The notes beneath the pieces are model-generated. The model saw nothing but the letters and a program-made list of their open reading frames with translations. It searched no databases and had not been told where the DNA came from. A stretch of 64,000 nt of DNA from Rhodovastum atsumiense (GTDB taxonomy: Bacteria > Pseudomonadota > Alphaproteobacteria > Acetobacterales > Acetobacteraceae). This document shows, piece by piece, positions 1-64,000 of the stretch (within the stretch, counting starts at the first letter, position 1; each line of letters begins with the position of its first letter). The position numbers and the translations under genes are program-made. The stretch covers positions 3,889,501-3,953,500 of the forward strand of contig NZ_OW485601.1 of assembly GCF_937425535.1 (NCBI RefSeq). Reading direction: 5' to 3'.

Positions 1-1
1 C

Positions 2-805
2 GACCCGGAGATGGAGCAGCGCCTGCAGTCGCGCCGCCGGCTGGAGACCGATCTGCGCCAGGCGGTCGAGACCGGCGCCTTCGAGATGCGCTACCAGCCG
101 GTGGTGGATGTCACCCGCAACCGCGTCACCGGCTTCGAGGCGCTGCTGCGCTGGCGCCATCCCGAGCGTGGGCTGCTGCCGCCATCGGAGTTCCTGCAGG
201 TCGCCGAGGAGATCGGCGCCATCGTGCCGATCGGGATGTGGGTGCTGCAGCACGCCTGCCACGACGCGGCGCTGTGGCCGGACGGGGTGAAGGTCGCCGT
301 GAACATCTCGCCCCGCCAGTTTCGCGGGCAGGATCTGCGGGAAGTGGTGGCCGGGGCGCTGTGGGCCGCCGGCCTGCCGCCGCAGCGGCTGGAGCTGGAG
401 ATCACCGAGACCGCGCTGCTCGCCGACAGTGACGCCACCTTCGACCTGCTGCACCGGCTGCGCGCCAGCGGCGTCGGCATCGCCATGGACGATTTCGGCA
501 CCGGCTATTCCAGCCTGAGTCATGTGCGCCGCTTTCCCTTCGACCGCATCAAGCTCGACCGTTCCTTCGTCGCCAGCATGGACAGCGATGCCGGCTCGCT
601 CGCGGTGATCCGCGCCGTCGCCGGGCTTGGCGCCAATCTCGGCATGGCCATCACGGCGGAGGGGGTGGAGACGGAAGGGCAGGTCGAGCGGCTGCGGGCC
701 GAGGGATATCACGAGCTGCAGGGCTATTATTTCGGGCGGCCATCCCCCGCCGAGGCGGTGCCCGGGATCATCCTCCGCCCCCAGGGGGCGCGGGCGGCGG
801 CCTGA
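2..805 (+). CDS. EAL-domain c-di-GMP phosphodiesterase, C-terminal part (5' end outside window)
   Basis: This is the C-terminal EAL domain of a larger protein. The reading frame is open to the window edge, and the first residues (DPEMEQRLQSRRRLETDL) match the GGDEF-EAL linker of the other proteins in this window, so a GGDEF domain probably lies upstream. The signature is FEALLRW near residue 45, followed by VNISPRQF, ELEITET, MDDFGTGYSSL, IKLDRSF and the TAEGVE loop, so the metal and c-di-GMP ligands look intact. EAL domains hydrolyse c-di-GMP to pGpG. It ends in a short Ala/Arg tail and is followed directly by a transposase remnant. Confidence 0.9.
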   Translation, partial: DPEMEQRLQSRRRLETDLRQAVETGAFEMRYQPVVDVTRNRVTGFEALLRWRHPERGLLPPSEFLQVAEEIGAIVPIGMWVLQHACHDAALWPDGVKVAVNISPRQFRGQDLREVVAGALWAAGLPPQRLELEITETALLADSDATFDLLHRLRASGVGIAMDDFGTGYSSLSHVRRFPFDRIKLDRSFVASMDSDAGSLAVIRAVAGLGANLGMAITAEGVETEGQVERLRAEGYHELQGYYFGRPSPAEAVPGIILRPQGARAAA

Positions 806-831
806 TGCCGCTCATAACTGCCTGCGGCGGC

Positions 832-950
832 AACAAGCGAACCGTCGACATCCACGCCGTGGTGAACGGGGTGATGTACGTGCTGAGCACCGGCTGCCAG
901 TGGGCGGTGCTGCCGAAGGACCTGCCACCGCGCAGCATGGCTGGTGGGAC
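832..950 (+). pseudogene. IS5-family transposase N-terminal remnant
   Basis: The translated stretch KRTVDIHAVVNGVMYVLSTG followed by CQWAVLPKDLPPRS is the characteristic N-terminal region of IS5-group (DUF4096-type) transposases. After about 40 residues the similarity stops and the frame runs into unrelated sequence. No DDE catalytic region and no terminal inverted repeats were seen. It is a dead fragment lying directly after the EAL gene, and it marks past insertion activity beside the fibre locus. The rest of 806-1081 holds nothing else recognisable. Confidence 0.75.
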
Positions 951-1081
951 ACCACCCCGGAACCCGACAAAAGCCGCCTTGTGGGCAGACCCGATGAAGC
1001 AGGAACCAGCCCGGCGAAACCTGGGAACCTCGGGGCTTCACCTCCGAGAGGATGTCAGGGTGCCGTGGCCGGCAGCCGCGC

Positions 1082-1528
1082 TCAGCGTGGCGCCGGTGGT
1101 TCCGCGCGCCTGGCGGTGGCGACGATCACCCGCAGCGTCGCGATCAGCAGCGTCGTGCCAAGGGATGCCGGGAAAATTCCCCGCAGGCCGCCTTGCAGGG
1201 TCTCCGAAATCGTCAACGCCTCGTTGCGTTCACAGATCATGAGAATGGGCCGCTTGGGGAAATGCGCGGCAACCCGTTGCAGATCCGCCTCCAGATCGAC
1301 CGTGGCGGCGCACCGGTGCATGGCATAGAAAAGGACGATATCGAGCGCCGCGCGCTCCTGTGCTGCTTCGCCGCAGTCCGCGACACTGTGGATTTCGAAG
1401 TCAGGCGCGCTGGACATCAGAAGCTGTGCGAGGCAATCACGCCTCAACCTGACCGGGTCGATCAGCAGCGCGCAGATTCGGCGGGACGGCCCTGCGTGGA
1501 AGAACGGCTGTCTGTCGCTGCCCTTCAT
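1082..1528 (-). CDS. stand-alone pseudo-receiver protein (no phospho-acceptor Asp, no HTH)
   Basis: The 148-residue product reads as a CheY-like fold: a first strand RICALLIDPVRLRRDCLAQL, a third strand DIVLFYAM, and PILMICE and GLRGIFPASL further on. At the place of the phospho-acceptor Asp (DIVLLD in NarL-type proteins) there is Tyr. The same Tyr occurs in the LuxR-type regulator at 6319-7095, and the two look like paralogues. This one stops just after the receiver and has no DNA-binding domain. It may act by binding a partner, but that is inference. The start is the ATG at 1528; longer in-frame starts exist upstream. It is the outermost gene of the fibre locus. Confidence 0.6.
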   Translation of the reverse strand: MKGSDRQPFFHAGPSRRICALLIDPVRLRRDCLAQLLMSSAPDFEIHSVADCGEAAQERAALDIVLFYAMHRCAATVDLEADLQRVAAHFPKRPILMICERNEALTISETLQGGLRGIFPASLGTTLLIATLRVIVATARRAEPPAPR

Positions 1529-1688
1529 CAGGGTACGCGGGGACTGTCCGCGCGGCGAAGCTGTCCCGCCGGAATCCGCGCGTGGCGCCGGTGCAGCCAC
1601 GCGCGGGCCGGATTGTGCCTCGTTCGCAAAGTCACCTTGTCCGGCGCGGCATGACGGAGCCGCCGGATCGTATGTGCGACGGCCGTCC

Positions 1689-2153
1689 TCATTTGATTGC
1701 AGATGGCAGGGTGGGGCCAAGCTGTAATCCGGACACGCCGGGTATTTCTAGGATGGGTGAGGGAACGACGCCCGGCAGGCCCAGGCCTCCGTCCGGCGCC
1801 GATAGCGACTGCGGGGCGATGGACAGGCCGTTCACTCCCCCACCGGCACCGTTGCCCCGGTTGCTGCCGATGCCGTTGTTGCCGTGATTGCTGCCTGAAT
1901 TGTAGTTCCCGTTGTTGTCTCCGTAATTGGCATTGCCGTTGCCGTCGCCACGGTTGCCGTTGCCGTTGCCATTGCCGACATTGCCGTTGCCGTTGCCGTT
2001 GCCGGCTCCGCCCTGGACCTGGCCAAGTTGTACGTCGCTCAGGCGCTGCGCCGCGTCCGCCATGGCGAGAGTGCTTGCGGACCACCCGAGAAGGGCGACA
2101 CCGCAAAGAAACGCCCTGTTCAAGCCTCGACCTCCTGCGCCGATGCCAGGCAT
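1689..2153 (-). CDS. secreted Gly-Asn repeat protein 1
   Basis: The product is about 154 residues. It has an N-terminal Sec-type signal (LNRAFLCGVALLGWSASTLA, then MADA), then a short motif RLSDVQLGQVQGG, then about 65 residues dominated by (GN)n units such as GNGNGNGNVGNGNGNGN. A repeat-free tail of about 50 residues rich in Gly, Leu and Pro follows. The motif L-x-D-x-x-L-x-Q-x-x-G-G before the repeats resembles a double-glycine leader and is shared with the next two repeat proteins. No enzyme domain is visible, so a structural, fibre-forming role is inferred. The start is uncertain: ATG 2153 is chosen, and ATG 2183 in the same frame is possible. It lies 67 bp downstream of repeat protein 2 on the same strand, probably co-transcribed. 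Confidence 0.75.
   Translation of the reverse strand: MPGIGAGGRGLNRAFLCGVALLGWSASTLAMADAAQRLSDVQLGQVQGGAGNGNGNGNVGNGNGNGNRGDGNGNANYGDNNGNYNSGSNHGNNGIGSNRGNGAGGGVNGLSIAPQSLSAPDGGLGLPGVVPSPILEIPGVSGLQLGPTLPSAIK
1941..2012. repeat. imperfect (GGCAAC)n hexanucleotide array in repeat protein 1
   Basis: On the + strand this is runs of ccgttg units broken by variant triplets; on the coding strand each 6-bp unit encodes Gly-Asn. Gain or loss of one unit keeps the frame, so slippage would change repeat length, not switch the gene off. Confidence 0.8.
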
Positions 2154-2220
2154 ACCGCCCTGCCAGGCCACAAGATGGGACATCCGCCGGCGGCGGCGGT
2201 TGAAGCGGCGTCAAAACGGA

Positions 2221-2727
<507 letters not shown>

Positions 2728-3041
2728 GCATCACCCCTTATCGGAGCCATCGGGTTTGGCCAGGTTCGGCACGGGTGCCGTGACCGCTCCCAATCGGGTC
2801 CAGAATACTATTGAATGTGCTTTGGTCCTGACCATTCGGCGAAAAGTGGTAGATGGTCCTGCGAACATCTCGGGCCCGGGAGTTCCCCTCACTGTCGTCC
2901 TTGTCAGGGGTCCACCGTGCCAGGGGCAATGGCCAACCGGACCAGCCAACAGGCTGCTGCGGCACGGGCAAGGCCGCCCCCGATCTGGTCGGAAAGCGGC
3001 TTTGCCGCGCCGTCGCCTATGCAGACATGCGCGTGCCTGCC
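2728..3041. other. intergenic region upstream of repeat protein 2
   Basis: No credible gene was seen in these 314 bp. It separates the 3' end of repeat protein 3 from the start of repeat protein 2 and should hold the promoter for the 2727-1689 pair on the minus strand. No clear -35/-10 pair could be picked. Confidence 0.5.
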
Positions 3042-3443
3042 TTATCGGTTGCCGTTGCCGTTGCCGTTGCCGCTGCCGGCGCCGATATTCCCGTTGCCGT
3101 TGCCGTTGCCGTTCAGCCCGCCCCAGTTGCCGTTGCCGTTGCCGTTGCCATTCAGCAGGCCCCAGTTGAGGTTGCCGTTGCCGTTGCCGTTGCCGTAGCC
3201 GATGTTGAAGTTGCCGTTGCCGTTGCCGTTGAGCGCGCCGCTGTTGCCGTTGCCGTTGCCGTTGCCATTGCCGACGCCGATATTGCCGTTGCCGTTGCCG
3301 TTGCCGCTGCCGATGGCGCCCGCAGTGGACTGATCAAGCTGGGTGTCGTTCAGCTTGAGCGGAGCTGCCGACGCGACAGTGGCGAAAGAGAAGAGTGCAG
3401 CGGCCGCGAACAGGGCCAGCTTGGTGAACGGAGCTTTCTTCAT
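3042..3443 (-). CDS. secreted Gly-Asn repeat protein 3
   Basis: A 133-residue protein starting at ATG 3443 (aggaac upstream). Signal peptide MKKAPFTKLALFAAAALFSF continues to ATVASA, followed by the leader-like motif LKLNDTQLDQSTAG and then seven (GN)3-4 blocks to the C-terminus. The blocks are joined by IGVG, SGAL, FNIGYG, LNWGLL and WGGL linkers, giving a period of about 13-15 residues. Aromatic residues occur only in the linkers. It is the most regular of the three repeat proteins and a plausible major subunit. It is transcribed divergently from the unknown protein at 3814 and the peptidase and barrel genes. Confidence 0.8.
   Translation of the reverse strand: MKKAPFTKLALFAAAALFSFATVASAAPLKLNDTQLDQSTAGAIGSGNGNGNGNIGVGNGNGNGNGNSGALNGNGNGNFNIGYGNGNGNGNLNWGLLNGNGNGNGNWGGLNGNGNGNGNIGAGSGNGNGNGNR
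3045..3316. repeat. imperfect (GGCAAC)n hexanucleotide array in repeat protein 3
   Basis: The longest array: ccgttg units in blocks of three to four over about 270 bp, interrupted by in-frame linkers. It covers nearly the whole mature protein. Confidence 0.85.
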
Positions 3444-3813
3444 TCCGGTATGTTCCTCATCCTGAATGCGGCGGCGACCCGTTATGCTGCCATTACGCCA
3501 ACTCAAGGCAGATTTCCGGCCGCGCTCCGCAGAATTGGCGTGATGATCGCAACCTTGGCGTAACGCCATGACTGTGTCAGCTGCGACGCGGCGTGGAAAT
3601 TCCACAATAGTCGTAAATAAAACTGGCAATGACCCCGCCGTCCCGGTCAGTGATTCCATCGTCCGGTGCGCGGCATGCTACCCACTCCTGCCAGGTGGCC
3701 TGACGTCCTCCGGCATGCCATCGTTTGCGGTTGAACGGCCGCTGCATTCATCGCACACCGCCACGGCGCTGCGCCCGGACGGCGGCACCGCCAGCGTGGC
3801 TGGGGGAGAGCCG
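3444..3813. promoter_or_regulatory. divergent intergenic region of the repeat-protein locus
   Basis: This 370-bp region lies between repeat protein 3 (minus) and the 3814 gene (plus), with no credible gene inside. Two direct TTGGCGT copies at 3535-3541 and 3555-3561 are spaced 20 bp start to start, about two helical turns. They could be binding sites for a regulator such as the LuxR-type protein at 6319. AT-rich sequence around 3600-3630 could hold a promoter. All regulatory roles are inference. Confidence 0.4.
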
Positions 3814-4131
3814 ATGACGCACACAGTCAAGATTGTGCTTTCACCGGAGGAGTGGAACGAGGCGGTCCGTGCGTCGGCGATCGCCATCGCGCCCTATTGC
3901 GACAAGGTCGAATCGCTTCCGTCCGAAACACTGGCCGAGTTGCTGCGCACCGTCATGATGACCGCCTTGTGGCGGCATCACGCCTGGCTCGCGGCACAGA
4001 TGATCGGCGCCGTGATTTCGGCCGAGGAGACGAGCGAGCGCAGCTACCTTTTTCGCTTCCAGTCGGAACAGGACGCACGCCGGTTCCAGGCGGCGTTCGG
4101 GGGCAACGTGGTGGCGACGCCCGTCCAGTGA
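3814..4131 (+). CDS. small protein of unknown function within the fibre locus
   Basis: A 105-residue soluble-looking protein starting at ATG 3814, with a purine-rich ggggagag upstream. I do not recognise the family. It has no signal peptide or membrane segment. It begins with a strand-like VKIVLSPEEW, has a helical middle (LAELLRTVMMTALWRHHAWL), and ends with FRFQSEQDARRFQAAFGG. It is the first gene of the plus-strand group that continues with the C39 peptidase (133 bp later) and the outer-membrane barrel. Its position suggests a cytoplasmic accessory or regulatory partner of the export system. A longer in-frame start at 3568 exists but gives compositionally odd N-terminal sequence. Confidence 0.55.
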   Translation: MTHTVKIVLSPEEWNEAVRASAIAIAPYCDKVESLPSETLAELLRTVMMTALWRHHAWLAAQMIGAVISAEETSERSYLFRFQSEQDARRFQAAFGGNVVATPVQ

Positions 4132-4264
4132 CGGGGCCGGCCGGCTGGTAGTACGCCTTTTTGGGAATGTGACGCTGCCCGTGCCGGCGGGGAAGATGCA
4201 CGGGCCATCGCCGTGCGGCCGCGCGATGGACGGAAACGTGTCCTGCCGCGGGTGTCCGATTGCC

Positions 4265-4984
4265 ATGACAATGCGACGCTGGATGATCCGTGCCCTTCCC
4301 CTCGCGCTGCTCGCGGGATGCCATGGCGGCGAGGCCGTGCCGCAGGCGAAGGCCGTGCGCAGCCTGCTTGAAGCGCGCCAGCAGAACGTGGTGATTCAGA
4401 AATACGACCTCAGCTGCGGCGCGGCAGCGCTCGCGACCCTGCTGAAATACGGCCATGGCGAAGATGTCACCGAGCACGATGCCGCCGCCGGCATGTTGCG
4501 GCGGACCAGCATCGCGCTGGTGCAGCAGCGTCTCGGCTTCTCGTTGCTGGACCTCAAGCGCTTCGCGCAGACGCGCGGGTTCGAGGCGGACGGCTACGCC
4601 GAACTCACCCTTTCGGATCTCATCGACTTCGGCGCCGCGATCGTGCCGGTGAAGCTGCGGGGGTTCAACCACTTCGTCGTGTTCCGCGGCGTGCAGGGAG
4701 ATCGGGTGCTGCTGGCCGACCCGGCCTTCGGCAACCGCACGATGCCGATCGCCAGGTTCGAGGATATCTGGCAGGGGAGGATCGGCTTTTTGCTGCGCCG
4801 CACCGACGGGCATCCTTCGCCGAACCTGCTGGCGGCCCGGCCTTCGGATTTCTGGGCCTCCAGCGGCCCGCTGCGGGTGGCATCGCCGAAGCCGGTGCAG
4901 ACGGCCCCCGCCGATGCTCTGGCCACCGCGGCGGGCGCCAGGGCAAGGCCGGATCATCCCACGCCGCAGGCCCCGGGGGGCTGA
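4265..4984 (+). CDS. lipoprotein C39-like (double-glycine) peptidase, FapD-like
   Basis: The 239-residue product is a C39 cysteine peptidase-fold protein. Starting at ATG 4265, MRRWMIRALPLALLAGC is a lipoprotein signal with the lipobox Cys at residue 19. The catalytic set is complete: oxyanion Gln45 six residues before Cys51 (QKYDLSCGAAAL), His136 (FNHFVVF) and Asp152 (LADPAFG). A Pro/Ala-rich C-terminal tail of about 60 residues follows. C39 enzymes cleave after double-glycine-type leaders, and a member (FapD) is a core part of the Pseudomonas Fap amyloid operon. The three Gly-Asn proteins upstream carry leader-like L-x-D-x-x-L-x-Q motifs ending in GG or AG, so they are the likely substrates; this pairing is inference. 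An upstream in-frame ATG at 4169 would bury the lipobox. Confidence 0.8.
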   Translation: MTMRRWMIRALPLALLAGCHGGEAVPQAKAVRSLLEARQQNVVIQKYDLSCGAAALATLLKYGHGEDVTEHDAAAGMLRRTSIALVQQRLGFSLLDLKRFAQTRGFEADGYAELTLSDLIDFGAAIVPVKLRGFNHFVVFRGVQGDRVLLADPAFGNRTMPIARFEDIWQGRIGFLLRRTDGHPSPNLLAARPSDFWASSGPLRVASPKPVQTAPADALATAAGARARPDHPTPQAPGG

Positions 4985-5112
4985 CCGGATCCGGCAGCGG
5001 GGCAGCCCATTCACGAAATTGTGCCGCCAATATAAGTTGGTGATTAATTACTGCCCGCTTATGGTTGGCAGGGCCGTAATAATACTTCGACCCGGGTGGA
5101 ATCACCAATTCT

Positions 5113-6303
5113 ATGGTCCGAAGATATACTGGTGGAATTGCCACTGCGTTACTGCTCTGGCCGGTTATGGCAGGCGCCCAATCGACACCAGAGCAATTGC
5201 TGCGTGAAATCCAGCGGCGTGACGCCCTCATCGAGCAGCTCACCCGTCGGGTCGAAGCACTCGAACGGGCGCGCCCGGCCACGGCCGCCGCGCCAACAGC
5301 CGCCGCGCCCGCCCGCCCCCCGCCGAACGGAGGAAAGCCGCGCACCGCCACGGCGCCCCCCGCGCCCCCACCCGCCCCGCCAGCCGCGGAACCGGCAGCG
5401 GCGCAGGATCGCGCGAAGCCGGACGACACCCAGGAAGAGATGATCGCCCGTGCCCTGGAAAATACCCTGGTCGATCAGGGCGGCCAGCTTCTGCCGGCAG
5501 GAACGATGCAGATCGTCCCGGACCTACGCTATTCGTACCATAGCCTGACCCAACTCAGCTACGTCAACCTGGGAACCGGCATTCTGCCGGCGCCGGTGAC
5601 GCAGCGGGTACGGCAGGACATGTTGCAGGCCGGCCTCGGTCTGCGCATCGGGCTGCCCTGGGAATCGCAGTTCGAAATTCGCGTTCCGTACGGCTGGAAC
5701 AGCGGCCAGGCGACGTTCGGGGGCAGCATCACGCGGCACAGCACCCACACCGGGATCGGCGACGTCTCCATCGGTCTTTCCAAGCAGGTGCTGCACGAAC
5801 ACGGCCTGCTGCCGGATGTGCTGCTGAACCTGTTTTATTATGCCGGCACCGGAAGCTCGTCCTATTCGCAGAACCAGATCGCGACTTTTCCCTTCGCGGT
5901 GGGAACGGGCACCGGCTTTGACAGCCTGCAGGGAAGCATGACCCTGCTGAAGCGCCAGGACCCCCTGGTGTTTCTCGGCCAGATTTTCTACACGCACAAC
6001 TTTCCGGGCAAGTTCAACGGTATCAGCACCTCGCTCGGTGATTCGGTGGGCGCGCGGGTCTCGACGCTTTTGGCGGCGAGCCCCGAAACGTCGCTGCGGC
6101 TTGCCTTCGATACGGTCTTCCAGTCGAAAGGCGAGTCGGCCGGACGGCCGATTCCCGGGTCCGATCAGGTGTTCTCGTGGCTGGAGATCGGGGCGGGCGT
6201 GGTGCTGAGCCCAAGGGTCTTCCTTGACGCGTCGGTGGGGATCGGATTGACGCAGGACACGCCCGATTTCAGGGTGATGCTCTCCATGCCAATCCGATTC
6301 TGA
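5113..6303 (+). CDS. FapF-like outer-membrane beta-barrel exporter with N-terminal coiled coil
   Basis: A 396-residue protein with signal peptide MVRRYTGGIATALLLWPVMA ending in GA-Q. A heptad-rich helix follows at about 24-52 (LLREIQRRDALIEQLTRRVE), then a Pro/Ala linker to about residue 100. From RALENTLVDQGGQLLPAGTM onward there is an amphipathic beta-strand region to the terminal Phe (MPIRF), typical of an outer-membrane barrel. The order signal, coiled coil, linker, barrel is that of FapF, the trimeric pore that exports the Pseudomonas amyloid subunits FapB and FapC. The barrel also resembles the wider phenol-degradation 'meta-pathway' family, so FapF homology is a structural inference. 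It is 128 bp after the C39 gene on the same strand. Confidence 0.75.
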   Translation: MVRRYTGGIATALLLWPVMAGAQSTPEQLLREIQRRDALIEQLTRRVEALERARPATAAAPTAAAPARPPPNGGKPRTATAPPAPPPAPPAAEPAAAQDRAKPDDTQEEMIARALENTLVDQGGQLLPAGTMQIVPDLRYSYHSLTQLSYVNLGTGILPAPVTQRVRQDMLQAGLGLRIGLPWESQFEIRVPYGWNSGQATFGGSITRHSTHTGIGDVSIGLSKQVLHEHGLLPDVLLNLFYYAGTGSSSYSQNQIATFPFAVGTGTGFDSLQGSMTLLKRQDPLVFLGQIFYTHNFPGKFNGISTSLGDSVGARVSTLLAASPETSLRLAFDTVFQSKGESAGRPIPGSDQVFSWLEIGAGVVLSPRVFLDASVGIGLTQDTPDFRVMLSMPIRF

Positions 6304-6318
6304 GGCAACGCCGTGGGA

Positions 6319-7095
6319 TCAGGTTCCGACCGCGGTAACCGCGGCGGACCCCGCGCAGCTCACGTGCGTGAACAGGGCCACCTGGGTGCGGTTGGTGGCA
6401 CGCAGCTTCTTCATAATGTTGCGGACGTGGACCTTGACCGTGCTCTCCGAAATCTGCAGCGCGTAGGCGATGACCTTGTTCGGCTTGCCTTCGCGCAGGA
6501 GCTGAAGGACATCCGTCTCGCGGGTGGTGAGAAGCATGTCGGGGCCGGTGGCCGGGCTGGCCGGTTCCGAGGGAGGCGGATCGACCGGCACGACGGATGG
6601 AACAAGGTGGCGGCTGATGATCTGTTCCGGCACGAAGGTGCCGCCGGCCAGCACGAGTTCGATCGCCGCCACCACGACCAGACGAGGCAGCGTCGTGGGC
6701 ACGTAGCCTCGCGCCGCATGCCGGAACGCCGCCAGCATGCATTCGTGATCGTCGAGATCGGCAATCACGACGATCGGCGCAGGTCCGTATCGGGAACGAA
6801 TGAGGTCGAACTGGCGTATCACCGGCTCCTTATCGACCGGCGTGGCCCTGGCATAGACCAGCACGAGGTCGGGCTGCTCCATCACGGCGATACTCGCATC
6901 CGGCACGCCTTCCACTCTGGCGCCGCCTGGGCGGCTGGCGACCATGTGAAGCAGACATTCGCGGGTGATGGCGATGGAGTCCACGACAAGAATTGTAGGA
7001 CACTCCGTCTCGCATGAGCCTCTGTTTGGTTGCTGCGCTGAAATAGAAATCGCTCGTGGCCAAGATTGAAGCTGGGTCATATCGAACATATTCAC
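6319..7095 (-). CDS. LuxR/NarL-type regulator with pseudo-receiver domain
   Basis: A 258-residue protein: receiver-like domain at about 33-155 (ILVVDSIAITRECL, DLVLVYARATP, PIVVIADLDD, GYVPTTLP) and a LuxR HTH at about 188-245 (LTTRETDVLQLLREGKPNKV, then SESTVKVHVRNIMKKL). The residue that should be the phospho-acceptor Asp is Tyr in DLVLVYA, so conventional phosphorelay control is unlikely. The receiver is paralogous to the 1082-1528 protein, which lacks an HTH. The gene converges with the barrel gene, 15 bp apart. It is the obvious candidate regulator of the repeat-protein locus. Confidence 0.8.
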   Translation of the reverse strand: MNMFDMTQLQSWPRAISISAQQPNRGSCETECPTILVVDSIAITRECLLHMVASRPGGARVEGVPDASIAVMEQPDLVLVYARATPVDKEPVIRQFDLIRSRYGPAPIVVIADLDDHECMLAAFRHAARGYVPTTLPRLVVVAAIELVLAGGTFVPEQIISRHLVPSVVPVDPPPSEPASPATGPDMLLTTRETDVLQLLREGKPNKVIAYALQISESTVKVHVRNIMKKLRATNRTQVALFTHVSCAGSAAVTAVGT

Positions 7096-7524
7096 CCTGC
7101 CGTGCTCCCGGTTATTTTTCTAACGGGCGGCTCTCTGAGCGGTGCGGGATTTTCTCCCACATCATTATGTGACGGCGCATTTATTGCTGCATTCGAGAGA
7201 CTCACCAAAAACGCAATGAATCTCCAGCAGAAATAATATTTTTAATCTTCCCCAGCAAGCGCAGTTTGTGTTGCGACTGTTCACGTATAGTACAGATGTT
7301 TGCAACAAAATTATCTACGATTTCAGTCAATCAACTGCAGGTAAATCTATTTTTCTTGTGGATTAATATTCCTCAACTATACGCAAGTGAAGCCGGCGCG
7401 ATGGACACCCAAAGGAGATCACGGCCGTTCAACGCCTGGGGACGAAAAGCAAGTTGAACAGGGTGGCGCTGCCCTCGCCGGGGGCGACACCTGGGCAAGA
7501 TTGCACGGGCGATCGTCGGGCGTA
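7096..7524. other. AT-rich intergenic region
   Basis: 429 bp, clearly richer in A+T than the flanks, especially about 7120-7390. It contains the upstream region of the 7095 regulator on the minus strand and ends at the 3' end of a broken GGDEF-EAL gene. No gene, RNA or convincing hairpin was recognised. The low GC hints at regulatory or acquired DNA. Confidence 0.45.
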
Positions 7525-8838
7525 TCAGGCGGGCGGGGCGGCCGCGTCCCCGGCCGGGCGGGCCAGCAGGGCGGGGATCTCCCCGGCCGGGCGCGGCCGG
7601 CTGAACAGGTAGCCCTGCGCCTCGGCGCAGCCTTCCCGCGACAGGACGGCGAACTGCGTCTCCGTCTCCACCCCCTCGGCGGTGGTGGTCATGCCGAGGT
7701 CGGTGCACAGGGCGATCACCGCCAGCACGATGGCGATGCTGCGCGGCGAGGTCTCCAGTTCGCGGGTGAAGCCCCGGTCGATCTTGACCTTGTCGAAGGG
7801 AAAGCGCTGCAGATAGCTCAGGCTGGAATAGCCGGTGCCGAAATCGTCCATGGCGATGCGCACGCCAAGCCCCTTCAGCCGCCGCAGCGTGGCCAGGGTC
7901 GCCTCGGTTTCCTGCAGCATCACCGTCTCGGTGATTTCCAGCTCCAGCCGCGCCGGATCGAGGCCCGAGCGTTCCAGCGCGGCGGCGACGGCATCGACCA
8001 GCCCGCGATGGGTGAACTGCACGGAAGAGAGGTTCACCACGACCTTCGGGGCGCCCGGCCAGGTGGCGGCCTCGGCGCAGGCGCGCATCAGTACCCAGTC
8101 CCCGATCGGGACGATCAGGCCGGTTTCCTCGGCCAGCGGGATGAAGGCATCGGGTGGCACCAGGCCGCGTCCGGTGTGGCGCCAGCCCAGCAGCGCTTCC
8201 AGTCCGCCGGTACGGCGCGTGCGGATGTCGACGATCGGCTGGTAGAACAGCTCGAACTCGCCGGCGGCGACGGCATGGCGCAGGTCCGTCTCCAGGGCGC
8301 GGCGGGCCTGCATGCGCGCATCCATCTCCGGCTCGAAGAAGCGCCAGCAGCCCCGCCCGTCCGCCTTGGCACGAGAGAGCGCGATGTCGGCGCCGCGCAC
8401 CAACTCGTCGGCGTCGCGCCCGTCGCCCGTCGCCGGGCGCCATGGCAATGCCGATACTGCCGCCGATGACGAGAGAGTGGCCCTGCAGGTCGAAGGGGCT
8501 GGCGAGGGCGGCGATCAGGCGGTCGGCGACGCCGGTTGCTTCCTGCGGCTGCTGCACCTTGCCCTTGATCACGGCGAACTCGTCGCTGCCGAGCCGGGCG
8601 AGGGTGTCGGTCTGGCACAATTCCGCCTGCAGCCGGGCGGTGACGGCGCGGAGCAGCGCATCGCCGGCCGGGTGGCCGAGCGTGTCGTTGACTTCCTTGA
8701 AACGATCGAGGTCGATCAGCAGCACGGCGAAGCCCTCGCCGCGCGGCACCCGCGCCAGCGCCGCCTGCAGCCTGTCGCGGAATAATGTCCGGTTGGGGGC
8801 AGGCCGGTCAGCGCGTCATGGTGCGCCATGTGGCGGAT
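7525..8838 (-). pseudogene. GGDEF-EAL gene broken by two frameshifts and 5' truncated
   Basis: Reading on the minus strand from about 8838, homology to the intact paralogues starts at the HMAHHDALTG segment with no PAS region before it. A run of five G at about 8795-8799 (three in the intact copies, as at 54367) shifts the frame inside the first GGDEF block. A 7-bp tandem duplication of gcccgtc at 8418-8431 shifts it again between GGDEF and EAL. The GGDEF motif is altered to LGSDEF. The EAL part (GLEALLGW, VNLSSVQF, MDDFGTGYSSL, TAEGVE) is otherwise complete and open for about 300 codons. Confidence 0.85.
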
Positions 8839-10229
8839 GCGGGCCTACGACCTGGAGAGCAGCCTTGTCCATTGCAGCGCCGAGGCACGGGCCATGTACG
8901 GCCTTCCGCCGGGTGAGGCGCCGCTGACCACGGAGCAATGGTGAGGCCCGCTGCTGCCCGAGGACCTGGAGCGATTGAAGACGGAGCTTGCCGCCACCGC
9001 GGCGGAGCGTGCCGCCGAGGGCAACGTGACCTACCGCGTCCGCCACGTGGTGGAGGGCACGCTGCGCCATTTCGAGGCGCGGGCCCGCTGGGAGTACGAC
9101 GCCGAGGGACGGGCGCGTGGCGCCCACGGGGTGGTCATCGACGTCACCGAGCGCCGCGAGGCCGATGCCCATATCGCGCATCTCGCCCACCACGACGCGC
9201 TGACCGGCCTGCCCAACCGGGTGCTGTTCCGCGAGCGGCTGGACGAGGCGCTGGCGCGTCGTGGCTGGGGCTGCGCCGTCTGCCTGATCGACCTCGACCG
9301 CTTCAAGGAAGTCAACGACACGCTCGGCCATCCGGTGGGCGACGCGCTGCTGCGCGCCGTTGCCGCCCGACTGCAGGAGCTGCTGCGCGAGACCGACACG
9401 CTGGCGCGGCTCGGTGGCGACGAGTTCGCCGTCATCCAGTCCGACGTGGACCAGCCGCAGGACGCTACCGGCCTGGCCCGCCGGGTGGTCGAGGCGCTCG
9501 GCACGCCGTTCGAGCTGGAGGGCCACCAGGTCGTCATCGGCACCAGCATCGGCATCAGCCTCGCGCCGGCGGATGGGATCGATGCCGATGCGCTGCTCAA
9601 GGGGGCGGGCATGGCGCTGTATTGGGCCAAGGAGGACGGGCGTGGCTGCTGGCGCTTCTTCGAACCCGAGATGGATGCGCGCATGCAGCGCCGCCACCTG
9701 GCCGGGCTGCCCCCGCATCGCGGTGAATCTGTCTCCCGCGCAATTCGCGCATCGCGGGCTGGTCGACGCCGTCGCCGTGGCGTTGCAGTGCTCTGGCCTC
9801 GATCCGGCGCGGCTGGAGCTGGAAATCACCGAGACGGTGATGCTGCAGGACACGCAGGTGACGCTGGCCACGCTGCAGCGGCTGAAGGGCCTGGGCGTGC
9901 GCATCGCCATGGACGATTTCGGCACCGGCTATTCCAGCCTGAGCTGCCTGCAGCGCTTTCCCTTCGACAAGGTCAAGATCGACCGCAGCTTCACCCGCGG
10001 GCTGGAGGAGTCACCCCAGAGCAATGCCATCGTCCGCGCCGTGACCGGGCTGTGCATCGGGCTCGACATGACCACCACCGCCGAGGGGGTGGAGACCAAG
10101 GCACAGTTCCAGGTGCTGTTCCGCGAGGGCTGCGGCGAGGCGCAGGGCTACCTGTTCAGCCGGCCGTGCCCGGGCGCCGAGATCCCGGCGCTGCTGGCCC
10201 GGCTGGAGTCCGACCCATCATCCGCCTGA
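8839..10229 (+). pseudogene. PAS-GGDEF-EAL gene with nonsense codon and EAL deletion
   Basis: The frame begins inside a PAS domain (AYDLESSLVHCSAEARAM). A TGA at 8942-8944 stands where paralogues have the second Trp of QWWGP. Past that, PAS and GGDEF are intact, including the inhibitory RETD site and RLGGDEF. At about 9695-9715 roughly 80-100 codons of the EAL domain, including the EAL signature, are missing, and the frame shifts into VNLSPAQF and the rest of the EAL domain. An internal start at 8975 could still make a PAS-GGDEF protein with cyclase activity, so loss of function is certain only for the EAL half. It abuts the inverted pseudogene at about 8838. Confidence 0.85.
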
Positions 10230-10325
10230 AACGGCAATCTCGACAATAAGCTCACTCGCAACCATCTGCAGGAGGCGCCCGAACGGCACCGGTGGGGCGC
10301 CGTCATCGCAATGGGGAGCGGTTCC

Positions 10326-10862
10326 ATGGCATTCGATACGACGGTTGGCCCGGCCGACAAGGCGATGCCTGCCGGATGGCGTGTGCTGGTGGTGGAGGAT
10401 CGCAGCCTGATTGCCGGCAAGGTCGTGCGGGTGCTGCAGGCGGCCGGCTGCATCCCGGTGGGCCCCATGCCCACCCTGGCGGCCGGCGAGGCGCTGGTGG
10501 GCACGGAACGGCTGGATGCCGCGGTGCTCGACATCGACCTGCGTGGCGAGGCCGTCTACCCGCTGGCCGAGCTGTTGCGCCGGCATGGGGTCCCGCTGCT
10601 GTTCCTGACCGGCTATGGCCAGGCGGCCCTCCCGCAGGCCTGGCAAGGGGTGCCGCTGGTCGCCAAGCCCTTCGAACCGGCGGTGTTGCTCGCGGCGCTG
10701 GGGCGCCTGCGCGCCGGCCAGCCGGCGCCGGTGGAAGAGACAGCCTGCCGCGAGACCAGTTCGGATATCGCCCTGCGCGCCTGGGACACGATCCGGCAAA
10801 GCCGCAACATCGTCATGGAAACACGCGTGCTGCGCGAGGTGAACCGGACGGAGCCGCAATAG
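10326..10862 (+). CDS. single-domain response regulator, partner of the adjacent HWE kinase
   Basis: A 178-residue protein with one receiver domain: acidic pocket VLVVEDRSLIA, phospho-acceptor in LDIDLRGE, switch Thr in LFLTGYG and Lys in VAKPFEP. This subtype (D-x-D-LRGE, about 120-residue receiver without output domain) accompanies HWE/HisKA2 kinases in alphaproteobacteria. A C-terminal helical tail of about 50 residues has no recognised domain. ATG 10326 is chosen for its ggggag ribosome site; ATG 10311 is possible. It is convergent with the HWE kinase, with the stops 5 bp apart. Confidence 0.85.
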   Translation: MAFDTTVGPADKAMPAGWRVLVVEDRSLIAGKVVRVLQAAGCIPVGPMPTLAAGEALVGTERLDAAVLDIDLRGEAVYPLAELLRRHGVPLLFLTGYGQAALPQAWQGVPLVAKPFEPAVLLAALGRLRAGQPAPVEETACRETSSDIALRAWDTIRQSRNIVMETRVLREVNRTEPQ

Positions 10863-10867
10863 GCTGG

Positions 10868-13537
10868 TCAGTCCGTTGCCACGCGGGCGGTGGCGAGCGG
10901 CAGCGTGATGCGGCAGCACACGCCATCCGCCCCGAACTCCAGCCGGCTCTCGGCGCCCAGGTCATAGGGCAGGCTGGTCTCGATCAGCTCGCGACCGAAG
11001 CCGCGATGCGTGCCGGCGGCGGCGGGCAGGGGGACGCCGTCCTCCCGCCATTCCAGGCACAAGTGCTGCGCGCCGCCGTTCTCCGGCACGTGCAACGTCC
11101 AGGACACCGCCAGCGATCCTCCCGCCCGGCCGAGCGCGCCATGCTTGACCGCGTTGGTGCTCAGCTCGTGCAGCGCCAGCGCCAGCAGTTGCACGCTGCG
11201 CCCCGGCAGCAGCACCGGCGGGCCGGCGACCTGCACCCGCCGGTCCGCCGCATCGACGCCATGCGCCAGCAGCTCCAGCCGCACCAGCTCGTCCAGCGTC
11301 ACCGCCAGCGCGCCTTCCCCCGGCCGCGCCTCTTCCCCCGGCCGCGCCTCGCGCGAGAGCAGCGCCTGCACCCGTCCCAGCGCCGCCAGCCTTTCGTCGA
11401 AGCGCGTCTCGAAATCCTCCAGCGAAGCGCTGGTGGCCAGGGTGCGCCCGGCAATGCCGCCGACCACCGCGAGCAGGTTGCGGGTGCGGTGCTGCAGCTC
11501 GGCGAGCAGCAGCTTCTGTTCCTCCTGCAGCCGGCGCAGGTCGTCGACATCGGTGCAGGTGCCCAGCCATTCGACGATCTTCCCCATGGCATCGCGCAGC
11601 GGCAGCGCCTGGGTCTGCATCCAGCGATAGCGGTCCTCGCCGGCATGGCGCAGCCGGTGCTCGGCGCGGAAGCCGCCGCACGCCGCGGCCTGCCGCCACG
11701 CCGCCAGCACCGCGTCCCGGTCGTCCGGATGCACCGCCCGCAGCCAGCCATGGTCGAGGCTCGCCGTGGCGTCCTGTCCGGTCCAGGCGGTCCATTGCGG
11801 GCTTGTCCAGTTCCAGCCCCCGTCCTGGCCGGCGCGCCAGACCAGTTGCGGCACGCCTTCCACCAGGGTGCGGAACCGCGCCTCGCTCGCGCGCAGCGCC
11901 GTCTCGGCGCGCTTGCGGTCGTCGATGTCGATGCAGTACTCGACGATGGTGCGGTCGCCGAGGTCGCGTCCGGCGAACAGCATCCAGCGCCGTGACCCAT
12001 CCTTGAGGAAATACTCCTTCTCGTACGGCCCGATGCGCCCGGTGGCGGCGAGGATTTCCAGTTGCCGCTCGCTTTCCCCGATCCATTCTGGCGGCGTCAT
12101 GTGCCGCCAGGTCAGCCGGCGCGTCACGATCTCGACGCGGTCGTGGCCGGTCATGCGCAGGAACACGTCGTTGGCGCCGACCAGGGTGCCGGTCCAATCG
12201 AAGAACAGCACGCCGACGGCCTCGGTTTCCAGCACGCGCCGCAGCCGCTCCTCGCTCGCGCGCAGGGCCGCCTCGGTGCGCTTGAAGGCGTCGATGTCGG
12301 CCACCACCGCGCAGGCGCCGGTGATGCGGCCGCTGGCGTCGCGCAGCGGCTGCGCGGCCACGCGGGTCCAGGTCTCGTGGCCGTCATCCTGCGTGTACAG
12401 CATTTCGATTCCCGGCCGTACGGTGTCTCCCCGCAGCGCCCGCGCCCCCGGGAACTCCTCCCGCGCGAGGCGGCGCCCGTCGGGGTGATAGCCGCGCCAG
12501 CGCCACTGGCGGGCCTCGTCGCGCGAGGGCATCACCCCGCCCGGCATGAAGCGGCGCATCTCCTGGTTGGAGAGGACGAGGGTCCCGCGCGTGTCCATCA
12601 CGCCGAGGCCGATCGGCAGGACCTCGAAGATCAGGGCCAGCCGTGCCTCGCTCTCGCGCAGCGCCGCCAGGGTGCGGACCAGGCCGCTTTGCAGGCGCAT
12701 GGCCTGGCGCAGCAGGATCACCAGCACGACGCCGGCCGTGAGCAGCCCGTAGACGCGGCCGGCATAGAAGCCAAGCTGGTAGCGGCCGTTGACCAGGATG
12801 GCGCTGATCGCGAGGTCGATCAGCGCGGAGAGCAGCATCACCGCGAGCCAGAGATCCAGCACCCGCCGTCCGCGCGTGGACAGCACCAGCAGCGCCAGCG
12901 CCGTCAGATGCCCCGCCCAGGCGCCCAGCAGGAAGGCCCGCGTCGCCGGCGAGCGATAGACGCTGCCGGCCATCAACTCCGGCAGCAGGGACATGCCCGC
13001 GGTGGCGGCCAGGATCGCGGCCGCGGCGAGCCCGAGCATGGTCAGCATGGCCCGGCGGGTGACCCGCGGCGACGCGCCTGCCACGGTGCCCCCCCGCGGG
13101 TGCCGTTCCCGCCACGCCAGCGCGGCATAGGCGGCGACGAAGCCGGGGAACAGCCCGTGCCAGCCCACCCACAGCCAGGCCGGGGTTTGCGCGCCGCCGA
13201 TCAGGCTGCCCGGGACGAAGGCATCGGGGAAGCTGAGCCCGTGCACCGCCGCCAGCAGCGCCGAGAACGCATAGCCGCAGGCGAGTGCGAGGAAGGAGCG
13301 TTCGCCCAGTTCGCGATACTGGCCATGCAGCAGTGCGGCGGTGATCAGGTCGAGGATCACGATCGCCGCGTTGCAGGTCGGGACGAAGGCCGGCACGGCA
13401 GCCAGTTGTTGCCCGGCGAACGGCGCGGTGGCGGCGAAGGCAAGCAGCAGCGCCGCCGCCATCGCCGCCGCGCCCCGTCGGTCCGACCGGCCTGCCGGCG
13501 CCGAGCCCAGCAGGGCTGCCTCGGCGGTCCGATCCAT
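10868..13537 (-). CDS. MASE4-PAS-HWE hybrid sensor histidine kinase
   Basis: An 889-residue membrane kinase. Residues about 20-285 form seven or eight hydrophobic segments of the MASE4 sensor type (GQYRELGERSFLALACGYAF). Three PAS/PAC units follow to about 650 (typical W-x-x-R-x-P-LRD-G patterns), then the HWE kinase domain: H-box ELQHRTRNLLAVVGG, N-box ALHELSTNAVKHGAL, and LEWREDG, the feature that names the family. The final glycine region is GTHRGFGRELIE. It phosphorylates a response regulator, most likely the one encoded next to it. Ligand unknown. Confidence 0.88.
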   Translation of the reverse strand: MDRTAEAALLGSAPAGRSDRRGAAAMAAALLLAFAATAPFAGQQLAAVPAFVPTCNAAIVILDLITAALLHGQYRELGERSFLALACGYAFSALLAAVHGLSFPDAFVPGSLIGGAQTPAWLWVGWHGLFPGFVAAYAALAWRERHPRGGTVAGASPRVTRRAMLTMLGLAAAAILAATAGMSLLPELMAGSVYRSPATRAFLLGAWAGHLTALALLVLSTRGRRVLDLWLAVMLLSALIDLAISAILVNGRYQLGFYAGRVYGLLTAGVVLVILLRQAMRLQSGLVRTLAALRESEARLALIFEVLPIGLGVMDTRGTLVLSNQEMRRFMPGGVMPSRDEARQWRWRGYHPDGRRLAREEFPGARALRGDTVRPGIEMLYTQDDGHETWTRVAAQPLRDASGRITGACAVVADIDAFKRTEAALRASEERLRRVLETEAVGVLFFDWTGTLVGANDVFLRMTGHDRVEIVTRRLTWRHMTPPEWIGESERQLEILAATGRIGPYEKEYFLKDGSRRWMLFAGRDLGDRTIVEYCIDIDDRKRAETALRASEARFRTLVEGVPQLVWRAGQDGGWNWTSPQWTAWTGQDATASLDHGWLRAVHPDDRDAVLAAWRQAAACGGFRAEHRLRHAGEDRYRWMQTQALPLRDAMGKIVEWLGTCTDVDDLRRLQEEQKLLLAELQHRTRNLLAVVGGIAGRTLATSASLEDFETRFDERLAALGRVQALLSREARPGEEARPGEGALAVTLDELVRLELLAHGVDAADRRVQVAGPPVLLPGRSVQLLALALHELSTNAVKHGALGRAGGSLAVSWTLHVPENGGAQHLCLEWREDGVPLPAAAGTHRGFGRELIETSLPYDLGAESRLEFGADGVCCRITLPLATARVATD

Positions 13538-13859
13538 GCCCGCTGACTCCCGACTTGCCGGGATGCTGCCCGGCGGTTTCTGGGCCCCGATTATTAGCCC
13601 GAAGCCGGCCAGGGCAGGGAGGTGCCGGAAAATACCTGATGATAAGGTATATTTTTATTTTTGCCAAAATCTTTGCAAAAATCACGATCTGCCGCCCCTG
13701 GAAAAAGCGGGCAAGCGGCGCAATTTCGATCGATGGGGCAACCAACACGATAGACATACGTGGAATTTAGAATTATACATAATACAACGTATTTAGCTAT
13801 CCGCAACCGTCGCGCGCCTGTGCCCCTGTCTGTGCCCTGACCGAATCCCGGAGAAGATC
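13538..13859. other. divergent intergenic region, kinase versus ABC importer
   Basis: 322 bp between the kinase start (minus) and the substrate-binding protein (plus). The 13630-13800 part is AT-rich and likely holds promoters for both directions. No gene or RNA was recognised; ggagaa at about 13848-13853 is the ribosome site for the GTG at 13860. Confidence 0.45.
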
Positions 13860-15548
13860 GTGGCCCCGTTCCCCCATGCCTGGCATCCCCGTGACCCGCA
13901 CGGCTCGCAGCACCGCGCCCGGGCGCCGGAAGGATGCCGAAGCCGGAGGATGGCGGCCCTGTTCGGGCTGGTCGCGGCGATCGGCGCCGGCGCGGCCGCG
14001 CAGGCCGCCGAACCGGCACACGGCGGCACGATCCAGTACGGGCATGAACAGGAGGGTCCGTGCCTGCTGGGCGGCTGGATCCAGCAATGGTACCTGCAGC
14101 GGCAATACGCCGACAACCTGGTCTCGCGCGATGCCGACGGCCGCATCGTGCCCTGGCTCGCCACCTCCTGGACGATTTCCGGCGACCGCAGGACCTACAC
14201 CTTCCAGCTTCGCCCCGGCGTGGCCTTCACCGACGGCACCAAGCTGGACGCGCAGGCGGTGGTGGACAACATCGCCATCTGGTTCGATGCCGATCCGGCG
14301 CGGCGCAACAACGCCGCCACCTTCTACTTCAAGGACCGCTTCGTCTCCGCCCGCGCCACCGCGCCGCTGACCCTGCAACTGGATCTGAACGCCCCGTACG
14401 AGCCGCTGCTGACGGTGCTGTCGCACGCCACCTTCGGCATCCTCTCGCCCACCGCGCTCGCGCGCGGCGTGGCGGCGAACTGCGAGCAGCCGATCGGCTC
14501 CGGGCCGTTCATCGTCGATAAGTGGAACCGCGGCCAGAACGTGCAGTTCCGGCGCAATCCCGCCTACAACTCCGCGCCGGCGAATGCGCGCCACCAGGGA
14601 CCGGCCTATGCCGAGCGGCTGGTGTGGAAGTTCCTCAAGGATCCGACGCTGCGCTACGGTTCGCTGCTCAGCGGCGAATCCAACGTGATCTACGACGTGC
14701 CCGCGGTGGCGTGGGAGGAAGCCAACAAGCGCTTCCACGTCATCCGCCATCTCACTGGCGGCACGCCGCTGCGCTTGCAGCTCAACACGGAATTCCCGCC
14801 CTTCGACGACATCCGCGTCCGCCGCGCCTTCGCCCATGCCGCCGACCGCAGGCGGGCGGTGGAGGTGTCCTTCCTCGGCGCCGCGCCCTTCGAAGGCAAC
14901 GCCGCGCTGAGCCAGAGCGCCCCCGATTACGCGAAGGACCTCGCCGACGCCTATCCCTACGACCCGGCGCTGGCCGGGCGGCTGCTGGACGAGGCCGGCT
15001 GGACCGCGCGCGACGCCGACGGCATCCGTCTCAAGGACGGCCGCAAGCTGACGGTGCGCATCGCCTACGGCGCCGGCTACAACATCACCTCGGACGGCGC
15101 GCAGGCGCTGCAGATCATCCAGGAACAGGCGCGCGAGGTCGGCTTCGAGGTCGTGCTCCGGCCGACCACGCAGGCGGACTGGCTGGGCGGGAAGAACCGC
15201 GGGCCGAAGGAGTTCGAGATCCAGCCGGCCTACTGGACCGCGACCTCGGCCGAGGTGCTGAAGATCGTCTGGCGCCCAGACGACGGCATCACCCGTAACC
15301 CCTACAACATCTCGCGCTTCCAGGATCCGCGGCTGTGGACCCTGATCACCGAGGCCGACGCCACCGCCGACGAGGCCAGGCGCCGGCAACTCTACCAGGA
15401 CGCACAGCGCCTGCTGGTGGACAGCGCGGCGGTGGTCGGCTTCTCGGTGCTGCCGGTCTCGATCGCCTCGCAGCACCGGCTGCGCGACGTGTGGATTTCC
15501 TCCGCGGTCGGCGAGCCCGTGTTCCACGACGCCTGGTTCGTGAAATGA
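13860..15548 (+). CDS. ABC importer substrate-binding protein, oligopeptide/dipeptide type (SBP_bac_5)
   Basis: A 562-residue periplasmic binding protein of the DppA/OppA family. The signal region is AALFGLVAAIGAGAAAQAAE after a basic RSRR. Family landmarks are ADNLVSRDADGRIVPWLATS, WTISGDRRTYTFQLRPGVAF and FTDGTKLDA. It starts at GTG 13860 with ggagaa upstream; ATG 13950 is possible. It is the first gene of a tightly overlapped ABC operon (ATGA junction with the permease). Such proteins also bind nickel chelates, opines and small amides, and association with the monooxygenase and methyltransferases suggests a small methylated or amine substrate. Confidence 0.88.
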   Translation: MAPFPHAWHPRDPHGSQHRARAPEGCRSRRMAALFGLVAAIGAGAAAQAAEPAHGGTIQYGHEQEGPCLLGGWIQQWYLQRQYADNLVSRDADGRIVPWLATSWTISGDRRTYTFQLRPGVAFTDGTKLDAQAVVDNIAIWFDADPARRNNAATFYFKDRFVSARATAPLTLQLDLNAPYEPLLTVLSHATFGILSPTALARGVAANCEQPIGSGPFIVDKWNRGQNVQFRRNPAYNSAPANARHQGPAYAERLVWKFLKDPTLRYGSLLSGESNVIYDVPAVAWEEANKRFHVIRHLTGGTPLRLQLNTEFPPFDDIRVRRAFAHAADRRRAVEVSFLGAAPFEGNAALSQSAPDYAKDLADAYPYDPALAGRLLDEAGWTARDADGIRLKDGRKLTVRIAYGAGYNITSDGAQALQIIQEQAREVGFEVVLRPTTQADWLGGKNRGPKEFEIQPAYWTATSAEVLKIVWRPDDGITRNPYNISRFQDPRLWTLITEADATADEARRRQLYQDAQRLLVDSAAVVGFSVLPVSIASQHRLRDVWISSAVGEPVFHDAWFVK

Positions 15549-16537
15549 GCCCGGCCCCGGACCAGCCCCCGCCGGCCAGGGCCGCGGCGAGGTTGCGCCG
15601 CAACCTCGCCTGGGCGTCGCGCAACCTGCTCGGCGGCGTCGCCGTGCTGTGGGCGGCGGCGAGCTTCGCCTTCCTGATCCAGACGCTGCTGCCCGGCGAC
15701 CGGGCGCTGATCATCATCAACATCGCCTCCGGCAACCTCACCAACCCGACCCAGGCCGAGATCGACCTGGTCAACGCCCAATACGGATTCTCCGATCCGC
15801 TGATCGTGCAGTACGCCCGCTACATGCTGGGCCTGCTGCAGGGCGATTTCGGCGTTTCCTACCAGCAGCACGTGCCGGTGCTGCGCATCATCGCCGCCCA
15901 GATCGGCCCGACCATCGAGCTGTCCTTCGCCGCCCTCGGCATCGCCTGGGTGATCGCCATCGGGCTGACCGTGCTCACCGCCGGGCGCGACGGCCCGGTC
16001 TCGCGCGGCGCCGCCAACCTGCAGATCGTCATGGCCACGCTGCCGCCCTACTGGATCGGCACCATCATGCTGGTGCTGTTCGCGGTGACGCTGCGGCTGT
16101 TTCCGGTGGAAGGCAGCGGCACGCTGATCGGGCTGGTGCTGCCGGCGGTGTCGCTGGCGATCCCGCTCGCCGGCTTCATTGGCGAGGTGATCCAGGCCGA
16201 ATTCACCCGCGTGCTGGAACAGCCCTTCGTCACCTCCTCGCGCACCCGCGGCATGAGCGACCTGGGCGTGCGGCTGCGCCACGTGCTGCGCCACGCCATC
16301 CTGCCCGGGGTGACGCTGTCGGGCTGGGCGATCGGCAAGCTGTTCTCGGGCGCGGTGCTGGTCGAGGCGGTGTTCGCCCGCCCCGGCCTCGGCGGGGTGC
16401 TGGTCACCGCCACCTCGGCCCGCGACATCCCGGTGGTCACCGGCATCGTCGTGCTCTCGGCGGCGATCTTCGTCGTCGCCAACCTGCTGGTCGATCGCGC
16501 CTACCTGGTCATCGACCCGAGGATCAAACTGGCATGA
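15545..16537 (+). CDS. ABC importer permease 1 (DppB-like)
   Basis: A 330-residue inner-membrane permease with about six hydrophobic segments, a first helix LLGGVAVLWAAASFAFLIQT, and the BPD_transp_1 EAA-like loop near the C-terminal third (EFTRVLEQPFVTSSRTRGMS). It starts with an ATGA overlap on the binding-protein stop and ends in an ATGA overlap with permease 2. Confidence 0.9.
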   Translation: MSPAPDQPPPARAAARLRRNLAWASRNLLGGVAVLWAAASFAFLIQTLLPGDRALIIINIASGNLTNPTQAEIDLVNAQYGFSDPLIVQYARYMLGLLQGDFGVSYQQHVPVLRIIAAQIGPTIELSFAALGIAWVIAIGLTVLTAGRDGPVSRGAANLQIVMATLPPYWIGTIMLVLFAVTLRLFPVEGSGTLIGLVLPAVSLAIPLAGFIGEVIQAEFTRVLEQPFVTSSRTRGMSDLGVRLRHVLRHAILPGVTLSGWAIGKLFSGAVLVEAVFARPGLGGVLVTATSARDIPVVTGIVVLSAAIFVVANLLVDRAYLVIDPRIKLA

Positions 16538-17415
16538 GCGGTTCCCTCGCGATCCTGCACGGCGTCGTCGTGCCGCGGCTGCGCACGACGATCGCGATCA
16601 CCGGCAGCGTCCCCATCAGCGTCTACGCCGCCGCCGCGGTGGTGGCCTTCTTCCTGGTGGCGGCGCTGGCGCCGTCGCTGCTGCAGACCCACGGCGCCTT
16701 CAGGCTCGATCTCGGCGCCACGCTGCAGCCGCCCTCCTTCGCGCATCTGCTGGGCACCGACCAGGCCGGGCGCGACCTCTATTCGCGCATCATCAAGGGC
16801 ACCGGGCAGTCGCTCAGCATCGGCCTCGGCGCCACCGCGGTCAGCATGACCATTGCCATCCTGCTCGGCGTCGCTGCCGGGCTGGCCGGGCGACTGGCCG
16901 ACACCGCGATCAGCCGCTGCCTCGACGTGCTGCTGTCCTTCCCCACGCTGTTCCTGGCGCTGCTGCTGGTCGCCGTGTTCGGCACCAGCGTGACCACGCA
17001 GATGCTCGCGGTCGGCATCGGCACCGCGCCCGGCTATGCGCGCATGATCCGCGGCCAGGTGCTGGCGGTGCGCGGCTCGGGCTATGTCGAGGCGGCGGTG
17101 GCGCTCGGCCATCCCTATCACCGCATCGTCCGCCGCCACATCTTTCCCAACGCCATGCGGCCGCTGGTGGTGATGATGACGCTGGGCGTCGGGCAGGCGA
17201 TCATCTGGGCCTCCGGCCTTGCCTTCCTCGGCCTCGGCGTGGCGCCGCCCTCGCCGGAATGGGGCGCGCTGCTCGATGCCGGGCGCGCCTATGTCACCCG
17301 CGCCTGGTGGCTGGAACTGATGCCGGGCCTGGCCATCGTCGCCTTCGCCCTCTCGGTCACGGTGATCGGGCGGCACCTGCAGGACCGGCTCGAAGGCAAG
17401 GTGTCGCTGGCATGA
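16534..17415 (+). CDS. ABC importer permease 2 (DppC-like)
   Basis: A 293-residue permease. DppC-type landmarks are HLLGTDQAGRDLYSRIIKGT, the cytoplasmic coupling loop GSGYVEAAVALGHPYHRIVR, and FLGLGVAPPSPEWGALL near the end. It forms the heterodimeric channel with permease 1. It overlaps both neighbours by 4 bp, so the four genes are translated as one unit. Confidence 0.92.
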   Translation: MSGSLAILHGVVVPRLRTTIAITGSVPISVYAAAAVVAFFLVAALAPSLLQTHGAFRLDLGATLQPPSFAHLLGTDQAGRDLYSRIIKGTGQSLSIGLGATAVSMTIAILLGVAAGLAGRLADTAISRCLDVLLSFPTLFLALLLVAVFGTSVTTQMLAVGIGTAPGYARMIRGQVLAVRGSGYVEAAVALGHPYHRIVRRHIFPNAMRPLVVMMTLGVGQAIIWASGLAFLGLGVAPPSPEWGALLDAGRAYVTRAWWLELMPGLAIVAFALSVTVIGRHLQDRLEGKVSLA

Positions 17416-19148
17416 CCGCGTCCCATCCGGTCGCGGCGTCCGCCAGCGAGCTGCTGCGCGTATCCGGGTTGCGCGTCTCCTTCGGCCGCGACGTGCCGGC
17501 GGGCACGGCGGTGAAGGGCGTGTCCTTTTCCCTCGCGCCGGGGCGCTGCCTTGCCATCGTCGGCGAATCCGGTTCCGGCAAAAGCGTCACCGCGCGCTCC
17601 CTGGTCGGGCTGGCCGGGCGCAATTCCTTCGTCCACACCGATGGATTCCGCTTCGCCGGCCAGGATGTCTCCCGCTTCGCCGAGCGCGACTGGCGCCGCC
17701 TGCGCGGCCGGCAGATCGGCTTCGTGCTTCAGGACGCGCTGGTCTCGCTCGATCCGCTGCGCCCGGTCGGCCAGGAGATCGGCGAAGGGCTGCTGCTGCA
17801 CGGCGCCGTGCGCGACCGCGCCGAACTGGCCGAGCGGGTGACCGCGCTGCTGCGCCTGGTACACGTGCCGGAGCCGGAGCTGAAGGCCCGGCAATTGCCG
17901 CACGAGCTCTCCGGCGGGCAGCGCCAGCGTGCGCTGATCGCGGCGGCGCTGGCGCTCGATCCGCGCCTGCTGGTCGCCGACGAGCCGACCACCGCGCTGG
18001 ACGTGACCGTGCAGCGCCAGGTGCTCGACCTGCTGGAGGAGACGCGTGCTCGCGGCAAGGCACTGATCATCATCAGCCACGACCTCGCGGTGGTGTCGCG
18101 CATGGCCGACGACGTGCTGGTCATGCGCCATGGCGAGGTGGTGGAACGCGGCCCCGCCGCGCAGGTCTTCGCCGATCCACGCCATCCCTACACACGGCAA
18201 TTGCTCGACGCCGTGCCCTCGGCGCATGCGCGCGGCGCCCGGCTTGCCCCCGCCTCGGCGCGGCGGCTGGCGGCGACCGCGATGGGCCGTGCGCCCGCGC
18301 CGCCCGATCCCGCGCCGGATGGCCCGCTGCTGCGCGCCGAGGGCCTGGTCAAGCGCTTCCGCGGTCCCGACCGCGTCCTGCGCACCGTGGTGCGCGGCGT
18401 TTCCTTCGAGCTGCAGCGCGGCGAAACGCTGGGCATCGTCGGTGAATCCGGATCAGGCAAATCCACCGTCGCCCGCATGGCGCTCGCCCTCGACCTGCCC
18501 GACGAAGGCGCGGTGACGCTACACGGCCAGCCCTGGACGCGGCTGAGCGAACGCGAGCGGCGGCCGCGGCGACGCACCATCTCCTTCGTCTACCAGGATC
18601 CGCTCAGCTCCTTCGATCCGCGCTGGACGGTCGGACGGATCCTCGACGACGCCCTGCCTTTCACCGAACCGACGGCGGCGGCCCGGCAGGAGCGTATCAC
18701 GGACCTGCTCGATCTCGTTGGCCTGCCTGCCGCCACGCAGGCGCGGCGCCCGTTGGAATTGTCAGGCGGGCAACGCCAGCGCGTTGCCATCGCCCGCGCC
18801 ATCGCGCCCCGCCCGGCGGTGATCGTCTGCGACGAGCCGGTCTCGGCGCTCGACGTGTCGATCCAGGCGCAGATCCTCGATCTGCTTGCCGATCTCAAGG
18901 CGCAACTTGGCGTGTCCTACCTGTTCATCTCCCACGACATCGGCGTGGTGCACCACCTCAGCGACCGGGTGCTGGTGATGAGCGAGGGGCAGGTGGTCGA
19001 GGCGGGGGAAGTCGACGAGGTGTTCCTCCGCCCGCAGCACCCCTACACCCGCCAGCTCGTCGCCGCGGTGCCACGCCTGCGGGTGCAGCCGGCGGATCAC
19101 TCTCCCCACCGCAGCAAGGAACGTCCATGGCCCGCCATATCCGACTGA
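17412..19148 (+). CDS. fused double ATPase of the ABC importer (DppD-DppF type)
   Basis: A 578-residue protein carrying two complete nucleotide-binding domains. Each has Walker A GESGSGKS, signature LSGGQRQR and a Walker B (LLVADEPTTAL in the first, VIVCDEPVSAL in the second). Both end in the peptide-transporter motif HPYTRQL. This resembles fused YejF/GsiA-type ATPases and replaces separate DppD and DppF subunits. It overlaps the next gene by 22 bp, which ties the monooxygenase to the importer operon. Confidence 0.92.
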   Translation: MTASHPVAASASELLRVSGLRVSFGRDVPAGTAVKGVSFSLAPGRCLAIVGESGSGKSVTARSLVGLAGRNSFVHTDGFRFAGQDVSRFAERDWRRLRGRQIGFVLQDALVSLDPLRPVGQEIGEGLLLHGAVRDRAELAERVTALLRLVHVPEPELKARQLPHELSGGQRQRALIAAALALDPRLLVADEPTTALDVTVQRQVLDLLEETRARGKALIIISHDLAVVSRMADDVLVMRHGEVVERGPAAQVFADPRHPYTRQLLDAVPSAHARGARLAPASARRLAATAMGRAPAPPDPAPDGPLLRAEGLVKRFRGPDRVLRTVVRGVSFELQRGETLGIVGESGSGKSTVARMALALDLPDEGAVTLHGQPWTRLSERERRPRRRTISFVYQDPLSSFDPRWTVGRILDDALPFTEPTAAARQERITDLLDLVGLPAATQARRPLELSGGQRQRVAIARAIAPRPAVIVCDEPVSALDVSIQAQILDLLADLKAQLGVSYLFISHDIGVVHHLSDRVLVMSEGQVVEAGEVDEVFLRPQHPYTRQLVAAVPRLRVQPADHSPHRSKERPWPAISD

Positions 19149-20491
19149 ATGCCTTCGACATGAACTGTGTCGGCCACATCCAACACGGATTGTGGACGCA
19201 TCCCCGCGACCGCTCCGACGAATACAACACGCTCGGCTACTGGCAGCACCTGGCGCGCACCGCCGAGCGCGGCCTGTTCGACGGCATCTTCCTTGCCGAC
19301 ATCCTCGGCGTCTACGACGTCTACCGCGGCAGCGCCGACGCGGCGATCCGCAACGCCGTGCAGATCCCGCTCAACGACCCGACCCTGCTGGTGCCCGCCA
19401 TGGCGGCGGTGACACAGCACCTCGGCTTCGGCGTCACCGCCAACCTCACCTACGAGCCGCCCTACCTGTTCGCGCGGCGGATGTCGACGCTCGATCACCT
19501 GACCGGCGGCCGGGTCGGCTGGAACATCGTCACCGGCTATCTCGACAGCGCCGCCCGTGGCCTGGGACTCACCGTCCAGCCTGCCCATGACAGCCGCTAC
19601 GACGTCGGCGACGAATACATGGAGGTCGTCTACAAGCTGTGGGAAGGCAGCTGGGAGGCGGACGCGGTGCTGCGTGACCGCGCCGCGCGCGTCTTCGCCC
19701 GCCCCGAGAAGCTGCACCGCATCGTGCACCAGGGCCGCCACTTCACCCTCGACGCGGTCCACCTGAGCGAGCCCTCGCCGCAGCGCACGCCGGTGCTGTA
19801 CCAGGCGGGGTCCTCCACGCGCGGCCGCATCTTCGCCGCCCGCCATGCCGAATGCGTGTTCGTCAGCGGACAGACCCGCGCCAACACGCGCGGCCTGGTC
19901 ACGGATCTCCGCGAGCGCGCCGCCGGATTCGGCCGCGATCCCGCCGGCATCACCATCTTCGCCGGCGCCACCGTGGTGGTCGCGCCCACCGGCGCGGAAG
20001 CACGCGATCTGCTGGAGGAATACCGTTCCTATGCCAGCGTCGAAGGCGCGCTGGCGCATTTCTCCAGCTCCACCGGGGTGGATTTCTCCCGCTACGACCT
20101 CGACGAGCCGATCCAGTACCGGCCGACCGACGCGAACGTCTCGGCCCTGGAGGCGATCACCACCCGCAGCGCCGAGCCCTGGACGCTGCGCCGGCTGATC
20201 GACCAGATGGTGCTGGGCAGCCGCACCCGGCCGATCGTCGGCTCGCCGGTCGAGGTTGCGGACGAGCTGCAGGCCTGGGTTGCCGAGACCGGTGTGGACG
20301 GCTTCAATCTCAGCCGCACCGTGACGCCGGAAAGCCTGGAAGCCTTCGTCGATCTCGTGGTGCCGGAATTGCAGAACCGCGGGGTCTTCAAGACGGAGTA
20401 CGCGCCGGGGACGTTGCGGGAGAAGCTGCAGGGGCCGGGGCGGGCGCATTTGCCGGCGGAACACGTCGGAGCTTCGTTTCGGAAGGTTTGA
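19127..20491 (+). CDS. FMN-dependent monooxygenase, NtaA/SnaA/SoxA family
   Basis: A 454-residue luciferase-like monooxygenase. Family features are the N-terminal LNAFDMNCVGHIQHGLW, LFARRMSTLDHLTGGRVGWN, ARGLG and YDVGDEYMEV, and TPVLYQAGSSTRGRIFAARH. The family uses FMNH2 from a separate reductase to oxidise sulfur or amine compounds (nitrilotriacetate, EDTA, dibenzothiophene, dimethyl sulfide). No reductase gene was seen in the window. Coupling with the importer (22-bp overlap) indicates it acts on the imported substrate. The exact substrate cannot be read from sequence. Confidence 0.88.
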   Translation: MARHIRLNAFDMNCVGHIQHGLWTHPRDRSDEYNTLGYWQHLARTAERGLFDGIFLADILGVYDVYRGSADAAIRNAVQIPLNDPTLLVPAMAAVTQHLGFGVTANLTYEPPYLFARRMSTLDHLTGGRVGWNIVTGYLDSAARGLGLTVQPAHDSRYDVGDEYMEVVYKLWEGSWEADAVLRDRAARVFARPEKLHRIVHQGRHFTLDAVHLSEPSPQRTPVLYQAGSSTRGRIFAARHAECVFVSGQTRANTRGLVTDLRERAAGFGRDPAGITIFAGATVVVAPTGAEARDLLEEYRSYASVEGALAHFSSSTGVDFSRYDLDEPIQYRPTDANVSALEAITTRSAEPWTLRRLIDQMVLGSRTRPIVGSPVEVADELQAWVAETGVDGFNLSRTVTPESLEAFVDLVVPELQNRGVFKTEYAPGTLREKLQGPGRAHLPAEHVGASFRKV

Positions 20492-20501
20492 AGATGCACG
20501 G

Positions 20502-20576
20502 CGGGTTCCAAGGGCGAAGCCCTTGGTGGAGGTGCAGGAGGCGAAGCCTCCTGCCGGGGCCGGGGCAGCGCCCCGG
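20502..20576. repeat. three-hairpin interspersed repeat, copy 1 (probable bidirectional terminator)
   Basis: Three perfect inverted repeats in a row: ccaagggcgaagcccttgg at 20508-20526, caggaggcgaagcctcctg at 20535-20553 and ccggggcagcgccccgg at 20560-20576. The element lies exactly between the convergent monooxygenase and methyltransferase genes. The reverse complement, with the same spacing and almost the same sequence, recurs at 52983-53052. Confidence 0.85.
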
Positions 20577-20577
20577 A

Positions 20578-21660
20578 TCAGGCGGCGAACCGTGCCGGAT
20601 CCAGCGGGTACCGCCCATACACCCGCGCCGCGTTCACCAGCGCGTGGACATTGGCCGGCGGTGAGTTGACCGGCAGCCCGCAGCCGACCGAGAGGATGAA
20701 TCCCTTCGGCGTATCCCAGGCCTTGCGCAGGCATTCCTTCACGTTCTCTTCGACGATCTGTGGCGTTCCCAGATACATGCTGTCGGTAGGCCGGACATTG
20801 CCGGAGAGGGTAATGCGGTCGCCCACCGCCGCCTTCGCTTCGGCGAGATCGATGACGTCATCGAGCGACAGCGACCCCGCGCCGGTCTCTGCCATGTCCT
20901 GCCAGATACGGTTGGTCTTGCCGCAGATATGCAACACCGGCGCCCGCCCGGTCAGTGCCACGATTTCCTGGATCAGCCGCCGTTCATAAGGCAGCGCGAA
21001 TTCGCGGTACACCCGCGCGCTGACCACGGTCCCGGAGGCCACCGGGTCGGCGAGGTTGAAGCCGATCGGCAGTGATGCCGCCGCGCGCACGAAGCCCAGC
21101 ATGATGTCGAGCGAATACTCCAGCAACTGCCGGGCGAAATCGGGATCGCGGGTGATGTCGCGCAGGAACTGCTCGGTGCCGCGCAGGTTGGCCGCGGTGG
21201 TGAACGGCCCGCCGATCGCCGCCGCCACCGGCACTTCGGCACCCACCTCCTCCACCAGCAATGCCAGTGCTTCCAGGAACAGCGGCAGGCGGCCGGAGCG
21301 GTGTGGATCGACCTGCGGCAACCGCTCGAAATCGGAGGGGAGCTTCACCGCGGGTTCGGCCACGAAGGGGTTGGAGGCTTCGGGAAAGGCCAGCTTGCTG
21401 CCGGCGGCTTCAGCGAATCCGGGCAGGCTGGGTCCCACCGCGACGCCGTCATGGCCGTAGCGGCGATAGGCGGCGATCTGGCCGCGCGCCATCAACCCGG
21501 GGGAGTGGTTGTATTCGGCCGTGCTCACCCCCAGCACCAGCGCCGCGTGGTCGCTGAGCATGGCGCTGCAGGGAATCCGGTCATAGGCTTCGCCGGCCCG
21601 GAAGGCACGCAGCCGTTCGAGCGGGGTCATGCTGTCGCGCGGGGGAGCGGAGTCGGTCAT
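20578..21660 (-). CDS. UroD-fold methyltransferase 1 (MtaA/MtbA/CmuA type)
   Basis: A 360-residue member of the uroporphyrinogen decarboxylase superfamily. The methyltransferase branch is indicated by the zinc-type LHICGKTNR and a downstream GCGLPVNSPP, giving the usual His-x-Cys...Cys ligand set, and by context with a corrinoid protein. A C-terminal SGNVRPTDSMYLGTP loop is shared with the next gene, to which it is clearly paralogous. It would move a methyl group between a corrinoid and a second acceptor; which acceptor is unknown. It is the last gene of the minus-strand methyl operon. Confidence 0.85.
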   Translation of the reverse strand: MTDSAPPRDSMTPLERLRAFRAGEAYDRIPCSAMLSDHAALVLGVSTAEYNHSPGLMARGQIAAYRRYGHDGVAVGPSLPGFAEAAGSKLAFPEASNPFVAEPAVKLPSDFERLPQVDPHRSGRLPLFLEALALLVEEVGAEVPVAAAIGGPFTTAANLRGTEQFLRDITRDPDFARQLLEYSLDIMLGFVRAAASLPIGFNLADPVASGTVVSARVYREFALPYERRLIQEIVALTGRAPVLHICGKTNRIWQDMAETGAGSLSLDDVIDLAEAKAAVGDRITLSGNVRPTDSMYLGTPQIVEENVKECLRKAWDTPKGFILSVGCGLPVNSPPANVHALVNAARVYGRYPLDPARFAA

Positions 21661-21670
21661 CGCGGGTCCT

Positions 21671-22753
21671 TCAGGCGGCGAAGCGTTCCGGGTCGTAGGG
21701 CCATTGCCCGTAGCGCCGGGCTGCCGCGACCAGGGCGTGCAGGTTTTCAGGGGGCGTGCGGATCGGCAGGCCGCAGCCCATGGCCAGGACGAAGCCCTTC
21801 GGCGTATCCCAGGCTTGGCGCAGGCATTCCTTGACGTTGTCCTCCACGGTCCGTGGCGTGCCGAGCAGCATCGTGGCGGTGGGGCGGATATTGCCGGTCA
21901 GCGTGATCCGGTCGCCCACCTGCCGCCGGGCCTCTGCGAGGTCGATGACGTCGTCGAGCGAGAGAGCGCCGGCGCCGGTTTCCGCCATGGCCTGCCAGTT
22001 GCGCGTGCTGTTGCCGCAGACATGCAGCACCGGCCGCCGGCCGGAGGCGGCGACGATGCCGTCGATCAGGCGTTGCTGGTAGGGAAAGGCGAAATCCCGA
22101 TACAGCGCCGGGCTGATCAGGCTGCCCGAGGACATCGGGTCGGTGATGGTGAAGCCGACCGGCAGCTTCGCCGCCTCGCGCACGAAGGCCAGGATCAGCG
22201 ACAGCGCGAACTCCAGCAGCCGGTGGGCGAAGTCCGGATCGGTGCGCAGGTCGCGCAAAAACCGGTCCGGGCTGCGCAGGTTGCTCGCGGTGCTGACCGG
22301 CCCGCCCACCCCGGCCGAGACCGGCACCTCGTCGCCGAGTTCGTCGACCAGCCGGGCCAACGCCTCCAGGTAGTGCGGCAGCCGTCCGTCGCGGCGGGGA
22401 TCGGGCAAGGCAAGGCGGTCGAGGTCGGATTTTTCGGTCACGACGTACTCGGCGACATAGGGCGTGCTCGCTTCCGGCAACACCACCTTGCTGCCGGCCG
22501 CTTCCACCAGCCCGGTCGAGCCCGGCCCGACGCCCACCGAGTCATGGCCATAGCGGCGATAGGCGGCGATCTGGCCGCGCGCCAGCAGCGATCCCGAGCG
22601 GTTGTACTCCGCCGTGCTTACCCCCAGCACCAGCGCCGCGTGCTCGGAGAGCATCGGCACGCAGGGGATGCGGTCAAAGGGCCTGCCGGCGGCCAGCGCC
22701 GCCATCCGTTGCTTCGGCGTCAGGGTATCGGCGGGGAAGGTGGTATCGCTCAT
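21671..22753 (-). CDS. UroD-fold methyltransferase 2 (MtaA/MtbA/CmuA type)
   Basis: A 360-residue paralogue of the 20578 gene: both share the stretch HAALVLGVSTAEYN, GQIAAYRRYGHD, a His-x-Cys motif (LHVCGNSTR here) and GCGLPIRTPP. ATG 22753 is chosen; it lies inside the 3' end of the activator gene, an overlap of about 80 bp. Two adjacent paralogues may be substrate-specific partners that share one corrinoid protein, or donor- and acceptor-side transferases. Confidence 0.85.
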   Translation of the reverse strand: MSDTTFPADTLTPKQRMAALAAGRPFDRIPCVPMLSEHAALVLGVSTAEYNRSGSLLARGQIAAYRRYGHDSVGVGPGSTGLVEAAGSKVVLPEASTPYVAEYVVTEKSDLDRLALPDPRRDGRLPHYLEALARLVDELGDEVPVSAGVGGPVSTASNLRSPDRFLRDLRTDPDFAHRLLEFALSLILAFVREAAKLPVGFTITDPMSSGSLISPALYRDFAFPYQQRLIDGIVAASGRRPVLHVCGNSTRNWQAMAETGAGALSLDDVIDLAEARRQVGDRITLTGNIRPTATMLLGTPRTVEDNVKECLRQAWDTPKGFVLAMGCGLPIRTPPENLHALVAAARRYGQWPYDPERFAA

Positions 22754-24479
22754 GCGGATCCTCGACCAGGGTGATCCCCGCCGCGGCGGGGATGGGCGGA
22801 GGGCGGCGGGGCGCGGGAAAGGCCATGGCGCGGACGAAGCTGTCGGTGAAATGCGGGTCGGTGGCCAGCTCCACCGATTCAATCCTGGCGGTGACGGCGC
22901 GCAGCGCGGCGCGGGCCTCGGCATTGAGCAGCAGCGCCTCGGCGCCGGTGCGCGCGGTGTTGCCGACATGCGTGATGCGGCCTTCGAGTTCGGGCGGGAA
23001 CAGGCCGAGCGCGATCAGGCTGTGCGGGCTGACATGGGCGCCGAAGGAGCCGGCCACCAAAGCGCGGTCGAGATCGGCGGCGACCAGGCCGTTGCGGCGC
23101 AGCAGCGTGTCGATGCCGGCGCGCACCGCCGCCTTGGCCAGTTGCACCTGGCGGATGTCGCCCTGGCTGAGCCAGACCTCGTCGGCGAGGAAGAAGGCCG
23201 GCCGCACCGCGCGCGGGCGCAGGCGGGCGCGCAGCGGCGGCGGCAGCGCGGCGGGATCGCGCGCCAGCCGGCCGGACCCGTCGACCACGCCCAGCTCCAC
23301 CATTGCCGCCACCGCGTCCAGCAGGCCGCTGCCGCACAGCCCGGCCGGGGCGGCGTCGTCGATAGTGGCGATGGCGATGTCGTCGCCGACATGGCGCACC
23401 CGCTCGATCGCGCCGGCGGCGGCGCGCATGCCGCAGGTGATGTTCATGCCTTCAAAGGCAGGACCGGCGGCAGTGGAGGTGGCCTGCAGCCGGCCGTCGC
23501 GCGCCAGCACCATTTCGCCGTTGGTGCCGATGTCGACGAACAGCGTGGTGCCGGGCCACGCGGCGAGGTCGGTGGCGAGCAGCCCCGCGGTGATGTCGGC
23601 GCCGACGAAACCGGAGATCAGCGGCGGGAAATAGACCTGTCCGCACCCGGCGACGCGCAGGCCGAGATCCGCGGCGGGGCGGTGCTCGTCGCCTTTCAGT
23701 GCCGGGGTGTAGGGGAAGCGGCCGAGCGATTCCGGGCTGACGGCGGCGACGAGGTGCATCATGCAGGTGTTGCCGGCAACCACCACTTCGTAGATGCGCC
23801 GGCGCGGGATGCGCGCCTCGGCGGCGAGCAGGCCGATCAGGCGATCGATCTCGGCGGTCAGCTCGCCGTGCAGCCGGGCCAGGCCGTCCGGCCGGCTGGC
23901 GAACTGCACGCGCGAGAGCACGTCCTGGCCATGCCGCACCTGCGGATTGAGCGCCGAGGCCGCACCCACCCGCGCCCCGGTGCCGAGATCGAGCAGCGAG
24001 GCGACCAGCGTGGTGGTGCCGACATCCACCGCCACGCCGTAGCTGCGGGTGGTGCTGTCGCCCGGTTCCTCGGCGAGCGGACGGCCTTCCAGCGTCACCA
24101 TGGTGACGCGGCGCACCGGATCGAACTGCTTGTCGAGCGGCGGGCGCAGCGGCAGGTCGCGGCGCACGCCGTCTTCCAGGATGCGCAGGCCGCGCTCCCC
24201 GGCGCCGGGCAGCACCACCTCCAGGTCGCCCTCGGCGAGGGTGCCGCACAGCAGCACCCAGCCGTCCGACAGTTGCGTGGGCGTGAGGTCGCGCGTGGTG
24301 ACGAGGCGCGCCCGCGCGCGGCTGGCCGGGGTGAGCTGCACCCGGCACTTGCCGCAGGTGCCCGATCCGTTGCATGGCGCCTCCAGCCGCACCCGTGCCC
24401 GCCGCGCGGCATCGAGCAGGCTGTCGCCGGGGGCGATCTCGGCATGGAGTCCGGCGGGGGAGAAGGTGACGACCGGCAT
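22674..24479 (-). CDS. reductive activator of corrinoid proteins (RACo-like, ASKHA ATPase)
   Basis: A 601-residue protein. The N-terminal 2Fe-2S domain has Cys36, Cys42, Cys45 (APCNGSGTCGKCRVQ) and Cys77 (LLCGT). A linker leads to an ASKHA-type DUF4445 ATPase domain (VAVDVGTTTLVASLLDLGTG, LFVDIGTNGEMVL, VAGSFGAHVS). It restores inactive cob(II)alamin to cob(I)alamin at the cost of ATP. About 25 C-terminal residues overlap the start of methyltransferase 2. It lies between two methyltransferase genes and uses electrons perhaps from the operon's ferredoxin. Confidence 0.92.
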   Translation of the reverse strand: MPVVTFSPAGLHAEIAPGDSLLDAARRARVRLEAPCNGSGTCGKCRVQLTPASRARARLVTTRDLTPTQLSDGWVLLCGTLAEGDLEVVLPGAGERGLRILEDGVRRDLPLRPPLDKQFDPVRRVTMVTLEGRPLAEEPGDSTTRSYGVAVDVGTTTLVASLLDLGTGARVGAASALNPQVRHGQDVLSRVQFASRPDGLARLHGELTAEIDRLIGLLAAEARIPRRRIYEVVVAGNTCMMHLVAAVSPESLGRFPYTPALKGDEHRPAADLGLRVAGCGQVYFPPLISGFVGADITAGLLATDLAAWPGTTLFVDIGTNGEMVLARDGRLQATSTAAGPAFEGMNITCGMRAAAGAIERVRHVGDDIAIATIDDAAPAGLCGSGLLDAVAAMVELGVVDGSGRLARDPAALPPPLRARLRPRAVRPAFFLADEVWLSQGDIRQVQLAKAAVRAGIDTLLRRNGLVAADLDRALVAGSFGAHVSPHSLIALGLFPPELEGRITHVGNTARTGAEALLLNAEARAALRAVTARIESVELATDPHFTDSFVRAMAFPAPRRPPPIPAAAGITLVEDPHERYHLPRRYPDAEATDGGAGRRQAL

Positions 24480-24482
24480 GGC

Positions 24483-25517
24483 TCAGGCGGTCCGCACGGA
24501 TTTCACCACGCCGGTGAGGGCCTGGATGTTGGCAAGCCCGGTCGAGGTGGAAAGTCCGCAGGCAGGAGCGATGATGTTGACGCCGTCGCGCACCAGGTGC
24601 TCGGTATTGCGTGCCACCTTGCCGGGGTCGCCGAATTCCAGCAGCGCGGTGCTGACATTGCCCATGGTGGTGATGCCCGGGAAATCCTGCTTCAGCCGCG
24701 GCAGGCTGACCTTGGCATCGACGCTGATGGCATCGGCCCGGATCTCGGCGAGCGCGGCGCGGCTGCGGCTCATGTCGCCGCAGATATGCACGATCACCGG
24801 CAGCCCGCGCGCATGCACGGCGTCACAGAGCTGGTTGATGTAGCGCACAGCGAAACCGCGGAACAGCGTCGGGCCGAGGATCTCGCCGGTGGCGGTGGGA
24901 TCGCCGATGGCGATGACGTCGGCGCCGGCCTCGCTCACGGCTTCGGCGTAGGCCACCAGCAGGCGGGTGACGTAGTCGAGCACGCGATGGGCCTCGCGGG
25001 GCCGTGTGCGCAATTCCTTGAGGAACCCCAGCGGATCGACCACCGCCGCGGCGGTGCTGACCGGGCCGGAGAGGCTGGCGATCACCGGGATGTCGGGATG
25101 ACGGCGGCGCAGATGCCAGGCCGCCTGCACCACCGTGCCGATGCGCCCGCTCTGCACCAGCCGGCGCACGTCCTGCACCTCGACCTCGGTGCAGGAGGCG
25201 TGCGCCTCGGCGGCGATCTTCGGTTCGCAGGCGAGCGTGCCGGGATCGATGCGGCTGCCCAGCACCTCGGGTTCGACGGTCATGCAGAAGGGCACGCCGA
25301 TATTCTCGAATCCGGTCGCTTCGTGCACGCGTCCGGCCAGCGTCGCCATGGCCTCGGCGGAGAAATGCGCCGCCGGCAGGCGTGGCGCGTCCTTTTCCTC
25401 CATCACGCCCACCACGGCGGCGTTCATCATGCCGCCGGTGCAGATCACCGGCGGACGGTCGACCGTCCGGCCGGACAGCACCCGGTCGAGGCGTTCCTTC
25501 GGGGCCAGGTCATGCAT
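24483..25517 (-). CDS. UroD-fold methylcobamide methyltransferase 3 (MtbA/MtaA type)
   Basis: A 344-residue UroD-superfamily protein, more distant from the two above. Landmarks are the N-terminal PKERLDRVLSGRTVDRPPV, the zinc-type VIVHICGDMSR, GNVSTALLEFGDPGKVARNT and a late Cys in IIAPACGLS. These match methylcobamide:CoM methyltransferases, though an aerobic alphaproteobacterium has no coenzyme M and the real acceptor is probably another thiol or tetrahydrofolate (inference). It is 3 bp upstream of the activator gene, in the same operon. Confidence 0.88.
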   Translation of the reverse strand: MHDLAPKERLDRVLSGRTVDRPPVICTGGMMNAAVVGVMEEKDAPRLPAAHFSAEAMATLAGRVHEATGFENIGVPFCMTVEPEVLGSRIDPGTLACEPKIAAEAHASCTEVEVQDVRRLVQSGRIGTVVQAAWHLRRRHPDIPVIASLSGPVSTAAAVVDPLGFLKELRTRPREAHRVLDYVTRLLVAYAEAVSEAGADVIAIGDPTATGEILGPTLFRGFAVRYINQLCDAVHARGLPVIVHICGDMSRSRAALAEIRADAISVDAKVSLPRLKQDFPGITTMGNVSTALLEFGDPGKVARNTEHLVRDGVNIIAPACGLSTSTGLANIQALTGVVKSVRTA

Positions 25518-25543
25518 CGTGGCGGCTCTCCCGGGTGGGGGGA

Positions 25544-26218
25544 TCAGGCGGCGGCGACCAGGCCGGTCAGCCGCCGTGCCAGTTGCACCGCCTGCGCGGC
25601 GCGGGGGGCGTAGCCATCGGCGCCGATGCGCTCGGCGAAATGCTGGGAGATCGGCGCGCCGCCGACGATTACCTTGAAGCGTTCCCGGATGTGGCCGGCT
25701 TCCAGCAGCCGCACCACCTGCGCCATCTGCTCCATGGTGGTGGTCATCAGCGTGGACAGCGCGATCAGGTCGGCGCGGACTTCCACGGCACGATCGATGA
25801 AATTCTGCGCCGGCACGTCGCGGCCGAGGTCGAACACCTCGAAGCCCGCGGCTTCCAGCATGATGCGCACGAGGTTCTTGCCGATGTCGTGGGTGTCGCC
25901 CTGCACCACGCCGATCACCACGCGCCGCCCATGCCCGGCCTGTTCATTGCGGATATGCGGGCGCAGCACCGCGAGCCCGGCATACATGGCATCCGAGGCG
26001 ATCAGCAGTTCCGGGACGAAATACTCCTCTTCATCGAACAGCGTGCCGGCGCGGTTCATGCCGGCGATCAGCCCTTCCTCGATGGCGGTCCAGGCATCGA
26101 GGCCGCGGGCGATGACCTGTTCGGCCAGTTGCACGGTGAGCGCTTCGTCGAGCTCGAGCACGGCGGTCGCCAGGGCCTCGTGCAGGGCCTGCGGGGAGGC
26201 GGGAAGGCTGTCGGGCAT
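25544..26218 (-). CDS. corrinoid-binding methyl carrier protein (MtaC/MtbC/MtmC type)
   Basis: A 224-residue protein with an N-terminal helical cap (about 10-90: FDEEEYFVPELLIASDAMYA) and a C-terminal B12-binding domain with the base-off His motif GDTHDIGKNL at about 109-118. LSTLMTTTMEQM and VIVGGAPIS follow. It carries the methyl group on cobalt between a substrate methyltransferase and the UroD-type enzyme. It lies 26 bp upstream of methyltransferase 3 and is the hub of this operon. Confidence 0.93.
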   Translation of the reverse strand: MPDSLPASPQALHEALATAVLELDEALTVQLAEQVIARGLDAWTAIEEGLIAGMNRAGTLFDEEEYFVPELLIASDAMYAGLAVLRPHIRNEQAGHGRRVVIGVVQGDTHDIGKNLVRIMLEAAGFEVFDLGRDVPAQNFIDRAVEVRADLIALSTLMTTTMEQMAQVVRLLEAGHIRERFKVIVGGAPISQHFAERIGADGYAPRAAQAVQLARRLTGLVAAA

Positions 26219-26247
26219 GGCGGGATCCGGGGACGGGGGGAAGGGGA

Positions 26248-26493
26248 TCAGCGGGGGCGGAAACTGGCGATGCCGTCGGCCAGGGTGATCCAGCCATGCG
26301 GGCAGGCGCTGATGCAGGCGCCGCAGCCGCCGCAGTCATCGGGCGCGATGGCGATGGAGGCGCCAAGGTAGCGGATGGCGTCGTTGTAGCAGGAATTGGC
26401 GCATTCGGCGTCGCAGGCGGGGCAGCCCGTGCCGGCGGCCTGTTGCGGTGTGGCGGGCGTGGCGCGGCCGGACGGCAAAATGGCTTGAGACAT
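26248..26493 (-). CDS. small ferredoxin-like 4Fe-4S protein
   Basis: An 81-residue protein with a complete 4Fe-4S motif DDCGGCGACISACPHGWI and a second cysteine group CPACDAECANSCY, so one canonical and perhaps one variant cluster. It is the first gene of the methyl operon (aagga ribosome site 5' of ATG 26493) and a reasonable electron donor to the RACo-like activator. That link is inference. Confidence 0.85.
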   Translation of the reverse strand: MSQAILPSGRATPATPQQAAGTGCPACDAECANSCYNDAIRYLGASIAIAPDDCGGCGACISACPHGWITLADGIASFRPR

Positions 26494-26848
26494 GGGGCAG
26501 GGGTCCTTGCAGTGCGGGTCGGCGCGGGGGCGGTGGGTGTGGGGACTGCCACTGCCGTCGCGTGGCGGCCGGCGCGGAACGGGAGTGGCGCCGACGGTCG
26601 GTGTCAGATTAAACGATCAACATGAGTGGTCAATCATAAATGCGCACGAATGACCGTGGTGAATGTCGCCCATGGCGCGAGACTGGATCGAAAACACATA
26701 TTATGAACGTGTAAAGCGATTGACTCCGATTCTGGAATGTATGAAATTGCCGGTCCGCACGATCAGGATGCGACCCGTCGTTCGGCCCCCCTTGCGCGAA
26801 TGCGTGGCCAGGGACCGGAGCTTTTCCGCTCGATCACGAGGCAGCACG
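26494..26848. promoter_or_regulatory. divergent control region of the methyl operon and NMT1-like gene
   Basis: 355 bp without a credible gene. On the minus strand TTGACC at about 26627-26632 is a possible -35 for the ferredoxin-led operon. No cobalamin riboswitch (no ACAGGGAA block or paired GCCACTG context) was found, although the operon depends on corrinoid. Confidence 0.4.
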
Positions 26849-27895
26849 ATGACCGGGATTTCGCCAGGCAGCGACAGCCGGATTCCATTCACGGGGCGGC
26901 GTGCGCTGCTGCGCGGCGCGGCGGGGCTGTTGCCCGTGCTGGTCCCCGCCGCGCCGGCACTGGCCGCGCCGGCGTTGGTGACGAAGCGCGAGAAGATCAC
27001 CTTCGTCTGGTTCCAGGCGGCGCTGTGCCTGGTGGCGATCGGGGTCGCGCAGCGCGAGGGGCTGTTCGAGCGCAACGGGCTGGAGGTGGAATTCCTGCAG
27101 GCCGGCGGTGACATCGCGCCGATCCTGGAGGCGCTGGCGATGGGCAAGGCCGATGCCACCTCGCATTTCCTGCTGCGCTTCATGAAGCCGCTGGAGGCGG
27201 GGTTCGATGCCCGCCTGACCGCGGGGCTGCATGCCGGCTGCTTCTTCCTGGTGGCCTCGCGCGAGGCCGGCATCGGCACGTTGCAGGATCTGCGCGGCAA
27301 GCGCATCGGCATGGCCGATCTCGGCAGCCCGATGAAGATGCTGTTCGAGATCCACCTGCAGCGCAACGGCGTGCCGCTCGACAGCATCACCTGGCGACAG
27401 TTCCCCTCCGACGTGTTCGCGATCGCGGCGGAGAAGGGCGAGATCGATGCCTTCGCCGATGTCGATCCGAACGCCTATTACGCGGTGCGGCGCAGCCGGG
27501 GGAAGCTGTTCGTGCTGGCCGCCAACGGCAGCGGCGAGCTGGCGAACCATGCCTGTTGCGGCCTGCTGCTGAGCGGGCGCCTGATCCGCGAGCGGCGGCC
27601 GGTCGCCGCCGCGCTGACCCGCGCGCTGACCGAGGCGGCGTTGTTGGTGGGGCGCGACAATCCGGCCGCGGTGGCCTCGGCGCAGCAATTCTCGCCCAAG
27701 CAGGCGAAGCCCGAGGAACTCGGGGAGATGATCGCCGGCTATCCGCACACCGAGCAACTGGCGGTCACCGGCGCGGCGCTGCGCCGGCACGTGCTCTATC
27801 ACGCCCAGGGGCTGAAGGAGACCGGCGTGCTGAAGCCGGGCACCGATCCGGCCCGCTTCACCGAGCGCGTCACCGTCGACGTGCTGGCCGGCTGA
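26849..27895 (+). CDS. Tat-exported NMT1/THI5-like ABC substrate-binding protein
   Basis: A 348-residue periplasmic binding protein. It starts with a twin-arginine signal (TGRRALLRGAAGLLPVLVPA). The mature part reads as the NMT1/SsuA-type fold: FVWFQAALCLVAIGVAQREG, GLFERNGLEVEFLQAGGDIA, LRGKRIGMADLGSP. Relatives bind sulfonates, nitrate, taurine or pyrimidine precursors. No permease or ATPase follows, so it is an orphan here. It is divergent from the methyl operon, suggesting it binds a related substrate; the Tat signal suggests folding or cofactor loading before export. Confidence 0.82.
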   Translation: MTGISPGSDSRIPFTGRRALLRGAAGLLPVLVPAAPALAAPALVTKREKITFVWFQAALCLVAIGVAQREGLFERNGLEVEFLQAGGDIAPILEALAMGKADATSHFLLRFMKPLEAGFDARLTAGLHAGCFFLVASREAGIGTLQDLRGKRIGMADLGSPMKMLFEIHLQRNGVPLDSITWRQFPSDVFAIAAEKGEIDAFADVDPNAYYAVRRSRGKLFVLAANGSGELANHACCGLLLSGRLIRERRPVAAALTRALTEAALLVGRDNPAAVASAQQFSPKQAKPEELGEMIAGYPHTEQLAVTGAALRRHVLYHAQGLKETGVLKPGTDPARFTERVTVDVLAG

Positions 27896-28055
27896 TCACT
27901 TCGGGCGGCCGGGCCTGCGGGGAGGATCCCGTCCGGATATCCGGATCGCGGCAAAATCTTGACGCTGTTCTTTATTGTATTTATCAAACGTTTCATTGAA
28001 CGAGCCCTGTTCAAAAGGGTGAAGAGTCACGATTGTCCTGCAACTTTGCGGTGGG

Positions 28056-29222
28056 TTGCCGGTGGGTCATTTTCCCTGGGCCGTGGCCCGGCATCCCCGC
28101 CGGCGCGGGTGTCGTGTCGCATCCCTCGGGGCGCTGGCGCTGTTCCTGCTGCTGGCGGGGGCGGGGCGCGCCGCGCGGGCGGAAGAAGCAGTGCTGCTGG
28201 GCACTACCGCGCCCGGCTACCGGCCCGGGATGGTGATCGCCGCCACCGCCGTGCTCGTCCTGCCGGACGGGGCGAGCATGACCCTGCTGTTCCGCTCCGG
28301 CCAGATGCTGAGGTTGCGCGGGCCGTTCACGGGATCGCTCGAACGGGTGCAGCGGCCGGAAGACAAGCTGGATGCCTTCACCCTCGCCGACCTGTTCCGG
28401 CTGCAGGGCGTGGATGCCACGGTGATCGGCGGCACCCGGACATGGCGGGCCGGCGGGCCGGGGATCGTGCGGATCGATCCGCGACGATCGGCGACCTATT
28501 GCCTCGGTCGCGCCGACCCGGTGCGGATCGGCCGCCCGCCGGATGACGGCAGGGCCTACCGGCTGCAGTTCCGCACCGGCCAGCGGGCGCTCGCCTGGCC
28601 GGGGAATGCCGAACAGATCGATTGGCCCGACGATGTGCCGATCCGCGACGGCGATCGCTTCGCCTTCACCGCCAATGGCGTGCCACAGGCCACCATCGGC
28701 CTGCGGAGGCTCGATCAGGATTTCGTGTCGGAGACGGCCTGGATCGCCGCCGGGGTGCTGGCAGGCTGCCAGGAGCAGTTCGATGCCCGGCTGCGCCAGC
28801 TCGCGCGCGCGACGATCCCACCCGAACTCTGGCTGACCAGCACGCGCGGCCGCAGCCCGAGCTATCGGCCGGGGGAGTCGATCCGGTTGCAGGCGCAGGC
28901 GGACATCGATGGCTTCCTCTATTGCCTTGCCCGTTCCGACGATCGCAGCGTCGTGCCGATCCTGCCCAGGGGCGGCGGGGCAGAAAGCGCGCCGTTGCGG
29001 GCCGGGGTGGCGTTGTCCATCCCGGGCGGGCCATCCGGTCCGCAACTGCGGGCGGGCGTGGCGGGAACCACGTGGATCACCTGCTGGTTGACCGATCGCG
29101 ACCGCTGGCCGGAATGGTCGCATCTGGTGTCCGGCCCGCTGGCGACGGATCCCGATGCCGTGTTCAGCGGCTTCGACGGGCGGCCGGCGCTGAAGGCGGA
29201 GCTGACGCTGCGGGTGCAGTGA
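28056..29222 (+). CDS. secreted DUF4384 protein of the curli-like locus
   Basis: A 388-residue protein with a signal segment (RVASLGALALFLLLAGAGRA). The C-terminal third is a DUF4384 domain (SYRPGESIRLQAQADIDGF, LYCLARSDD, VVPILP). The same domain ends the CsgG-like protein at 34014, which links the two. The middle (about 50-250) is unrecognised but strand-rich. The listed start is TTG 28056; in-frame GTG codons at 28062 and 28083 are alternatives. It is convergent with the OmpA-like gene. Confidence 0.7.
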   Translation: MPVGHFPWAVARHPRRRGCRVASLGALALFLLLAGAGRAARAEEAVLLGTTAPGYRPGMVIAATAVLVLPDGASMTLLFRSGQMLRLRGPFTGSLERVQRPEDKLDAFTLADLFRLQGVDATVIGGTRTWRAGGPGIVRIDPRRSATYCLGRADPVRIGRPPDDGRAYRLQFRTGQRALAWPGNAEQIDWPDDVPIRDGDRFAFTANGVPQATIGLRRLDQDFVSETAWIAAGVLAGCQEQFDARLRQLARATIPPELWLTSTRGRSPSYRPGESIRLQAQADIDGFLYCLARSDDRSVVPILPRGGGAESAPLRAGVALSIPGGPSGPQLRAGVAGTTWITCWLTDRDRWPEWSHLVSGPLATDPDAVFSGFDGRPALKAELTLRVQ

Positions 29223-29267
29223 CGGAGGGAATGGCGGCCGGCGCGCGGATCCTTGCGCGCCCCGGCG

Positions 29268-29903
29268 TCAGATATTGCGGAACCGGAACTCGACCCTGCG
29301 GTTGGCGCCGTTGGCCGGATCATCCTGCAGCAGCGGCCGGGTCGGCCCCTTGCCCACGGCGCTGAGGCGACTGGCGGCGATGCCGTATTGCGCGACCAGG
29401 GCGTCCCGCACCGCGATCGCCCGGCGTTGGGAGAGTTGCATGTTGTAGCCGCGCGAACCGGTCGAATCGGTGTGGCCTTCGATGACCAGCTCCATCTGCG
29501 GCAGTTGCGCCAGCAGGTCCGCGACCGGCCGGATGAAGTCCAGCAGCCTCGGTTGGATCGCCGCGGAGTTGAGATCGAACGGGATGCGGATGCCGACGGC
29601 GCGTTCGATGTCCTGGCGCGGTGAGGGCTCGGCCGGCGGTGCCGCGGCGGCCTGGGCCGGTTGCGCCGGGCGGGTGGGGCGGGCGGGGGCGGCGGCCTCG
29701 GGGGGCGTGAGGACGATGGAGCGCGTTCTCGACGGCAGACGAATCCCCAGGGCGGTGGCCAGGTCCTGGACGCTCGGCGGCTGGTCGAAGGTGACCATCT
29801 GTCCGGCGTGCAACCGGGCCGCCGGCATGCCCGCAAGCGTGGCGGCCGCCACGAGCAATATCGGCAGCCTCGCCGGCCCGGGGCGGCCGTGTCGGGTGGT
29901 CAT
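29268..29903 (-). CDS. OmpA-like peptidoglycan-binding protein
   Basis: A 211-residue protein with a signal peptide (ARLPILLVAAATLAGMPAAR), a segment with a Pro/Ala linker, and a C-terminal OmpA domain from about residue 100. The peptidoglycan contact motifs are present: VIEGHTDSTGSRGYNMQLSQ and RRAIAVRDAL. A clear ggag precedes ATG 29903. It probably anchors the fibre apparatus to the cell wall. It is the last gene on the minus strand of the curli-like group. Confidence 0.88.
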   Translation of the reverse strand: MTTRHGRPGPARLPILLVAAATLAGMPAARLHAGQMVTFDQPPSVQDLATALGIRLPSRTRSIVLTPPEAAAPARPTRPAQPAQAAAAPPAEPSPRQDIERAVGIRIPFDLNSAAIQPRLLDFIRPVADLLAQLPQMELVIEGHTDSTGSRGYNMQLSQRRAIAVRDALVAQYGIAASRLSAVGKGPTRPLLQDDPANGANRRVEFRFRNI

Positions 29904-30227
29904 CCCGCGATCTCCTTCCTTGCGCCGTCGTGATGATAGCCGTGGTGCGGGGGGCGGGGACGGGGAAACGCACCGGCATGGGAACAATACATGCGGCGCG
30001 GGCAGGCCCTGTCCTCCGTCCCCGCATCGGCCCGAGCTTTCGGTTGACAGCGGAACGGATGCGGGCGCATGTTTTCTGTGCACGGGCTCCGCCAACCGCC
30101 TGATCAGCATCTGGCAAGAAGACGTGCTTCCGGGTCGTTTCGGCCCGGCAGGATCGGTCCCGGCCGGGGTAGCTCCCCGGCCGTTGTCGTTTCTGCCCTG
30201 GCCGGGCGCATCATCCGGGCCACTGTC
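29904..30227. other. intergenic region before the OmpA-like gene
   Basis: 324 bp with no credible gene. It may contain a separate promoter for the OmpA-like gene on the minus strand; none could be picked with confidence. Confidence 0.4.
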
Positions 30228-30740
30228 TCATTGGCCGGCAGACCGCGCCCGTCCCGTCCGCTGCACCACGTTTCCGGAGGGATCGACGACGTTGACGATG
30301 CTTCCGGGGGTCGGCTGCCCGTTGGTGACCTGCTGCAACGCGACCGGGCCGCTGCCGGAGATCCCCTGCTGCAGTTGGATGACGTTGCCGCTGCCTTCGG
30401 TGATCGCGACCGGTCCCTCGAAGCGGTTGACCACGATGCGCGGACGTGGCCGGCCGAAGGCGACGCCCCCGTCGCCGCCACGCGGCTGCACGCTGGCCGC
30501 GAGCGGTACGCCGAAGCTGAAGCCGGCCAGGTAGCCCGCATCCCCGCGCACCCGCGTGATCATCCCCTGGTGGCGCTGGCCACGCAGGGTGGCCGCGTGG
30601 GCCTGCTGCACGTCGCGCGCTGTGATGGTCATCGGGCTGAAGGGCAGCGACCGGCCCAGGGACAGCCCGCCGGTTTCCTGCGCGGCGGCGGGAAGGGCCA
30701 TGGCGAGGCAGGCAAGGATGGTGATCGGCAGCCGGCACAT
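30228..30740 (-). CDS. small secreted protein of the curli-like locus
   Basis: A 170-residue protein with signal peptide MCRLPITILACLAMALPAAA. The mature N-terminus ETGGLSLGRSL resembles that of the repeat proteins upstream (DVGGISITRG, EAGGVRPRGI). A Gly-rich centre and an amyloid-like pair of strands follow (GPVAITEGSGNVIQLQQG, then GPVALQQVTNGQP). I do not recognise a named family. It may be a minor subunit, nucleator or chaperone. Confidence 0.6.
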   Translation of the reverse strand: MCRLPITILACLAMALPAAAQETGGLSLGRSLPFSPMTITARDVQQAHAATLRGQRHQGMITRVRGDAGYLAGFSFGVPLAASVQPRGGDGGVAFGRPRPRIVVNRFEGPVAITEGSGNVIQLQQGISGSGPVALQQVTNGQPTPGSIVNVVDPSGNVVQRTGRARSAGQ

Positions 30741-30787
30741 CGGATGAATCTCCAGGCGGGATCAGCGGGCGTCGCGGCAAGGTGAGA

Positions 30788-31153
30788 TCAGCGTGGCGGC
30801 AGTGGGGTCCTGTCGAGCCGTGGCGTCCAGGGCCGGTCGCGCCGCGGTGGCGGGGGCGTCGGCGGCCCGTCCTGGTCGTCGATGTCCGGTCCCGCGTCAT
30901 CGGCATCCGCATCGGTGTCGCGGGGCTGCAGCCGGCCCTGGCCGCCTGTCGTGCCGAAGGACTGGACCACGGCGCCGTCGCCGCTCGCGCAGACGGTGCG
31001 GCCGTTGATGGTCTGGCAGCTCACGCCACCCGATCCCACGCAGTTCACGTTGCCGTTGACCGCGCTGCAGCGCAGCGACGTCGCCGTCGTGGCAGGCGGC
31101 AGGGCCAACGCGGCGGGCAGCACGAGGCAGAGAACGCGCAAGCAGGCCGTCAT
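30788..31153 (-). CDS. small secreted Cys-containing protein, unknown
   Basis: A 121-residue protein with signal peptide MTACLRVLCLVLPAALALPP. The mature part has four Cys in two pairs (LRCSAVNGNVNCVG, SCQTINGRTVCASG), probably two disulfides, then an acidic Asp-rich stretch and a Pro/Arg tail (PPTPPPPRRDRPWTPRLDR). No family recognised. It lies between two subunit-like genes in a same-strand run with 36-47 bp gaps, so it is likely a co-expressed accessory factor. Confidence 0.55.
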   Translation of the reverse strand: MTACLRVLCLVLPAALALPPATTATSLRCSAVNGNVNCVGSGGVSCQTINGRTVCASGDGAVVQSFGTTGGQGRLQPRDTDADADDAGPDIDDQDGPPTPPPPRRDRPWTPRLDRTPLPPR

Positions 31154-31189
31154 GAATGCCTCCTCTGGAACATCACCGGCGGCATGGTC

Positions 31190-31636
31190 TCAACGGCCGA
31201 TCTGGCCGAGCAGGCGCTGGGTCGCCGCCGTGCGTGTCCCGGCGCCGATATTGACGCCGCGAACGACATTGGTGGAGCCGAGCAGGCCGGATGGCATGCG
31301 GGCACTGATGCTCTGCTCGGCGACCGAGCCGTTGCCGAGCCCGAGATTGACCCCGGCCGTCACCTGGGTGCTGACCAGGGGGCGGCAGCCTGTGTCCTGC
31401 GATACCAGTTGCTGGCGGGCCTGCGCGCCGGTGGCGAGGGCACGGTTCACCCCGACCGCGACATTAGTTTTCGAAAGCGGGCAACCGCGTTCGAGGGAAC
31501 CGATCCGCTCCATCGTCGTGACCGGCCCCATGCCGATCCCGCGCGGGCGCACGCCGCCGGCTTCCTGCGCCGTGGCCGGGGGGGCGGGGGTGGCGAGCAG
31601 GCCGAGCGCGACGAGGGCGGTCATCGCACGGAACAT
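31190..31636 (-). CDS. curlin-like repeat protein B (three repeats)
   Basis: A 148-residue protein with signal peptide MFRAMTALVALGLLATPAPP and three repeats of about 30-34 residues: NVAVGVNRALATGAQARQQL, QVTAGVNLGLGNGSVAEQSI and NVVRGVNIGAGTRTAATQRL. The pattern N/Q-V-x-x-G-V-N-x-x-x-G-x-x-x-x-A-x-Q is close to the N-x-A...Q strand-loop-strand unit of CsgA/CsgB. Two Cys (ERGCPL and DTGCRP) sit before the first and second repeats. Probably a minor fibre subunit or nucleator. Confidence 0.65.
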   Translation of the reverse strand: MFRAMTALVALGLLATPAPPATAQEAGGVRPRGIGMGPVTTMERIGSLERGCPLSKTNVAVGVNRALATGAQARQQLVSQDTGCRPLVSTQVTAGVNLGLGNGSVAEQSISARMPSGLLGSTNVVRGVNIGAGTRTAATQRLLGQIGR

Positions 31637-31733
31637 GACGCATTCCTCTTCGTGTCCACTGCGTGCATTCCTCTGCGTGTCCGGGCCGGATGCGGCCCTG
31701 GCGCCGGGGCGGGGACAGGGCCGTCGGGATGGG

Positions 31734-32330
31734 TCACTGCCCGCCGATCGTCACGACCTGCTGGCCGGCGTAGGAACCGCGCCCGAGCGCGGCGTTGCGG
31801 TTGGCGCCACCGGCGGTGAGGGTGCGCCCGGCCCCGGCGGCACCGCCCATCGTCAGGATCTGCTGGTCGGCCTGCGAGAACCGGCCGGCGGCGAGATTGC
31901 TGTTGAAGCCGCCATTGGCGATGGACTGGCCGCGACCGAACGCCGTGCCGCCGAGGGTGGTGACCGATTGGCTGGCGGTGCTGCCGAAGCCGCGGGCGAC
32001 GTTGCTGTTCAGGCCGCCATTGGCGATCACCCGTCCACGCCCGTAGGCGGTGCCGCCGGTGGTGGTGACATCCTGTGTCGCGAGGCTGAGCGCGCCGGCC
32101 GCCACGTTGCGGTTGAAGCCGCCATTGGTGATCGCCTGGCCCCGCCCGAACGCCGCGCCGCCGACCGTGGTGATTGCCTGGCCGGCCTGGCTCCGCACCC
32201 CTGCGGCGGTGTTCACGTTGCCGCCGCCGCGGGTGATCGAGATGCCGCCGACATCCTGGGCCGCGGCCGGGGGGGCGATGGCGACGATCAGGCCGAGAGC
32301 GGCGAAGCCGGAGAGGAACATGCTGCGCAT
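31734..32330 (-). CDS. curlin-like repeat protein A (five repeats)
   Basis: A 198-residue protein starting at ATG 32330 (gggaagg upstream), with signal peptide MFLSGFAALGLIVAIAPPAA. The whole mature protein is five repeats of about 34-36 residues. The consensus is NGGFNxNVAxGxxSxAxQxV followed by TTxGGTAFGRGQxIA. The spaced Asn, Ala, Ser, Gln and Gly match the curlin unit, with a longer loop than in CsgA. This is the best candidate for the main fibre subunit of the second system, and it is first in the minus-strand gene run. Confidence 0.72.
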   Translation of the reverse strand: MRSMFLSGFAALGLIVAIAPPAAAQDVGGISITRGGGNVNTAAGVRSQAGQAITTVGGAAFGRGQAITNGGFNRNVAAGALSLATQDVTTTGGTAYGRGRVIANGGLNSNVARGFGSTASQSVTTLGGTAFGRGQSIANGGFNSNLAAGRFSQADQQILTMGGAAGAGRTLTAGGANRNAALGRGSYAGQQVVTIGGQ

Positions 32331-32559
32331 TGTCGGGACCTTCCCTGTTCTGTCTGCGGCCGGCCCCTGCCGGGACCGGTGATGCGTTCGATGGCAGGGA
32401 TCCTGGACCGATCGCGCCGCGGCCGCTGTGAAGCGGGCCACAGGCGCAACGGTTTTTTCGCCGGTCGCGGTGCGGGGCCGGCGCTGTGGTCGGGTTCACA
32501 GCCGGGGAAGCCGCATCATCCTATGCTGGATCCCCCAGACCGAGAGGGAGGACCCTGCC

Positions 32560-33006
32560 ATGCCGCGCCTCCGCCGTGCACGACCGGGCCTGATCGCCAT
32601 CGCCGTCGTCCTGCTCGGTGGTGGGATCCCGCCGGCACCGGCCACGGCGGCGGTCGTGAAAGAAGCAGACAGGCGGCCGACGGAACAGGCCATGCCCGAG
32701 CGCGGCGGGGTGCGGATCAGCCACCCAGGGCGCGCCCGCGAGGTGTTGCTTTGCTCGCCGTCCTTGTTCGCATCCCCGCTTCCCGCCTGGTCGTGGTATC
32801 CCCGGCCCGTGGCGCGTGGCGGGGCAGCGCGATGGTACGGGCCTGGCATGCCGGGCATCGTCCTGCGCCCGGTGATCCCGCGCTGGCCACCCGGATGGCA
32901 GTCGCCCGCTCTCTATGGCCCCGCCATTGCCTTTCCTGGTCCTGTCTGCCTGTGGCGGCGCGGATGCTGGCCCATGACAGACATGTGGGGGAGGGGCCTG
33001 TGGTGA
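32560..33006 (+). CDS. small secreted protein divergent from curlin-like genes
   Basis: A 148-residue protein from ATG 32560 (gagggagg ribosome site). Signal LIAIAVVLLGGGIPPAPATA. The mature part is rich in Pro, Trp, Gly and Arg (WYPRPVARGGAARWYGPGMP, IPRWPPGWQSP). Two Cys near the C-terminus (VCLWRRGCW). No family recognised. Divergent from curlin-like protein A with a shared 229-bp promoter region. Confidence 0.5.
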   Translation: MPRLRRARPGLIAIAVVLLGGGIPPAPATAAVVKEADRRPTEQAMPERGGVRISHPGRAREVLLCSPSLFASPLPAWSWYPRPVARGGAARWYGPGMPGIVLRPVIPRWPPGWQSPALYGPAIAFPGPVCLWRRGCWPMTDMWGRGLW

Positions 33007-33051
33007 GACAGGGGCATGTGGTGAGACAGGGCCGCGTGTGCCCGGATGGGG

Positions 33052-33756
33052 TCAGGCATCCAGGGCCGCGATACTCTCCAGCGCATGGCAATCGCGGATC
33101 GTGATCATCCCGCCCTCGATCGCGATGTGGCCGGCCTGCCGCCATTCCCCGAGATAGTGGTTGATGCTTTCGCGGGAGATGCCGATCAGGTTGCCGATCT
33201 GGCGTTGCGAGAGGCGGATGTCGAGCAGCATCCCCCCCGCACCCGGGCGTCCGAAGGTCTCGCTCAGCCGCAGCAATCCGCCGGCGAGCCGCGAGGGCGC
33301 GTCGCGCAACAGCGTGTCTTCCAGATGCGCGCTGGTCTGGCGCAGGCGCTGGCAGAGTACGGAGAACAGCCGCGCCACCAGCTCGGGGCTGGCCATCAGG
33401 AACGGCATGAAGCGGCTGCGTGGCAGGACCAGCACCTCGCAATCCTCGATCGCCACCGCATCGGCCGTGCGCGGGCGGCCGTCGAGCAAGGCGATCTCGC
33501 CGAACAGACTGCCCTGGTCGATGAGGTTGAGCACCAGCTCCCGCCCTTCCGAGGAGATGGTGCAGATCTTCACCCGCCCGCGCAACACCGCCATCATGCT
33601 GTCGCCGGGATCGCCTTTCTGGAAGATCGTCGCCCCGCGCGCATGCCGTGCCGTGGTCAGGCCGGCGACAAGGCGGCGCAGTTCCTCGGGCTGCAGATGC
33701 CGCAGCAGGAAATGCCCTGCCAGCACGCTTTCCCACTCGCCCCGCCCCGGAGCCAT
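33052..33756 (-). CDS. Crp/Fnr-family transcription regulator
   Basis: A 234-residue regulator. It has a cyclic-nucleotide-binding fold (ATIFQKGDPGDSMMAVLRG, GSLFGEIALLDGRPRTADAV) and a C-terminal winged helix (LSQRQIGNLIGISRESINHY). The Arg-Thr-Ala after the phosphate-binding cassette suggests nucleotide binding is possible. There is no Fnr-type Cys cluster. ATG 33756 has gggagag upstream; ATG 33774 is an alternative. It is divergent from the CsgG-like gene, so it probably controls the fibre locus; cAMP or c-di-GMP as ligand is open. Confidence 0.88.
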   Translation of the reverse strand: MAPGRGEWESVLAGHFLLRHLQPEELRRLVAGLTTARHARGATIFQKGDPGDSMMAVLRGRVKICTISSEGRELVLNLIDQGSLFGEIALLDGRPRTADAVAIEDCEVLVLPRSRFMPFLMASPELVARLFSVLCQRLRQTSAHLEDTLLRDAPSRLAGGLLRLSETFGRPGAGGMLLDIRLSQRQIGNLIGISRESINHYLGEWRQAGHIAIEGGMITIRDCHALESIAALDA

Positions 33757-34013
33757 GCCCGCTCTCCCACGCATGCATCGCCGAACGCCCGGTGGAACAT
33801 ACCGGATGCCGAATTTTTCAAGAAAGAGGAATTTCAAGACATAAAAAGCAACTTATCGGATTGATCTCCATCGCCTCGGCTGATTGCGCCGGCCGCATGT
33901 TGTGCGGTTCATAGCTTGAACCGGAACGATGCGTCATTTCTCATGCGGTCGATCCGTTCCCGAACCAGAGGATGTGGGGCGGTGACGCGATGCCGGCATG
34001 GAAGGAATGCAGG

Positions 34014-35588
34014 ATGCAGCCTGGGCTGTGGGGATGGGGCGCACAGGGGCACTCGCGCCGGGGCGTGCAGCGGATGGCGCGCCTGTGCCTGGCCCTGCCG
34101 TTGCTGCTCGGGGCCTGCCAGGCCGGGCCGCAGGCGGCCCTCGACGCCGCGCAGCCGCGCACCGCGCCGGTGCGCACGCTCAGCAACTTCAACGAGGCGC
34201 TGCGCTGCATGGACGACATGTTCGCAGCCAACGGCAAGCGCGACATCTTCATCACCACCGCCGGCATTCCCGACGCGACCGGGCTGATCGCCGCCGGCAC
34301 CAAGGAGATGTTCATCAGCGCCGTCTCGCACATGTCCGCCCGCAGCAACGCCTTCCGCTTCGTCGACTTCGACCCCACCCAGATCGACGTGCACGAGCTT
34401 CACAAACTGCTCGGCCTGAGCCCGGATTTCGTGGCGCCAAGCTATTATGTCCGCGGCGCCATCACCCAACTCGACAGCGGCGTACTCGCGTCTTCGGTCG
34501 GTGGCTCGGTGTCGATGCCGGGGTTCGATATCGCGGCCTCGGCCGACCGCATCATCTCGATCGTCTCGGTCGATCTCAATGTCGGGAAGCTGGTCACGCG
34601 GCAGATCCTGCCGGGCATTTCCGCGAACAACACGATCGCGGTGGTGCAGGTCGGCAAGGGCGTCGACACCGGCGGGCTGATCGGCAAGGCCGGGCTGACC
34701 TTCAGCGTCTCGCTCGATCGTTCCGAGGGATATGCGCAGGCGGTGCGCAACCTGATCGATCTGTCCACCATCGAGGTGCTCGGGAAGCTGGCCCGGGTGC
34801 CGTACTGGGAATGCCTGCACATCGACGCCACCAACCCCGCCTTCCGCACCGAGGCCCGGCAGTGGTTCGACCTGATGGGCAGCGGCGAACGCGAGCGCTT
34901 CGTGCGGACAGGGCTGGCCCGCGCAGGTTATCTGGCCGGCGATGGTGCCGACCTTGCCGCCGCGATCGGGCACTACCAGGCCGACAGCGACCTGATTCCC
35001 ACGGGACGCATCGATTTCGATCTCTATTACCGGCTGCTGGCCAGTGACAAGCGCCCCTCCGGCGCGCCCGCAGCCGTTCCCTCCGCCGCCGCGCCGCCCG
35101 CGCCCGATCCGGCCATGCCCGCGCAATCCCCGGCCCCGCCCTCTCCAGCCTTGCCGCCACGGGTCGGGCTCGACAGCGGGCGCGGCCCGCAGCCGGCCTA
35201 CCGGGTCGGCGAGAGCATCACGTTGCGGGTCCAGCCGGACGCCGATGCCTATGTGTATTGCTACTACCAGGACGCGTCGGGGACGGTCGCCCGGATCTTC
35301 CCCAACCGCTTCCAGCCGGATGCCTTCATTCCGGCCAATCAGGCAGTGTCGGTCCCGCCGGCCGGGCAGAGCGGCTTCCGGATCCGGTTCGATCATGCCG
35401 GCAGCCGGGAAACCATCCTGTGCCTCGCCGCCGGCCACGAGGTCGGGCTGCGCCTGCCCGATGCGCTGAAGCGGCAGGACCTGGAGCCCTTGCCCGTGCA
35501 GGCGCTCGATCAGGTCACCGCCGGCTTCCGCGCCATTCCCGGCGCGGCGGTGGCCGAGACCCGCTTGCCGATCGAGGTGACGCGGTAG
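34014..35588 (+). CDS. CsgG/HfaB-like lipoprotein exporter fused to DUF4384
   Basis: A 524-residue outer-membrane lipoprotein. The lipobox is LPLLLGAC. A CsgG-like domain covers about 40-290: IFITTAGIPDATGLIAAGTK, FVAPSYYVRGAITQLDSGVL, RIISIVSVDLNVGKLVTRQI. A helix AAAIGHYQADSDLIPTG follows, a Pro/Ala linker, and a C-terminal DUF4384 domain (YRVGESITLRVQPDADAYVY, CYYQDASGTVARIFPNRFQP). CsgG forms the nonameric pore that exports curli subunits. The DUF4384 fusion is not in E. coli CsgG. ATG 34014 has aagga 7 bp upstream; 33972 and 34074 are alternatives. No CsgE, CsgF or CsgD homologue was recognised nearby. Confidence 0.85.
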   Translation: MQPGLWGWGAQGHSRRGVQRMARLCLALPLLLGACQAGPQAALDAAQPRTAPVRTLSNFNEALRCMDDMFAANGKRDIFITTAGIPDATGLIAAGTKEMFISAVSHMSARSNAFRFVDFDPTQIDVHELHKLLGLSPDFVAPSYYVRGAITQLDSGVLASSVGGSVSMPGFDIAASADRIISIVSVDLNVGKLVTRQILPGISANNTIAVVQVGKGVDTGGLIGKAGLTFSVSLDRSEGYAQAVRNLIDLSTIEVLGKLARVPYWECLHIDATNPAFRTEARQWFDLMGSGERERFVRTGLARAGYLAGDGADLAAAIGHYQADSDLIPTGRIDFDLYYRLLASDKRPSGAPAAVPSAAAPPAPDPAMPAQSPAPPSPALPPRVGLDSGRGPQPAYRVGESITLRVQPDADAYVYCYYQDASGTVARIFPNRFQPDAFIPANQAVSVPPAGQSGFRIRFDHAGSRETILCLAAGHEVGLRLPDALKRQDLEPLPVQALDQVTAGFRAIPGAAVAETRLPIEVTR

Positions 35589-35735
35589 GGCGGCGCGGCA
35601 CGAAAACAACATTTAAAAAGCGTTGATCTGCCGTCCATCAAGTGGCTGGCGCATTTCGCGTTCCGGTAGTATCTATTATATACGTTGTCATTTCGCTAAA
35701 TGAACGCCCCGCTCGTCCGGGGCATGGAGGCCTGC

Positions 35736-36083
35736 ATGTCCGCAACCGCCGCCACGGCATCCGGCGTGGTTCATGAAATCGAGCCGGAGGCACTCTGGGT
35801 GCAGCTGGAATCCAGCCATGACCTGGTGCTCGACGTGCGTGAGCCGCGCGAGTTCCTGGGCGGGCACGTGCCCTCGGCGCGCAATGTCCCGCTGGGCGCG
35901 ATCGCCGCGCAGGCGGCCGGCCTGCTCTCCGAAGGACGCCGGATCGTCATTGCCTGCGAGCATGGAAAGCGCGCGCTCAAGGCGGCGGACGTGCTGCTCG
36001 GCGCCGGACTGCGTTCGGAGATTCTCGTGCTCGCGGGCGGGACGGCCCGGTGGCGCAAGGCCGGCCTGCCGACGGAGCACTGA
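35736..36083 (+). CDS. rhodanese-like sulfurtransferase
   Basis: A 115-residue single-domain rhodanese from ATG 35736 (ggagg upstream; ATG 35700 possible). Features: LVLDVREPREFLGGHVPSAR, NVPLG and the active-site loop IACEHGKRA with the catalytic Cys. It probably transfers sulfane sulfur in the cytoplasm, as no signal is seen. The preceding region around 35660-35700 is AT-rich and likely its promoter. Confidence 0.9.
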   Translation: MSATAATASGVVHEIEPEALWVQLESSHDLVLDVREPREFLGGHVPSARNVPLGAIAAQAAGLLSEGRRIVIACEHGKRALKAADVLLGAGLRSEILVLAGGTARWRKAGLPTEH

Positions 36084-36128
36084 TACCGCCCGGGTTGGCC
36101 GAGGGCGGCGCGCCAGACAAAGACCACG

Positions 36129-36162
36129 CCAGCCTGCGAAAGTCAGACCTGTCGCAGGCTGG
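36129..36162. terminator. hairpin between convergent genes
   Basis: A perfect 11-bp inverted repeat (ccagcctgcga / tcgcaggctgg) with a 12-base loop lies between the rhodanese gene and the minus-strand 36238 gene. No T-run follows, so termination is likely but not certain. Confidence 0.55.
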
Positions 36163-36237
36163 TATGAGGGGCGGAACGCCCGGGGGATCAGCGGAAAACG
36201 AAGCTGGATCCCGGTGATCCGGTGCGCGCGGGTGGCG

Positions 36238-36621
36238 TCATTGCGGGCCGGAGACGCTGCGGCGCGGGCCTGGGGCAGGGCCGAGCGTCGGCGTGAACAG
36301 GGGGCGCGCCGACCTGATGGCGAAGGGGAAGGAGCGGCTGGCCGGGGCCGAGACTGGGGCTTCGGGCCGCGGCGCGGCCACCGGTCCTTGCGCCCGTTGG
36401 GAGGGGCCGAAGATCATGTCGGCAGGAATTCCCCCATGAAGAACGATTTCGGGGGGGCGGAAGAAGGGGCCGTAGCCGGGAAAGCCGCCGGGAAAGCCTC
36501 CGGGATACCCGGGGGCCGGAGGCAGGGGGAAGTTTCCCCCGGACGGGCCATGGGCCGAGGCGTCTGCGCCGGCCGCCAACGCCGCCGCAACGAAAATGGC
36601 GAGGAAGATGGCGCGTCGCAT
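36238..36621 (-). CDS. small secreted Gly/Pro-rich protein
   Basis: A 127-residue protein with signal peptide MRRAIFLAIFVAAALAAGAD, then a Gly-Pro-aromatic tract (PGYPGGFPGGFPGYGPFFRP), IVLHGGIPADMIFG and a Pro/Ala/Arg tail. No family recognised. Together with the 32560 product it makes a set of small extracytoplasmic proteins of similar composition around the CsgG-like gene. Confidence 0.6.
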   Translation of the reverse strand: MRRAIFLAIFVAAALAAGADASAHGPSGGNFPLPPAPGYPGGFPGGFPGYGPFFRPPEIVLHGGIPADMIFGPSQRAQGPVAAPRPEAPVSAPASRSFPFAIRSARPLFTPTLGPAPGPRRSVSGPQ

Positions 36622-36841
36622 GGTTTGCCTGCCTTTCTGTCCGAAAGGACGGATCTTACGCCGTTTCGGTCATGCAGGTAACTGCGTTCCCATAATTGGT
36701 GTCCTGTGATTTTGGGCAGGGAGGGAAACCGGTCACATCGCGGTCAGGCGGCGACGGCAACGCTACCATCGCGGCGGGTTTACCCAGGGACCGCCGTGGA
36801 AGCGTGCACCAATACCCCGCAGCAAACGGGGGAAACGGACA

Positions 36842-37165
36842 ATGGACGCTGCAACGCACAAGACCAGGGATTGTCGCTGGTGCCTGACGGGCTTCGCCAT
36901 GGATGCCGATGCCTGCCGGTGCGATCATGATCCGCCTTCCGGCCGCAGCGAATTGCGGGGCCTGCTGAAAACCGTGCTGCTCGCGGGCATGATGTTCGGC
37001 GGCGGCCTGCTGCTGTACGGGGTCGGCAGCCTGTGGCTGCAATTCCTGGTGTTCTGCCTGGTCATCGGGCCGCTGGCTGCGCTCGCCTGCGTGCTGGCCG
37101 ATCTCGGCATCGCCGGCGAAAGGCCGCGCCGGAACTGGGATCCTCCCGCCCGGCACGGGGGCTGA
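36842..37165 (+). CDS. small membrane protein with N-terminal cysteine cluster
   Basis: A 107-residue protein. The N-terminus has CRWCLTGFAMDADACRC, a possible metal-binding knuckle, followed by two hydrophobic segments (TVLLAGMMFGGGLLLYGVGS and FLVFCLVIGPLAALACVLA) and a short charged tail. No family recognised. Weak ribosome site. Confidence 0.5.
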   Translation: MDAATHKTRDCRWCLTGFAMDADACRCDHDPPSGRSELRGLLKTVLLAGMMFGGGLLLYGVGSLWLQFLVFCLVIGPLAALACVLADLGIAGERPRRNWDPPARHGG

Positions 37166-37174
37166 GCGGGCGGC

Positions 37175-37390
37175 CTATTCCTCCCAGGACGCGGCGGCCT
37201 GGGCCCTGGCGGTCAGGGCCTGCAACTTCGGCAGGGGCAGGGACAACAGGCCGGACAGGTCGGTGCCATGTTCCCTGGCCACCGCCGTCGCCCAGGTCGC
37301 GCCCGCCTCGTGCAGGGCCATCCGGAACCGGGCGATCGCGACGGCACGGACCGGATCGGATTGCGGCGAGGCCGGGTCATTGGCGATCAT
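37175..37390 (-). CDS. small hypothetical protein
   Basis: A 71-residue, mostly helical, Ala-rich protein (VARARF-like helices, LSGLLSLPLPKLQALTARAQ). No family recognised. It lies convergent to the membrane protein at 36842, and upstream of it on the minus strand is the large GGDEF-EAL gene. Confidence 0.4.
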   Translation of the reverse strand: MIANDPASPQSDPVRAVAIARFRMALHEAGATWATAVAREHGTDLSGLLSLPLPKLQALTARAQAAASWEE

Positions 37391-37514
37391 TGCGCTGGCT
37401 CCTGTTCAAGCCACCGGTGTCGCGGTCTGCCGCCGAAGCTTCAATACAATTGTATGTATATGGCGTGACGCCCCGGCAGGCTGCCATAAGGGACGGTTGC
37501 GTGCCGCGCGCCCC

Positions 37515-40500
37515 TCATGCCGACAGGCGGGCCTGTTCCAGCAGGAAGGGGATCTCGTCGGCGGGCAGGGGGCGGCTGAACAGGTTGCCCTGGGCCTCGT
37601 CGCAGCCGTCCAGCAGCAGCGTCTGCAATTGCGCTTCCGTCTCCACGCCTTCGGCGGTGGTGATCACGCTGAGCGCGCTGCACATGTCGGCGACGGCGCG
37701 GACGATGGCGTGGCTCTGGCGGGACTGTTCCAGCTCGCGGGTGAAGCTGCGGTCGATCTTGACCTTGTCGAAGGGAAAGCGCCGCAGGTAGCTCAGGCTG
37801 GAATAGCCGGTGCCGAAATCATCCATGACGATGCGCACGCCCAGCGACTTCAGCCGGTGCAGCGTGGCCAGCGTCGCTTCGGTCTCCTGCAGCATCACCG
37901 TCTCGGTGATTTCCAGCTCCAGCCGCGCCGGATCGAGTCTGGATCGTTCCAGCGCGGCGGCGACGGCATCGATCAGGCCGCGATGGGCGAACTGCGCGGG
38001 CGAGAGGTTCACCGCCACCCGCAGCCGGCCCGGCCAGCCGGCGGCATCGGCGCAGGCGCGCGCCAGCACCCATTCGCCGATCGGGACGATCAGCCCGATC
38101 TCCTCGGCCAGCGGCATGAAGGCGGCGGGCAGCACGAGGCCGCGCCCGGGATGCTGCCAGCGCAGCAGCGCTTCCAGCCCGCTGATCCGGCGCGAGGCGG
38201 CATCGACCACCGGCTGGTAGAACAGCGCGAATTCGCCCGCCTGCAGCGCCCGGCGCAGGTCGAGTTCCAGGGCGCGGCGGCGCTGCATGTGCGCGTCCAT
38301 GCCGGGCTCGAAGAAGCGCCAGCGGCCGCGGCCTTCTTCCTTGGCGCGATACAGCGCGAGGTCGGCGGCCTTGACCAGCCGGTCGGCGTCGCGCCCGTCG
38401 ACGGGGGCCAGCGCGATGCCGATGCTGCTGCCGATGACCACCTGATGGCCGTCCAGTTCGAAGGGGTGGCCGAGCATCTCGACCAGGCGGCGGGCCAGCG
38501 GCAGGGTCGCCTTCGGCTGGGCCACGTCCGACTGGATGATGGCGAATTCGTCGCCGCCGAGCCGGGCCAGCGTGTCGGTCTCGCGCAGCTCCGCCAGCAG
38601 CCGCCCGGTGACGGCGCGCAGCAGCGCATCCCCCACCGGGTGGCCGAGCGTGTCGTTGACTTCCTTGAAGCGGTCGAGGTCGATCAGCAGCACCGCGAAG
38701 CCCTCGCCGCGCTGCGCCCGTGCCAGCGCCTCCTGCAGCCGCTCGTGGAACAGCGCCCGGTTGGGCAGGCCGGTCAGCGGGTCGTGGCGGGCGAGATGGG
38801 CGATATGCGCCTCCGCCTCGCGCCGCTCGGTGACGTCGATGATCACGCCGAGCGCGCCGAGCGGCTGTCCCGTCTCGTCGTACTCCCAGCGGACGCGGGC
38901 CTCGAAATGGCGCAGCCGGCCATCGCCGAGGTGGCGGGCGCGGAAGGTCGAGATGCCTTTCGGCGCGTGCTGCCCGATGCTGTCGGCGATGATGGCGCGC
39001 AGGTTCTCCTGGTCCTCGGGCAGCATCGGGCCCCACCATTGCGCGGCCGTCAGCGGCGCCTCCCCGGCGGGCAGGCCGATCATGGCCCGCGCCTCCGGGC
39101 TGCAATGCACGAGGTCGGTGACGAAATCGTGGTGGAAGATGCCGATATGGCCGGCTTCCAGGCTCAGGCGCAGCAGCGCCTCGGCCTCGCGGCTGTCGGT
39201 GACGTCGATCACCGCGCCGATGTCGCTCACCGGGCGCCCGTTCGCGTCGTAGCTGAAATGGGTGCGCAGCTCGATGTGGCGCAGCTTGCTCTCGCCGGGG
39301 CGGCGGATGCGGTAGGCCAGGGTCAGGTCGGGCCGTCGCCGGACCAGGGCGTCGGCGATGGCCGCCAGCACGCGCCGGCGATCCACCGGCAGCAGGGTCG
39401 CAAGCCAGCTCCGCAGCGAGATCGGCGCCTCGCCGGCCGGCAGCCCGTGCAGGGCCCGCACCCCGGCGTCGCAGGAAATGGCGCCGGTGGTCAGGTCGTG
39501 GATGTAGGTGCCGATCCGGCTGGTCTCCATGCCCAGGCGCAGCAGCCCCTCGCTGGCACGCAGCCGCTCGGTGGCGGCGCGCAGCGCGGTGATGTCCTGC
39601 ACGATGCCGATATGGCGCAGCGGCTTGCCGCCCGGGCCGCGGGCGGAGATGCCGACGCTGACGCGTCCCCACACCACCGTCCCGTCCGGGCGGAGATAGC
39701 GCAGCTCCGCGTCGAAGCGACTGGCATTGACCTGGGCGGCCCGCCAGAACGCCAGCACCCGGTTGCGGTCCGCCGGATGCACGACGTCGAAGGGCGTCAT
39801 GCCCCGGCACAGCTCGGCCTCGGTGCGGCCGGTCAGCTCGCAGTAGCGGCGGTTGACGCGCAGGAACCGCCCGGTGGCGGTGTCGGCCTCGACCAGCCCC
39901 GCGGTGGCGTTGGCGAAGACGGCATCGAGCGCCATGCGGTATTCCAGGGCGCGGGCGTTGCGCTCGCGCTGCCGCGCGGAGGCGAGCCGGTTGGCCAGCA
40001 GCACCGCCCCCAGCGTGAGCGCCTCCAGCAGCAGCACGCCCAGGCCGAAATGCCAGGCGTCGCGGCGCCAGGGCGCCAGCACGTCCTCGAGGGTGCGGCT
40101 GGTCACCAGCACCAGCGGGGTGATCGTGCCGACCCGCACCCCGCTGATGCGCTCGACGCCATCCAGCAGGCTGGGCCCCCGGACGGCGCTGCTCGGCCCG
40201 ACCGTCAGCCCCTGGCGGAACTTCGCGGTCTCGCCGAAGGAGGTGGCAATGAGGTGCTCCAGGCGCGGATAGCGCACCAGCAGCATGCCGTCGCGGCGAT
40301 ACAGTGCCACCGTGCTGCCCGGTCCCTGGGTCAGGCGGGCGAAGAAATCCTCGAAGAAGCCAAGGTCGATGATGACGACGACGGCCCCGAGCAGGGTGCC
40401 GTCCGCATCGCCGACCCAGCGGGAGAACGGCACGGCCCAGTGCCCCTCCCGGTCCCGCACCGGGGTGCCGAGGACGGTGTCGGGGCCGGGCCGCTCGCGC

Positions 40501-41051
40501 AACGCCTCCAGCACCTCCTGCCCCGCCAGCGTCGCGTCCGGCGGGGGCCAGGCGGCGGAGGTGGCGACCATTCGCCCGTCGGCGTCGACGACCATCAGCT
40601 CGTGGACCCGCGGCAGCGCCGCGATGCGCGCCCGCAGCCCCGTGTGCGCCGCGCGGGTGCGCAACCGTTCGTGGAATTCCTGCGGCGTGTCGATGCCCTC
40701 GGCCCGGATCCAGGCGGCGAGCTCGGCCGTGACCAGGTCGATGGTGCGGAAACTGTCCTCGGCCCAGTTGCCCACCGCCAGCGCCAGGTTTTGCATCTCG
40801 CGCCCGGTGTCGCTCAGCAATTCCTCGCGCTGCTGGGCCAGGTAGATCCCGGTGGCGGCGGCGATGATCAGGCCGAGCGCCCCGCCGATCAGGGCACGCC
40901 ACAGCGCGCCCCGGTCCTCCCGCGGTGCCGGCTTGCCGGGCCGGGACAGCCGCAGCCTTCCGGCCCGCAGTTTCCCGACCGTGTCGCGCAACAGGGTCCG
41001 GCCCGTCAGGTCAAGCCTGGAAAGAACCACCGGCACGCCTTGCCAGCCCAT
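37515..41051 (-). CDS. CACHE-PAS-GGDEF-EAL bifunctional c-di-GMP protein A
   Basis: A 1178-residue membrane protein. TM helix at about 52-70, a periplasmic double-CACHE-type region to about 315, TM at about 320-340, then three PAS/PAC units. The GGDEF domain has an intact RLGGDEF and the RETD inhibitory site five residues before it. The EAL domain has ISGLEALLRW, VNLSPAQF, ELEITET, MDDFGTGYSSL and TAEGVE. Both catalytic sites look intact, so the net activity cannot be told. Closely related to protein B at 53136-56621 over its whole length. Confidence 0.93.
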   Translation of the reverse strand: MGWQGVPVVLSRLDLTGRTLLRDTVGKLRAGRLRLSRPGKPAPREDRGALWRALIGGALGLIIAAATGIYLAQQREELLSDTGREMQNLALAVGNWAEDSFRTIDLVTAELAAWIRAEGIDTPQEFHERLRTRAAHTGLRARIAALPRVHELMVVDADGRMVATSAAWPPPDATLAGQEVLEALRERPGPDTVLGTPVRDREGHWAVPFSRWVGDADGTLLGAVVVIIDLGFFEDFFARLTQGPGSTVALYRRDGMLLVRYPRLEHLIATSFGETAKFRQGLTVGPSSAVRGPSLLDGVERISGVRVGTITPLVLVTSRTLEDVLAPWRRDAWHFGLGVLLLEALTLGAVLLANRLASARQRERNARALEYRMALDAVFANATAGLVEADTATGRFLRVNRRYCELTGRTEAELCRGMTPFDVVHPADRNRVLAFWRAAQVNASRFDAELRYLRPDGTVVWGRVSVGISARGPGGKPLRHIGIVQDITALRAATERLRASEGLLRLGMETSRIGTYIHDLTTGAISCDAGVRALHGLPAGEAPISLRSWLATLLPVDRRRVLAAIADALVRRRPDLTLAYRIRRPGESKLRHIELRTHFSYDANGRPVSDIGAVIDVTDSREAEALLRLSLEAGHIGIFHHDFVTDLVHCSPEARAMIGLPAGEAPLTAAQWWGPMLPEDQENLRAIIADSIGQHAPKGISTFRARHLGDGRLRHFEARVRWEYDETGQPLGALGVIIDVTERREAEAHIAHLARHDPLTGLPNRALFHERLQEALARAQRGEGFAVLLIDLDRFKEVNDTLGHPVGDALLRAVTGRLLAELRETDTLARLGGDEFAIIQSDVAQPKATLPLARRLVEMLGHPFELDGHQVVIGSSIGIALAPVDGRDADRLVKAADLALYRAKEEGRGRWRFFEPGMDAHMQRRRALELDLRRALQAGEFALFYQPVVDAASRRISGLEALLRWQHPGRGLVLPAAFMPLAEEIGLIVPIGEWVLARACADAAGWPGRLRVAVNLSPAQFAHRGLIDAVAAALERSRLDPARLELEITETVMLQETEATLATLHRLKSLGVRIVMDDFGTGYSSLSYLRRFPFDKVKIDRSFTRELEQSRQSHAIVRAVADMCSALSVITTAEGVETEAQLQTLLLDGCDEAQGNLFSRPLPADEIPFLLEQARLSA

Positions 41052-41400
41052 CCGTCACTCCTGCACCCGGCCGCCCGCGGACCGGGTGGACTGGCCTCAG
41101 TTCTGCCTGCCGAAGCGCCGGTCCCGAATTGCCGACGTTCCGCCCGGGTGCATGGGGAGCGGGGCATGTTCCGGGAGCCGCGGAGGAGTTCTTCCACTTC
41201 GATTTATCAAGTGTGTCAACGTTTCGCATGCGAAGTGCATGAATGCAAGGCTATGTTGTTTCGGGCCAAACAATATTTTGGCTTTCCGCAACATTCCTCT
41301 ACATCATCGATTGCCATTCCCGGCCGGCCTGCGACGCGACACGGCCGGGGGGCGGGTGGTCCCGCCCCCCGGCCGTGCCCTTTGTGCAGTCGTCCTGTCT
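41052..41400. promoter_or_regulatory. intergenic region with palindrome and strong hairpin
   Basis: 349 bp without a gene. TTCGCATGCGAA at 41223-41234 is a perfect 12-bp palindrome, a possible operator upstream of protein A. At 41341-41376 a perfect 16-bp GC-rich stem with loop tggt follows the cytochrome operon's last stop and is probably its terminator, although no T-run follows on that strand. Confidence 0.55.
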
Positions 41401-41886
41401 TCAGTCGTCGTCGTACAGGCCGCGTTCCGCGTCGGGGTGGCAGGCCGTGCAGTTGGAGGCGGTACGGATGTCCGGGCGCGCCAGCGTGGCGGGGGTGATC
41501 CGCCGGTGCTTGCGCTGGAACCAGGGCTGTTCGGTGATGCGGTCGCGGCTGGCATCGACGCGACGGCCGCCGGCATGCGTCACCAGATACCGCTCGATGT
41601 CGGCGGCGACCGGCGCCGGCAGGCTGGCATCCTCGCCGAAATGCCGGTCGAGCCCGGCCATGACCCGCTGCCAGCTCGCGGCGGGCAGCAGCCCGGGCTG
41701 GAAGGCCATGTGGCAGGTGCCGCATTCCTTGCGGGTGGGGGCATGGGTCACCGGGCCCAGATAGTCGTGGTCGGCGGCGGCGGGCAGCGCCCACAGCGTC
41801 GCCAGCAGCATCGCCAGCAACATCGCCGGCAGCATCGCCCGGGGCCGGCGCGGCCGCGCGGCGGGACGGGGCATGGCGGGGCTCAT
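41401..41886 (-). CDS. diheme cytochrome c (DHC-type)
   Basis: A 161-residue periplasmic protein: signal LPAMLLAMLLATLWALPAAA, then two heme c sites, CGTCH and CTACH, about 90 residues apart. AFQPGLLPAASWQRVMAGLD and HFGEDASL are typical of the diheme partner of SHP. In Rhodobacter sphaeroides and Shewanella the diheme cytochrome c passes electrons to SHP. It starts with an ATGA overlap on the SHP gene, and both lie at the end of one operon. Confidence 0.88.
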   Translation of the reverse strand: MSPAMPRPAARPRRPRAMLPAMLLAMLLATLWALPAAADHDYLGPVTHAPTRKECGTCHMAFQPGLLPAASWQRVMAGLDRHFGEDASLPAPVAADIERYLVTHAGGRRVDASRDRITEQPWFQRKHRRITPATLARPDIRTASNCTACHPDAERGLYDDD

Positions 41887-42317
41887 TGGCCGATCAGGAA
41901 GGTCAGCACGTCGCCCTTCTCCTGGGCGGTGCAGGCACGGCCGAGAACGTTCTTGCAGTCGCGGACGAAATGCTTCTCCACCGCGGCGGCGTCGGTGAAG
42001 CGCGCCGGGTTGGCCGAAACCGCCAGCGGCTCGATCGGCCGCCCGGTGCGGACATGCCGGCCCCGGCCACGCGGATCCTGGGTGTGGCAGGTGGCGCAGG
42101 CGGGGACATCGGCATTGGCCTGGTGCGGGCCAACATAAAGCGCCCGGCCACGCTCGGCGGAGAAGCCGGCGAAGGCGGGATCGGCGGCCTTCGCCGCGGC
42201 GGCGGCGTCGGCAAGGATGGCATCCCGCCGCGGCTCCGGCATGGCCGCGTGACCGAGCGCCGGCAGCAGGACAACCAGCGCGGCGGCAGCGCGCAGCGGG
42301 ATGAGTCGTTTCGGCAT
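41883..42317 (-). CDS. shp: sphaeroides heme protein SHP-like cytochrome c (DUF1924)
   Basis: A 144-residue monoheme c-type cytochrome. Signal peptide LRAAAALVVLLPALGHAA, heme site CATCH, then the DUF1924 segments RGRHVRTGRPIEPLAVSANP, FTDAAAVEKHF and NVLGRACTAQEKGDVLTFLI. SHP is an unusual high-spin cytochrome whose heme binds O2 or NO using an Asn ligand; the conserved Asn in KNVLGR is present. Physiological role is debated. ATGA overlap with the diheme cytochrome gene downstream. Confidence 0.9.
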   Translation of the reverse strand: MPKRLIPLRAAAALVVLLPALGHAAMPEPRRDAILADAAAAAKAADPAFAGFSAERGRALYVGPHQANADVPACATCHTQDPRGRGRHVRTGRPIEPLAVSANPARFTDAAAVEKHFVRDCKNVLGRACTAQEKGDVLTFLIGQ

Positions 42318-42413
42318 CGAGGACCTCGCAGGAAGTGGTTTCGATGCCGGGGAGAATGGGACAGGGCGGCTGACACGCGGCTGTGCGAGGATGTCAGCGT
42401 CCTGTCAGGTGTT

Positions 42414-44600
42414 TCAGTCGATCAGGTCACGGCGGAGCCGGCCTTCGGCCTGCCAGCGCGCGACTTCGGCCTCGGCCTGCGCCAGGGAGAGGCCACCGGC
42501 CCGCATCGCCACCTGATGCAGCGCGCCCTCCAGCGACTGCCCCAGGGTGGACAGGCCGCCACAGGCGTAGAGCACGGCCTCGCGCCCTGTCATCCACTCC
42601 CAGATGCCAGCGGCCTGCTCCACCAGCCGGTCGGTCACATGCACCGGCGCGGCGCCGTCGCGCGAGAAGGCGGTGTCGAGCCGCGCCAGCACGCCCTCGC
42701 GCAGCCAACCCTGCAGCCGTGGGCCGTACAGGAAGTCGCCGTCCTGGTGGCGGTTGCCGAACAGCAGCCACGACGCATCCCGGCTGCCGGCCAAAGCCCG
42801 CTCGCCGAGGAAGCCGATGAAGGGCGCGATGCCGCAGCCGGTGGCGACCATGATGACAGGGCGCACCGGATCCTCCGGCGGGTTGAAGGCGGGATGGCGC
42901 CGCAGCCGCGCGGTCAGCATCGCCCCCGGCTCCAGCCCGCGGCACAACGGCCCGGACATCGTGCCGAGCCGTTCCTGCCCGTCCGCGTCTACCTGCCGGC
43001 GCAGCGCCACCGTCAGCAGCAGCCGCCGCCCGTCCTGGCCCGGCGCGCTGCCGATCGAATAGCAGCGCTCCGGTGCGCCAGGGGCAGGGGCGAGCAGCAC
43101 CAGGTCGCCGGGGCACCATTCCAGCTTCTCGGCACTTTCCAGCACCACCGCATGCACTTCCCGCGTCTCTCCCGCCGCCGGGTCGTCGAGCCGCGTCCGG
43201 GCGGCGAGGCGCAGCGACACCACCGGGTCCGCCTCCGGCGCTGCCGCGTCCCCCAGGCGCAGCCCGAGCGGCGCCTGCAGCGTGGCCAGCCAGTCCCGCC
43301 ACGCCGCCGCCGGGTCGCCGTCGGCGCAGGCGAAGGGGGCGCATTCGGTCGCGCCGGCGCGGCCGAGCGCCGCCCGCAGCGCCTCGCCGCCGGCGCAGAA
43401 ATGCGGGTAGCGGCGGTCGCCCAGCGCGAGCAGGGCATAGCGCGCCCCGTCCAGTTCGGCACCGGCGAGCGCGGCCAGGAAGCCCTGGCCGGGATCGGCG
43501 ATCCGGCCCTCGCCGGTCGAGGAGACGACCAGCAGCGTCGCCCGGTAGCGGGCGAGGTCGCCCGGTTGCAGCGCCGCCAGCGAGGCGAGCGCCACCCTGG
43601 CGCCGCCCGCGCGCAGCGCCGCGGCGGTAGCCTCGGCGGTGCGGGCGGCGCGGCCGGTCTGGCTGGCATGGGCGACCAGGAATTCGGCGCCCGCGTCTTC
43701 CTGCCGCCGCCGCGCCGCCCGCCAGCGCCGGGCCCAGGCCAGCGCGCCGGTGCCCAGCAGCCCGGTCAGCGCCAGCGCCGAGGCCAGCGCCACCCAGCCG
43801 GACCAGGGCGGCGCCCACAGCCCGTCATGCAGGTCCCTGAGCCAGTTCCGCCCGGCGCCGATCCGCTGCGCCCCGGTCGCCGTGACCTGCCACAGTTCCG
43901 TGCCGGCGCCCTGGCCGGTGCGCAGCAGCACCGCGCCGCCGCCCATCCGCCGCGCCTGGTCGAGCCGCCCGAGATCCACCCCGGCGGCCTGCGCGGTGGC
44001 AAGGGCCGTGCCCAGGCTGGCCGGCCGGGCCTGCGGCGCCGGGGCCGCCATGGGCACCGCCCCGACGCCGAGGGTGCGCAGCGCCTCGGTGCCGACCGGC
44101 AGCAGCACCAGCGGGAACAGGATCCAGCCGATGCCCAGGTGCCAGCCGCCCAGGCTGTTGCGCAGCCGTGGCCAGGCCAGCAGCGGGCCGGTCAACAGCA
44201 GCGCCAGCATCGCCCAGGTCGCCGCCTCGACCACGGTCTTGCCACCGGTCAGCAGGGTCTCGTGCAGCGCGCGCACGAAACCGAAGAAATCGCCTCCGGC
44301 GGCCGGCAGCGTCGCGCCGGTGGCGAGGTCGATGCGCAGCGCCGGCGCCCCGGGGGCGGTGGCGACGCTGACGCTGCGCCCGTCGGCGGCCAGCGCGATC
44401 CGGCGCGCCGTCGCCGCTTCGGGCCGCTCCGCCGCCGCCAGCAGCGCGGCGGCGTCGGCGGGGCTGCGCGGTGCCGCCTCGCCCTGGCCGAGGATCGGCT
44501 CCAGGGCGAGCAGTCCGCCGGAAATGACGATGACGGCGAAGGGCAGGGTCAGCGCCAGCGCGATCCAGCGATGCAGGCGCAGCAGCAGGGAGACGATCAT
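42414..44600 (-). CDS. PepSY-TM / flavodoxin / ferredoxin-NADP reductase fusion (sulfite-reductase-flavoprotein-like)
   Basis: A 728-residue inner-membrane reductase. N-terminal PepSY-TM half with four membrane segments (LHRWIALALTLPFAVIVISG, ALHETLLTGGKTVVEAATWA), then a flavodoxin-like domain (VAHASQTGRAARTAEATAAA, LLALGDRRYPHF), then an FAD/NADPH domain (CYSIGSAPG, MVATGCGIAPFIGFLGERAL, YACGGLSTLG). It would take electrons from NAD(P)H to the membrane, probably feeding the cytochrome b and c proteins of this operon. It overlaps the PsiE-like gene by 4 bp. Confidence 0.9.
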   Translation of the reverse strand: MIVSLLLRLHRWIALALTLPFAVIVISGGLLALEPILGQGEAAPRSPADAAALLAAAERPEAATARRIALAADGRSVSVATAPGAPALRIDLATGATLPAAGGDFFGFVRALHETLLTGGKTVVEAATWAMLALLLTGPLLAWPRLRNSLGGWHLGIGWILFPLVLLPVGTEALRTLGVGAVPMAAPAPQARPASLGTALATAQAAGVDLGRLDQARRMGGGAVLLRTGQGAGTELWQVTATGAQRIGAGRNWLRDLHDGLWAPPWSGWVALASALALTGLLGTGALAWARRWRAARRRQEDAGAEFLVAHASQTGRAARTAEATAAALRAGGARVALASLAALQPGDLARYRATLLVVSSTGEGRIADPGQGFLAALAGAELDGARYALLALGDRRYPHFCAGGEALRAALGRAGATECAPFACADGDPAAAWRDWLATLQAPLGLRLGDAAAPEADPVVSLRLAARTRLDDPAAGETREVHAVVLESAEKLEWCPGDLVLLAPAPGAPERCYSIGSAPGQDGRRLLLTVALRRQVDADGQERLGTMSGPLCRGLEPGAMLTARLRRHPAFNPPEDPVRPVIMVATGCGIAPFIGFLGERALAGSRDASWLLFGNRHQDGDFLYGPRLQGWLREGVLARLDTAFSRDGAAPVHVTDRLVEQAAGIWEWMTGREAVLYACGGLSTLGQSLEGALHQVAMRAGGLSLAQAEAEVARWQAEGRLRRDLID

Positions 44601-45157
44601 GGAGAGGGGGCTTTGCAACGATGCGACGGGAGGGTCAGGCAGCCGCCGGGGGCGGCGACGGCCGGCGGCGTCGCGTGACGGCTGCGGCGCAGCAGGCAGA
44701 TCGAGGCGACCATGACCAGGATCAGCACGCTCAGCACGCCGAGCTCGATCATGGTGGCGCGGAAGACGATGTCGTGCTCCGGCGTCCACACTGCGTCGCC
44801 GGTGACTTCGGCGGATTGCAGGGTGATGACCAGCACGCGGCGGACCGAGGCGATCAGCGCGACGATCAGGAACGGCTCGCAGGTCAGCGTGTGCGACTGC
44901 ATCGAGGTGCGGATGGTGTGCAGGATCTCGATCAGCATGAACACCAGCAGCAGCCGCTCGATCACCGCGAAGATGGCCGAATGGGTGTTCCAGTCGCGCA
45001 TCGCGCCCCAGAGCTGCATGCCCGCGCTGCCCAGCGCGAGCAGCGCGGTCACGCAGAGCAGCCCGCCCAGCGCGGCATAGACGGCGTTCTCGACGGAACG
45101 GAACAGGCTGCCCGGCAGCCCGGCCGGAAGGTGGTTCGCGGCGGTTTCGGTTGGCAT
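44597..45157 (-). CDS. PsiE-family membrane protein
   Basis: A 186-residue protein with four hydrophobic segments (ALGGLLCVTALLALGSAGMQ, IFAVIERLLLVFMLIEILHT, FLIVALIASVRRVLVITLQS, MIELGVLSVLILVMVASICL). The pattern matches the phosphate-starvation-inducible PsiE family of unknown function. A cytosolic C-terminal tail contains Cys residues. It sits between cytochrome b and the flavoprotein, overlapping the latter, so it is likely a structural or accessory part of this electron-transfer unit. Confidence 0.8.
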   Translation of the reverse strand: MPTETAANHLPAGLPGSLFRSVENAVYAALGGLLCVTALLALGSAGMQLWGAMRDWNTHSAIFAVIERLLLVFMLIEILHTIRTSMQSHTLTCEPFLIVALIASVRRVLVITLQSAEVTGDAVWTPEHDIVFRATMIELGVLSVLILVMVASICLLRRSRHATPPAVAAPGGCLTLPSHRCKAPSP

Positions 45158-45221
45158 GCGGAAGGTTCCCTGGTGGGGCCGCGACGCGGGGCTGCGGCCG
45201 GTCCCGGTGGTGTGGTCGGCC

Positions 45222-45944
45222 TCAGTCGCCCGCCGGCTTGCGGCCGGTGATCATGCCGCGGACGAGGTTCTCGCGATGGGCGTAGCTGGCCAGCAGCACG
45301 CCGGTGACGTGCAGCAGCACCAGCACCAGGGTCAGGTTGGCGAAGAACTCGTGCAGGTCCTCGAAGGCGCTGTCTTCGCCCTTGTGTCCGACCGCCCTGC
45401 CATCACGGCCCAGGGTGTACTCGCCGTGCTCGCCCTTGGTCCGGTGGCCGTGCTCGTCGGCGCGCGCCGGGCTGATCAGCACGGGAAGGACGGCGCTGGC
45501 GCCGGATCCGAACCAGGGCGCCAGCGGCCCGGCGTTGCGTGTCTCCGCCAGCGTCGCCATGCCGGTGAAGGCGGTGGCGCCGATCGAGAGCAGCAGCGCC
45601 AGCCCCATCACCGCCCCGGCCGGGGTGTGACCGGGATAGCGGCGGCTGCGCAGCGTCAGCGCCTCGCGCAGATAGGCCACCACCTCCCCGGGCGGGCGCA
45701 GGAAATGCCGCAGCCGGTCCTGCTCCGGGCCGACGATGCCCCAGGCCAGCCGCACCAGCACCGCCGCCGCCACCAGGTAGCCGGCCCAGACATGCGCCTG
45801 CAGCAGGTCGTCCTCGGTCAGCCAGGCGACGGCGAAGCCGCCGACCAGGGTCCAGTGCGCGAGGCGCACCAGCGGGCTCCACACCCGCGCCATGGCCCCG
45901 CCCTGCGCGGCACCGGCCGCGGTTTCGCCTGCATTCGCCGACAT
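45222..45944 (-). CDS. cytochrome b561-type membrane protein
   Basis: A 240-residue protein from ATG 45944 (aggagg upstream). Four or five membrane helices with His pairs (RLAHWTLVGGFAVAWLTEDD, QAHVWAGYLVAAAVLVRLAW, and LHEFFANLTLVLVLLHVTGV) match b561/HupC-type cytochrome b. A His/Glu-rich loop (DEHGHRTKGEHGEY) between helices 3 and 4 is not usual. The end motif MITGRKPAGD recurs as MITGRKRAGTP in the paralogue at 52030. First gene of the minus-strand SHP operon, divergent from the PepSY/two-component operon. Confidence 0.9.
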   Translation of the reverse strand: MSANAGETAAGAAQGGAMARVWSPLVRLAHWTLVGGFAVAWLTEDDLLQAHVWAGYLVAAAVLVRLAWGIVGPEQDRLRHFLRPPGEVVAYLREALTLRSRRYPGHTPAGAVMGLALLLSIGATAFTGMATLAETRNAGPLAPWFGSGASAVLPVLISPARADEHGHRTKGEHGEYTLGRDGRAVGHKGEDSAFEDLHEFFANLTLVLVLLHVTGVLLASYAHRENLVRGMITGRKPAGD

Positions 45945-46110
45945 GCGGCCTCCTGTGTGTCCGTTTCCACGACGCCGCCGAGGCTGCGCCTGGCATGGTG
46001 TCACGGCGCTGTTGACCCATGTCAGCGAACTGTCAGCGGGGGCGGCGCATCGTGCGGGCCTCGTCGTGCCGGCCCATGGGGGCGGCAGGCGGAAGAGGGG
46101 AACCCCGGGA

Positions 46111-46455
46111 ATGAGGCGCGCCGTCTTCGGTGCCAGGCTCGGCCGACGTGCGCTGCCGGGGATCGCCCTGGTGGTGGGGCTGGCCGTCGCCATGCCGGGC
46201 CGGGCCGACCGCGACCGCCACGGCGGTGACCATGACCGCGCCCGCCAGGCACTGGCGCGCGGGGAGGTGGTGCCGCTCGCGGTGCTGCTGCGCCGCGTGC
46301 AGGGCGCGCTGGGCGGCGAGGTGGTCGAGGTGGAGTTCGAACGCAAGCATGACCGCTGGATCTACGAATTTCGTGTCATCGCCCCGGACGGTCAGGTGAT
46401 CGACGTGGACGTGGATGCCGCCACCGCCGAGGTGCTGCGGCGGGAGGCGCGGTGA
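46111..46455 (+). CDS. secreted PepSY-domain protein
   Basis: A 114-residue protein: signal ALPGIALVVGLAVAMPGRAD, then a single PepSY fold (LLRRVQGALGGEVVEVEFER, YEFRVIAPDGQVIDVDVDAA). Similar small PepSY proteins sit before two-component genes and may act as a periplasmic modulator. Its stop overlaps the start of the response regulator by one base. Confidence 0.88.
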   Translation: MRRAVFGARLGRRALPGIALVVGLAVAMPGRADRDRHGGDHDRARQALARGEVVPLAVLLRRVQGALGGEVVEVEFERKHDRWIYEFRVIAPDGQVIDVDVDAATAEVLRREAR

Positions 46456-47123
46456 TGCGCGTGCTGCTGGTCGAGGACGACGACCGCATCGCCCGCCGCG
46501 CGGCGGCGGCGCTGGAGGCGGCGGGCTATGCGGTGGACACCGTGGCCGACGGCGCCGAGGCCTGGTTCCGTGGCGACACCGAGGAGTACGACGTCGCGGT
46601 GCTGGACCTGGGCCTGCCGAAGCTGGACGGGCTCAGCGTGCTGAAGAAATGGCGGGCCGGGCAGCGGGATTTCCCGGTGCTGATCCTGACCGCGCGCGGC
46701 GCCTGGGCCGAGCGGGTGGAAGGCATCGATGCCGGTGCCGACGATTACCTGGCCAAGCCCTTCGCCATGGAGGAACTGCTCGCGCGGGTGCGCGCGCTGC
46801 TGCGCCGTGCCGCCGGGCGGGCGAACCCGGTGCTGCGCATCGGCGCGGTGATGCTGGACACACGGCAGATGCGGGTTTCGGTGGACGAGGTGCCGCTGTC
46901 GCTGTCGCCGCTCGAGTACCGGGCGCTCAGCTACCTGATGCACCATGCCGGGCGGGTGGTGCCGCCGACCGAGCTGATGGAGCACCTGTATGCGCATGAC
47001 CACGATCGCGACCCCAATGCGGTCGAGGTGCTGATCGGGCGGCTGCGGCGCAAGCTGGGGGTCGAGCTGATCGAGACGCGGCGGGGCTTCGGCTACCTGA
47101 TCGCCGATCCGCGACAGGCATGA
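46455..47123 (+). CDS. OmpR-family response regulator
   Basis: A 222-residue regulator: receiver with acidic VEDDDR, phospho-acceptor in VAVLDLGLPKLDG and Lys in LAKPFAMEE. The winged-helix output begins at about 125 (LSPLEYRALSYLMHHAGRVV, VLIGRLRRKLG, RRGFGYLI). ATG 46455 is preferred over GTG 46452. It is in one operon with the upstream PepSY gene and the kinase; the divergent SHP operon is the likely target. Confidence 0.93.
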   Translation: MRVLLVEDDDRIARRAAAALEAAGYAVDTVADGAEAWFRGDTEEYDVAVLDLGLPKLDGLSVLKKWRAGQRDFPVLILTARGAWAERVEGIDAGADDYLAKPFAMEELLARVRALLRRAAGRANPVLRIGAVMLDTRQMRVSVDEVPLSLSPLEYRALSYLMHHAGRVVPPTELMEHLYAHDHDRDPNAVEVLIGRLRRKLGVELIETRRGFGYLIADPRQA

Positions 47124-47130
47124 CAGCGGC

Positions 47131-48489
47131 ATGAAGCGCGGCTCGCTGCGGCTGCGGCTGTTCGGCGCGGGGGCGGTCTCGGTCGCGCTGGCGCTGGCGG
47201 TGGCGGCGCTGGGGCTGATGTGGCTGTTCGAGCGGCATGTCGAGCGGCGGGTGGCGCTGGAGCTGCAATCCGACCTGCGTCAACTGGTCGGCGGGCTGGT
47301 GCGGGCGCCGGACGGATCGTTGCAGATCTCCCGCCAGCCCGCCGAGCCGCGCTTCCAGGAACCGCTGAGCGGGCGCTACTGGCAGATCGGCGAGCCGGAC
47401 GGGCCGTTGCTGCGCTCGCGATCGCTGTGGGACGACACGCTCGATATCTCGCCCGACGCGTTGCGCGCCAGCGAGCTGCACCAGCACATCCTGCCGGGGC
47501 CGGCCGGGGCGTCGCTGCTGGTGGTGGAACGCTCGGTGGGGCTGCCCGGCAGCCCGGGCGGGGGGAAGGTGCGGGTGGCCGTGGCGGTCGACCGCGCCGA
47601 GATCACCGCCGCCGCGCGGGTCTTCGGTGCCGACCTGCTGCCGGCGCTGGGGGTGCTGGCGCTGGTGCTGACGGCGGCGGCCTGGCTGCAGGTGACGGTG
47701 GGGCTGCGCCCGTTGGACGCGGTGCGGCGGCGGCTGGGCGAGGTGCGGGCGGGGCAGGTGGCGCGGCTCGGGGCGCAGTTCCCCGACGAGGTGCGCCCGC
47801 TCGCCGCCGAGGTGGATCATCTGCTGGAAGCGCAGGAGCAGGCGATCGCGCGGGCGCGCACCCGCGCCGCCGATCTCGCGCACGGGCTGAAGACGCCGCT
47901 GACCGTGCTGGCGGCGATCGCGGAGGAATTGCGCGAGGCCGGCGAGGGGGCGGTGGCGCAGGAGCTGGGCGGCATCGCCGACGGCATGCGCCGGCATGTG
48001 GAACGGGAACTGGCGCGCGCCCGTGCCGGGTTGCCGGGGCGGCGTGCCCCGGCGGCGGAGGTGGCGCCGGTGATCGCGCGCGTGCTGGGGGTGTTGCGGC
48101 GAACCCCGCGCGGGCAGGAGCTCGACTGGCAGGTGGTGGTGCCGGACGGGCTCGCGGTCGCGGTGGAGGCCGAGGATCTGGCGGAGATGCTCGGCAACCT
48201 GGTGGAGAACGCGGTGAAGTGGGCGCGTGGCGCGGTGCGGGTGTCGGCGGCGGCGGGCGGGGCGGGGGTGCGGCTGCTGGTCGCCGATGACGGGCCGGGG
48301 ATCGCGGAAGCCGAGATGGCGACGGCGTTGTTGCGCGGCGGGCGGTTGGACGAGACCCGGCCGGGGACGGGGCTGGGGCTCGCCATCGTCAGTGATCTGG
48401 CGGAGGCCTATGGCGCGACGCTGACGCTCGGGCGGGCGGAGGCGGGGGGATTGGCGGCCGAACTGCTGCTGCCGGGGCGGCAGGGGTGA
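47131..48489 (+). CDS. two-component sensor histidine kinase
   Basis: A 452-residue membrane kinase. TM1 at about 10-30 (GAVSVALALAVAALGLMWLF), a periplasmic sensor region to about 165, TM2 at about 170-195, and HAMP. The phospho-acceptor motif is DLAHGLKTPLTVLAAIA, N-box NLVENAVKWA, then DDGPGIAEAE and GTGLGLAIV. Arrangement resembles PhoQ/QseC-type sensors. The cytochrome neighbours suggest a redox or gas signal, but the ligand cannot be read. Confidence 0.92.
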   Translation: MKRGSLRLRLFGAGAVSVALALAVAALGLMWLFERHVERRVALELQSDLRQLVGGLVRAPDGSLQISRQPAEPRFQEPLSGRYWQIGEPDGPLLRSRSLWDDTLDISPDALRASELHQHILPGPAGASLLVVERSVGLPGSPGGGKVRVAVAVDRAEITAAARVFGADLLPALGVLALVLTAAAWLQVTVGLRPLDAVRRRLGEVRAGQVARLGAQFPDEVRPLAAEVDHLLEAQEQAIARARTRAADLAHGLKTPLTVLAAIAEELREAGEGAVAQELGGIADGMRRHVERELARARAGLPGRRAPAAEVAPVIARVLGVLRRTPRGQELDWQVVVPDGLAVAVEAEDLAEMLGNLVENAVKWARGAVRVSAAAGGAGVRLLVADDGPGIAEAEMATALLRGGRLDETRPGTGLGLAIVSDLAEAYGATLTLGRAEAGGLAAELLLPGRQG

Positions 48490-48508
48490 AGGGGCCTGCG
48501 GCGAAGCT

Positions 48509-49303
48509 TCATCTGGAGTTCTGCCGGCCGGGGGACGCCGCGGACCCGGCCAGCAATCCGCCGTCGATAGTCACCTCCGTGCCCGTCACGTAGGTTGCTT
48601 CGTCCGAGGCGAGCATGACCGCAATCGCCGCGACTTCCTCGGGCATGCCGAACCGCTGCAATGGGGTGTCGGCGACAAGGGCCCGCATCCTGGCCTCGCG
48701 ATCGGGACCGGTGCCGAGCATTGGCTCCCAGATCCCGGTCAGGATGGCGGCGGGATGAATCGAGTTGCAGCGAATCTTCCAGCCCTTCTGCGCGCAATAG
48801 AGCGCAACCGACTTGGTGTGGTTGCGGATGGCGGCCTTGGACGAGGCGTAGGCGGCGGCAAGGGGAATGCCGACCAGCCCGGAGCGCGACGAGATGTTGA
48901 TGATCGAGCCGGTGCCGCGTGCCTTCATGGCGCGGATTGCATAGCGGCAGCCGAGGAAGGTGCCGTCGAGGTTGACCCTGTGGACCTCCCGCCAATTCGC
49001 GAGGCTGGCATGTTCGGGATCGTGGGCCACCGCGCCGCGTTCGAAGCCTGTCACGCCGGCATTGTTGACCACGACATCAACTGTCGGGACGCCGCCGGAC
49101 AGGCGCAGCCAGTCGGTTTCTTCCCGCACGTCGAGCTTTTCGAACCGGCATCCGATCGCCGCGGCGGTGGCCGCACCGGCGACTTCGTCGAGATCGGTGA
49201 CGATGACGATGGCGCCTTCGTCATGGAAGCGGGCGGCAATGGCGCGACCGATGCCGCGCGCGGCGCCGGTGATGACGCAGGTCTTGTCTTTCAATCTCTG
49301 CAC
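48509..49303 (-). CDS. short-chain dehydrogenase/reductase
   Basis: A 264-residue classical SDR: cofactor motif TGAARGIGRAIA, NNAG at about 88-91, active-site Ser in INISSRSG and Tyr-Lys in YASSKAA. An Asp (VTDLDE) at the end of the second strand predicts NAD over NADP. Substrate unknown. It is convergent with the kinase, and followed upstream by a gene-poor stretch. Confidence 0.9.
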   Translation of the reverse strand: MQRLKDKTCVITGAARGIGRAIAARFHDEGAIVIVTDLDEVAGAATAAAIGCRFEKLDVREETDWLRLSGGVPTVDVVVNNAGVTGFERGAVAHDPEHASLANWREVHRVNLDGTFLGCRYAIRAMKARGTGSIINISSRSGLVGIPLAAAYASSKAAIRNHTKSVALYCAQKGWKIRCNSIHPAAILTGIWEPMLGTGPDREARMRALVADTPLQRFGMPEEVAAIAVMLASDEATYVTGTEVTIDGGLLAGSAASPGRQNSR

Positions 49304-49393
49304 GGTCGTCCTGACCCCAAGGTCCGGTTGGCGGATTCAGCGCTGGCACCGGATCATATCGCATCGGCGCCAGGCCGGCGATCCGGCCCATGA

Positions 49394-49540
49394 ATCAGGC
49401 GGGTTAAGCCTTCCGCGAAGATCGTGTCCGCCGAGGTTCTCCGGGACGTCCACGGCAAGGTGGCCGCCGGAAAAACCGTCGACCTGTCAAAGCACATGCC
49501 AGCGACGGCACAGACGCAGATGTTCGCCGCCGCCGACTGA
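49394..49540 (+). pseudogene. possible C-terminal gene fragment without a start
   Basis: In this frame the last 36 codons before a TGA at 49538-49540 read as a well-behaved protein end (KIVSAEVLRDVHGKVAAGKT, then VDLSKHMPA). The frame is closed upstream by a TGA at 49391, and no good start is seen. I do not recognise the family. It may be a remnant of a lost gene or chance. The rest of 49304-49576 holds nothing recognisable. Confidence 0.3.
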
Positions 49541-49576
49541 CAGGGCAAATGTTATTTTAAAGAAATGAACTGATAT

Positions 49577-50017
49577 TCAGCTCCTGGTGTAAGCCCCCGC
49601 GACATAGCCACACAGCGAGTTCACATCCGTTGCCTGTTTTGCAACCTTGGCGTTCAGCAGGTCACGGATACTGATCACCCCGAGCAGCCTGGCCTCGTCG
49701 ATGACCGGCAGGTGCCGGAAGCGGCCTGCGTTCATCATCGCGGTGGCTTCGTCAACCGTGGTGGCCGGCGTGCATGTCCTGACCTCGCTGATCATGTGGC
49801 ACTCGACGGCCGTTTCCAATACGGCCGGTCCATTGGCCGCGAGGACACGCATCACATCGCGCTCGCTGATGATGCCAATCATGCGGTCGCCTTCCATGAC
49901 CAGCGCCACACCCACTTTCTGTCTGGCCAGGCCCTGGACCACCGTCCGGAGTTCGTCCTTCGGAGCGACGAGTACAACATTATTGGGTTTATTTTTCAGG
50001 ATTGCAGCAATTGTCAT
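49577..50017 (-). CDS. tandem CBS-domain protein
   Basis: A 146-residue protein consisting of two CBS motifs (about 10-70 and 75-135: VALVMEGDRMIGIISERDVM, RHLPVIDEARLLGVISIRDL). Such pairs bind adenine nucleotides and regulate partners; no fused domain here. ATG 50017 is chosen over the longer 50104 start. Confidence 0.9.
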   Translation of the reverse strand: MTIAAILKNKPNNVVLVAPKDELRTVVQGLARQKVGVALVMEGDRMIGIISERDVMRVLAANGPAVLETAVECHMISEVRTCTPATTVDEATAMMNAGRFRHLPVIDEARLLGVISIRDLLNAKVAKQATDVNSLCGYVAGAYTRS

Positions 50018-50253
50018 TGCAACACTACCTTTGCTTCCAGGTCGAATACCACCGGCAGGCGCCATGGCCATTGGGTGGAACCCCGCGAAATAACTTTGAG
50101 CCACGACCAGGGGTCAACAAAGAAAAAACGCACAACCGTCCATTGGATGACGCTTGTCACCCGAATTCGGACAGGCCTTGCCCGAAGGCGTTCTCCCGAA
50201 CCGGTGCCACAGGCGCAAACCGGCCTGGAAACCGTCACTTCCGGTGATGGCCA

Positions 50254-50283
50254 TTGACAAAACCATATGAACCGGTTGATTAA
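50254..50283 (+). promoter_or_regulatory. promoter with operator before the CGNR regulator gene
   Basis: TTGACA at 50254-50259 and GATTAA at 50278-50283 are 18 bp apart. The 18-bp spacer, aaaccatatgaaccggtt (50260-50277), recurs in reverse complement with one change at 51018-51035 before the hydrolase gene. The predicted start of transcription falls at about the ATG at 50290, so the mRNA may be leaderless. Confidence 0.65.
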
Positions 50284-50289
50284 GTTGCA

Positions 50290-50868
50290 ATGAAGGCCCC
50301 GCAGGAATTCCGGTTTAATTCCGGCTGTCTGGCACTTGATCTTGTCGCGACGGTGCGGCGACGCGCGTCCTTGCCCCACGACGTGCTGGCTCCGCCGGGT
50401 GCGCCGGCGCGCTGGCTGCGGGATGCGGCGCTGCTGAACGACCTGTCCGCTCTGTCCGTGGCGCAGGAAGCGGGGGTGCGGCTGTTGCGCGAAACCATCT
50501 GGACCCTGGCCGACGCGGTGACACAGGGGCGCGCCCTGCCAGCGGAAGCGGTCGATTACCTCAATGCCGTCGCCGCCTGTCCGGTGCCTGTTCCCCAACT
50601 CGATGCGGCCTCGGCGACAATCCTGCGGATCGCCACCGATCCGGTCCAGGCGGCGCTGGCCACCATCGCCCAGGATGCCGTCGATCTGCTCGGGGGACCG
50701 CTGCGAACCCGGATCAAAGCCTGCTGCCAGCCGGATTGCCGGATGCTGTTTCTCGACACCTCGCCCAGCATGCGGCGGCGTTGGTGCTCGATGGACCGCT
50801 GCGGCAGCCGGGCCAAGGGCGGCGCGTTCCGCCAGCGCCTGAAAGAATCCCATCAACTACCTGAATAA
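50290..50868 (+). CDS. CGNR zinc-finger (ABATE-type) regulator
   Basis: A 192-residue protein: N-terminal ABATE-like helical region (FRFNSGCLALDLVATVRRRA) and C-terminal CGNR-type zinc finger with Cys in ACCQPDCRMLF and RRRWCSMDRCGSRAK. The family is thought to be stress- or ligand-linked transcription regulators. Its promoter spacer shares an 18-bp site with the hydrolase gene 250 bp downstream, so autoregulation together with control of that gene is likely. Confidence 0.9.
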   Translation: MKAPQEFRFNSGCLALDLVATVRRRASLPHDVLAPPGAPARWLRDAALLNDLSALSVAQEAGVRLLRETIWTLADAVTQGRALPAEAVDYLNAVAACPVPVPQLDAASATILRIATDPVQAALATIAQDAVDLLGGPLRTRIKACCQPDCRMLFLDTSPSMRRRWCSMDRCGSRAKGGAFRQRLKESHQLPE

Positions 50869-51002
50869 GAACGGGAAATAGCAATCCCGCTCATCCCGGG
50901 AGCTTTGCCCTGCCTGTCCCGGCATCCGAAGCCGCGCCTCCGAACCGCCCCGGGCGGCGGCCCCGCCATGCCGGGGCTGCCGCCACCGGATTGTCCGGTC
51001 GT

Positions 51003-51035
51003 TTTACAAACCAGACAAACCGGTTTATATGGTTT
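51003..51035 (+). promoter_or_regulatory. promoter with operator before the hydrolase gene
   Basis: TTTACA at 51003-51008 and TATATG at 51026-51031 give a 17-bp spacing. The segment 51018-51035 (aaccggtttatatggttt) is the reverse complement of the CGNR-gene operator at 17 of 18 positions and covers the -10. Confidence 0.6.
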
Positions 51036-51122
51036 GCACGGGCCGCGCGGCGGGTAGCGTCCGACGGTCCGATCCATAATGCAGAACCGCACCGGCTCCG
51101 GGACCGGGCCAAAGGGAGAGGC

Positions 51123-51974
51123 ATGACGATCCAGGCGGAGGAAACCAGAACGATCGCGGTCGGTCCGCACCACCTGTCGGTGACGCGACGGGGCAGTGGC
51201 CCCTCGATCGTTCTGCTGCACGGCATTCCGACCAGCGCCTATCTGTGGCGCGAGGTGGTCCCGCCCCTGGTGTCGGCGGGGTTCGAAACCATCACCATCG
51301 ACCTGCTCGGTTACGGCCGGTCGGACAAGCCGGAGGCGGCGGATCTGGGACTGGCGGCGCAGGCCGAACGGGTGGCCGGCGTTCTCGCCCGGCTGGACTG
51401 GCCGGGGGGAACCCTGATCGGCCACGACATCGGCGGTGGCGTGGCGCAGTTGATCGCCCTGCATCATCCCGATCTGGTCACCGCCCTGGTCCTGGTCGAT
51501 TCCGTTCTCTACGATTCCTTTCCCGAACCCGGCATCGCCCGGCTGAAGGACCCGGCCTGGGACGCCATCCTCGGCGCGCCGGATTTCGATTTGAAGAAAG
51601 GTTTCGCCAAGGGCTTGCGGCGCGGTGTGGTGCAAGCCGACCGCGTCACCCCGGCGCTGATCGACGCCTACGAACGTCCGTTTGCTGGAATCGAGGGGCG
51701 GCGGGCCTATCTGCGCGCCGCCCGCGCCCTGCGCACCGAGGAACTGGCCTCGCGGATGGACGAGATCGAACGGCTTGATGTCCCGACCCTGATCGTGTGG
51801 GGCGAGGACGACGTGTTCCAGCCACTCCACTTCGGCCAGAGGCTGGCCAGGGCGATGCCTCGCGCCCGGCTCGCCATTCTCGACCAGGCGGGCCACTTTC
51901 TTCCCGAGGATGCCCCCGGGCGTCTGGTCCGCCGCATCCTCGATTTCCTGCAGGGCGGCTCCGTCGCAGCCTGA
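51123..51974 (+). CDS. alpha/beta hydrolase, haloalkane dehalogenase/epoxide hydrolase type
   Basis: A 283-residue enzyme. HGIPTSAYLWREVVPPL, LLGYGRSDKP and a nucleophile elbow GHDIGGG put Asp, not Ser, as nucleophile, as in haloalkane dehalogenases and epoxide hydrolases. The acid is probably Asp in VWGEDDVFQ and the base His in QAGHFLPEDAP. The halide-binding Trp/Asn or cap Tyr that would separate the two classes could not be assigned. It shares an operator with the CGNR regulator. Confidence 0.88.
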   Translation: MTIQAEETRTIAVGPHHLSVTRRGSGPSIVLLHGIPTSAYLWREVVPPLVSAGFETITIDLLGYGRSDKPEAADLGLAAQAERVAGVLARLDWPGGTLIGHDIGGGVAQLIALHHPDLVTALVLVDSVLYDSFPEPGIARLKDPAWDAILGAPDFDLKKGFAKGLRRGVVQADRVTPALIDAYERPFAGIEGRRAYLRAARALRTEELASRMDEIERLDVPTLIVWGEDDVFQPLHFGQRLARAMPRARLAILDQAGHFLPEDAPGRLVRRILDFLQGGSVAA

Positions 51975-52029
51975 GCCGGTCCGCGCCCGCCTCTTCAGGT
52001 GGGCGCGGATGAAGGAACAGTCCTCAGGC

Positions 52030-52608
52030 TCAGGGCGTGCCTGCGCGCTTGCGGCCGGTGATCATTGACCATGTCAGGCTCTCGCCATGCGCGCGGCTGC
52101 TGAACAGGTTGCCGGCGACGTGCAGCACCACCAGCCCCAGCGCGAGATTCACCAGCAGCTCGTGCAGCGATTCCAGCCCGTGCAGGCCGCCATAGCTGTC
52201 GGTCATCAGCAGATGGCCGCTCAGGCAGATGCCGCCGAGCACCACCAGCAGCGCGACCACCATTGCCCCGCCGGCGGGGTTGTGGCCCAGGTGCCGCGGC
52301 GCCCGCCCCGCGCGCGAGAGCGCCAGATAGTCCAGCACTACCCGCGGCGGCTTGACGAAATCGGCGAAGCGGGCATGGCGCGGGCCGATGAAACCCCACA
52401 GCACGCGCAGCAGCAGCAGCGACAGGATGCCGTACCCCGCCACCAGATGCAGCAGCTCGGCATCGTCGCCGGTGGCATAGGCGAGCGCGAACAATCCCAC
52501 CAGGCTCCAGTGGAAAACACGGACCAACGGGTCCCAGACCTCCACCTCCGGCGGGGGGGCCGGCAGCGGAGCGCTGCCGGCGGACGAGGTGCTGTCCATG
52601 GCTGTCAT
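52030..52608 (-). CDS. cytochrome b561-type membrane protein, second copy
   Basis: A 192-residue protein with four helices and b-heme His (VRVFHWSLVGLFALAYATGD, LLHLVAGYGILSLLLLRVLW, LHELLVNLALGLVVLHVAGN) and C-terminal MITGRKRAGTP, paralogous to the 45222 product but without the His/Glu-rich loop. It starts at ATG 52608, which overlaps the stop of the PepSY gene by one base. Confidence 0.9.
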   Translation of the reverse strand: MTAMDSTSSAGSAPLPAPPPEVEVWDPLVRVFHWSLVGLFALAYATGDDAELLHLVAGYGILSLLLLRVLWGFIGPRHARFADFVKPPRVVLDYLALSRAGRAPRHLGHNPAGGAMVVALLVVLGGICLSGHLLMTDSYGGLHGLESLHELLVNLALGLVVLHVAGNLFSSRAHGESLTWSMITGRKRAGTP

Positions 52609-52895
52609 CACTTCGAGCCGAGAACGGCGCCGCTGGTGGGATCGACGAACAACTCGCCCTTCACGCCGTTCCTGTCGGTGACGTAGATCTCGCCGCAGGC
52701 TTTTTCGATCTTCACGCGACGAACCTGGTAGCCCTGCGCCTCTGCCTTCGCCTGCAGCTCCGCGGCGCTCAGGTAGGTGTTCTCCGGCGCCGTGGTGCAG
52801 GGGCGGCCGAAGCTGCTGGCATGCGCGCCCGCGGCCCCCAGCGCGACGATGCCGGCCCCGGCGACGGTGGCGAGGATTTTGACGATGCGGCTCAT
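52608..52895 (-). CDS. secreted PepSY-domain protein
   Basis: A 95-residue protein with signal ILATVAGAGIVALGAAGAHA and a PepSY fold (AELQAKAEAQGYQVRRVKIE, KACGEIYVTDRNGVKGELFV). Two Cys might form a disulfide. First of a two-gene operon with cytochrome b. Confidence 0.88.
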   Translation of the reverse strand: MSRIVKILATVAGAGIVALGAAGAHASSFGRPCTTAPENTYLSAAELQAKAEAQGYQVRRVKIEKACGEIYVTDRNGVKGELFVDPTSGAVLGSK

Positions 52896-52982
52896 GGGAT
52901 CTCTCCTGTTTCAGACAGGCGACAGACTGGCGCAACCGCGCTGACGCCACGCTGTGCGGAGATGTCAGCGAATTGTCAGGTG

Positions 52983-53129
52983 TTGGGGCGTTGCCCCAAG
53001 CCCCACCAGGAGGCTTCGCCTCCTGGACCTCCACCAAGGGCTTCGCCCTTGGAACCCATTCCTTGCCGCGCAGCGCACCCGGGGTGCAGGGGCCTTGTGG
53101 CCCCTGCCGGGTCCAGGGCAGAGCCCTGG
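52983..53129. repeat. multi-hairpin interspersed repeat, copy 2 (probable terminator)
   Basis: Hairpins at 52983-52999, 53007-53025 and 53034-53052 are the reverse complement of the element at 20502-20576, with the first two stems the same. Two more inverted repeats follow at 53087-53106 and 53113-53129, giving five in a row. It lies just after the stop of protein B (53136) and ahead of the PepSY gene, consistent with a terminator. Confidence 0.8.
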
Positions 53130-53135
53130 CCTTCC

Positions 53136-56100
53136 TTACTGTCGCGCCAGCAACCCCATGATCTCCGCCGCCGGCAACGGATGGCTGAACAGGTTCCCCT
53201 GTGCCTCGCCGCAGCCATCCTCGCACAGTGTCTGCAATTGCGCTTCCGTCTCCACGCCTTCGGCGGTGGTGACCACGCTGAGCGCGCTGCACATGTCGGT
53301 GACGGCGCGGACGATGGCGTGGCTCTGGCGGGACTGTTCCAGCTCGCGGGTGAAGCTGCGGTCGATCTTGACCTTGTCGAAGGGGAAGCGCCGCAGGTAG
53401 CTCAGCGACGAGGTGCCGGTGCCGAAATCGTCCATGACGATGCGCACGCCCAGTGATTTCAGCCGGTGCAGCCGGGCCAGTGTCGCCCCGGTGTCGTGCA
53501 GCATCACCGCCTCGGTGATTTCCAGTTCCAGCCGCGCCGGATCGAGCCCGGAGCGGTCCAGCGCCGCGGCGATGACATCCACCAGCCCGCGATGGGCGAA
53601 CTGCGTGGGCGAGAGGTTCACCGCCACCCGCAGCCGGCCCGGCCAGCCGGCGGCATCGGCGCAGGCGCGCGCCAGCACCCATTCGCCGATCGGGACGATC
53701 AGCCCGATCTCCTCGGCCAGCGGCATGAAGGCGGCGGGCAGCACGAGGCCGCGCTCCGGATGCTGCCAGCGCAGCAGCGCTTCCAGCCCGCTGATCCGGC
53801 GCGAGGCCAGGTCGATGACCGGCTGGTAGAACAGCTCGAAGCCGCCGGTCAGCAGGGCCCGGCGCAGGTCGAGTTCCAGGGTGCGGCGGCGCTGCATGCG
53901 CGCGTCCATGTCGGGTTCGAAGAAGCGCCAGCAGCCGCGCCCCTCGGCCTTGGCGCGATACAGCGCGAGGTCGGCCGCCTTGACCAGCCGGTCGGCGGTG
54001 CAGCCGTCGGCGGGGGCCAGCGCGATGCCGATGCTGCTGCCGATGACCACCTGGTGGTCGTCCAGCTCGAAGGGGATGCCGAGCCGCTCGACCAGCCGGT
54101 AGGCGAGGGTGGTCGCGGATTGCGGCTGGTCCACGACCGACTGGATCACCGCGAACTCGTCGCCGCCCAGCCGCGCCAGCGTGTCGGTCTCGCGCAGCTC
54201 CGTCCGCAGCCGCGCGGTGACGGCGCGCAGCAGCGCGTCGCCCACCGGATGGCCGAGCGTGTCGTTGACTTCCTTGAAGCGGTCCAGGTCGATCAGCAGC
54301 ACCGCGAAGCCCTCGCCGCGCTGCGCGCGCGCCAGCGCTTCTTCCAGCCGCTCGTGGAACAGCGCCCGGTTGGGCAGGCCGGTCAGCGGGTCGTGGCGGG
54401 CGAGATGGGCGATATGCGCCTCCGCCTCGCGCCGCTCGGTGACGTCGATGATCACGCCGAGCGCGCCGAGCGGCTGCCACTCGGCGCCGTATTCCCAGCG
54501 GGAGCGGGTTTCGAAATGGCGCAGGCTGCCGTCGGAGAGGCGGCGGATGCGGAAGGTCGCGGTGGTGGTGCTGGCGCGCAACGCCAGGGCGGCGTGGAGA
54601 TGGGCCCGGATGGTCTCCAGGTCTTCGGGCAGGATCGGACCCCACCATTGCGCGACCGTCAGCGGTGCCTCTCCGGCGGGCAGGCCGATCATGGCCCGCG
54701 CCTCCGGGCTGCAATGGACCTGGCCGGTGACGTAGTCGTGGCGGAAGCTGCCGATATGGCCGATTTCCAGGCTCAGGCGCAGCAATGCCTCGGCCTCGCG
54801 GCTGTCGGTGACGTCGATCACCGCGCCGATGTCGCTCACCGGGCGTCCGTTCGCGTCGTAGCTGAAATGGGTGCGCAGCTCGATGTGGCGCAGCTTGCCG
54901 TCGGCGGGATGGCGGATGCGATAGCCGAGGGTCAGGTTCGGCTGCCGTCGGGACATGGCATCGGCGATGGCGGCCAGCACGCGCCGGCGATCCACCGGCA
55001 GCAGGGTCCCAAGCCAGCTCCGCAGCGAGACCGGCGTCTCGTCCACCGGCAGCCCGTGCAGGGCCCGCACCCCGGCGTCGCAGGAAATGTCGCCGCTGGC
55101 CATGTCATGGGTGTAGGTGCCGATCCGGCTGGTCTCCATGCCCAGGCGGAGCAGCGCCTCGCTGGCGCGCACCCGCTCGGTGGCGGCGCGCAGCGCGGTG
55201 ATGTCCTGCACGATGCCGATATGGCGCAGCGGCTGGCCGTCCGGGCCGCGGGCGGAAACGCCGACGCTGAGCCGTCCCCACACCACCGTCCCGTCCGGGC
55301 GGAGATAGCGCAGCTCCGCTTCGAAGCGGTCGCTGTTGCCCTGGGCGCTGCGCCGCAGCTCCATGATCCGGGCGCGGTCCGCCGGATGCATGACGTCGAA
55401 GGGCGTCATGCCGTGGCACAGCTCGGCCTCGGTGCGGCCGGTCAGCTCGCAGTAGCGGCGGTTGACCCGCAGGAACCGGACGGTGGCGGTATCGACCTCG
55501 GTCAGTCCCGCCATGCTGTTGGCGAAGACGGCATCCAGCGCGGTGCGGTATTCCAGGGCGCGGGCGGCACGCTCGCGCTCGCGGGCCCGCGCCAGCCGGT
55601 TGGCCAGCAGCACCGCCCCCAGCGTGAGCGCCTCCAGCAGCAGCACGCCCGTGCCGAAGTGCCAGGCATCGCGGCGCCAGGGGGCCAGCACCTCCTCGGT
55701 GCCGCGGGTCGCCACCAGCACCAGCGGGAAATCCGAGGCGACCCGCACCCCGATGACGCGCTCCACCCCGTCGAGCATGCTGTGTTCCCGCAGGGCACCG
55801 CTCGGCCCGGCTGCCAGCACGCGGCGGAACGTCGGGGTCTCGCCGAAGGGCACGCCGACGACGTGTTCCATCCAGGGATGGCGCGCGAGCAGCACGCCGT
55901 CGCGGCGATGCAGCGCCACCGTGCTTTGCGGGCCCAGCGTCAGCCGGGCGAAGAAATCCTCGAAGAAGCCGAGGTCGATGGCGGCGGCGACCACGCCGAG
56001 GAAGGTGCCGTCGGTGGCGATGACCCGGCGGGAGAGATAGACGGTCCAGCGCCCGTCGATCTGGCTGCGCACCGGGCCGGTCAGGATGCCGTCCGGTCCG

Positions 56101-56621
56101 GGCTGGTCGCGCGCGGCGTCGAAGGGCGGTTGTCCCGCCATGATGACATCCGGGGCGGGCCACATCATGGAACTGCCGACCAGCCGGCCGGTGGCGTCGA
56201 TCAGCAGCAGTCGCCGCACCCGCGGCAGCGCCGCGATGCGCGCGCGCAGCATCTCCTGCGTGGCGCGGGAGGCGAGCTGGTCGTGGAATTCCCGCGGCGT
56301 GTTGATGCCCTCGGCGGCCATCCAGGCGAGGATTTCGGTTTCAAGCCGGTCGATGGTGTGGAAGCTGTCCTCCACCCAGTTGCCCAGCGCCAGCGCCAGG
56401 TTCCGCATCTCGCGCTCGGTGTCGTGCAGCAGTGCCTGGCGCTGCTGCACGAGGTAGAGGCCGGTGCCCAGCGCGATGACCAGGCCGAGCGCCCCGCCGA
56501 TCAGGGCGCGCCACAGCCCCCTGCGGGCGCTGCCACGCCGCACCCGGCGGATCAGGCCGCGCAGGAGATCGCGCCAGGTCAATTGCGGCATTGGCGGCGC
56601 GGGTGGGCGGGGCCGGTCCAT
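53136..56621 (-). CDS. CACHE-PAS-GGDEF-EAL bifunctional c-di-GMP protein B
   Basis: A 1161-residue paralogue of protein A: TM at about 40-60, periplasmic double-CACHE-like region, TM at about 305-330, three PAS/PAC units, GGDEF with RETDTLARLGGDEF (inhibitory site kept) and EAL with ISGLEALLRW, VNLSPTQF, ELEITEA, MDDFGTGTSSL. The Tyr of the usual DFGTGYSSL is Thr here, an unusual change in the EAL loop 6 area. Its 3' end is marked by the multi-hairpin repeat. Signal unknown. Confidence 0.93.
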   Translation of the reverse strand: MDRPRPPAPPMPQLTWRDLLRGLIRRVRRGSARRGLWRALIGGALGLVIALGTGLYLVQQRQALLHDTEREMRNLALALGNWVEDSFHTIDRLETEILAWMAAEGINTPREFHDQLASRATQEMLRARIAALPRVRRLLLIDATGRLVGSSMMWPAPDVIMAGQPPFDAARDQPGPDGILTGPVRSQIDGRWTVYLSRRVIATDGTFLGVVAAAIDLGFFEDFFARLTLGPQSTVALHRRDGVLLARHPWMEHVVGVPFGETPTFRRVLAAGPSGALREHSMLDGVERVIGVRVASDFPLVLVATRGTEEVLAPWRRDAWHFGTGVLLLEALTLGAVLLANRLARARERERAARALEYRTALDAVFANSMAGLTEVDTATVRFLRVNRRYCELTGRTEAELCHGMTPFDVMHPADRARIMELRRSAQGNSDRFEAELRYLRPDGTVVWGRLSVGVSARGPDGQPLRHIGIVQDITALRAATERVRASEALLRLGMETSRIGTYTHDMASGDISCDAGVRALHGLPVDETPVSLRSWLGTLLPVDRRRVLAAIADAMSRRQPNLTLGYRIRHPADGKLRHIELRTHFSYDANGRPVSDIGAVIDVTDSREAEALLRLSLEIGHIGSFRHDYVTGQVHCSPEARAMIGLPAGEAPLTVAQWWGPILPEDLETIRAHLHAALALRASTTTATFRIRRLSDGSLRHFETRSRWEYGAEWQPLGALGVIIDVTERREAEAHIAHLARHDPLTGLPNRALFHERLEEALARAQRGEGFAVLLIDLDRFKEVNDTLGHPVGDALLRAVTARLRTELRETDTLARLGGDEFAVIQSVVDQPQSATTLAYRLVERLGIPFELDDHQVVIGSSIGIALAPADGCTADRLVKAADLALYRAKAEGRGCWRFFEPDMDARMQRRRTLELDLRRALLTGGFELFYQPVIDLASRRISGLEALLRWQHPERGLVLPAAFMPLAEEIGLIVPIGEWVLARACADAAGWPGRLRVAVNLSPTQFAHRGLVDVIAAALDRSGLDPARLELEITEAVMLHDTGATLARLHRLKSLGVRIVMDDFGTGTSSLSYLRRFPFDKVKIDRSFTRELEQSRQSHAIVRAVTDMCSALSVVTTAEGVETEAQLQTLCEDGCGEAQGNLFSHPLPAAEIMGLLARQ

Positions 56622-56876
56622 GCATCATCCTCCCGCCTCGGCGCGGAGCACGGGCGGGGGGCATCCGATGTGGCTGTGGAGGCGCCCGGGACCACTCCTT
56701 CCGCCTGCCGCATCGCCACGACCGGGGACGGCGCGCGCCTCAGGGAATGCTGGAAAATTCTTAACCTTCAATCATCTTGAAGCACTCCGTTTCGCATATG
56801 AGTGCAACCGGGCGCAAGGATCCTGGCACGGCAAACCGAAATATTCTGTTACAGGAATCTGGGCCGGGTGGTTGGC

Positions 56877-59800
56877 TCAGGGGCCGGCGGGGTGGTCCGT
56901 GGTGGCCAGATGCCGCAACAGGGCGGGGACATCCCTGGCCGGGCAGGGGCCGGCGAACAGATGGCCCTGCATCTCGTCGCAGCCTTCCCGGGCCAGCGCC
57001 TGCAACTGGTCCTCGGTTTCCACTCCCTCGGCGGTGGCGGTCATGCCGAGCCCGGCGCACAGCCCGGTGACGGCGCGGATGACGGCCAGCGCGTTGCCCG
57101 CGTGCGGCTGTCCGACGCTGCCGGTCAGGTGGCGGTCGATCTTCACCCGGTCGAAGGTGAAGCGCTGCAGGCAGGTCAGCAGCGAGTGGCCGGTGCCGAA
57201 ATCGTCCATGGCAACGCGCACGCCCAGGCCCTTCAGCCGCTGCAGCGTGGCCAGCGTCGCCTCGGTCCCCTGCAGCATCACCGCCTCGGTGATCTCCAGT
57301 TCCAGCCGCGCCGGATCGAGCCCGGAATGCTGCAGTGCCGTGGCGACGGCCTCGACCAGCCCGCGATGCGCGAACTGCGCCGGCGAGAGGTTCACCGACA
57401 CCTTCAGGGCATCGGCCCAGGTGGTGGCCCAGGTGGCGGCCCAGGCGGCGGCATCATCGCAGGCCCGTGCCAGCACCCATTCTCCGATCGGGACGATCAG
57501 GCCGATTTCCTCGGCCAGCGGCAGGAAGCTGTCCGGCAGGGTCGGCCCGTGCCCGGGGCGGTGCCAGCGCAGCAGCGCCTCCAGCCCGTTGATGCGGCGG
57601 GAGCGGGCATCGACGATGGGTTGGTAGAGCAGCTCGAATTCACCCTTGGCCACCGCCCGGCGCAGGTCGGTCTCCAGGGCGCGGCGGCGCTGCATGCGCG
57701 CGTCCATTTCGGGCTCGAAGAAGCGCCAGCAACTGCGCCCCTCTTCCTTGGCGCGATACAGCGCCATGTCCGCCCCCCGGAACAATTGCTCGCGTTCGGT
57801 TGCGTCGCCGGGGGCGAGGGCGATGCCGATGCTGGTGCTGATGCAGACCTGGTGGCCCTCCAGCGTGAACGGCGTGCCGAGCACCTCGACCATCCGCCGG
57901 GCCAGCGTGGTCGCGTCCTGCGGCTGGTCCACCGCCGACTGGATCACCGCGAACTCGTCGCCGCCGAGCCGGGCCAGCGTGTCGGTCTCGCGCAGCTCCG
58001 CCTGCAGCCGGGCGGTCACCGCGCGCAGCAGCGCGTCGCCCATCGGGTGGCCGAGCGTGTCGTTGATCTCCTTGAAGCGGTCGAGGTCGACCAGCAGCAG
58101 GGCGAACCCGGCATGGCGCCGGGCCCGCGCCAGCGCCTCGTCCAGCCGCTCGCGGAACAGCACCCGGTTGGGCAGGCCGGTCAGGGCGTCGTGGCACGCC
58201 ATGTGCGCGATATGCGCCGCCGCCTCGTGCTGCTCGGTCACGTCGATGAAGACGCCATGCATGCTGTCCAGTTGTCCGTCGGGGCCGAACTCGGCGCGCA
58301 CCCTGGCCTCGAAATGGCGCAGGCGGCCGTCGCCGGGATGGCGGACCCGGAAGGTATCGCTGCCCTCCGCCAGTTGCACCTGCTCGCCCCGCGCGATGTT
58401 GGCGCGCAGGCGCGCGATCTCCTCGGGCAGGAAATTGGCGAACCAGTCCTGCTCCGCGATGGGCCCGTCGCCGGGGGGCAGGCCGATCATGGCCCGCAGC
58501 TCCGGCCCGCACTGCACCAGGCCGGTAGTGAAGTCGTGGCGGAAGCTGCCGATGCGGCCGGCCGCGAGGCACAGCCGCAGCAGCGCTTCCGCCTCACGGC
58601 TGGCGGTGACGTCGATGATCGCGCCGCGATCGACCACCGGCCGCCCGTCGGCATCGAATTCGAAATGGGTGCGGACCTCGATATGCCGTATCGTTCCGTC
58701 CACCGGGTGGCGGATGCGATAGGCCAGGGTCATCTCCGGGCACTGCCGGGCCAGCCCGTCGGCGATCATCGCCTCCACTGTCCTGCGGTCCGCCGGCAGC
58801 ATCCTGGCGAGCCAGGCCTCGGTGGTGAGCGGGCCGTTGGTCGCCGGGGCCTCGTGCAGCGCCCGTGCCTCCGGCCCGCAGGTGATTTCACCGGTGACGA
58901 GATCGCGCGTGTAGGTGGCGATCCGGCTGATCCGCATGCACAGGCGCAGCCGCTCCGCGGTGGCGCGCAACTCGGTGATGTCCTGCACCACGGCAAGGGC
59001 ACGCATCGGCCGGCCCCGCTGGTCGCGGGCGGAGACGGCGACGCTGATGCGGCCCCACACCACCGTGCCGTCGGGCCGCAGGTAACGCAGTTCCGTGTCC
59101 CAGTGACCGTTCTCGTCCATCGCCGCACGCCAGTCCCCGGTGATCTTCCGGCGGTCCTGTGGATGCACGATGTCGTGCACGGTGAGTCCGTGGCACAGTT
59201 CGGCCTCGGTGCGGCCGGTGGTCTCACAGTAGCGGCGGTTGACGCGCAGGAAGCGCCCCGAGGGGATCTCCACTTCACTCAGTGCGGCCGTGCCGTTGGC
59301 GAAGGCGGCCTCGATCGCCGCCGCGTATTCGCGCAGGCGGGCAGTCCGCGCCCGGGCCATGCGCCGCGCGAGCAGCACGCCGCCCAGGATCATTCCTTCC
59401 ACCAGCACCAGTGCCGGGCCGATGCGCCCGGCCAGCCGGTGCCAGGGCGCGAGCACCTCGCTGTCGGCGCGCCCCACCACGACGAACAGGGGATACCCTT
59501 CCACCGCCTGCACCCCCGCGACACGTTCCTGGCCGTCCACCGGGCTGCGGCCGTGCAGGGAACCGCCCGGCCCGGCGGACAGGATCCGTTGCAGCTCCGG
59601 GGTCGGCTCGAAGCGGCTGCCGGTCGGGCCCGGCCTGGGATGGCGCGCGAGCAGCACGCCGTCGCGGCGGCTGAACAGGATCGAGCTTTGCGGGCCGAGG
59701 GCGATGGCGTCCAACAGGCGATCGAAATAGGCGAGGTCGATGCTGGCGGCGACGACGCCGAGAAAGCTGCCGTCCGATGCGCGGATCGGGCGGGAGAGGT

Positions 59801-60389
59801 GGATGACCATCCGTCCGTCGCTCAGGGCTGGTACCGGGACGCCGAGGAAATGGTCGCGGCCGGGATCGTCGCGCAGCCGATCGAAATACTCGCGCCCCGC
59901 CGCATGGAGCGACGGGGGCGGCCAGGCCGCGGTGCCGTTGATGTAACGGCCCTCGGCATCGACGAGGAAGAGGGTGCGCACGCGCGGCTGGCCGGCGATG
60001 CGGGCGGCCAGGTTCTCGTAGGCCGGATGTCCGGACAGCCTGGCGCGGAATTGCTCCGGGGTGTCGATGCCCTGGGCGGCGATCCAGTCCGCGGTCGCGG
60101 TTTCCAGCACTTCGATCGCGTGGAAGTCGGCTTCCAGCCATCTGGCGAGCAGCAGGGAAACGTTCTGCGTCTCGCGCCGCGCGTCCTGCAGGCCGTGTTC
60201 CCGCTCCTGCGCGAGATACACCCCGGTCACGACGGCCAGGCCGATCCCCAGCACCGCGCCGACGAGCACGGGCCAGGGCGTCCCCCCGTCACCCGCAGGC
60301 TCCGGGGAGCAGGCAGCGCGCAACCGGTCCAGACCTTTCAGCAACCAACCGGCCAGCGGGCCGGGCCGGATCATGTCAGGAGATCGCAT
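56877..60389 (-). CDS. CACHE-PAS-GGDEF-EAL bifunctional c-di-GMP protein C
   Basis: An 1170-residue protein of the same design. TM near 38-58, an extracytoplasmic region (VRTLFLVDAEGRYINGTAAW), second TM near 305, three PAS/PAC units, RETDTLARLGGDEF, INGLEALLRW and MDDFGTGHSLL (the usual Tyr-Ser-Ser replaced by His-Ser-Leu). The EAL substrate part LEITEAVM differs slightly from LEITETVM. About 250 bp separate it from protein B, and about 100 bp from D. Confidence 0.92.
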   Translation of the reverse strand: MRSPDMIRPGPLAGWLLKGLDRLRAACSPEPAGDGGTPWPVLVGAVLGIGLAVVTGVYLAQEREHGLQDARRETQNVSLLLARWLEADFHAIEVLETATADWIAAQGIDTPEQFRARLSGHPAYENLAARIAGQPRVRTLFLVDAEGRYINGTAAWPPPSLHAAGREYFDRLRDDPGRDHFLGVPVPALSDGRMVIHLSRPIRASDGSFLGVVAASIDLAYFDRLLDAIALGPQSSILFSRRDGVLLARHPRPGPTGSRFEPTPELQRILSAGPGGSLHGRSPVDGQERVAGVQAVEGYPLFVVVGRADSEVLAPWHRLAGRIGPALVLVEGMILGGVLLARRMARARTARLREYAAAIEAAFANGTAALSEVEIPSGRFLRVNRRYCETTGRTEAELCHGLTVHDIVHPQDRRKITGDWRAAMDENGHWDTELRYLRPDGTVVWGRISVAVSARDQRGRPMRALAVVQDITELRATAERLRLCMRISRIATYTRDLVTGEITCGPEARALHEAPATNGPLTTEAWLARMLPADRRTVEAMIADGLARQCPEMTLAYRIRHPVDGTIRHIEVRTHFEFDADGRPVVDRGAIIDVTASREAEALLRLCLAAGRIGSFRHDFTTGLVQCGPELRAMIGLPPGDGPIAEQDWFANFLPEEIARLRANIARGEQVQLAEGSDTFRVRHPGDGRLRHFEARVRAEFGPDGQLDSMHGVFIDVTEQHEAAAHIAHMACHDALTGLPNRVLFRERLDEALARARRHAGFALLLVDLDRFKEINDTLGHPMGDALLRAVTARLQAELRETDTLARLGGDEFAVIQSAVDQPQDATTLARRMVEVLGTPFTLEGHQVCISTSIGIALAPGDATEREQLFRGADMALYRAKEEGRSCWRFFEPEMDARMQRRRALETDLRRAVAKGEFELLYQPIVDARSRRINGLEALLRWHRPGHGPTLPDSFLPLAEEIGLIVPIGEWVLARACDDAAAWAATWATTWADALKVSVNLSPAQFAHRGLVEAVATALQHSGLDPARLELEITEAVMLQGTEATLATLQRLKGLGVRVAMDDFGTGHSLLTCLQRFTFDRVKIDRHLTGSVGQPHAGNALAVIRAVTGLCAGLGMTATAEGVETEDQLQALAREGCDEMQGHLFAGPCPARDVPALLRHLATTDHPAGP

Positions 60390-60487
60390 CGGTTTCGCCG
60401 GGGATATACTTGAACGATCGTTCCGCCCCTGAAAGAACCAACCAAATTACCGAAAGAGCACGCCTATTATCAGGAGCCTTTGGTTGA

Positions 60488-63400
60488 TTACCATATTTCC
60501 TTCGGAAATTTCGAGCGGCCGCCGAGGCCGTCCGTGCCCGCCAGATCCCGCAGCAAAGCGGGGATGTCCCCGGCCGGGCAGGGCCTGGCGAACAGGTGGC
60601 CCTGCATCTCCTCGCAGCCTTCCCGGGCCAGCGCCTGCAGCTGGTCCTCGGTCTCCACGCCCTCGGCGGTCGCGGTCATGCCGAGCCCGGCGCACAGCCC
60701 GGTGGCGGCGCGGATGACGGCCAGCGCGTTGTCCGCGCGTGGCTGTCCGAGGCCGTCGGTCAGCCGGCGGTCGATCTTCAGCCGGTCGAAGGCGAAGCGC
60801 CGCAGGCAGGTCAGCAGCGAGCGCCCGGTGCCGAAATCGTCCATGGCGATGCGCACACCCAGCTCCCGCAGCCGTTGCAGCGTGGCCAGCGTCGCCTCGG
60901 TTTCCTGCAGCATCACCGTCTCGGTGATTTCCAGCTCCAGCCGTGCCGGATCGAGGCCGGATCGTTCCAGGGCGGCGGCGACGGCATCGACCAGCCCGCG
61001 ATGCGCGAACTGCGCCGGCGAGAGGTTCACCGCTACCTTCGGGGCATCGGGGCAGGTGGCGGCCCAGGCGGCCGCATCGGCGCAGGCCCGCGCCAGCACC
61101 CAGTCCCCGATCGGGACGATCAGGCCGATTTCCTCGGCCAGCGGCAGGAAGCTGTCCGGCTGGGCCAGCCCGTGGCCGGGGCGATGCCAGCGCAGCAGCG
61201 CCTCCACCCCGCCGACCCGGCGCGCGCGCACGTCGACGATGGGTTGGTAGAGCAGTTCGAATTCACCCCGCGCCACCGCCCGGCGCAGGTCGGTCTCCAG
61301 GGCGCGGCGGCGCTGCATGCGCGCATCCATCTCGGGCTCGAAGAAGCGCCAGCAGTTGCGCCCCTCTTCCTTGGCGCGATACAGCGCCATGTCCGCCCCC
61401 TTGAACAGCTGCTCGTGCTCGGCTCCGTCGCCGGGGGCAAGGGCGATGCCGATGCTGGTGCCGATGCAGACCTGCTGGCCCTCCAGCGTGAATGGCGTGC
61501 CGAGCACCTCGACCATGCGCCGGGCCAGCGTGGTCGCGTCCTGCGGCTGGTGCACGCCCGCCTGGATCACCGCGAACTCATCGCCGCCGAGCCGGGCCAG
61601 CGTGTCGGTTTCGCGCAGTTCGGCGCGCAGCCGGGCGGTCACCTCGCGCAGCAGCGCGTCGCCGGCGGGGTGGCCGAGCGTGTCGTTGACCTCCTTGAAG
61701 CGGTCGAGGTCGATCAGCAGCAGGGCGAAGCCCGTCTCGCGCCGGGCCCGCGCCAGCGCCTCGTCCAGCCGCTCGCGGAACAGCACCCGGTTGGGCAGGC
61801 CGGTCAGCGCGTCGTGGCGCGCCATGTGCGCGATATGCACTTCCGCCTCGCGCTGCTCGGTCACGTCGATGAACACGCCGAGCACGCCAAGCAGCCGGCC
61901 ATCGGCGTCGTAATCCCGGTGCACCCGCGCCTCGAGGTGACGTATCCGGCCATCGGCGGGCGGACGGACGCGGAAGATCGCGTTGCCCTCCATCAGCCGG
62001 AGTTCAACGGCCTTCCCGAGCTCCGTGCGCAGGCGCGCGCTGTCCTCTTCGATGAAACAGGCGAGCCAGTCCCGTTCGGGAACCGGATCATGGCCGGGGG
62101 GCAGGCCGACCATGGCCCGGGTTTGCGGGTCGCAATCGACCAGCCCGGTGGTGAAGTTGCGGCGGAAGCTGCCGATGCGGCCGACCGCGAGGCTCATGCG
62201 CAGGAGTTCCGCCGCCTCGCGCTGCTCCGTCACGTCGATGACGACGCCGAGCGTGCTGAGCGGCTGTCCCGCGCCGTCGTACTCCCAGCGGGTGCGGGCC
62301 TCGAAATGACGCAGGCTGCCGTCGGTCAGGCGACGGATGCGGTAGAGCACCACGCTTTCGGGGGCCTGCCTCGCCACGATTCCGGCGATGTGGGCCTTGA
62401 GCATGTCAAGGTCGCCGGGCTGGAGCGCGGCCCACCATTGCCCGATCGTGAGCGGGGTCTCGTCCGCCGGCAGGCCGTACATGGCCCGCACCTCCGGGCT
62501 GCACTGCACCAGTCCGGTGGTGAAGTCATGGCGGAAGCTGCCGATGCGGCCGACCGCGAGGCTCATGCGCAGGAGTTCCGCCGCCTCGCGCTGCTCGGTC
62601 ACGTCGATGAAGACGCCATGTACGCTGTCCGTCTTTCCGTCCGGGCCGTAGTCGACGTGCACCCTGGTCTCGAAATGGCGCAGGCGGCCGTCGCCGGGAT
62701 GGCGGAGCCGGAAGGTGTCGACGCTCTCCGGCAGTTGCAGCCGCTCGCTTTGCGCGATGTGGACGCGCAGGCGCGCGAGTTCCTCGGGCAGGAAATTGGC
62801 GAACCAGTCCTGCTCCGTGATCGGCCCGTCGCCGGGGGGCAGGCCGATCATGGTCCGCATCTCCGGCCCGCACTGCACCAGCCCGGTGGTGAAGTCGTGG
62901 CGGAAGCTGCCGATACGGCCGGCCTGCAGGCACAGCCGCAGCAGCGTCTCCGCCTCCCGGCTGGCGGTGACGTCGATGACCGCGCCGCGATCGACCACCG
63001 GCCGCCCCTCGGCATCGAATTCGAAATGGGTGCGGACCTCGATGTGCCGTACCCTCCCGTCCGCCGGATGGCGGATGCGATAGGCCAGTGTCATCTCCGG
63101 ATATCGCCCGGTCATGGCGTCGTCGATCGCCGCCTGCACCTTCTTCCGGTCCACCGGCAGCAGCGTGGCCAGCCAGGTCCCGGTGGGAAGCGGGGCATCG
63201 TCCTCCGGCAGCCCGTGCAACGCCCGCGCCTCCGGCCCGGCCCAGATCTCCCCGGTGACGAGATCGCGCGTGTACGTGCCGATCCGGCTGATCTGCATGC
63301 ACAGGCGCAGGCGTTCCGCGGCCTTGTGGCTTTCGGTGATGTCGATCACCACGCCGGTCGAGCGCAACGGCCGGCCGGTGGCGTCGTATTCATACCGCGT

Positions 63401-64000
63401 GCGTGCCTCCAGGTGCCGCACCGTGCCGTCCACCGGATGGCGAACGCGGTACTGGAACGCGGCCTGTGGCAGGCGTTTCGCCGTGGCCTCGCTGATCTGG
63501 GCGCGCAGGCGATCCTGGTCCTCGGGCAGCAGCGTGGCGAGCCAGGCCGCGTCTGGCACGACGGCGTCCCCGGCCGGCAGGCCGTGCAAGGCCCGCATCT
63601 CGGCCCCGCATTCGTACACGCCGGCCACGATGTCGCGCCGGTAGGTGCCGATATGGCCGATCTGCATGCACAGGTGCAGCAGCGATTCGCTGGCCCGCAA
63701 CCGCTCCGAGGTTGCCCGCAGCTCGGTGATGTCCTGCACCACGGCGAGGCCGCGGGTCGGACGGCCCTGTTCGTCGCGGGCGGAGACGGCGAGGCTGAGC
63801 CGGCCCCACACCACCGCGCCGTCCGGGCGCAGGTAGCGCACTTCCGCGTCCCAGCTGCCGTTTCCGTCCAGCGCCGCGCGCCAGTCCCGGCTGATCTTCG
63901 GGCGGTCCTCCGGATGCACGACGTCGGCCGGGGTGAGGTCCCGGCGCAACTCGGCCTCGGTGCGGCCGCTGATCTCGCAGTAGCGGCGGTTGACGCGCAG
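60488..64000 (-). CDS. multi-PAS-GGDEF-EAL c-di-GMP protein D (5' end outside window)
   Basis: At least 1153 residues are visible, and the frame stays open past the window edge, where the same CACHE/TM region as in C is expected. At least six PAS/PAC units are present. Three of them are consecutive near-identical copies starting RIGSFRHDFTTGLVQC, RIGSFRHDFTTGLVQC and RIGSFRRNFTTGLVDC, spaced 369 bp (123 codons). GGDEF is intact with RETDTLARLGGDEF, and EAL with VGGVEALLRW. MDDFGTGRSLL replaces the usual DFGTGYSSL. More PAS units than the paralogues suggests expansion by unequal recombination. Confidence 0.9.
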   Translation of the reverse strand: MRVNRRYCEISGRTEAELRRDLTPADVVHPEDRPKISRDWRAALDGNGSWDAEVRYLRPDGAVVWGRLSLAVSARDEQGRPTRGLAVVQDITELRATSERLRASESLLHLCMQIGHIGTYRRDIVAGVYECGAEMRALHGLPAGDAVVPDAAWLATLLPEDQDRLRAQISEATAKRLPQAAFQYRVRHPVDGTVRHLEARTRYEYDATGRPLRSTGVVIDITESHKAAERLRLCMQISRIGTYTRDLVTGEIWAGPEARALHGLPEDDAPLPTGTWLATLLPVDRKKVQAAIDDAMTGRYPEMTLAYRIRHPADGRVRHIEVRTHFEFDAEGRPVVDRGAVIDVTASREAETLLRLCLQAGRIGSFRHDFTTGLVQCGPEMRTMIGLPPGDGPITEQDWFANFLPEELARLRVHIAQSERLQLPESVDTFRLRHPGDGRLRHFETRVHVDYGPDGKTDSVHGVFIDVTEQREAAELLRMSLAVGRIGSFRHDFTTGLVQCSPEVRAMYGLPADETPLTIGQWWAALQPGDLDMLKAHIAGIVARQAPESVVLYRIRRLTDGSLRHFEARTRWEYDGAGQPLSTLGVVIDVTEQREAAELLRMSLAVGRIGSFRRNFTTGLVDCDPQTRAMVGLPPGHDPVPERDWLACFIEEDSARLRTELGKAVELRLMEGNAIFRVRPPADGRIRHLEARVHRDYDADGRLLGVLGVFIDVTEQREAEVHIAHMARHDALTGLPNRVLFRERLDEALARARRETGFALLLIDLDRFKEVNDTLGHPAGDALLREVTARLRAELRETDTLARLGGDEFAVIQAGVHQPQDATTLARRMVEVLGTPFTLEGQQVCIGTSIGIALAPGDGAEHEQLFKGADMALYRAKEEGRNCWRFFEPEMDARMQRRRALETDLRRAVARGEFELLYQPIVDVRARRVGGVEALLRWHRPGHGLAQPDSFLPLAEEIGLIVPIGDWVLARACADAAAWAATCPDAPKVAVNLSPAQFAHRGLVDAVAAALERSGLDPARLELEITETVMLQETEATLATLQRLRELGVRIAMDDFGTGRSLLTCLRRFAFDRLKIDRRLTDGLGQPRADNALAVIRAATGLCAGLGMTATAEGVETEDQLQALAREGCEEMQGHLFARPCPAGDIPALLRDLAGTDGLGGRSKFPKEIW

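What the first reader, a model, noticed from the sequence alone, without database searches (positions are those of the whole stretch)
1082..7095. Candidate undescribed fibre system: Gly-Asn repeat proteins with a C39 lipoprotein peptidase and FapF-like pore
Seen: three secreted (GN)n-repeat proteins, a C39-fold lipoprotein with a full catalytic set, and a signal/coiled-coil/linker/barrel protein, flanked by two regulators. Known: Pseudomonas Fap operons encode amyloid subunits, a C39-like peptidase (FapD) and a coiled-coil barrel (FapF). Inferred: this is a Fap-analogous exporter with unrelated, Gly-Asn solenoid-like subunits in an alphaproteobacterium. No FapA, FapB, FapC or FapE-like gene was recognised.
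Basis: partly seen in the sequence, partly recalled or inferred. Interest (0 to 1): 0.92.

Follow-up and report, generated by a model that had tools for sequence, protein, structure and literature searches.

The report
Glycine-asparagine cargo of Fap-like secretion locus
Three repetitive glycine-asparagine proteins beside a Fap-type protease and outer-membrane pore each carry a double-glycine-type cutting signal right after their export signal, which suggests how the protease chooses its cargo; fibre formation itself is not shown.

Summary
Three Gly-Asn (GN) proteins with signal peptides sit beside a C39 lipoprotease and a FapF-like barrel; C39 and barrel each have one clear match in the genome, and all 14 (GN)4 matches lie in these genes. 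The barrel resembles crystal FapF first, porins second. Such leaders occur in 59 of 70 related C39 loci. A leader model made without window sequences finds the first GN gene at E=6e-8, and in 385 genomes hits eight, the eight with the best C39 scores. Likely route: Sec, C39 cutting in the periplasm, exit through the barrel. No GN cargo was seen in relatives viewed. Fibres or solenoids are unproven (GN model pLDDT 48). Precedents: Pseudomonas Fap, Neisseria nap, reported fapD-fapF pairs. Bonus lead: FapE-like proteins at six C39 loci carry a degenerate leader, marking FapE as the likely FapD substrate.

The parts
3042..3443 (-). GN1: Sec signal, leader, 91-residue Gly/Asn mature part (41% G, 36% N) in about seven units of roughly 13 residues
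   Evidence: leader model E 5.7e-8 genome-wide
3318..3353 (-). GN1 double-glycine-type leader LNDTQLDQSTAG, predicted cut at its end; Ser at -4 is unusual
2221..2727 (-). GN2: Sec signal, leader, 133-residue Gly/Asn-rich mature part
   Evidence: leader model E 0.016
2623..2658 (-). GN2 leader LPDGALDQIAAG
1689..2183 (-). GN3: Sec signal (start at 2183, 2153 or 2123), leader, short GN tract and a Pro/hydrophobic C-terminal tail
2007..2042 (-). GN3 leader LSDVQLGQVQGG (ends in GG; Gly at -6; not among the listed hits of the leader model, whose list stops near E 0.19)
4265..4984 (+). C39 peptidase with lipobox (FapD/FilB-like)
   Evidence: Pfam E 6.5e-17; NCBIfam FilB 7e-36, FapD 5e-30, below curated cut-offs; best PDB match 6mpz double-Gly protease, 3e-7
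5113..6303 (+). FapF-like outer-membrane barrel with N-terminal helix, linker and plug-like helix
   Evidence: NCBIfam FapF 3.8e-20, below cut-off; AF2 model, best Foldseek match FapF 5o65 3.2e-17; family profile vs FapF 9e-48
6319..7095 (-). LuxR/NarL-type regulator, link to the locus by position only
   Evidence: GerE E 2e-21
1082..1720 (-). receiver-like protein without a detected DNA-binding domain, link by position only
3814..4131 (+). small ORF between GN1 and C39; function and conservation untested
   Evidence: scanned within the longer frame 3568-4131, no family above cut-off

Best explanation
The locus is a Fap-type secretion unit whose cargo is three Gly-Asn repeat proteins. Step 1 (inferred from signal peptides): Sec carries each GN protein into the periplasm. 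Step 2 (inferred from the leader): the C39 lipoprotein binds the short leader helix through Leu-12, Leu/Met-7 and residue -4 and cuts after [A/G]-G, releasing the mature GN chain. Step 3 (inferred from FapF homology): the unfolded chain leaves through the FapF-like barrel. Step 4 (least certain, a guess from composition): outside, the chains self-associate into a surface fibre or matrix, GN1/GN2 as main subunits and GN3, with its hydrophobic tail, as a cap or anchor. Shown here: homologies, leader, its enrichment and its co-occurrence with this C39 type. Not shown: cutting, export, assembly.
For: Leader behind the signal peptide in all 3 GN proteins: 3 of 12 signal-like ORFs in window 1-8000, 0 of 41 in the rest of the window, 0 of 299 in 400 kb of control DNA from the same genome, and 170 of 674 in 70 related C39 loci, against 1.95 expected from shuffling. 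Asp at -6 is 99% conserved although the search pattern did not ask for it. A leader model from 38 outside leaders finds GN1 at E 5.7e-8; at E<=2e-4 in 150 family genomes it hits only G000 and G091, the two whose C39 scores above 150 bits. In 385 class genomes the 8 genomes with a leader hit at E<=1e-4 are the 8 best-scoring of 23 genomes with a C39 match (hypergeometric 4e-11 against all 23, not corrected for shared ancestry). C39 neighbours a FapF-like barrel in 68 of 72 loci. [quoted passage not shown]
Against: GN1 has Ser at -4 and GN3 Gly at -6. The regex was written after seeing examples. 11 of 70 C39 loci show no leader ORF, some of them on short contigs. G410 has a C39 of nearly this score (171.8 bits) and no leader hit. 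The GN genes face away from C39, whereas cargo in relatives mostly lies upstream on the same strand (by eye). No fold could be predicted for GN1. No GN cargo was found in any relative viewed, so its role has no comparative support.
Confidence: 0.76

Rival explanations
1. The GN tracts are hexanucleotide repeat expansions in otherwise ordinary leader-bearing cargo; the cargo is exported but the repeats have no structural role.
For: GGC and AAC codons dominate the tracts; (GN)4 tracts also occur in other genes of other genomes (25 of 385 and 19 of 397 genomes, window genome included); no GN cargo in the relatives viewed.
Against: All 14 genome matches fall in three neighbouring genes, in frame, with mixed Asn codons and bulky residues at roughly 13-residue spacing in GN1.
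Confidence: 0.2
2. A Neisseria nap-like locus exporting bacteriocin-like or autolysis peptides.
For: Same logic: GG peptides, C39 peptidase, FapF homologue, putative regulator (PMC11798529, section 5 and passages).
Against: Mature Nap peptides are predicted cationic with 36, 16 and 31 residues; GN mature chains have 91, 133 and 105 residues with few charged residues.
Confidence: 0.08
3. The C39 protein does not cut the GN leader; it acts as a chaperone or cuts the barrel, as proposed as one possibility for FapD.
For: PMC5557850 (passages) discusses FapF as a possible FapD target; leader variants in GN1 and GN3.
Against: Complete catalytic set, and leader and C39 type co-occur across genomes.
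Confidence: 0.12
4. An ordinary fap operon with diverged FapB/FapC.
For: FapF and FapD similarity.
Against: No FapB or FapE match in the genome, while the same FapB model finds weak matches in G143 (E 1e-4) and G127 (E 0.034), both below its cut-off; GN proteins match no family. FapC was not searched genome-wide.
Confidence: 0.04
5. The barrel is a COG4313/phenol-type uptake porin with unrelated neighbours.
For: Pfam Phenol_MetA_deg E 1.8e-6; COG4313 4rl8 at Foldseek 1.7e-8.
Against: 18 FapF chains rank first (best 3.2e-17); the family profile finds FapF at 9e-48 and its next match is E 0.0064; C39 partner in relatives.
Confidence: 0.02

Closest known systems
Pseudomonas Fap (fapABCDEF) functional amyloid system
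   Same: FapF-like barrel with N-terminal helix and plug-like helix; periplasmic C39 peptidase; Sec-exported repeat cargo
   Different: No FapB or FapE match in the genome; GN repeats instead of Fap repeats; double-glycine-type leader on each of the three cargo proteins, whereas Fap proteins were stated to lack canonical C39 sequences (PMC5557850, passages)
Neisseria nap island (NapABC, NapP, NapF)
   Same: GG-motif cargo, C39 peptidase, FapF homologue; authors' model has cutting in the periplasm and export by NapF (PMC11798529, section 5 and passages)
   Different: Nap cargo is short, cationic and linked to autolysis; GN cargo is longer, repetitive and nearly uncharged. The main text holds no 'Sec' or 'SignalP' as a word; its supplement was not read
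Fil locus (NCBIfam FilB, FilC; that it is an Acinetobacter system is recalled)
   Same: C39 scores better to FilB (7e-36) than FapD (5e-30); barrel also matches FilC
   Different: All far below curated cut-offs; barrel fits FapF better; Fil cargo not compared
Double-glycine bacteriocin exporters (PCAT / type I secretion)
   Same: Leader register L-12, L-7, V-4, G/A-2, G-1 and C39 family
   Different: Here the C39 is a stand-alone exported lipoprotein and the leader follows a Sec signal; no ABC transporter part in the C39 protein
Second type of C39 loci in other genomes of the family (L033-L040)
   Same: C39 in 8 of 8, FapF-like barrel by tblastn in 6 of 8, secreted proteins with GG leader in 7 of 8
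   Different: Sigma-54-type activator in most (by eye) and Fap-like repeat proteins; FapB model match in L038 (E 3.3e-9, below cut-off)

Membership tests
FapF transporter family | sequence and fold relation to FapF | tested here: met
   profile A3 vs FapF 9e-48; Foldseek TM 0.67-0.78 by target for 18 FapF chains
FapF transporter family | NCBIfam FapF equivalog cut-off (700 bits) | tested here: not met
   72 bits
FapF transporter family | trimer and conductance | not testable with these tools
   monomer prediction only
Peptidase C39 | Pfam PF03412 above gathering score, catalytic Cys/His/Asp | tested here: met
   62 vs 22 bits; C51, H136, D152, Q45 invariant in 6 aligned
FapD equivalog | NCBIfam NF058616 cut-off 330 bits | tested here: not met
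   104 bits
Fap system | FapB amyloid-repeat subunit | tested here: not met
   no match at E<=1 in genome; weak positive controls G143, G127
Fap system | FapE | tested here: not met
   no match at E<=1 in genome
Fap system | FapA and FapC | tested here: inconclusive
   window proteins match neither; whole genome not searched with these models
Functional amyloid | cross-beta fibres, dye binding | not testable with these tools
   needs experiment
C39 double-glycine cargo | L-12, L/M-7, hydrophobic -4, G/A-2, G/A-1 | tested here: met
   fully in GN2 and GN3; GN1 has Ser at -4
C39 double-glycine cargo | actual cutting at the motif | not testable with these tools
   needs in vitro assay
Neisseria nap-type locus | short cationic GG peptides | tested here: not met
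   mature GN chains have 91, 133 and 105 residues and few charged residues
COG4313 porin | best structural match to COG4313 | tested here: not met
   ranks 19-20 behind 18 FapF chains

The most novel reading that the evidence does not exclude
A wide proteobacterial secretion class exists whose cargo has two consecutive export signals, a Sec signal and then a bacteriocin-type double-glycine leader cut by a periplasmic C39 enzyme before exit through a FapF-type barrel. Fap is one branch in which FapE keeps a degenerate leader and is the FapD substrate. The mature part is free to change completely between lineages, and this genome has filled it with a new Gly-Asn fibre material.
Probability: 0.5. 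Interest if true: 0.86.

Novelty: new variant of a known kind. Interest (0 to 1): 0.72.

Why it matters
The target of FapD was left open (PMC5557850: remains unclear; PMC6173800: yet to be determined; passages of both). The leader gives a specific, cheap test, with a predicted cut site in each GN protein and in FapE. It also supplies a sequence tag by which secreted cargo can be found next to C39/FapF pairs in other genomes, and suggests that one export route serves very different materials, here a chain that is mostly Gly and Asn.

Tried and rejected
Barrel search in viral contigs: 3 stretches matched a pattern, no relative. Pfam and NCBIfam scans of GN and other cargo: no family above its cut-off. 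AF2 of GN1 alone: pLDDT 48, pTM 0.23, so a solenoid is unsupported. Nine paper searches (listings seen) turned up no description of a Sec-plus-double-glycine cargo class; the nearest is the nap island. Most subscription papers are not held and no preprints, so this is no proof of absence. Profile comparison of the Shewanella FapE with the seven GG proteins of L033-L040 aligned only the leader region and was not significant (E 0.12), and the five of them tested match no FapE model, so I do not claim them as FapE. Of the FapE-model hits, those of G229, G331, G480 and the further hits in G271 (C4, C9) and G293 (1424349) were left out of the FapE count: weak or away from the C39. Of the 79 loci, L113-L119 (7; weak matches) were dropped from the barrel and motif counts, and L111-L112 also from the motif statistics; a looser pattern over L041-L112 gave 59 of 72. 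The four loci of 72 without a barrel are L042, L073 and L087 (pieces of 3.7, 4.4 and 6.6 kb) and L109 (12.5 kb).
Full report
OBSERVATION. The window lies in a 7.42 Mb genome of 9 contigs. Its nearest relative with this C39 type, G091, is a same-family genome; its 5,111-base contig (L032) has the length and cargo proteins of a named contig titled 'Acetobacteraceae bacterium' (L044), so the host is probably an Acetobacteraceae member. The three GN genes are open frames on the - strand with signal-peptide-like starts. GN1 has 91 mature residues, 41% Gly and 36% Asn, in about seven units of roughly 13 residues; GN2 has 133; GN3 105, of which the last two fifths are Pro/hydrophobic. Asn codons are mixed (29 AAC and 4 AAT; 28 and 15; 15 and 6), so the tracts are not one pure hexanucleotide array.

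MACHINERY. The C39 protein carries a LLAGC lipobox and Gln45, Cys51, His136, Asp152. Its best solved relative is the double-glycine protease LahT150 (6mpz, E 3e-7). It is the only match to itself at E<=0.001 in the genome. The barrel family has one clear match (1.1e-115; next 0.008). Its AF2 model (46 sequences, pLDDT 83) shows helix 26-53, a low-confidence linker, helix 105-121 and a beta barrel. Foldseek places 18 FapF chains first (best E 3.2e-17), before COG4313 at 1.7e-8, and the family profile finds FapF at 9e-48. NCBIfam FapF, FapD, FilB and FilC models all match below their curated cut-offs, so this is a relative, not an equivalog.

CONSERVED NEIGHBOURHOOD. A scan of named genomes with the C39 family gave 79 loci, most in alpha-, beta- and gammaproteobacteria. 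A barrel found by iterating from the window's own barrel lies in 68 of the 72 loci L041-L112. Co-located fapD/fapF homologues in five additional phyla were noted before (PMC6173800, passages).

THE LEADER. Directly after the signal peptide, small secreted proteins in these loci share the pattern E-P-x-x-L-[TS]-x-x-[QE]-[ML]-D-x-V-[TS]-A-G (170 proteins). [quoted passage not shown] The register here is the same, with A-G the usual ending. Counts: 170 of 674 signal-like ORFs (six frames, so spurious ORFs are included) in 70 loci, 59 loci with at least one, 1.95 expected by shuffling; 0 of 299 in 400 kb from 20 places of the window's genome; 0 of 41 in window 8001-64000; 3 of 12 in window 1-8000, which are exactly the three GN proteins. 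The pattern was written after seeing examples, but Asp-6 (99%) was not part of it, and two of three GN proteins have it.

INDEPENDENT TEST. A 44-position model from 38 leaders, none from the window's genome or G091, was run on 150 family genomes. At E<=2e-4 it hits only G091 (five places, four of them on the C39 contig) and G000 (GN1, 5.7e-8); GN2 follows at 0.016, among background hits of other genomes that start at about 0.003. These are the two genomes of 150 whose C39 scores above 150 bits. On 385 genomes of the class it hits 8 genomes at E<=1e-4; these are the 8 top-scoring of 23 genomes with a C39 match, the ninth, G410 (171.8 bits), having no leader hit. In 7 of the 8 at least one leader lies on the C39 contig within about 1.5 kb; in G219 it lies on another contig of a fragmented assembly. 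Genes of one locus are inherited together, so the probability overstates the independence of these genomes.

CARGO IS NEW, as far as sampled. The (GN)4 pattern occurs in 25 of 385 class genomes and 19 of 397 family genomes, the window's included. I viewed 46 loci from the 41 other genomes, one or two places each; further places in some genomes were not viewed and a few frames run off their contig. None shows a GN tract behind such a leader (judged by eye, by pattern). None of 170 leader proteins is GN-rich (highest GN density 0.033). The FapB model finds nothing here while it finds weak matches in G143 (1e-4) and G127 (0.034); FapE finds nothing.

FapE. In a Shewanella locus with FapB, FapC, FapD, FapE and FapF matches, all below cut-off (L111), FapE has LSDIELGQQRG-R-Y after its signal peptide; its -4 residue is Gln. 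The FapE model was run on 17 genomes; 8 match at E<=1, and in 5 of these the match lies beside the C39 gene (L252, L253, L260, L255, L256; E 2e-22 to 0.012). All five have [L/V/I][S/A][D/N]xxLxx[I/L/M][R/H]G[G/K/R][F/Y]. The leader patterns do not catch L111, so this is a degenerate form seen by eye. Secreted proteins in the other C39 loci of the family carry plain GG or AG versions (7 of 8 loci L033-L040). FapE was the only Fap protein with complete N-terminal processing in mass spectrometry, and its cutting by FapD was a proposal (PMC5557850, passages). The motif gives that proposal a site. No Pseudomonas FapE was inspected here.

MECHANISM. Sec export, C39 cutting in the periplasm (the lipobox should anchor it to a membrane), exit through the FapF-like barrel, assembly outside. 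The first three steps are inferred from homology and the leader; the last is a guess from composition. PMC11798529 (section 5 and passages) proposes periplasmic cutting by NapP and export by NapF for Neisseria peptides, so the route has a precedent; its cargo differs in size and charge.

NOVELTY. New variant of a known kind: Fap/nap-like machinery with unrelated cargo, plus a leader class across proteobacteria that I did not find described in the nine paper searches listed under Tried and rejected.

Noticed in passing
window 7373-8749 and 7525-8448 (-); 8975-10249 and 9360-10229 (+): Two GGDEF/EAL-type genes each appear split over two overlapping reading frames (judged by eye); a further EAL protein is at 11-805 (Pfam EAL 6.8e-72). 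The cluster is flanked by c-di-GMP genes.
   Followed up: no
window 805-1240 (+): Short frame that by eye resembles the N-terminal part of an IS5-type transposase (recalled, not tested), possibly a mobile-element remnant beside the cluster.
   Followed up: no
L111:6615-7343, L252, L253, L260, L255, L256: FapE-like proteins carry a degenerate double-glycine leader after the signal peptide, a candidate FapD cut site.
   Followed up: partly
G091:C677:7119-7208: A leader match (E 1.2e-7) on a contig other than the C39 contig, perhaps unlinked cargo.
   Followed up: no
L043, L047, L060, L076 (Oxalobacteraceae-type relatives): Cargo proteins share, by eye, a repeat-like tail around INxSPVTxxQ...NxAxxxSGNxSxIxQ; the one from L043 has a very weak Curlin_rpt match (E 0.24).
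   Followed up: no
G314:C3:335912-336451: C39 match with one in-frame TGA, in a genome that still has leader proteins.
   Followed up: no
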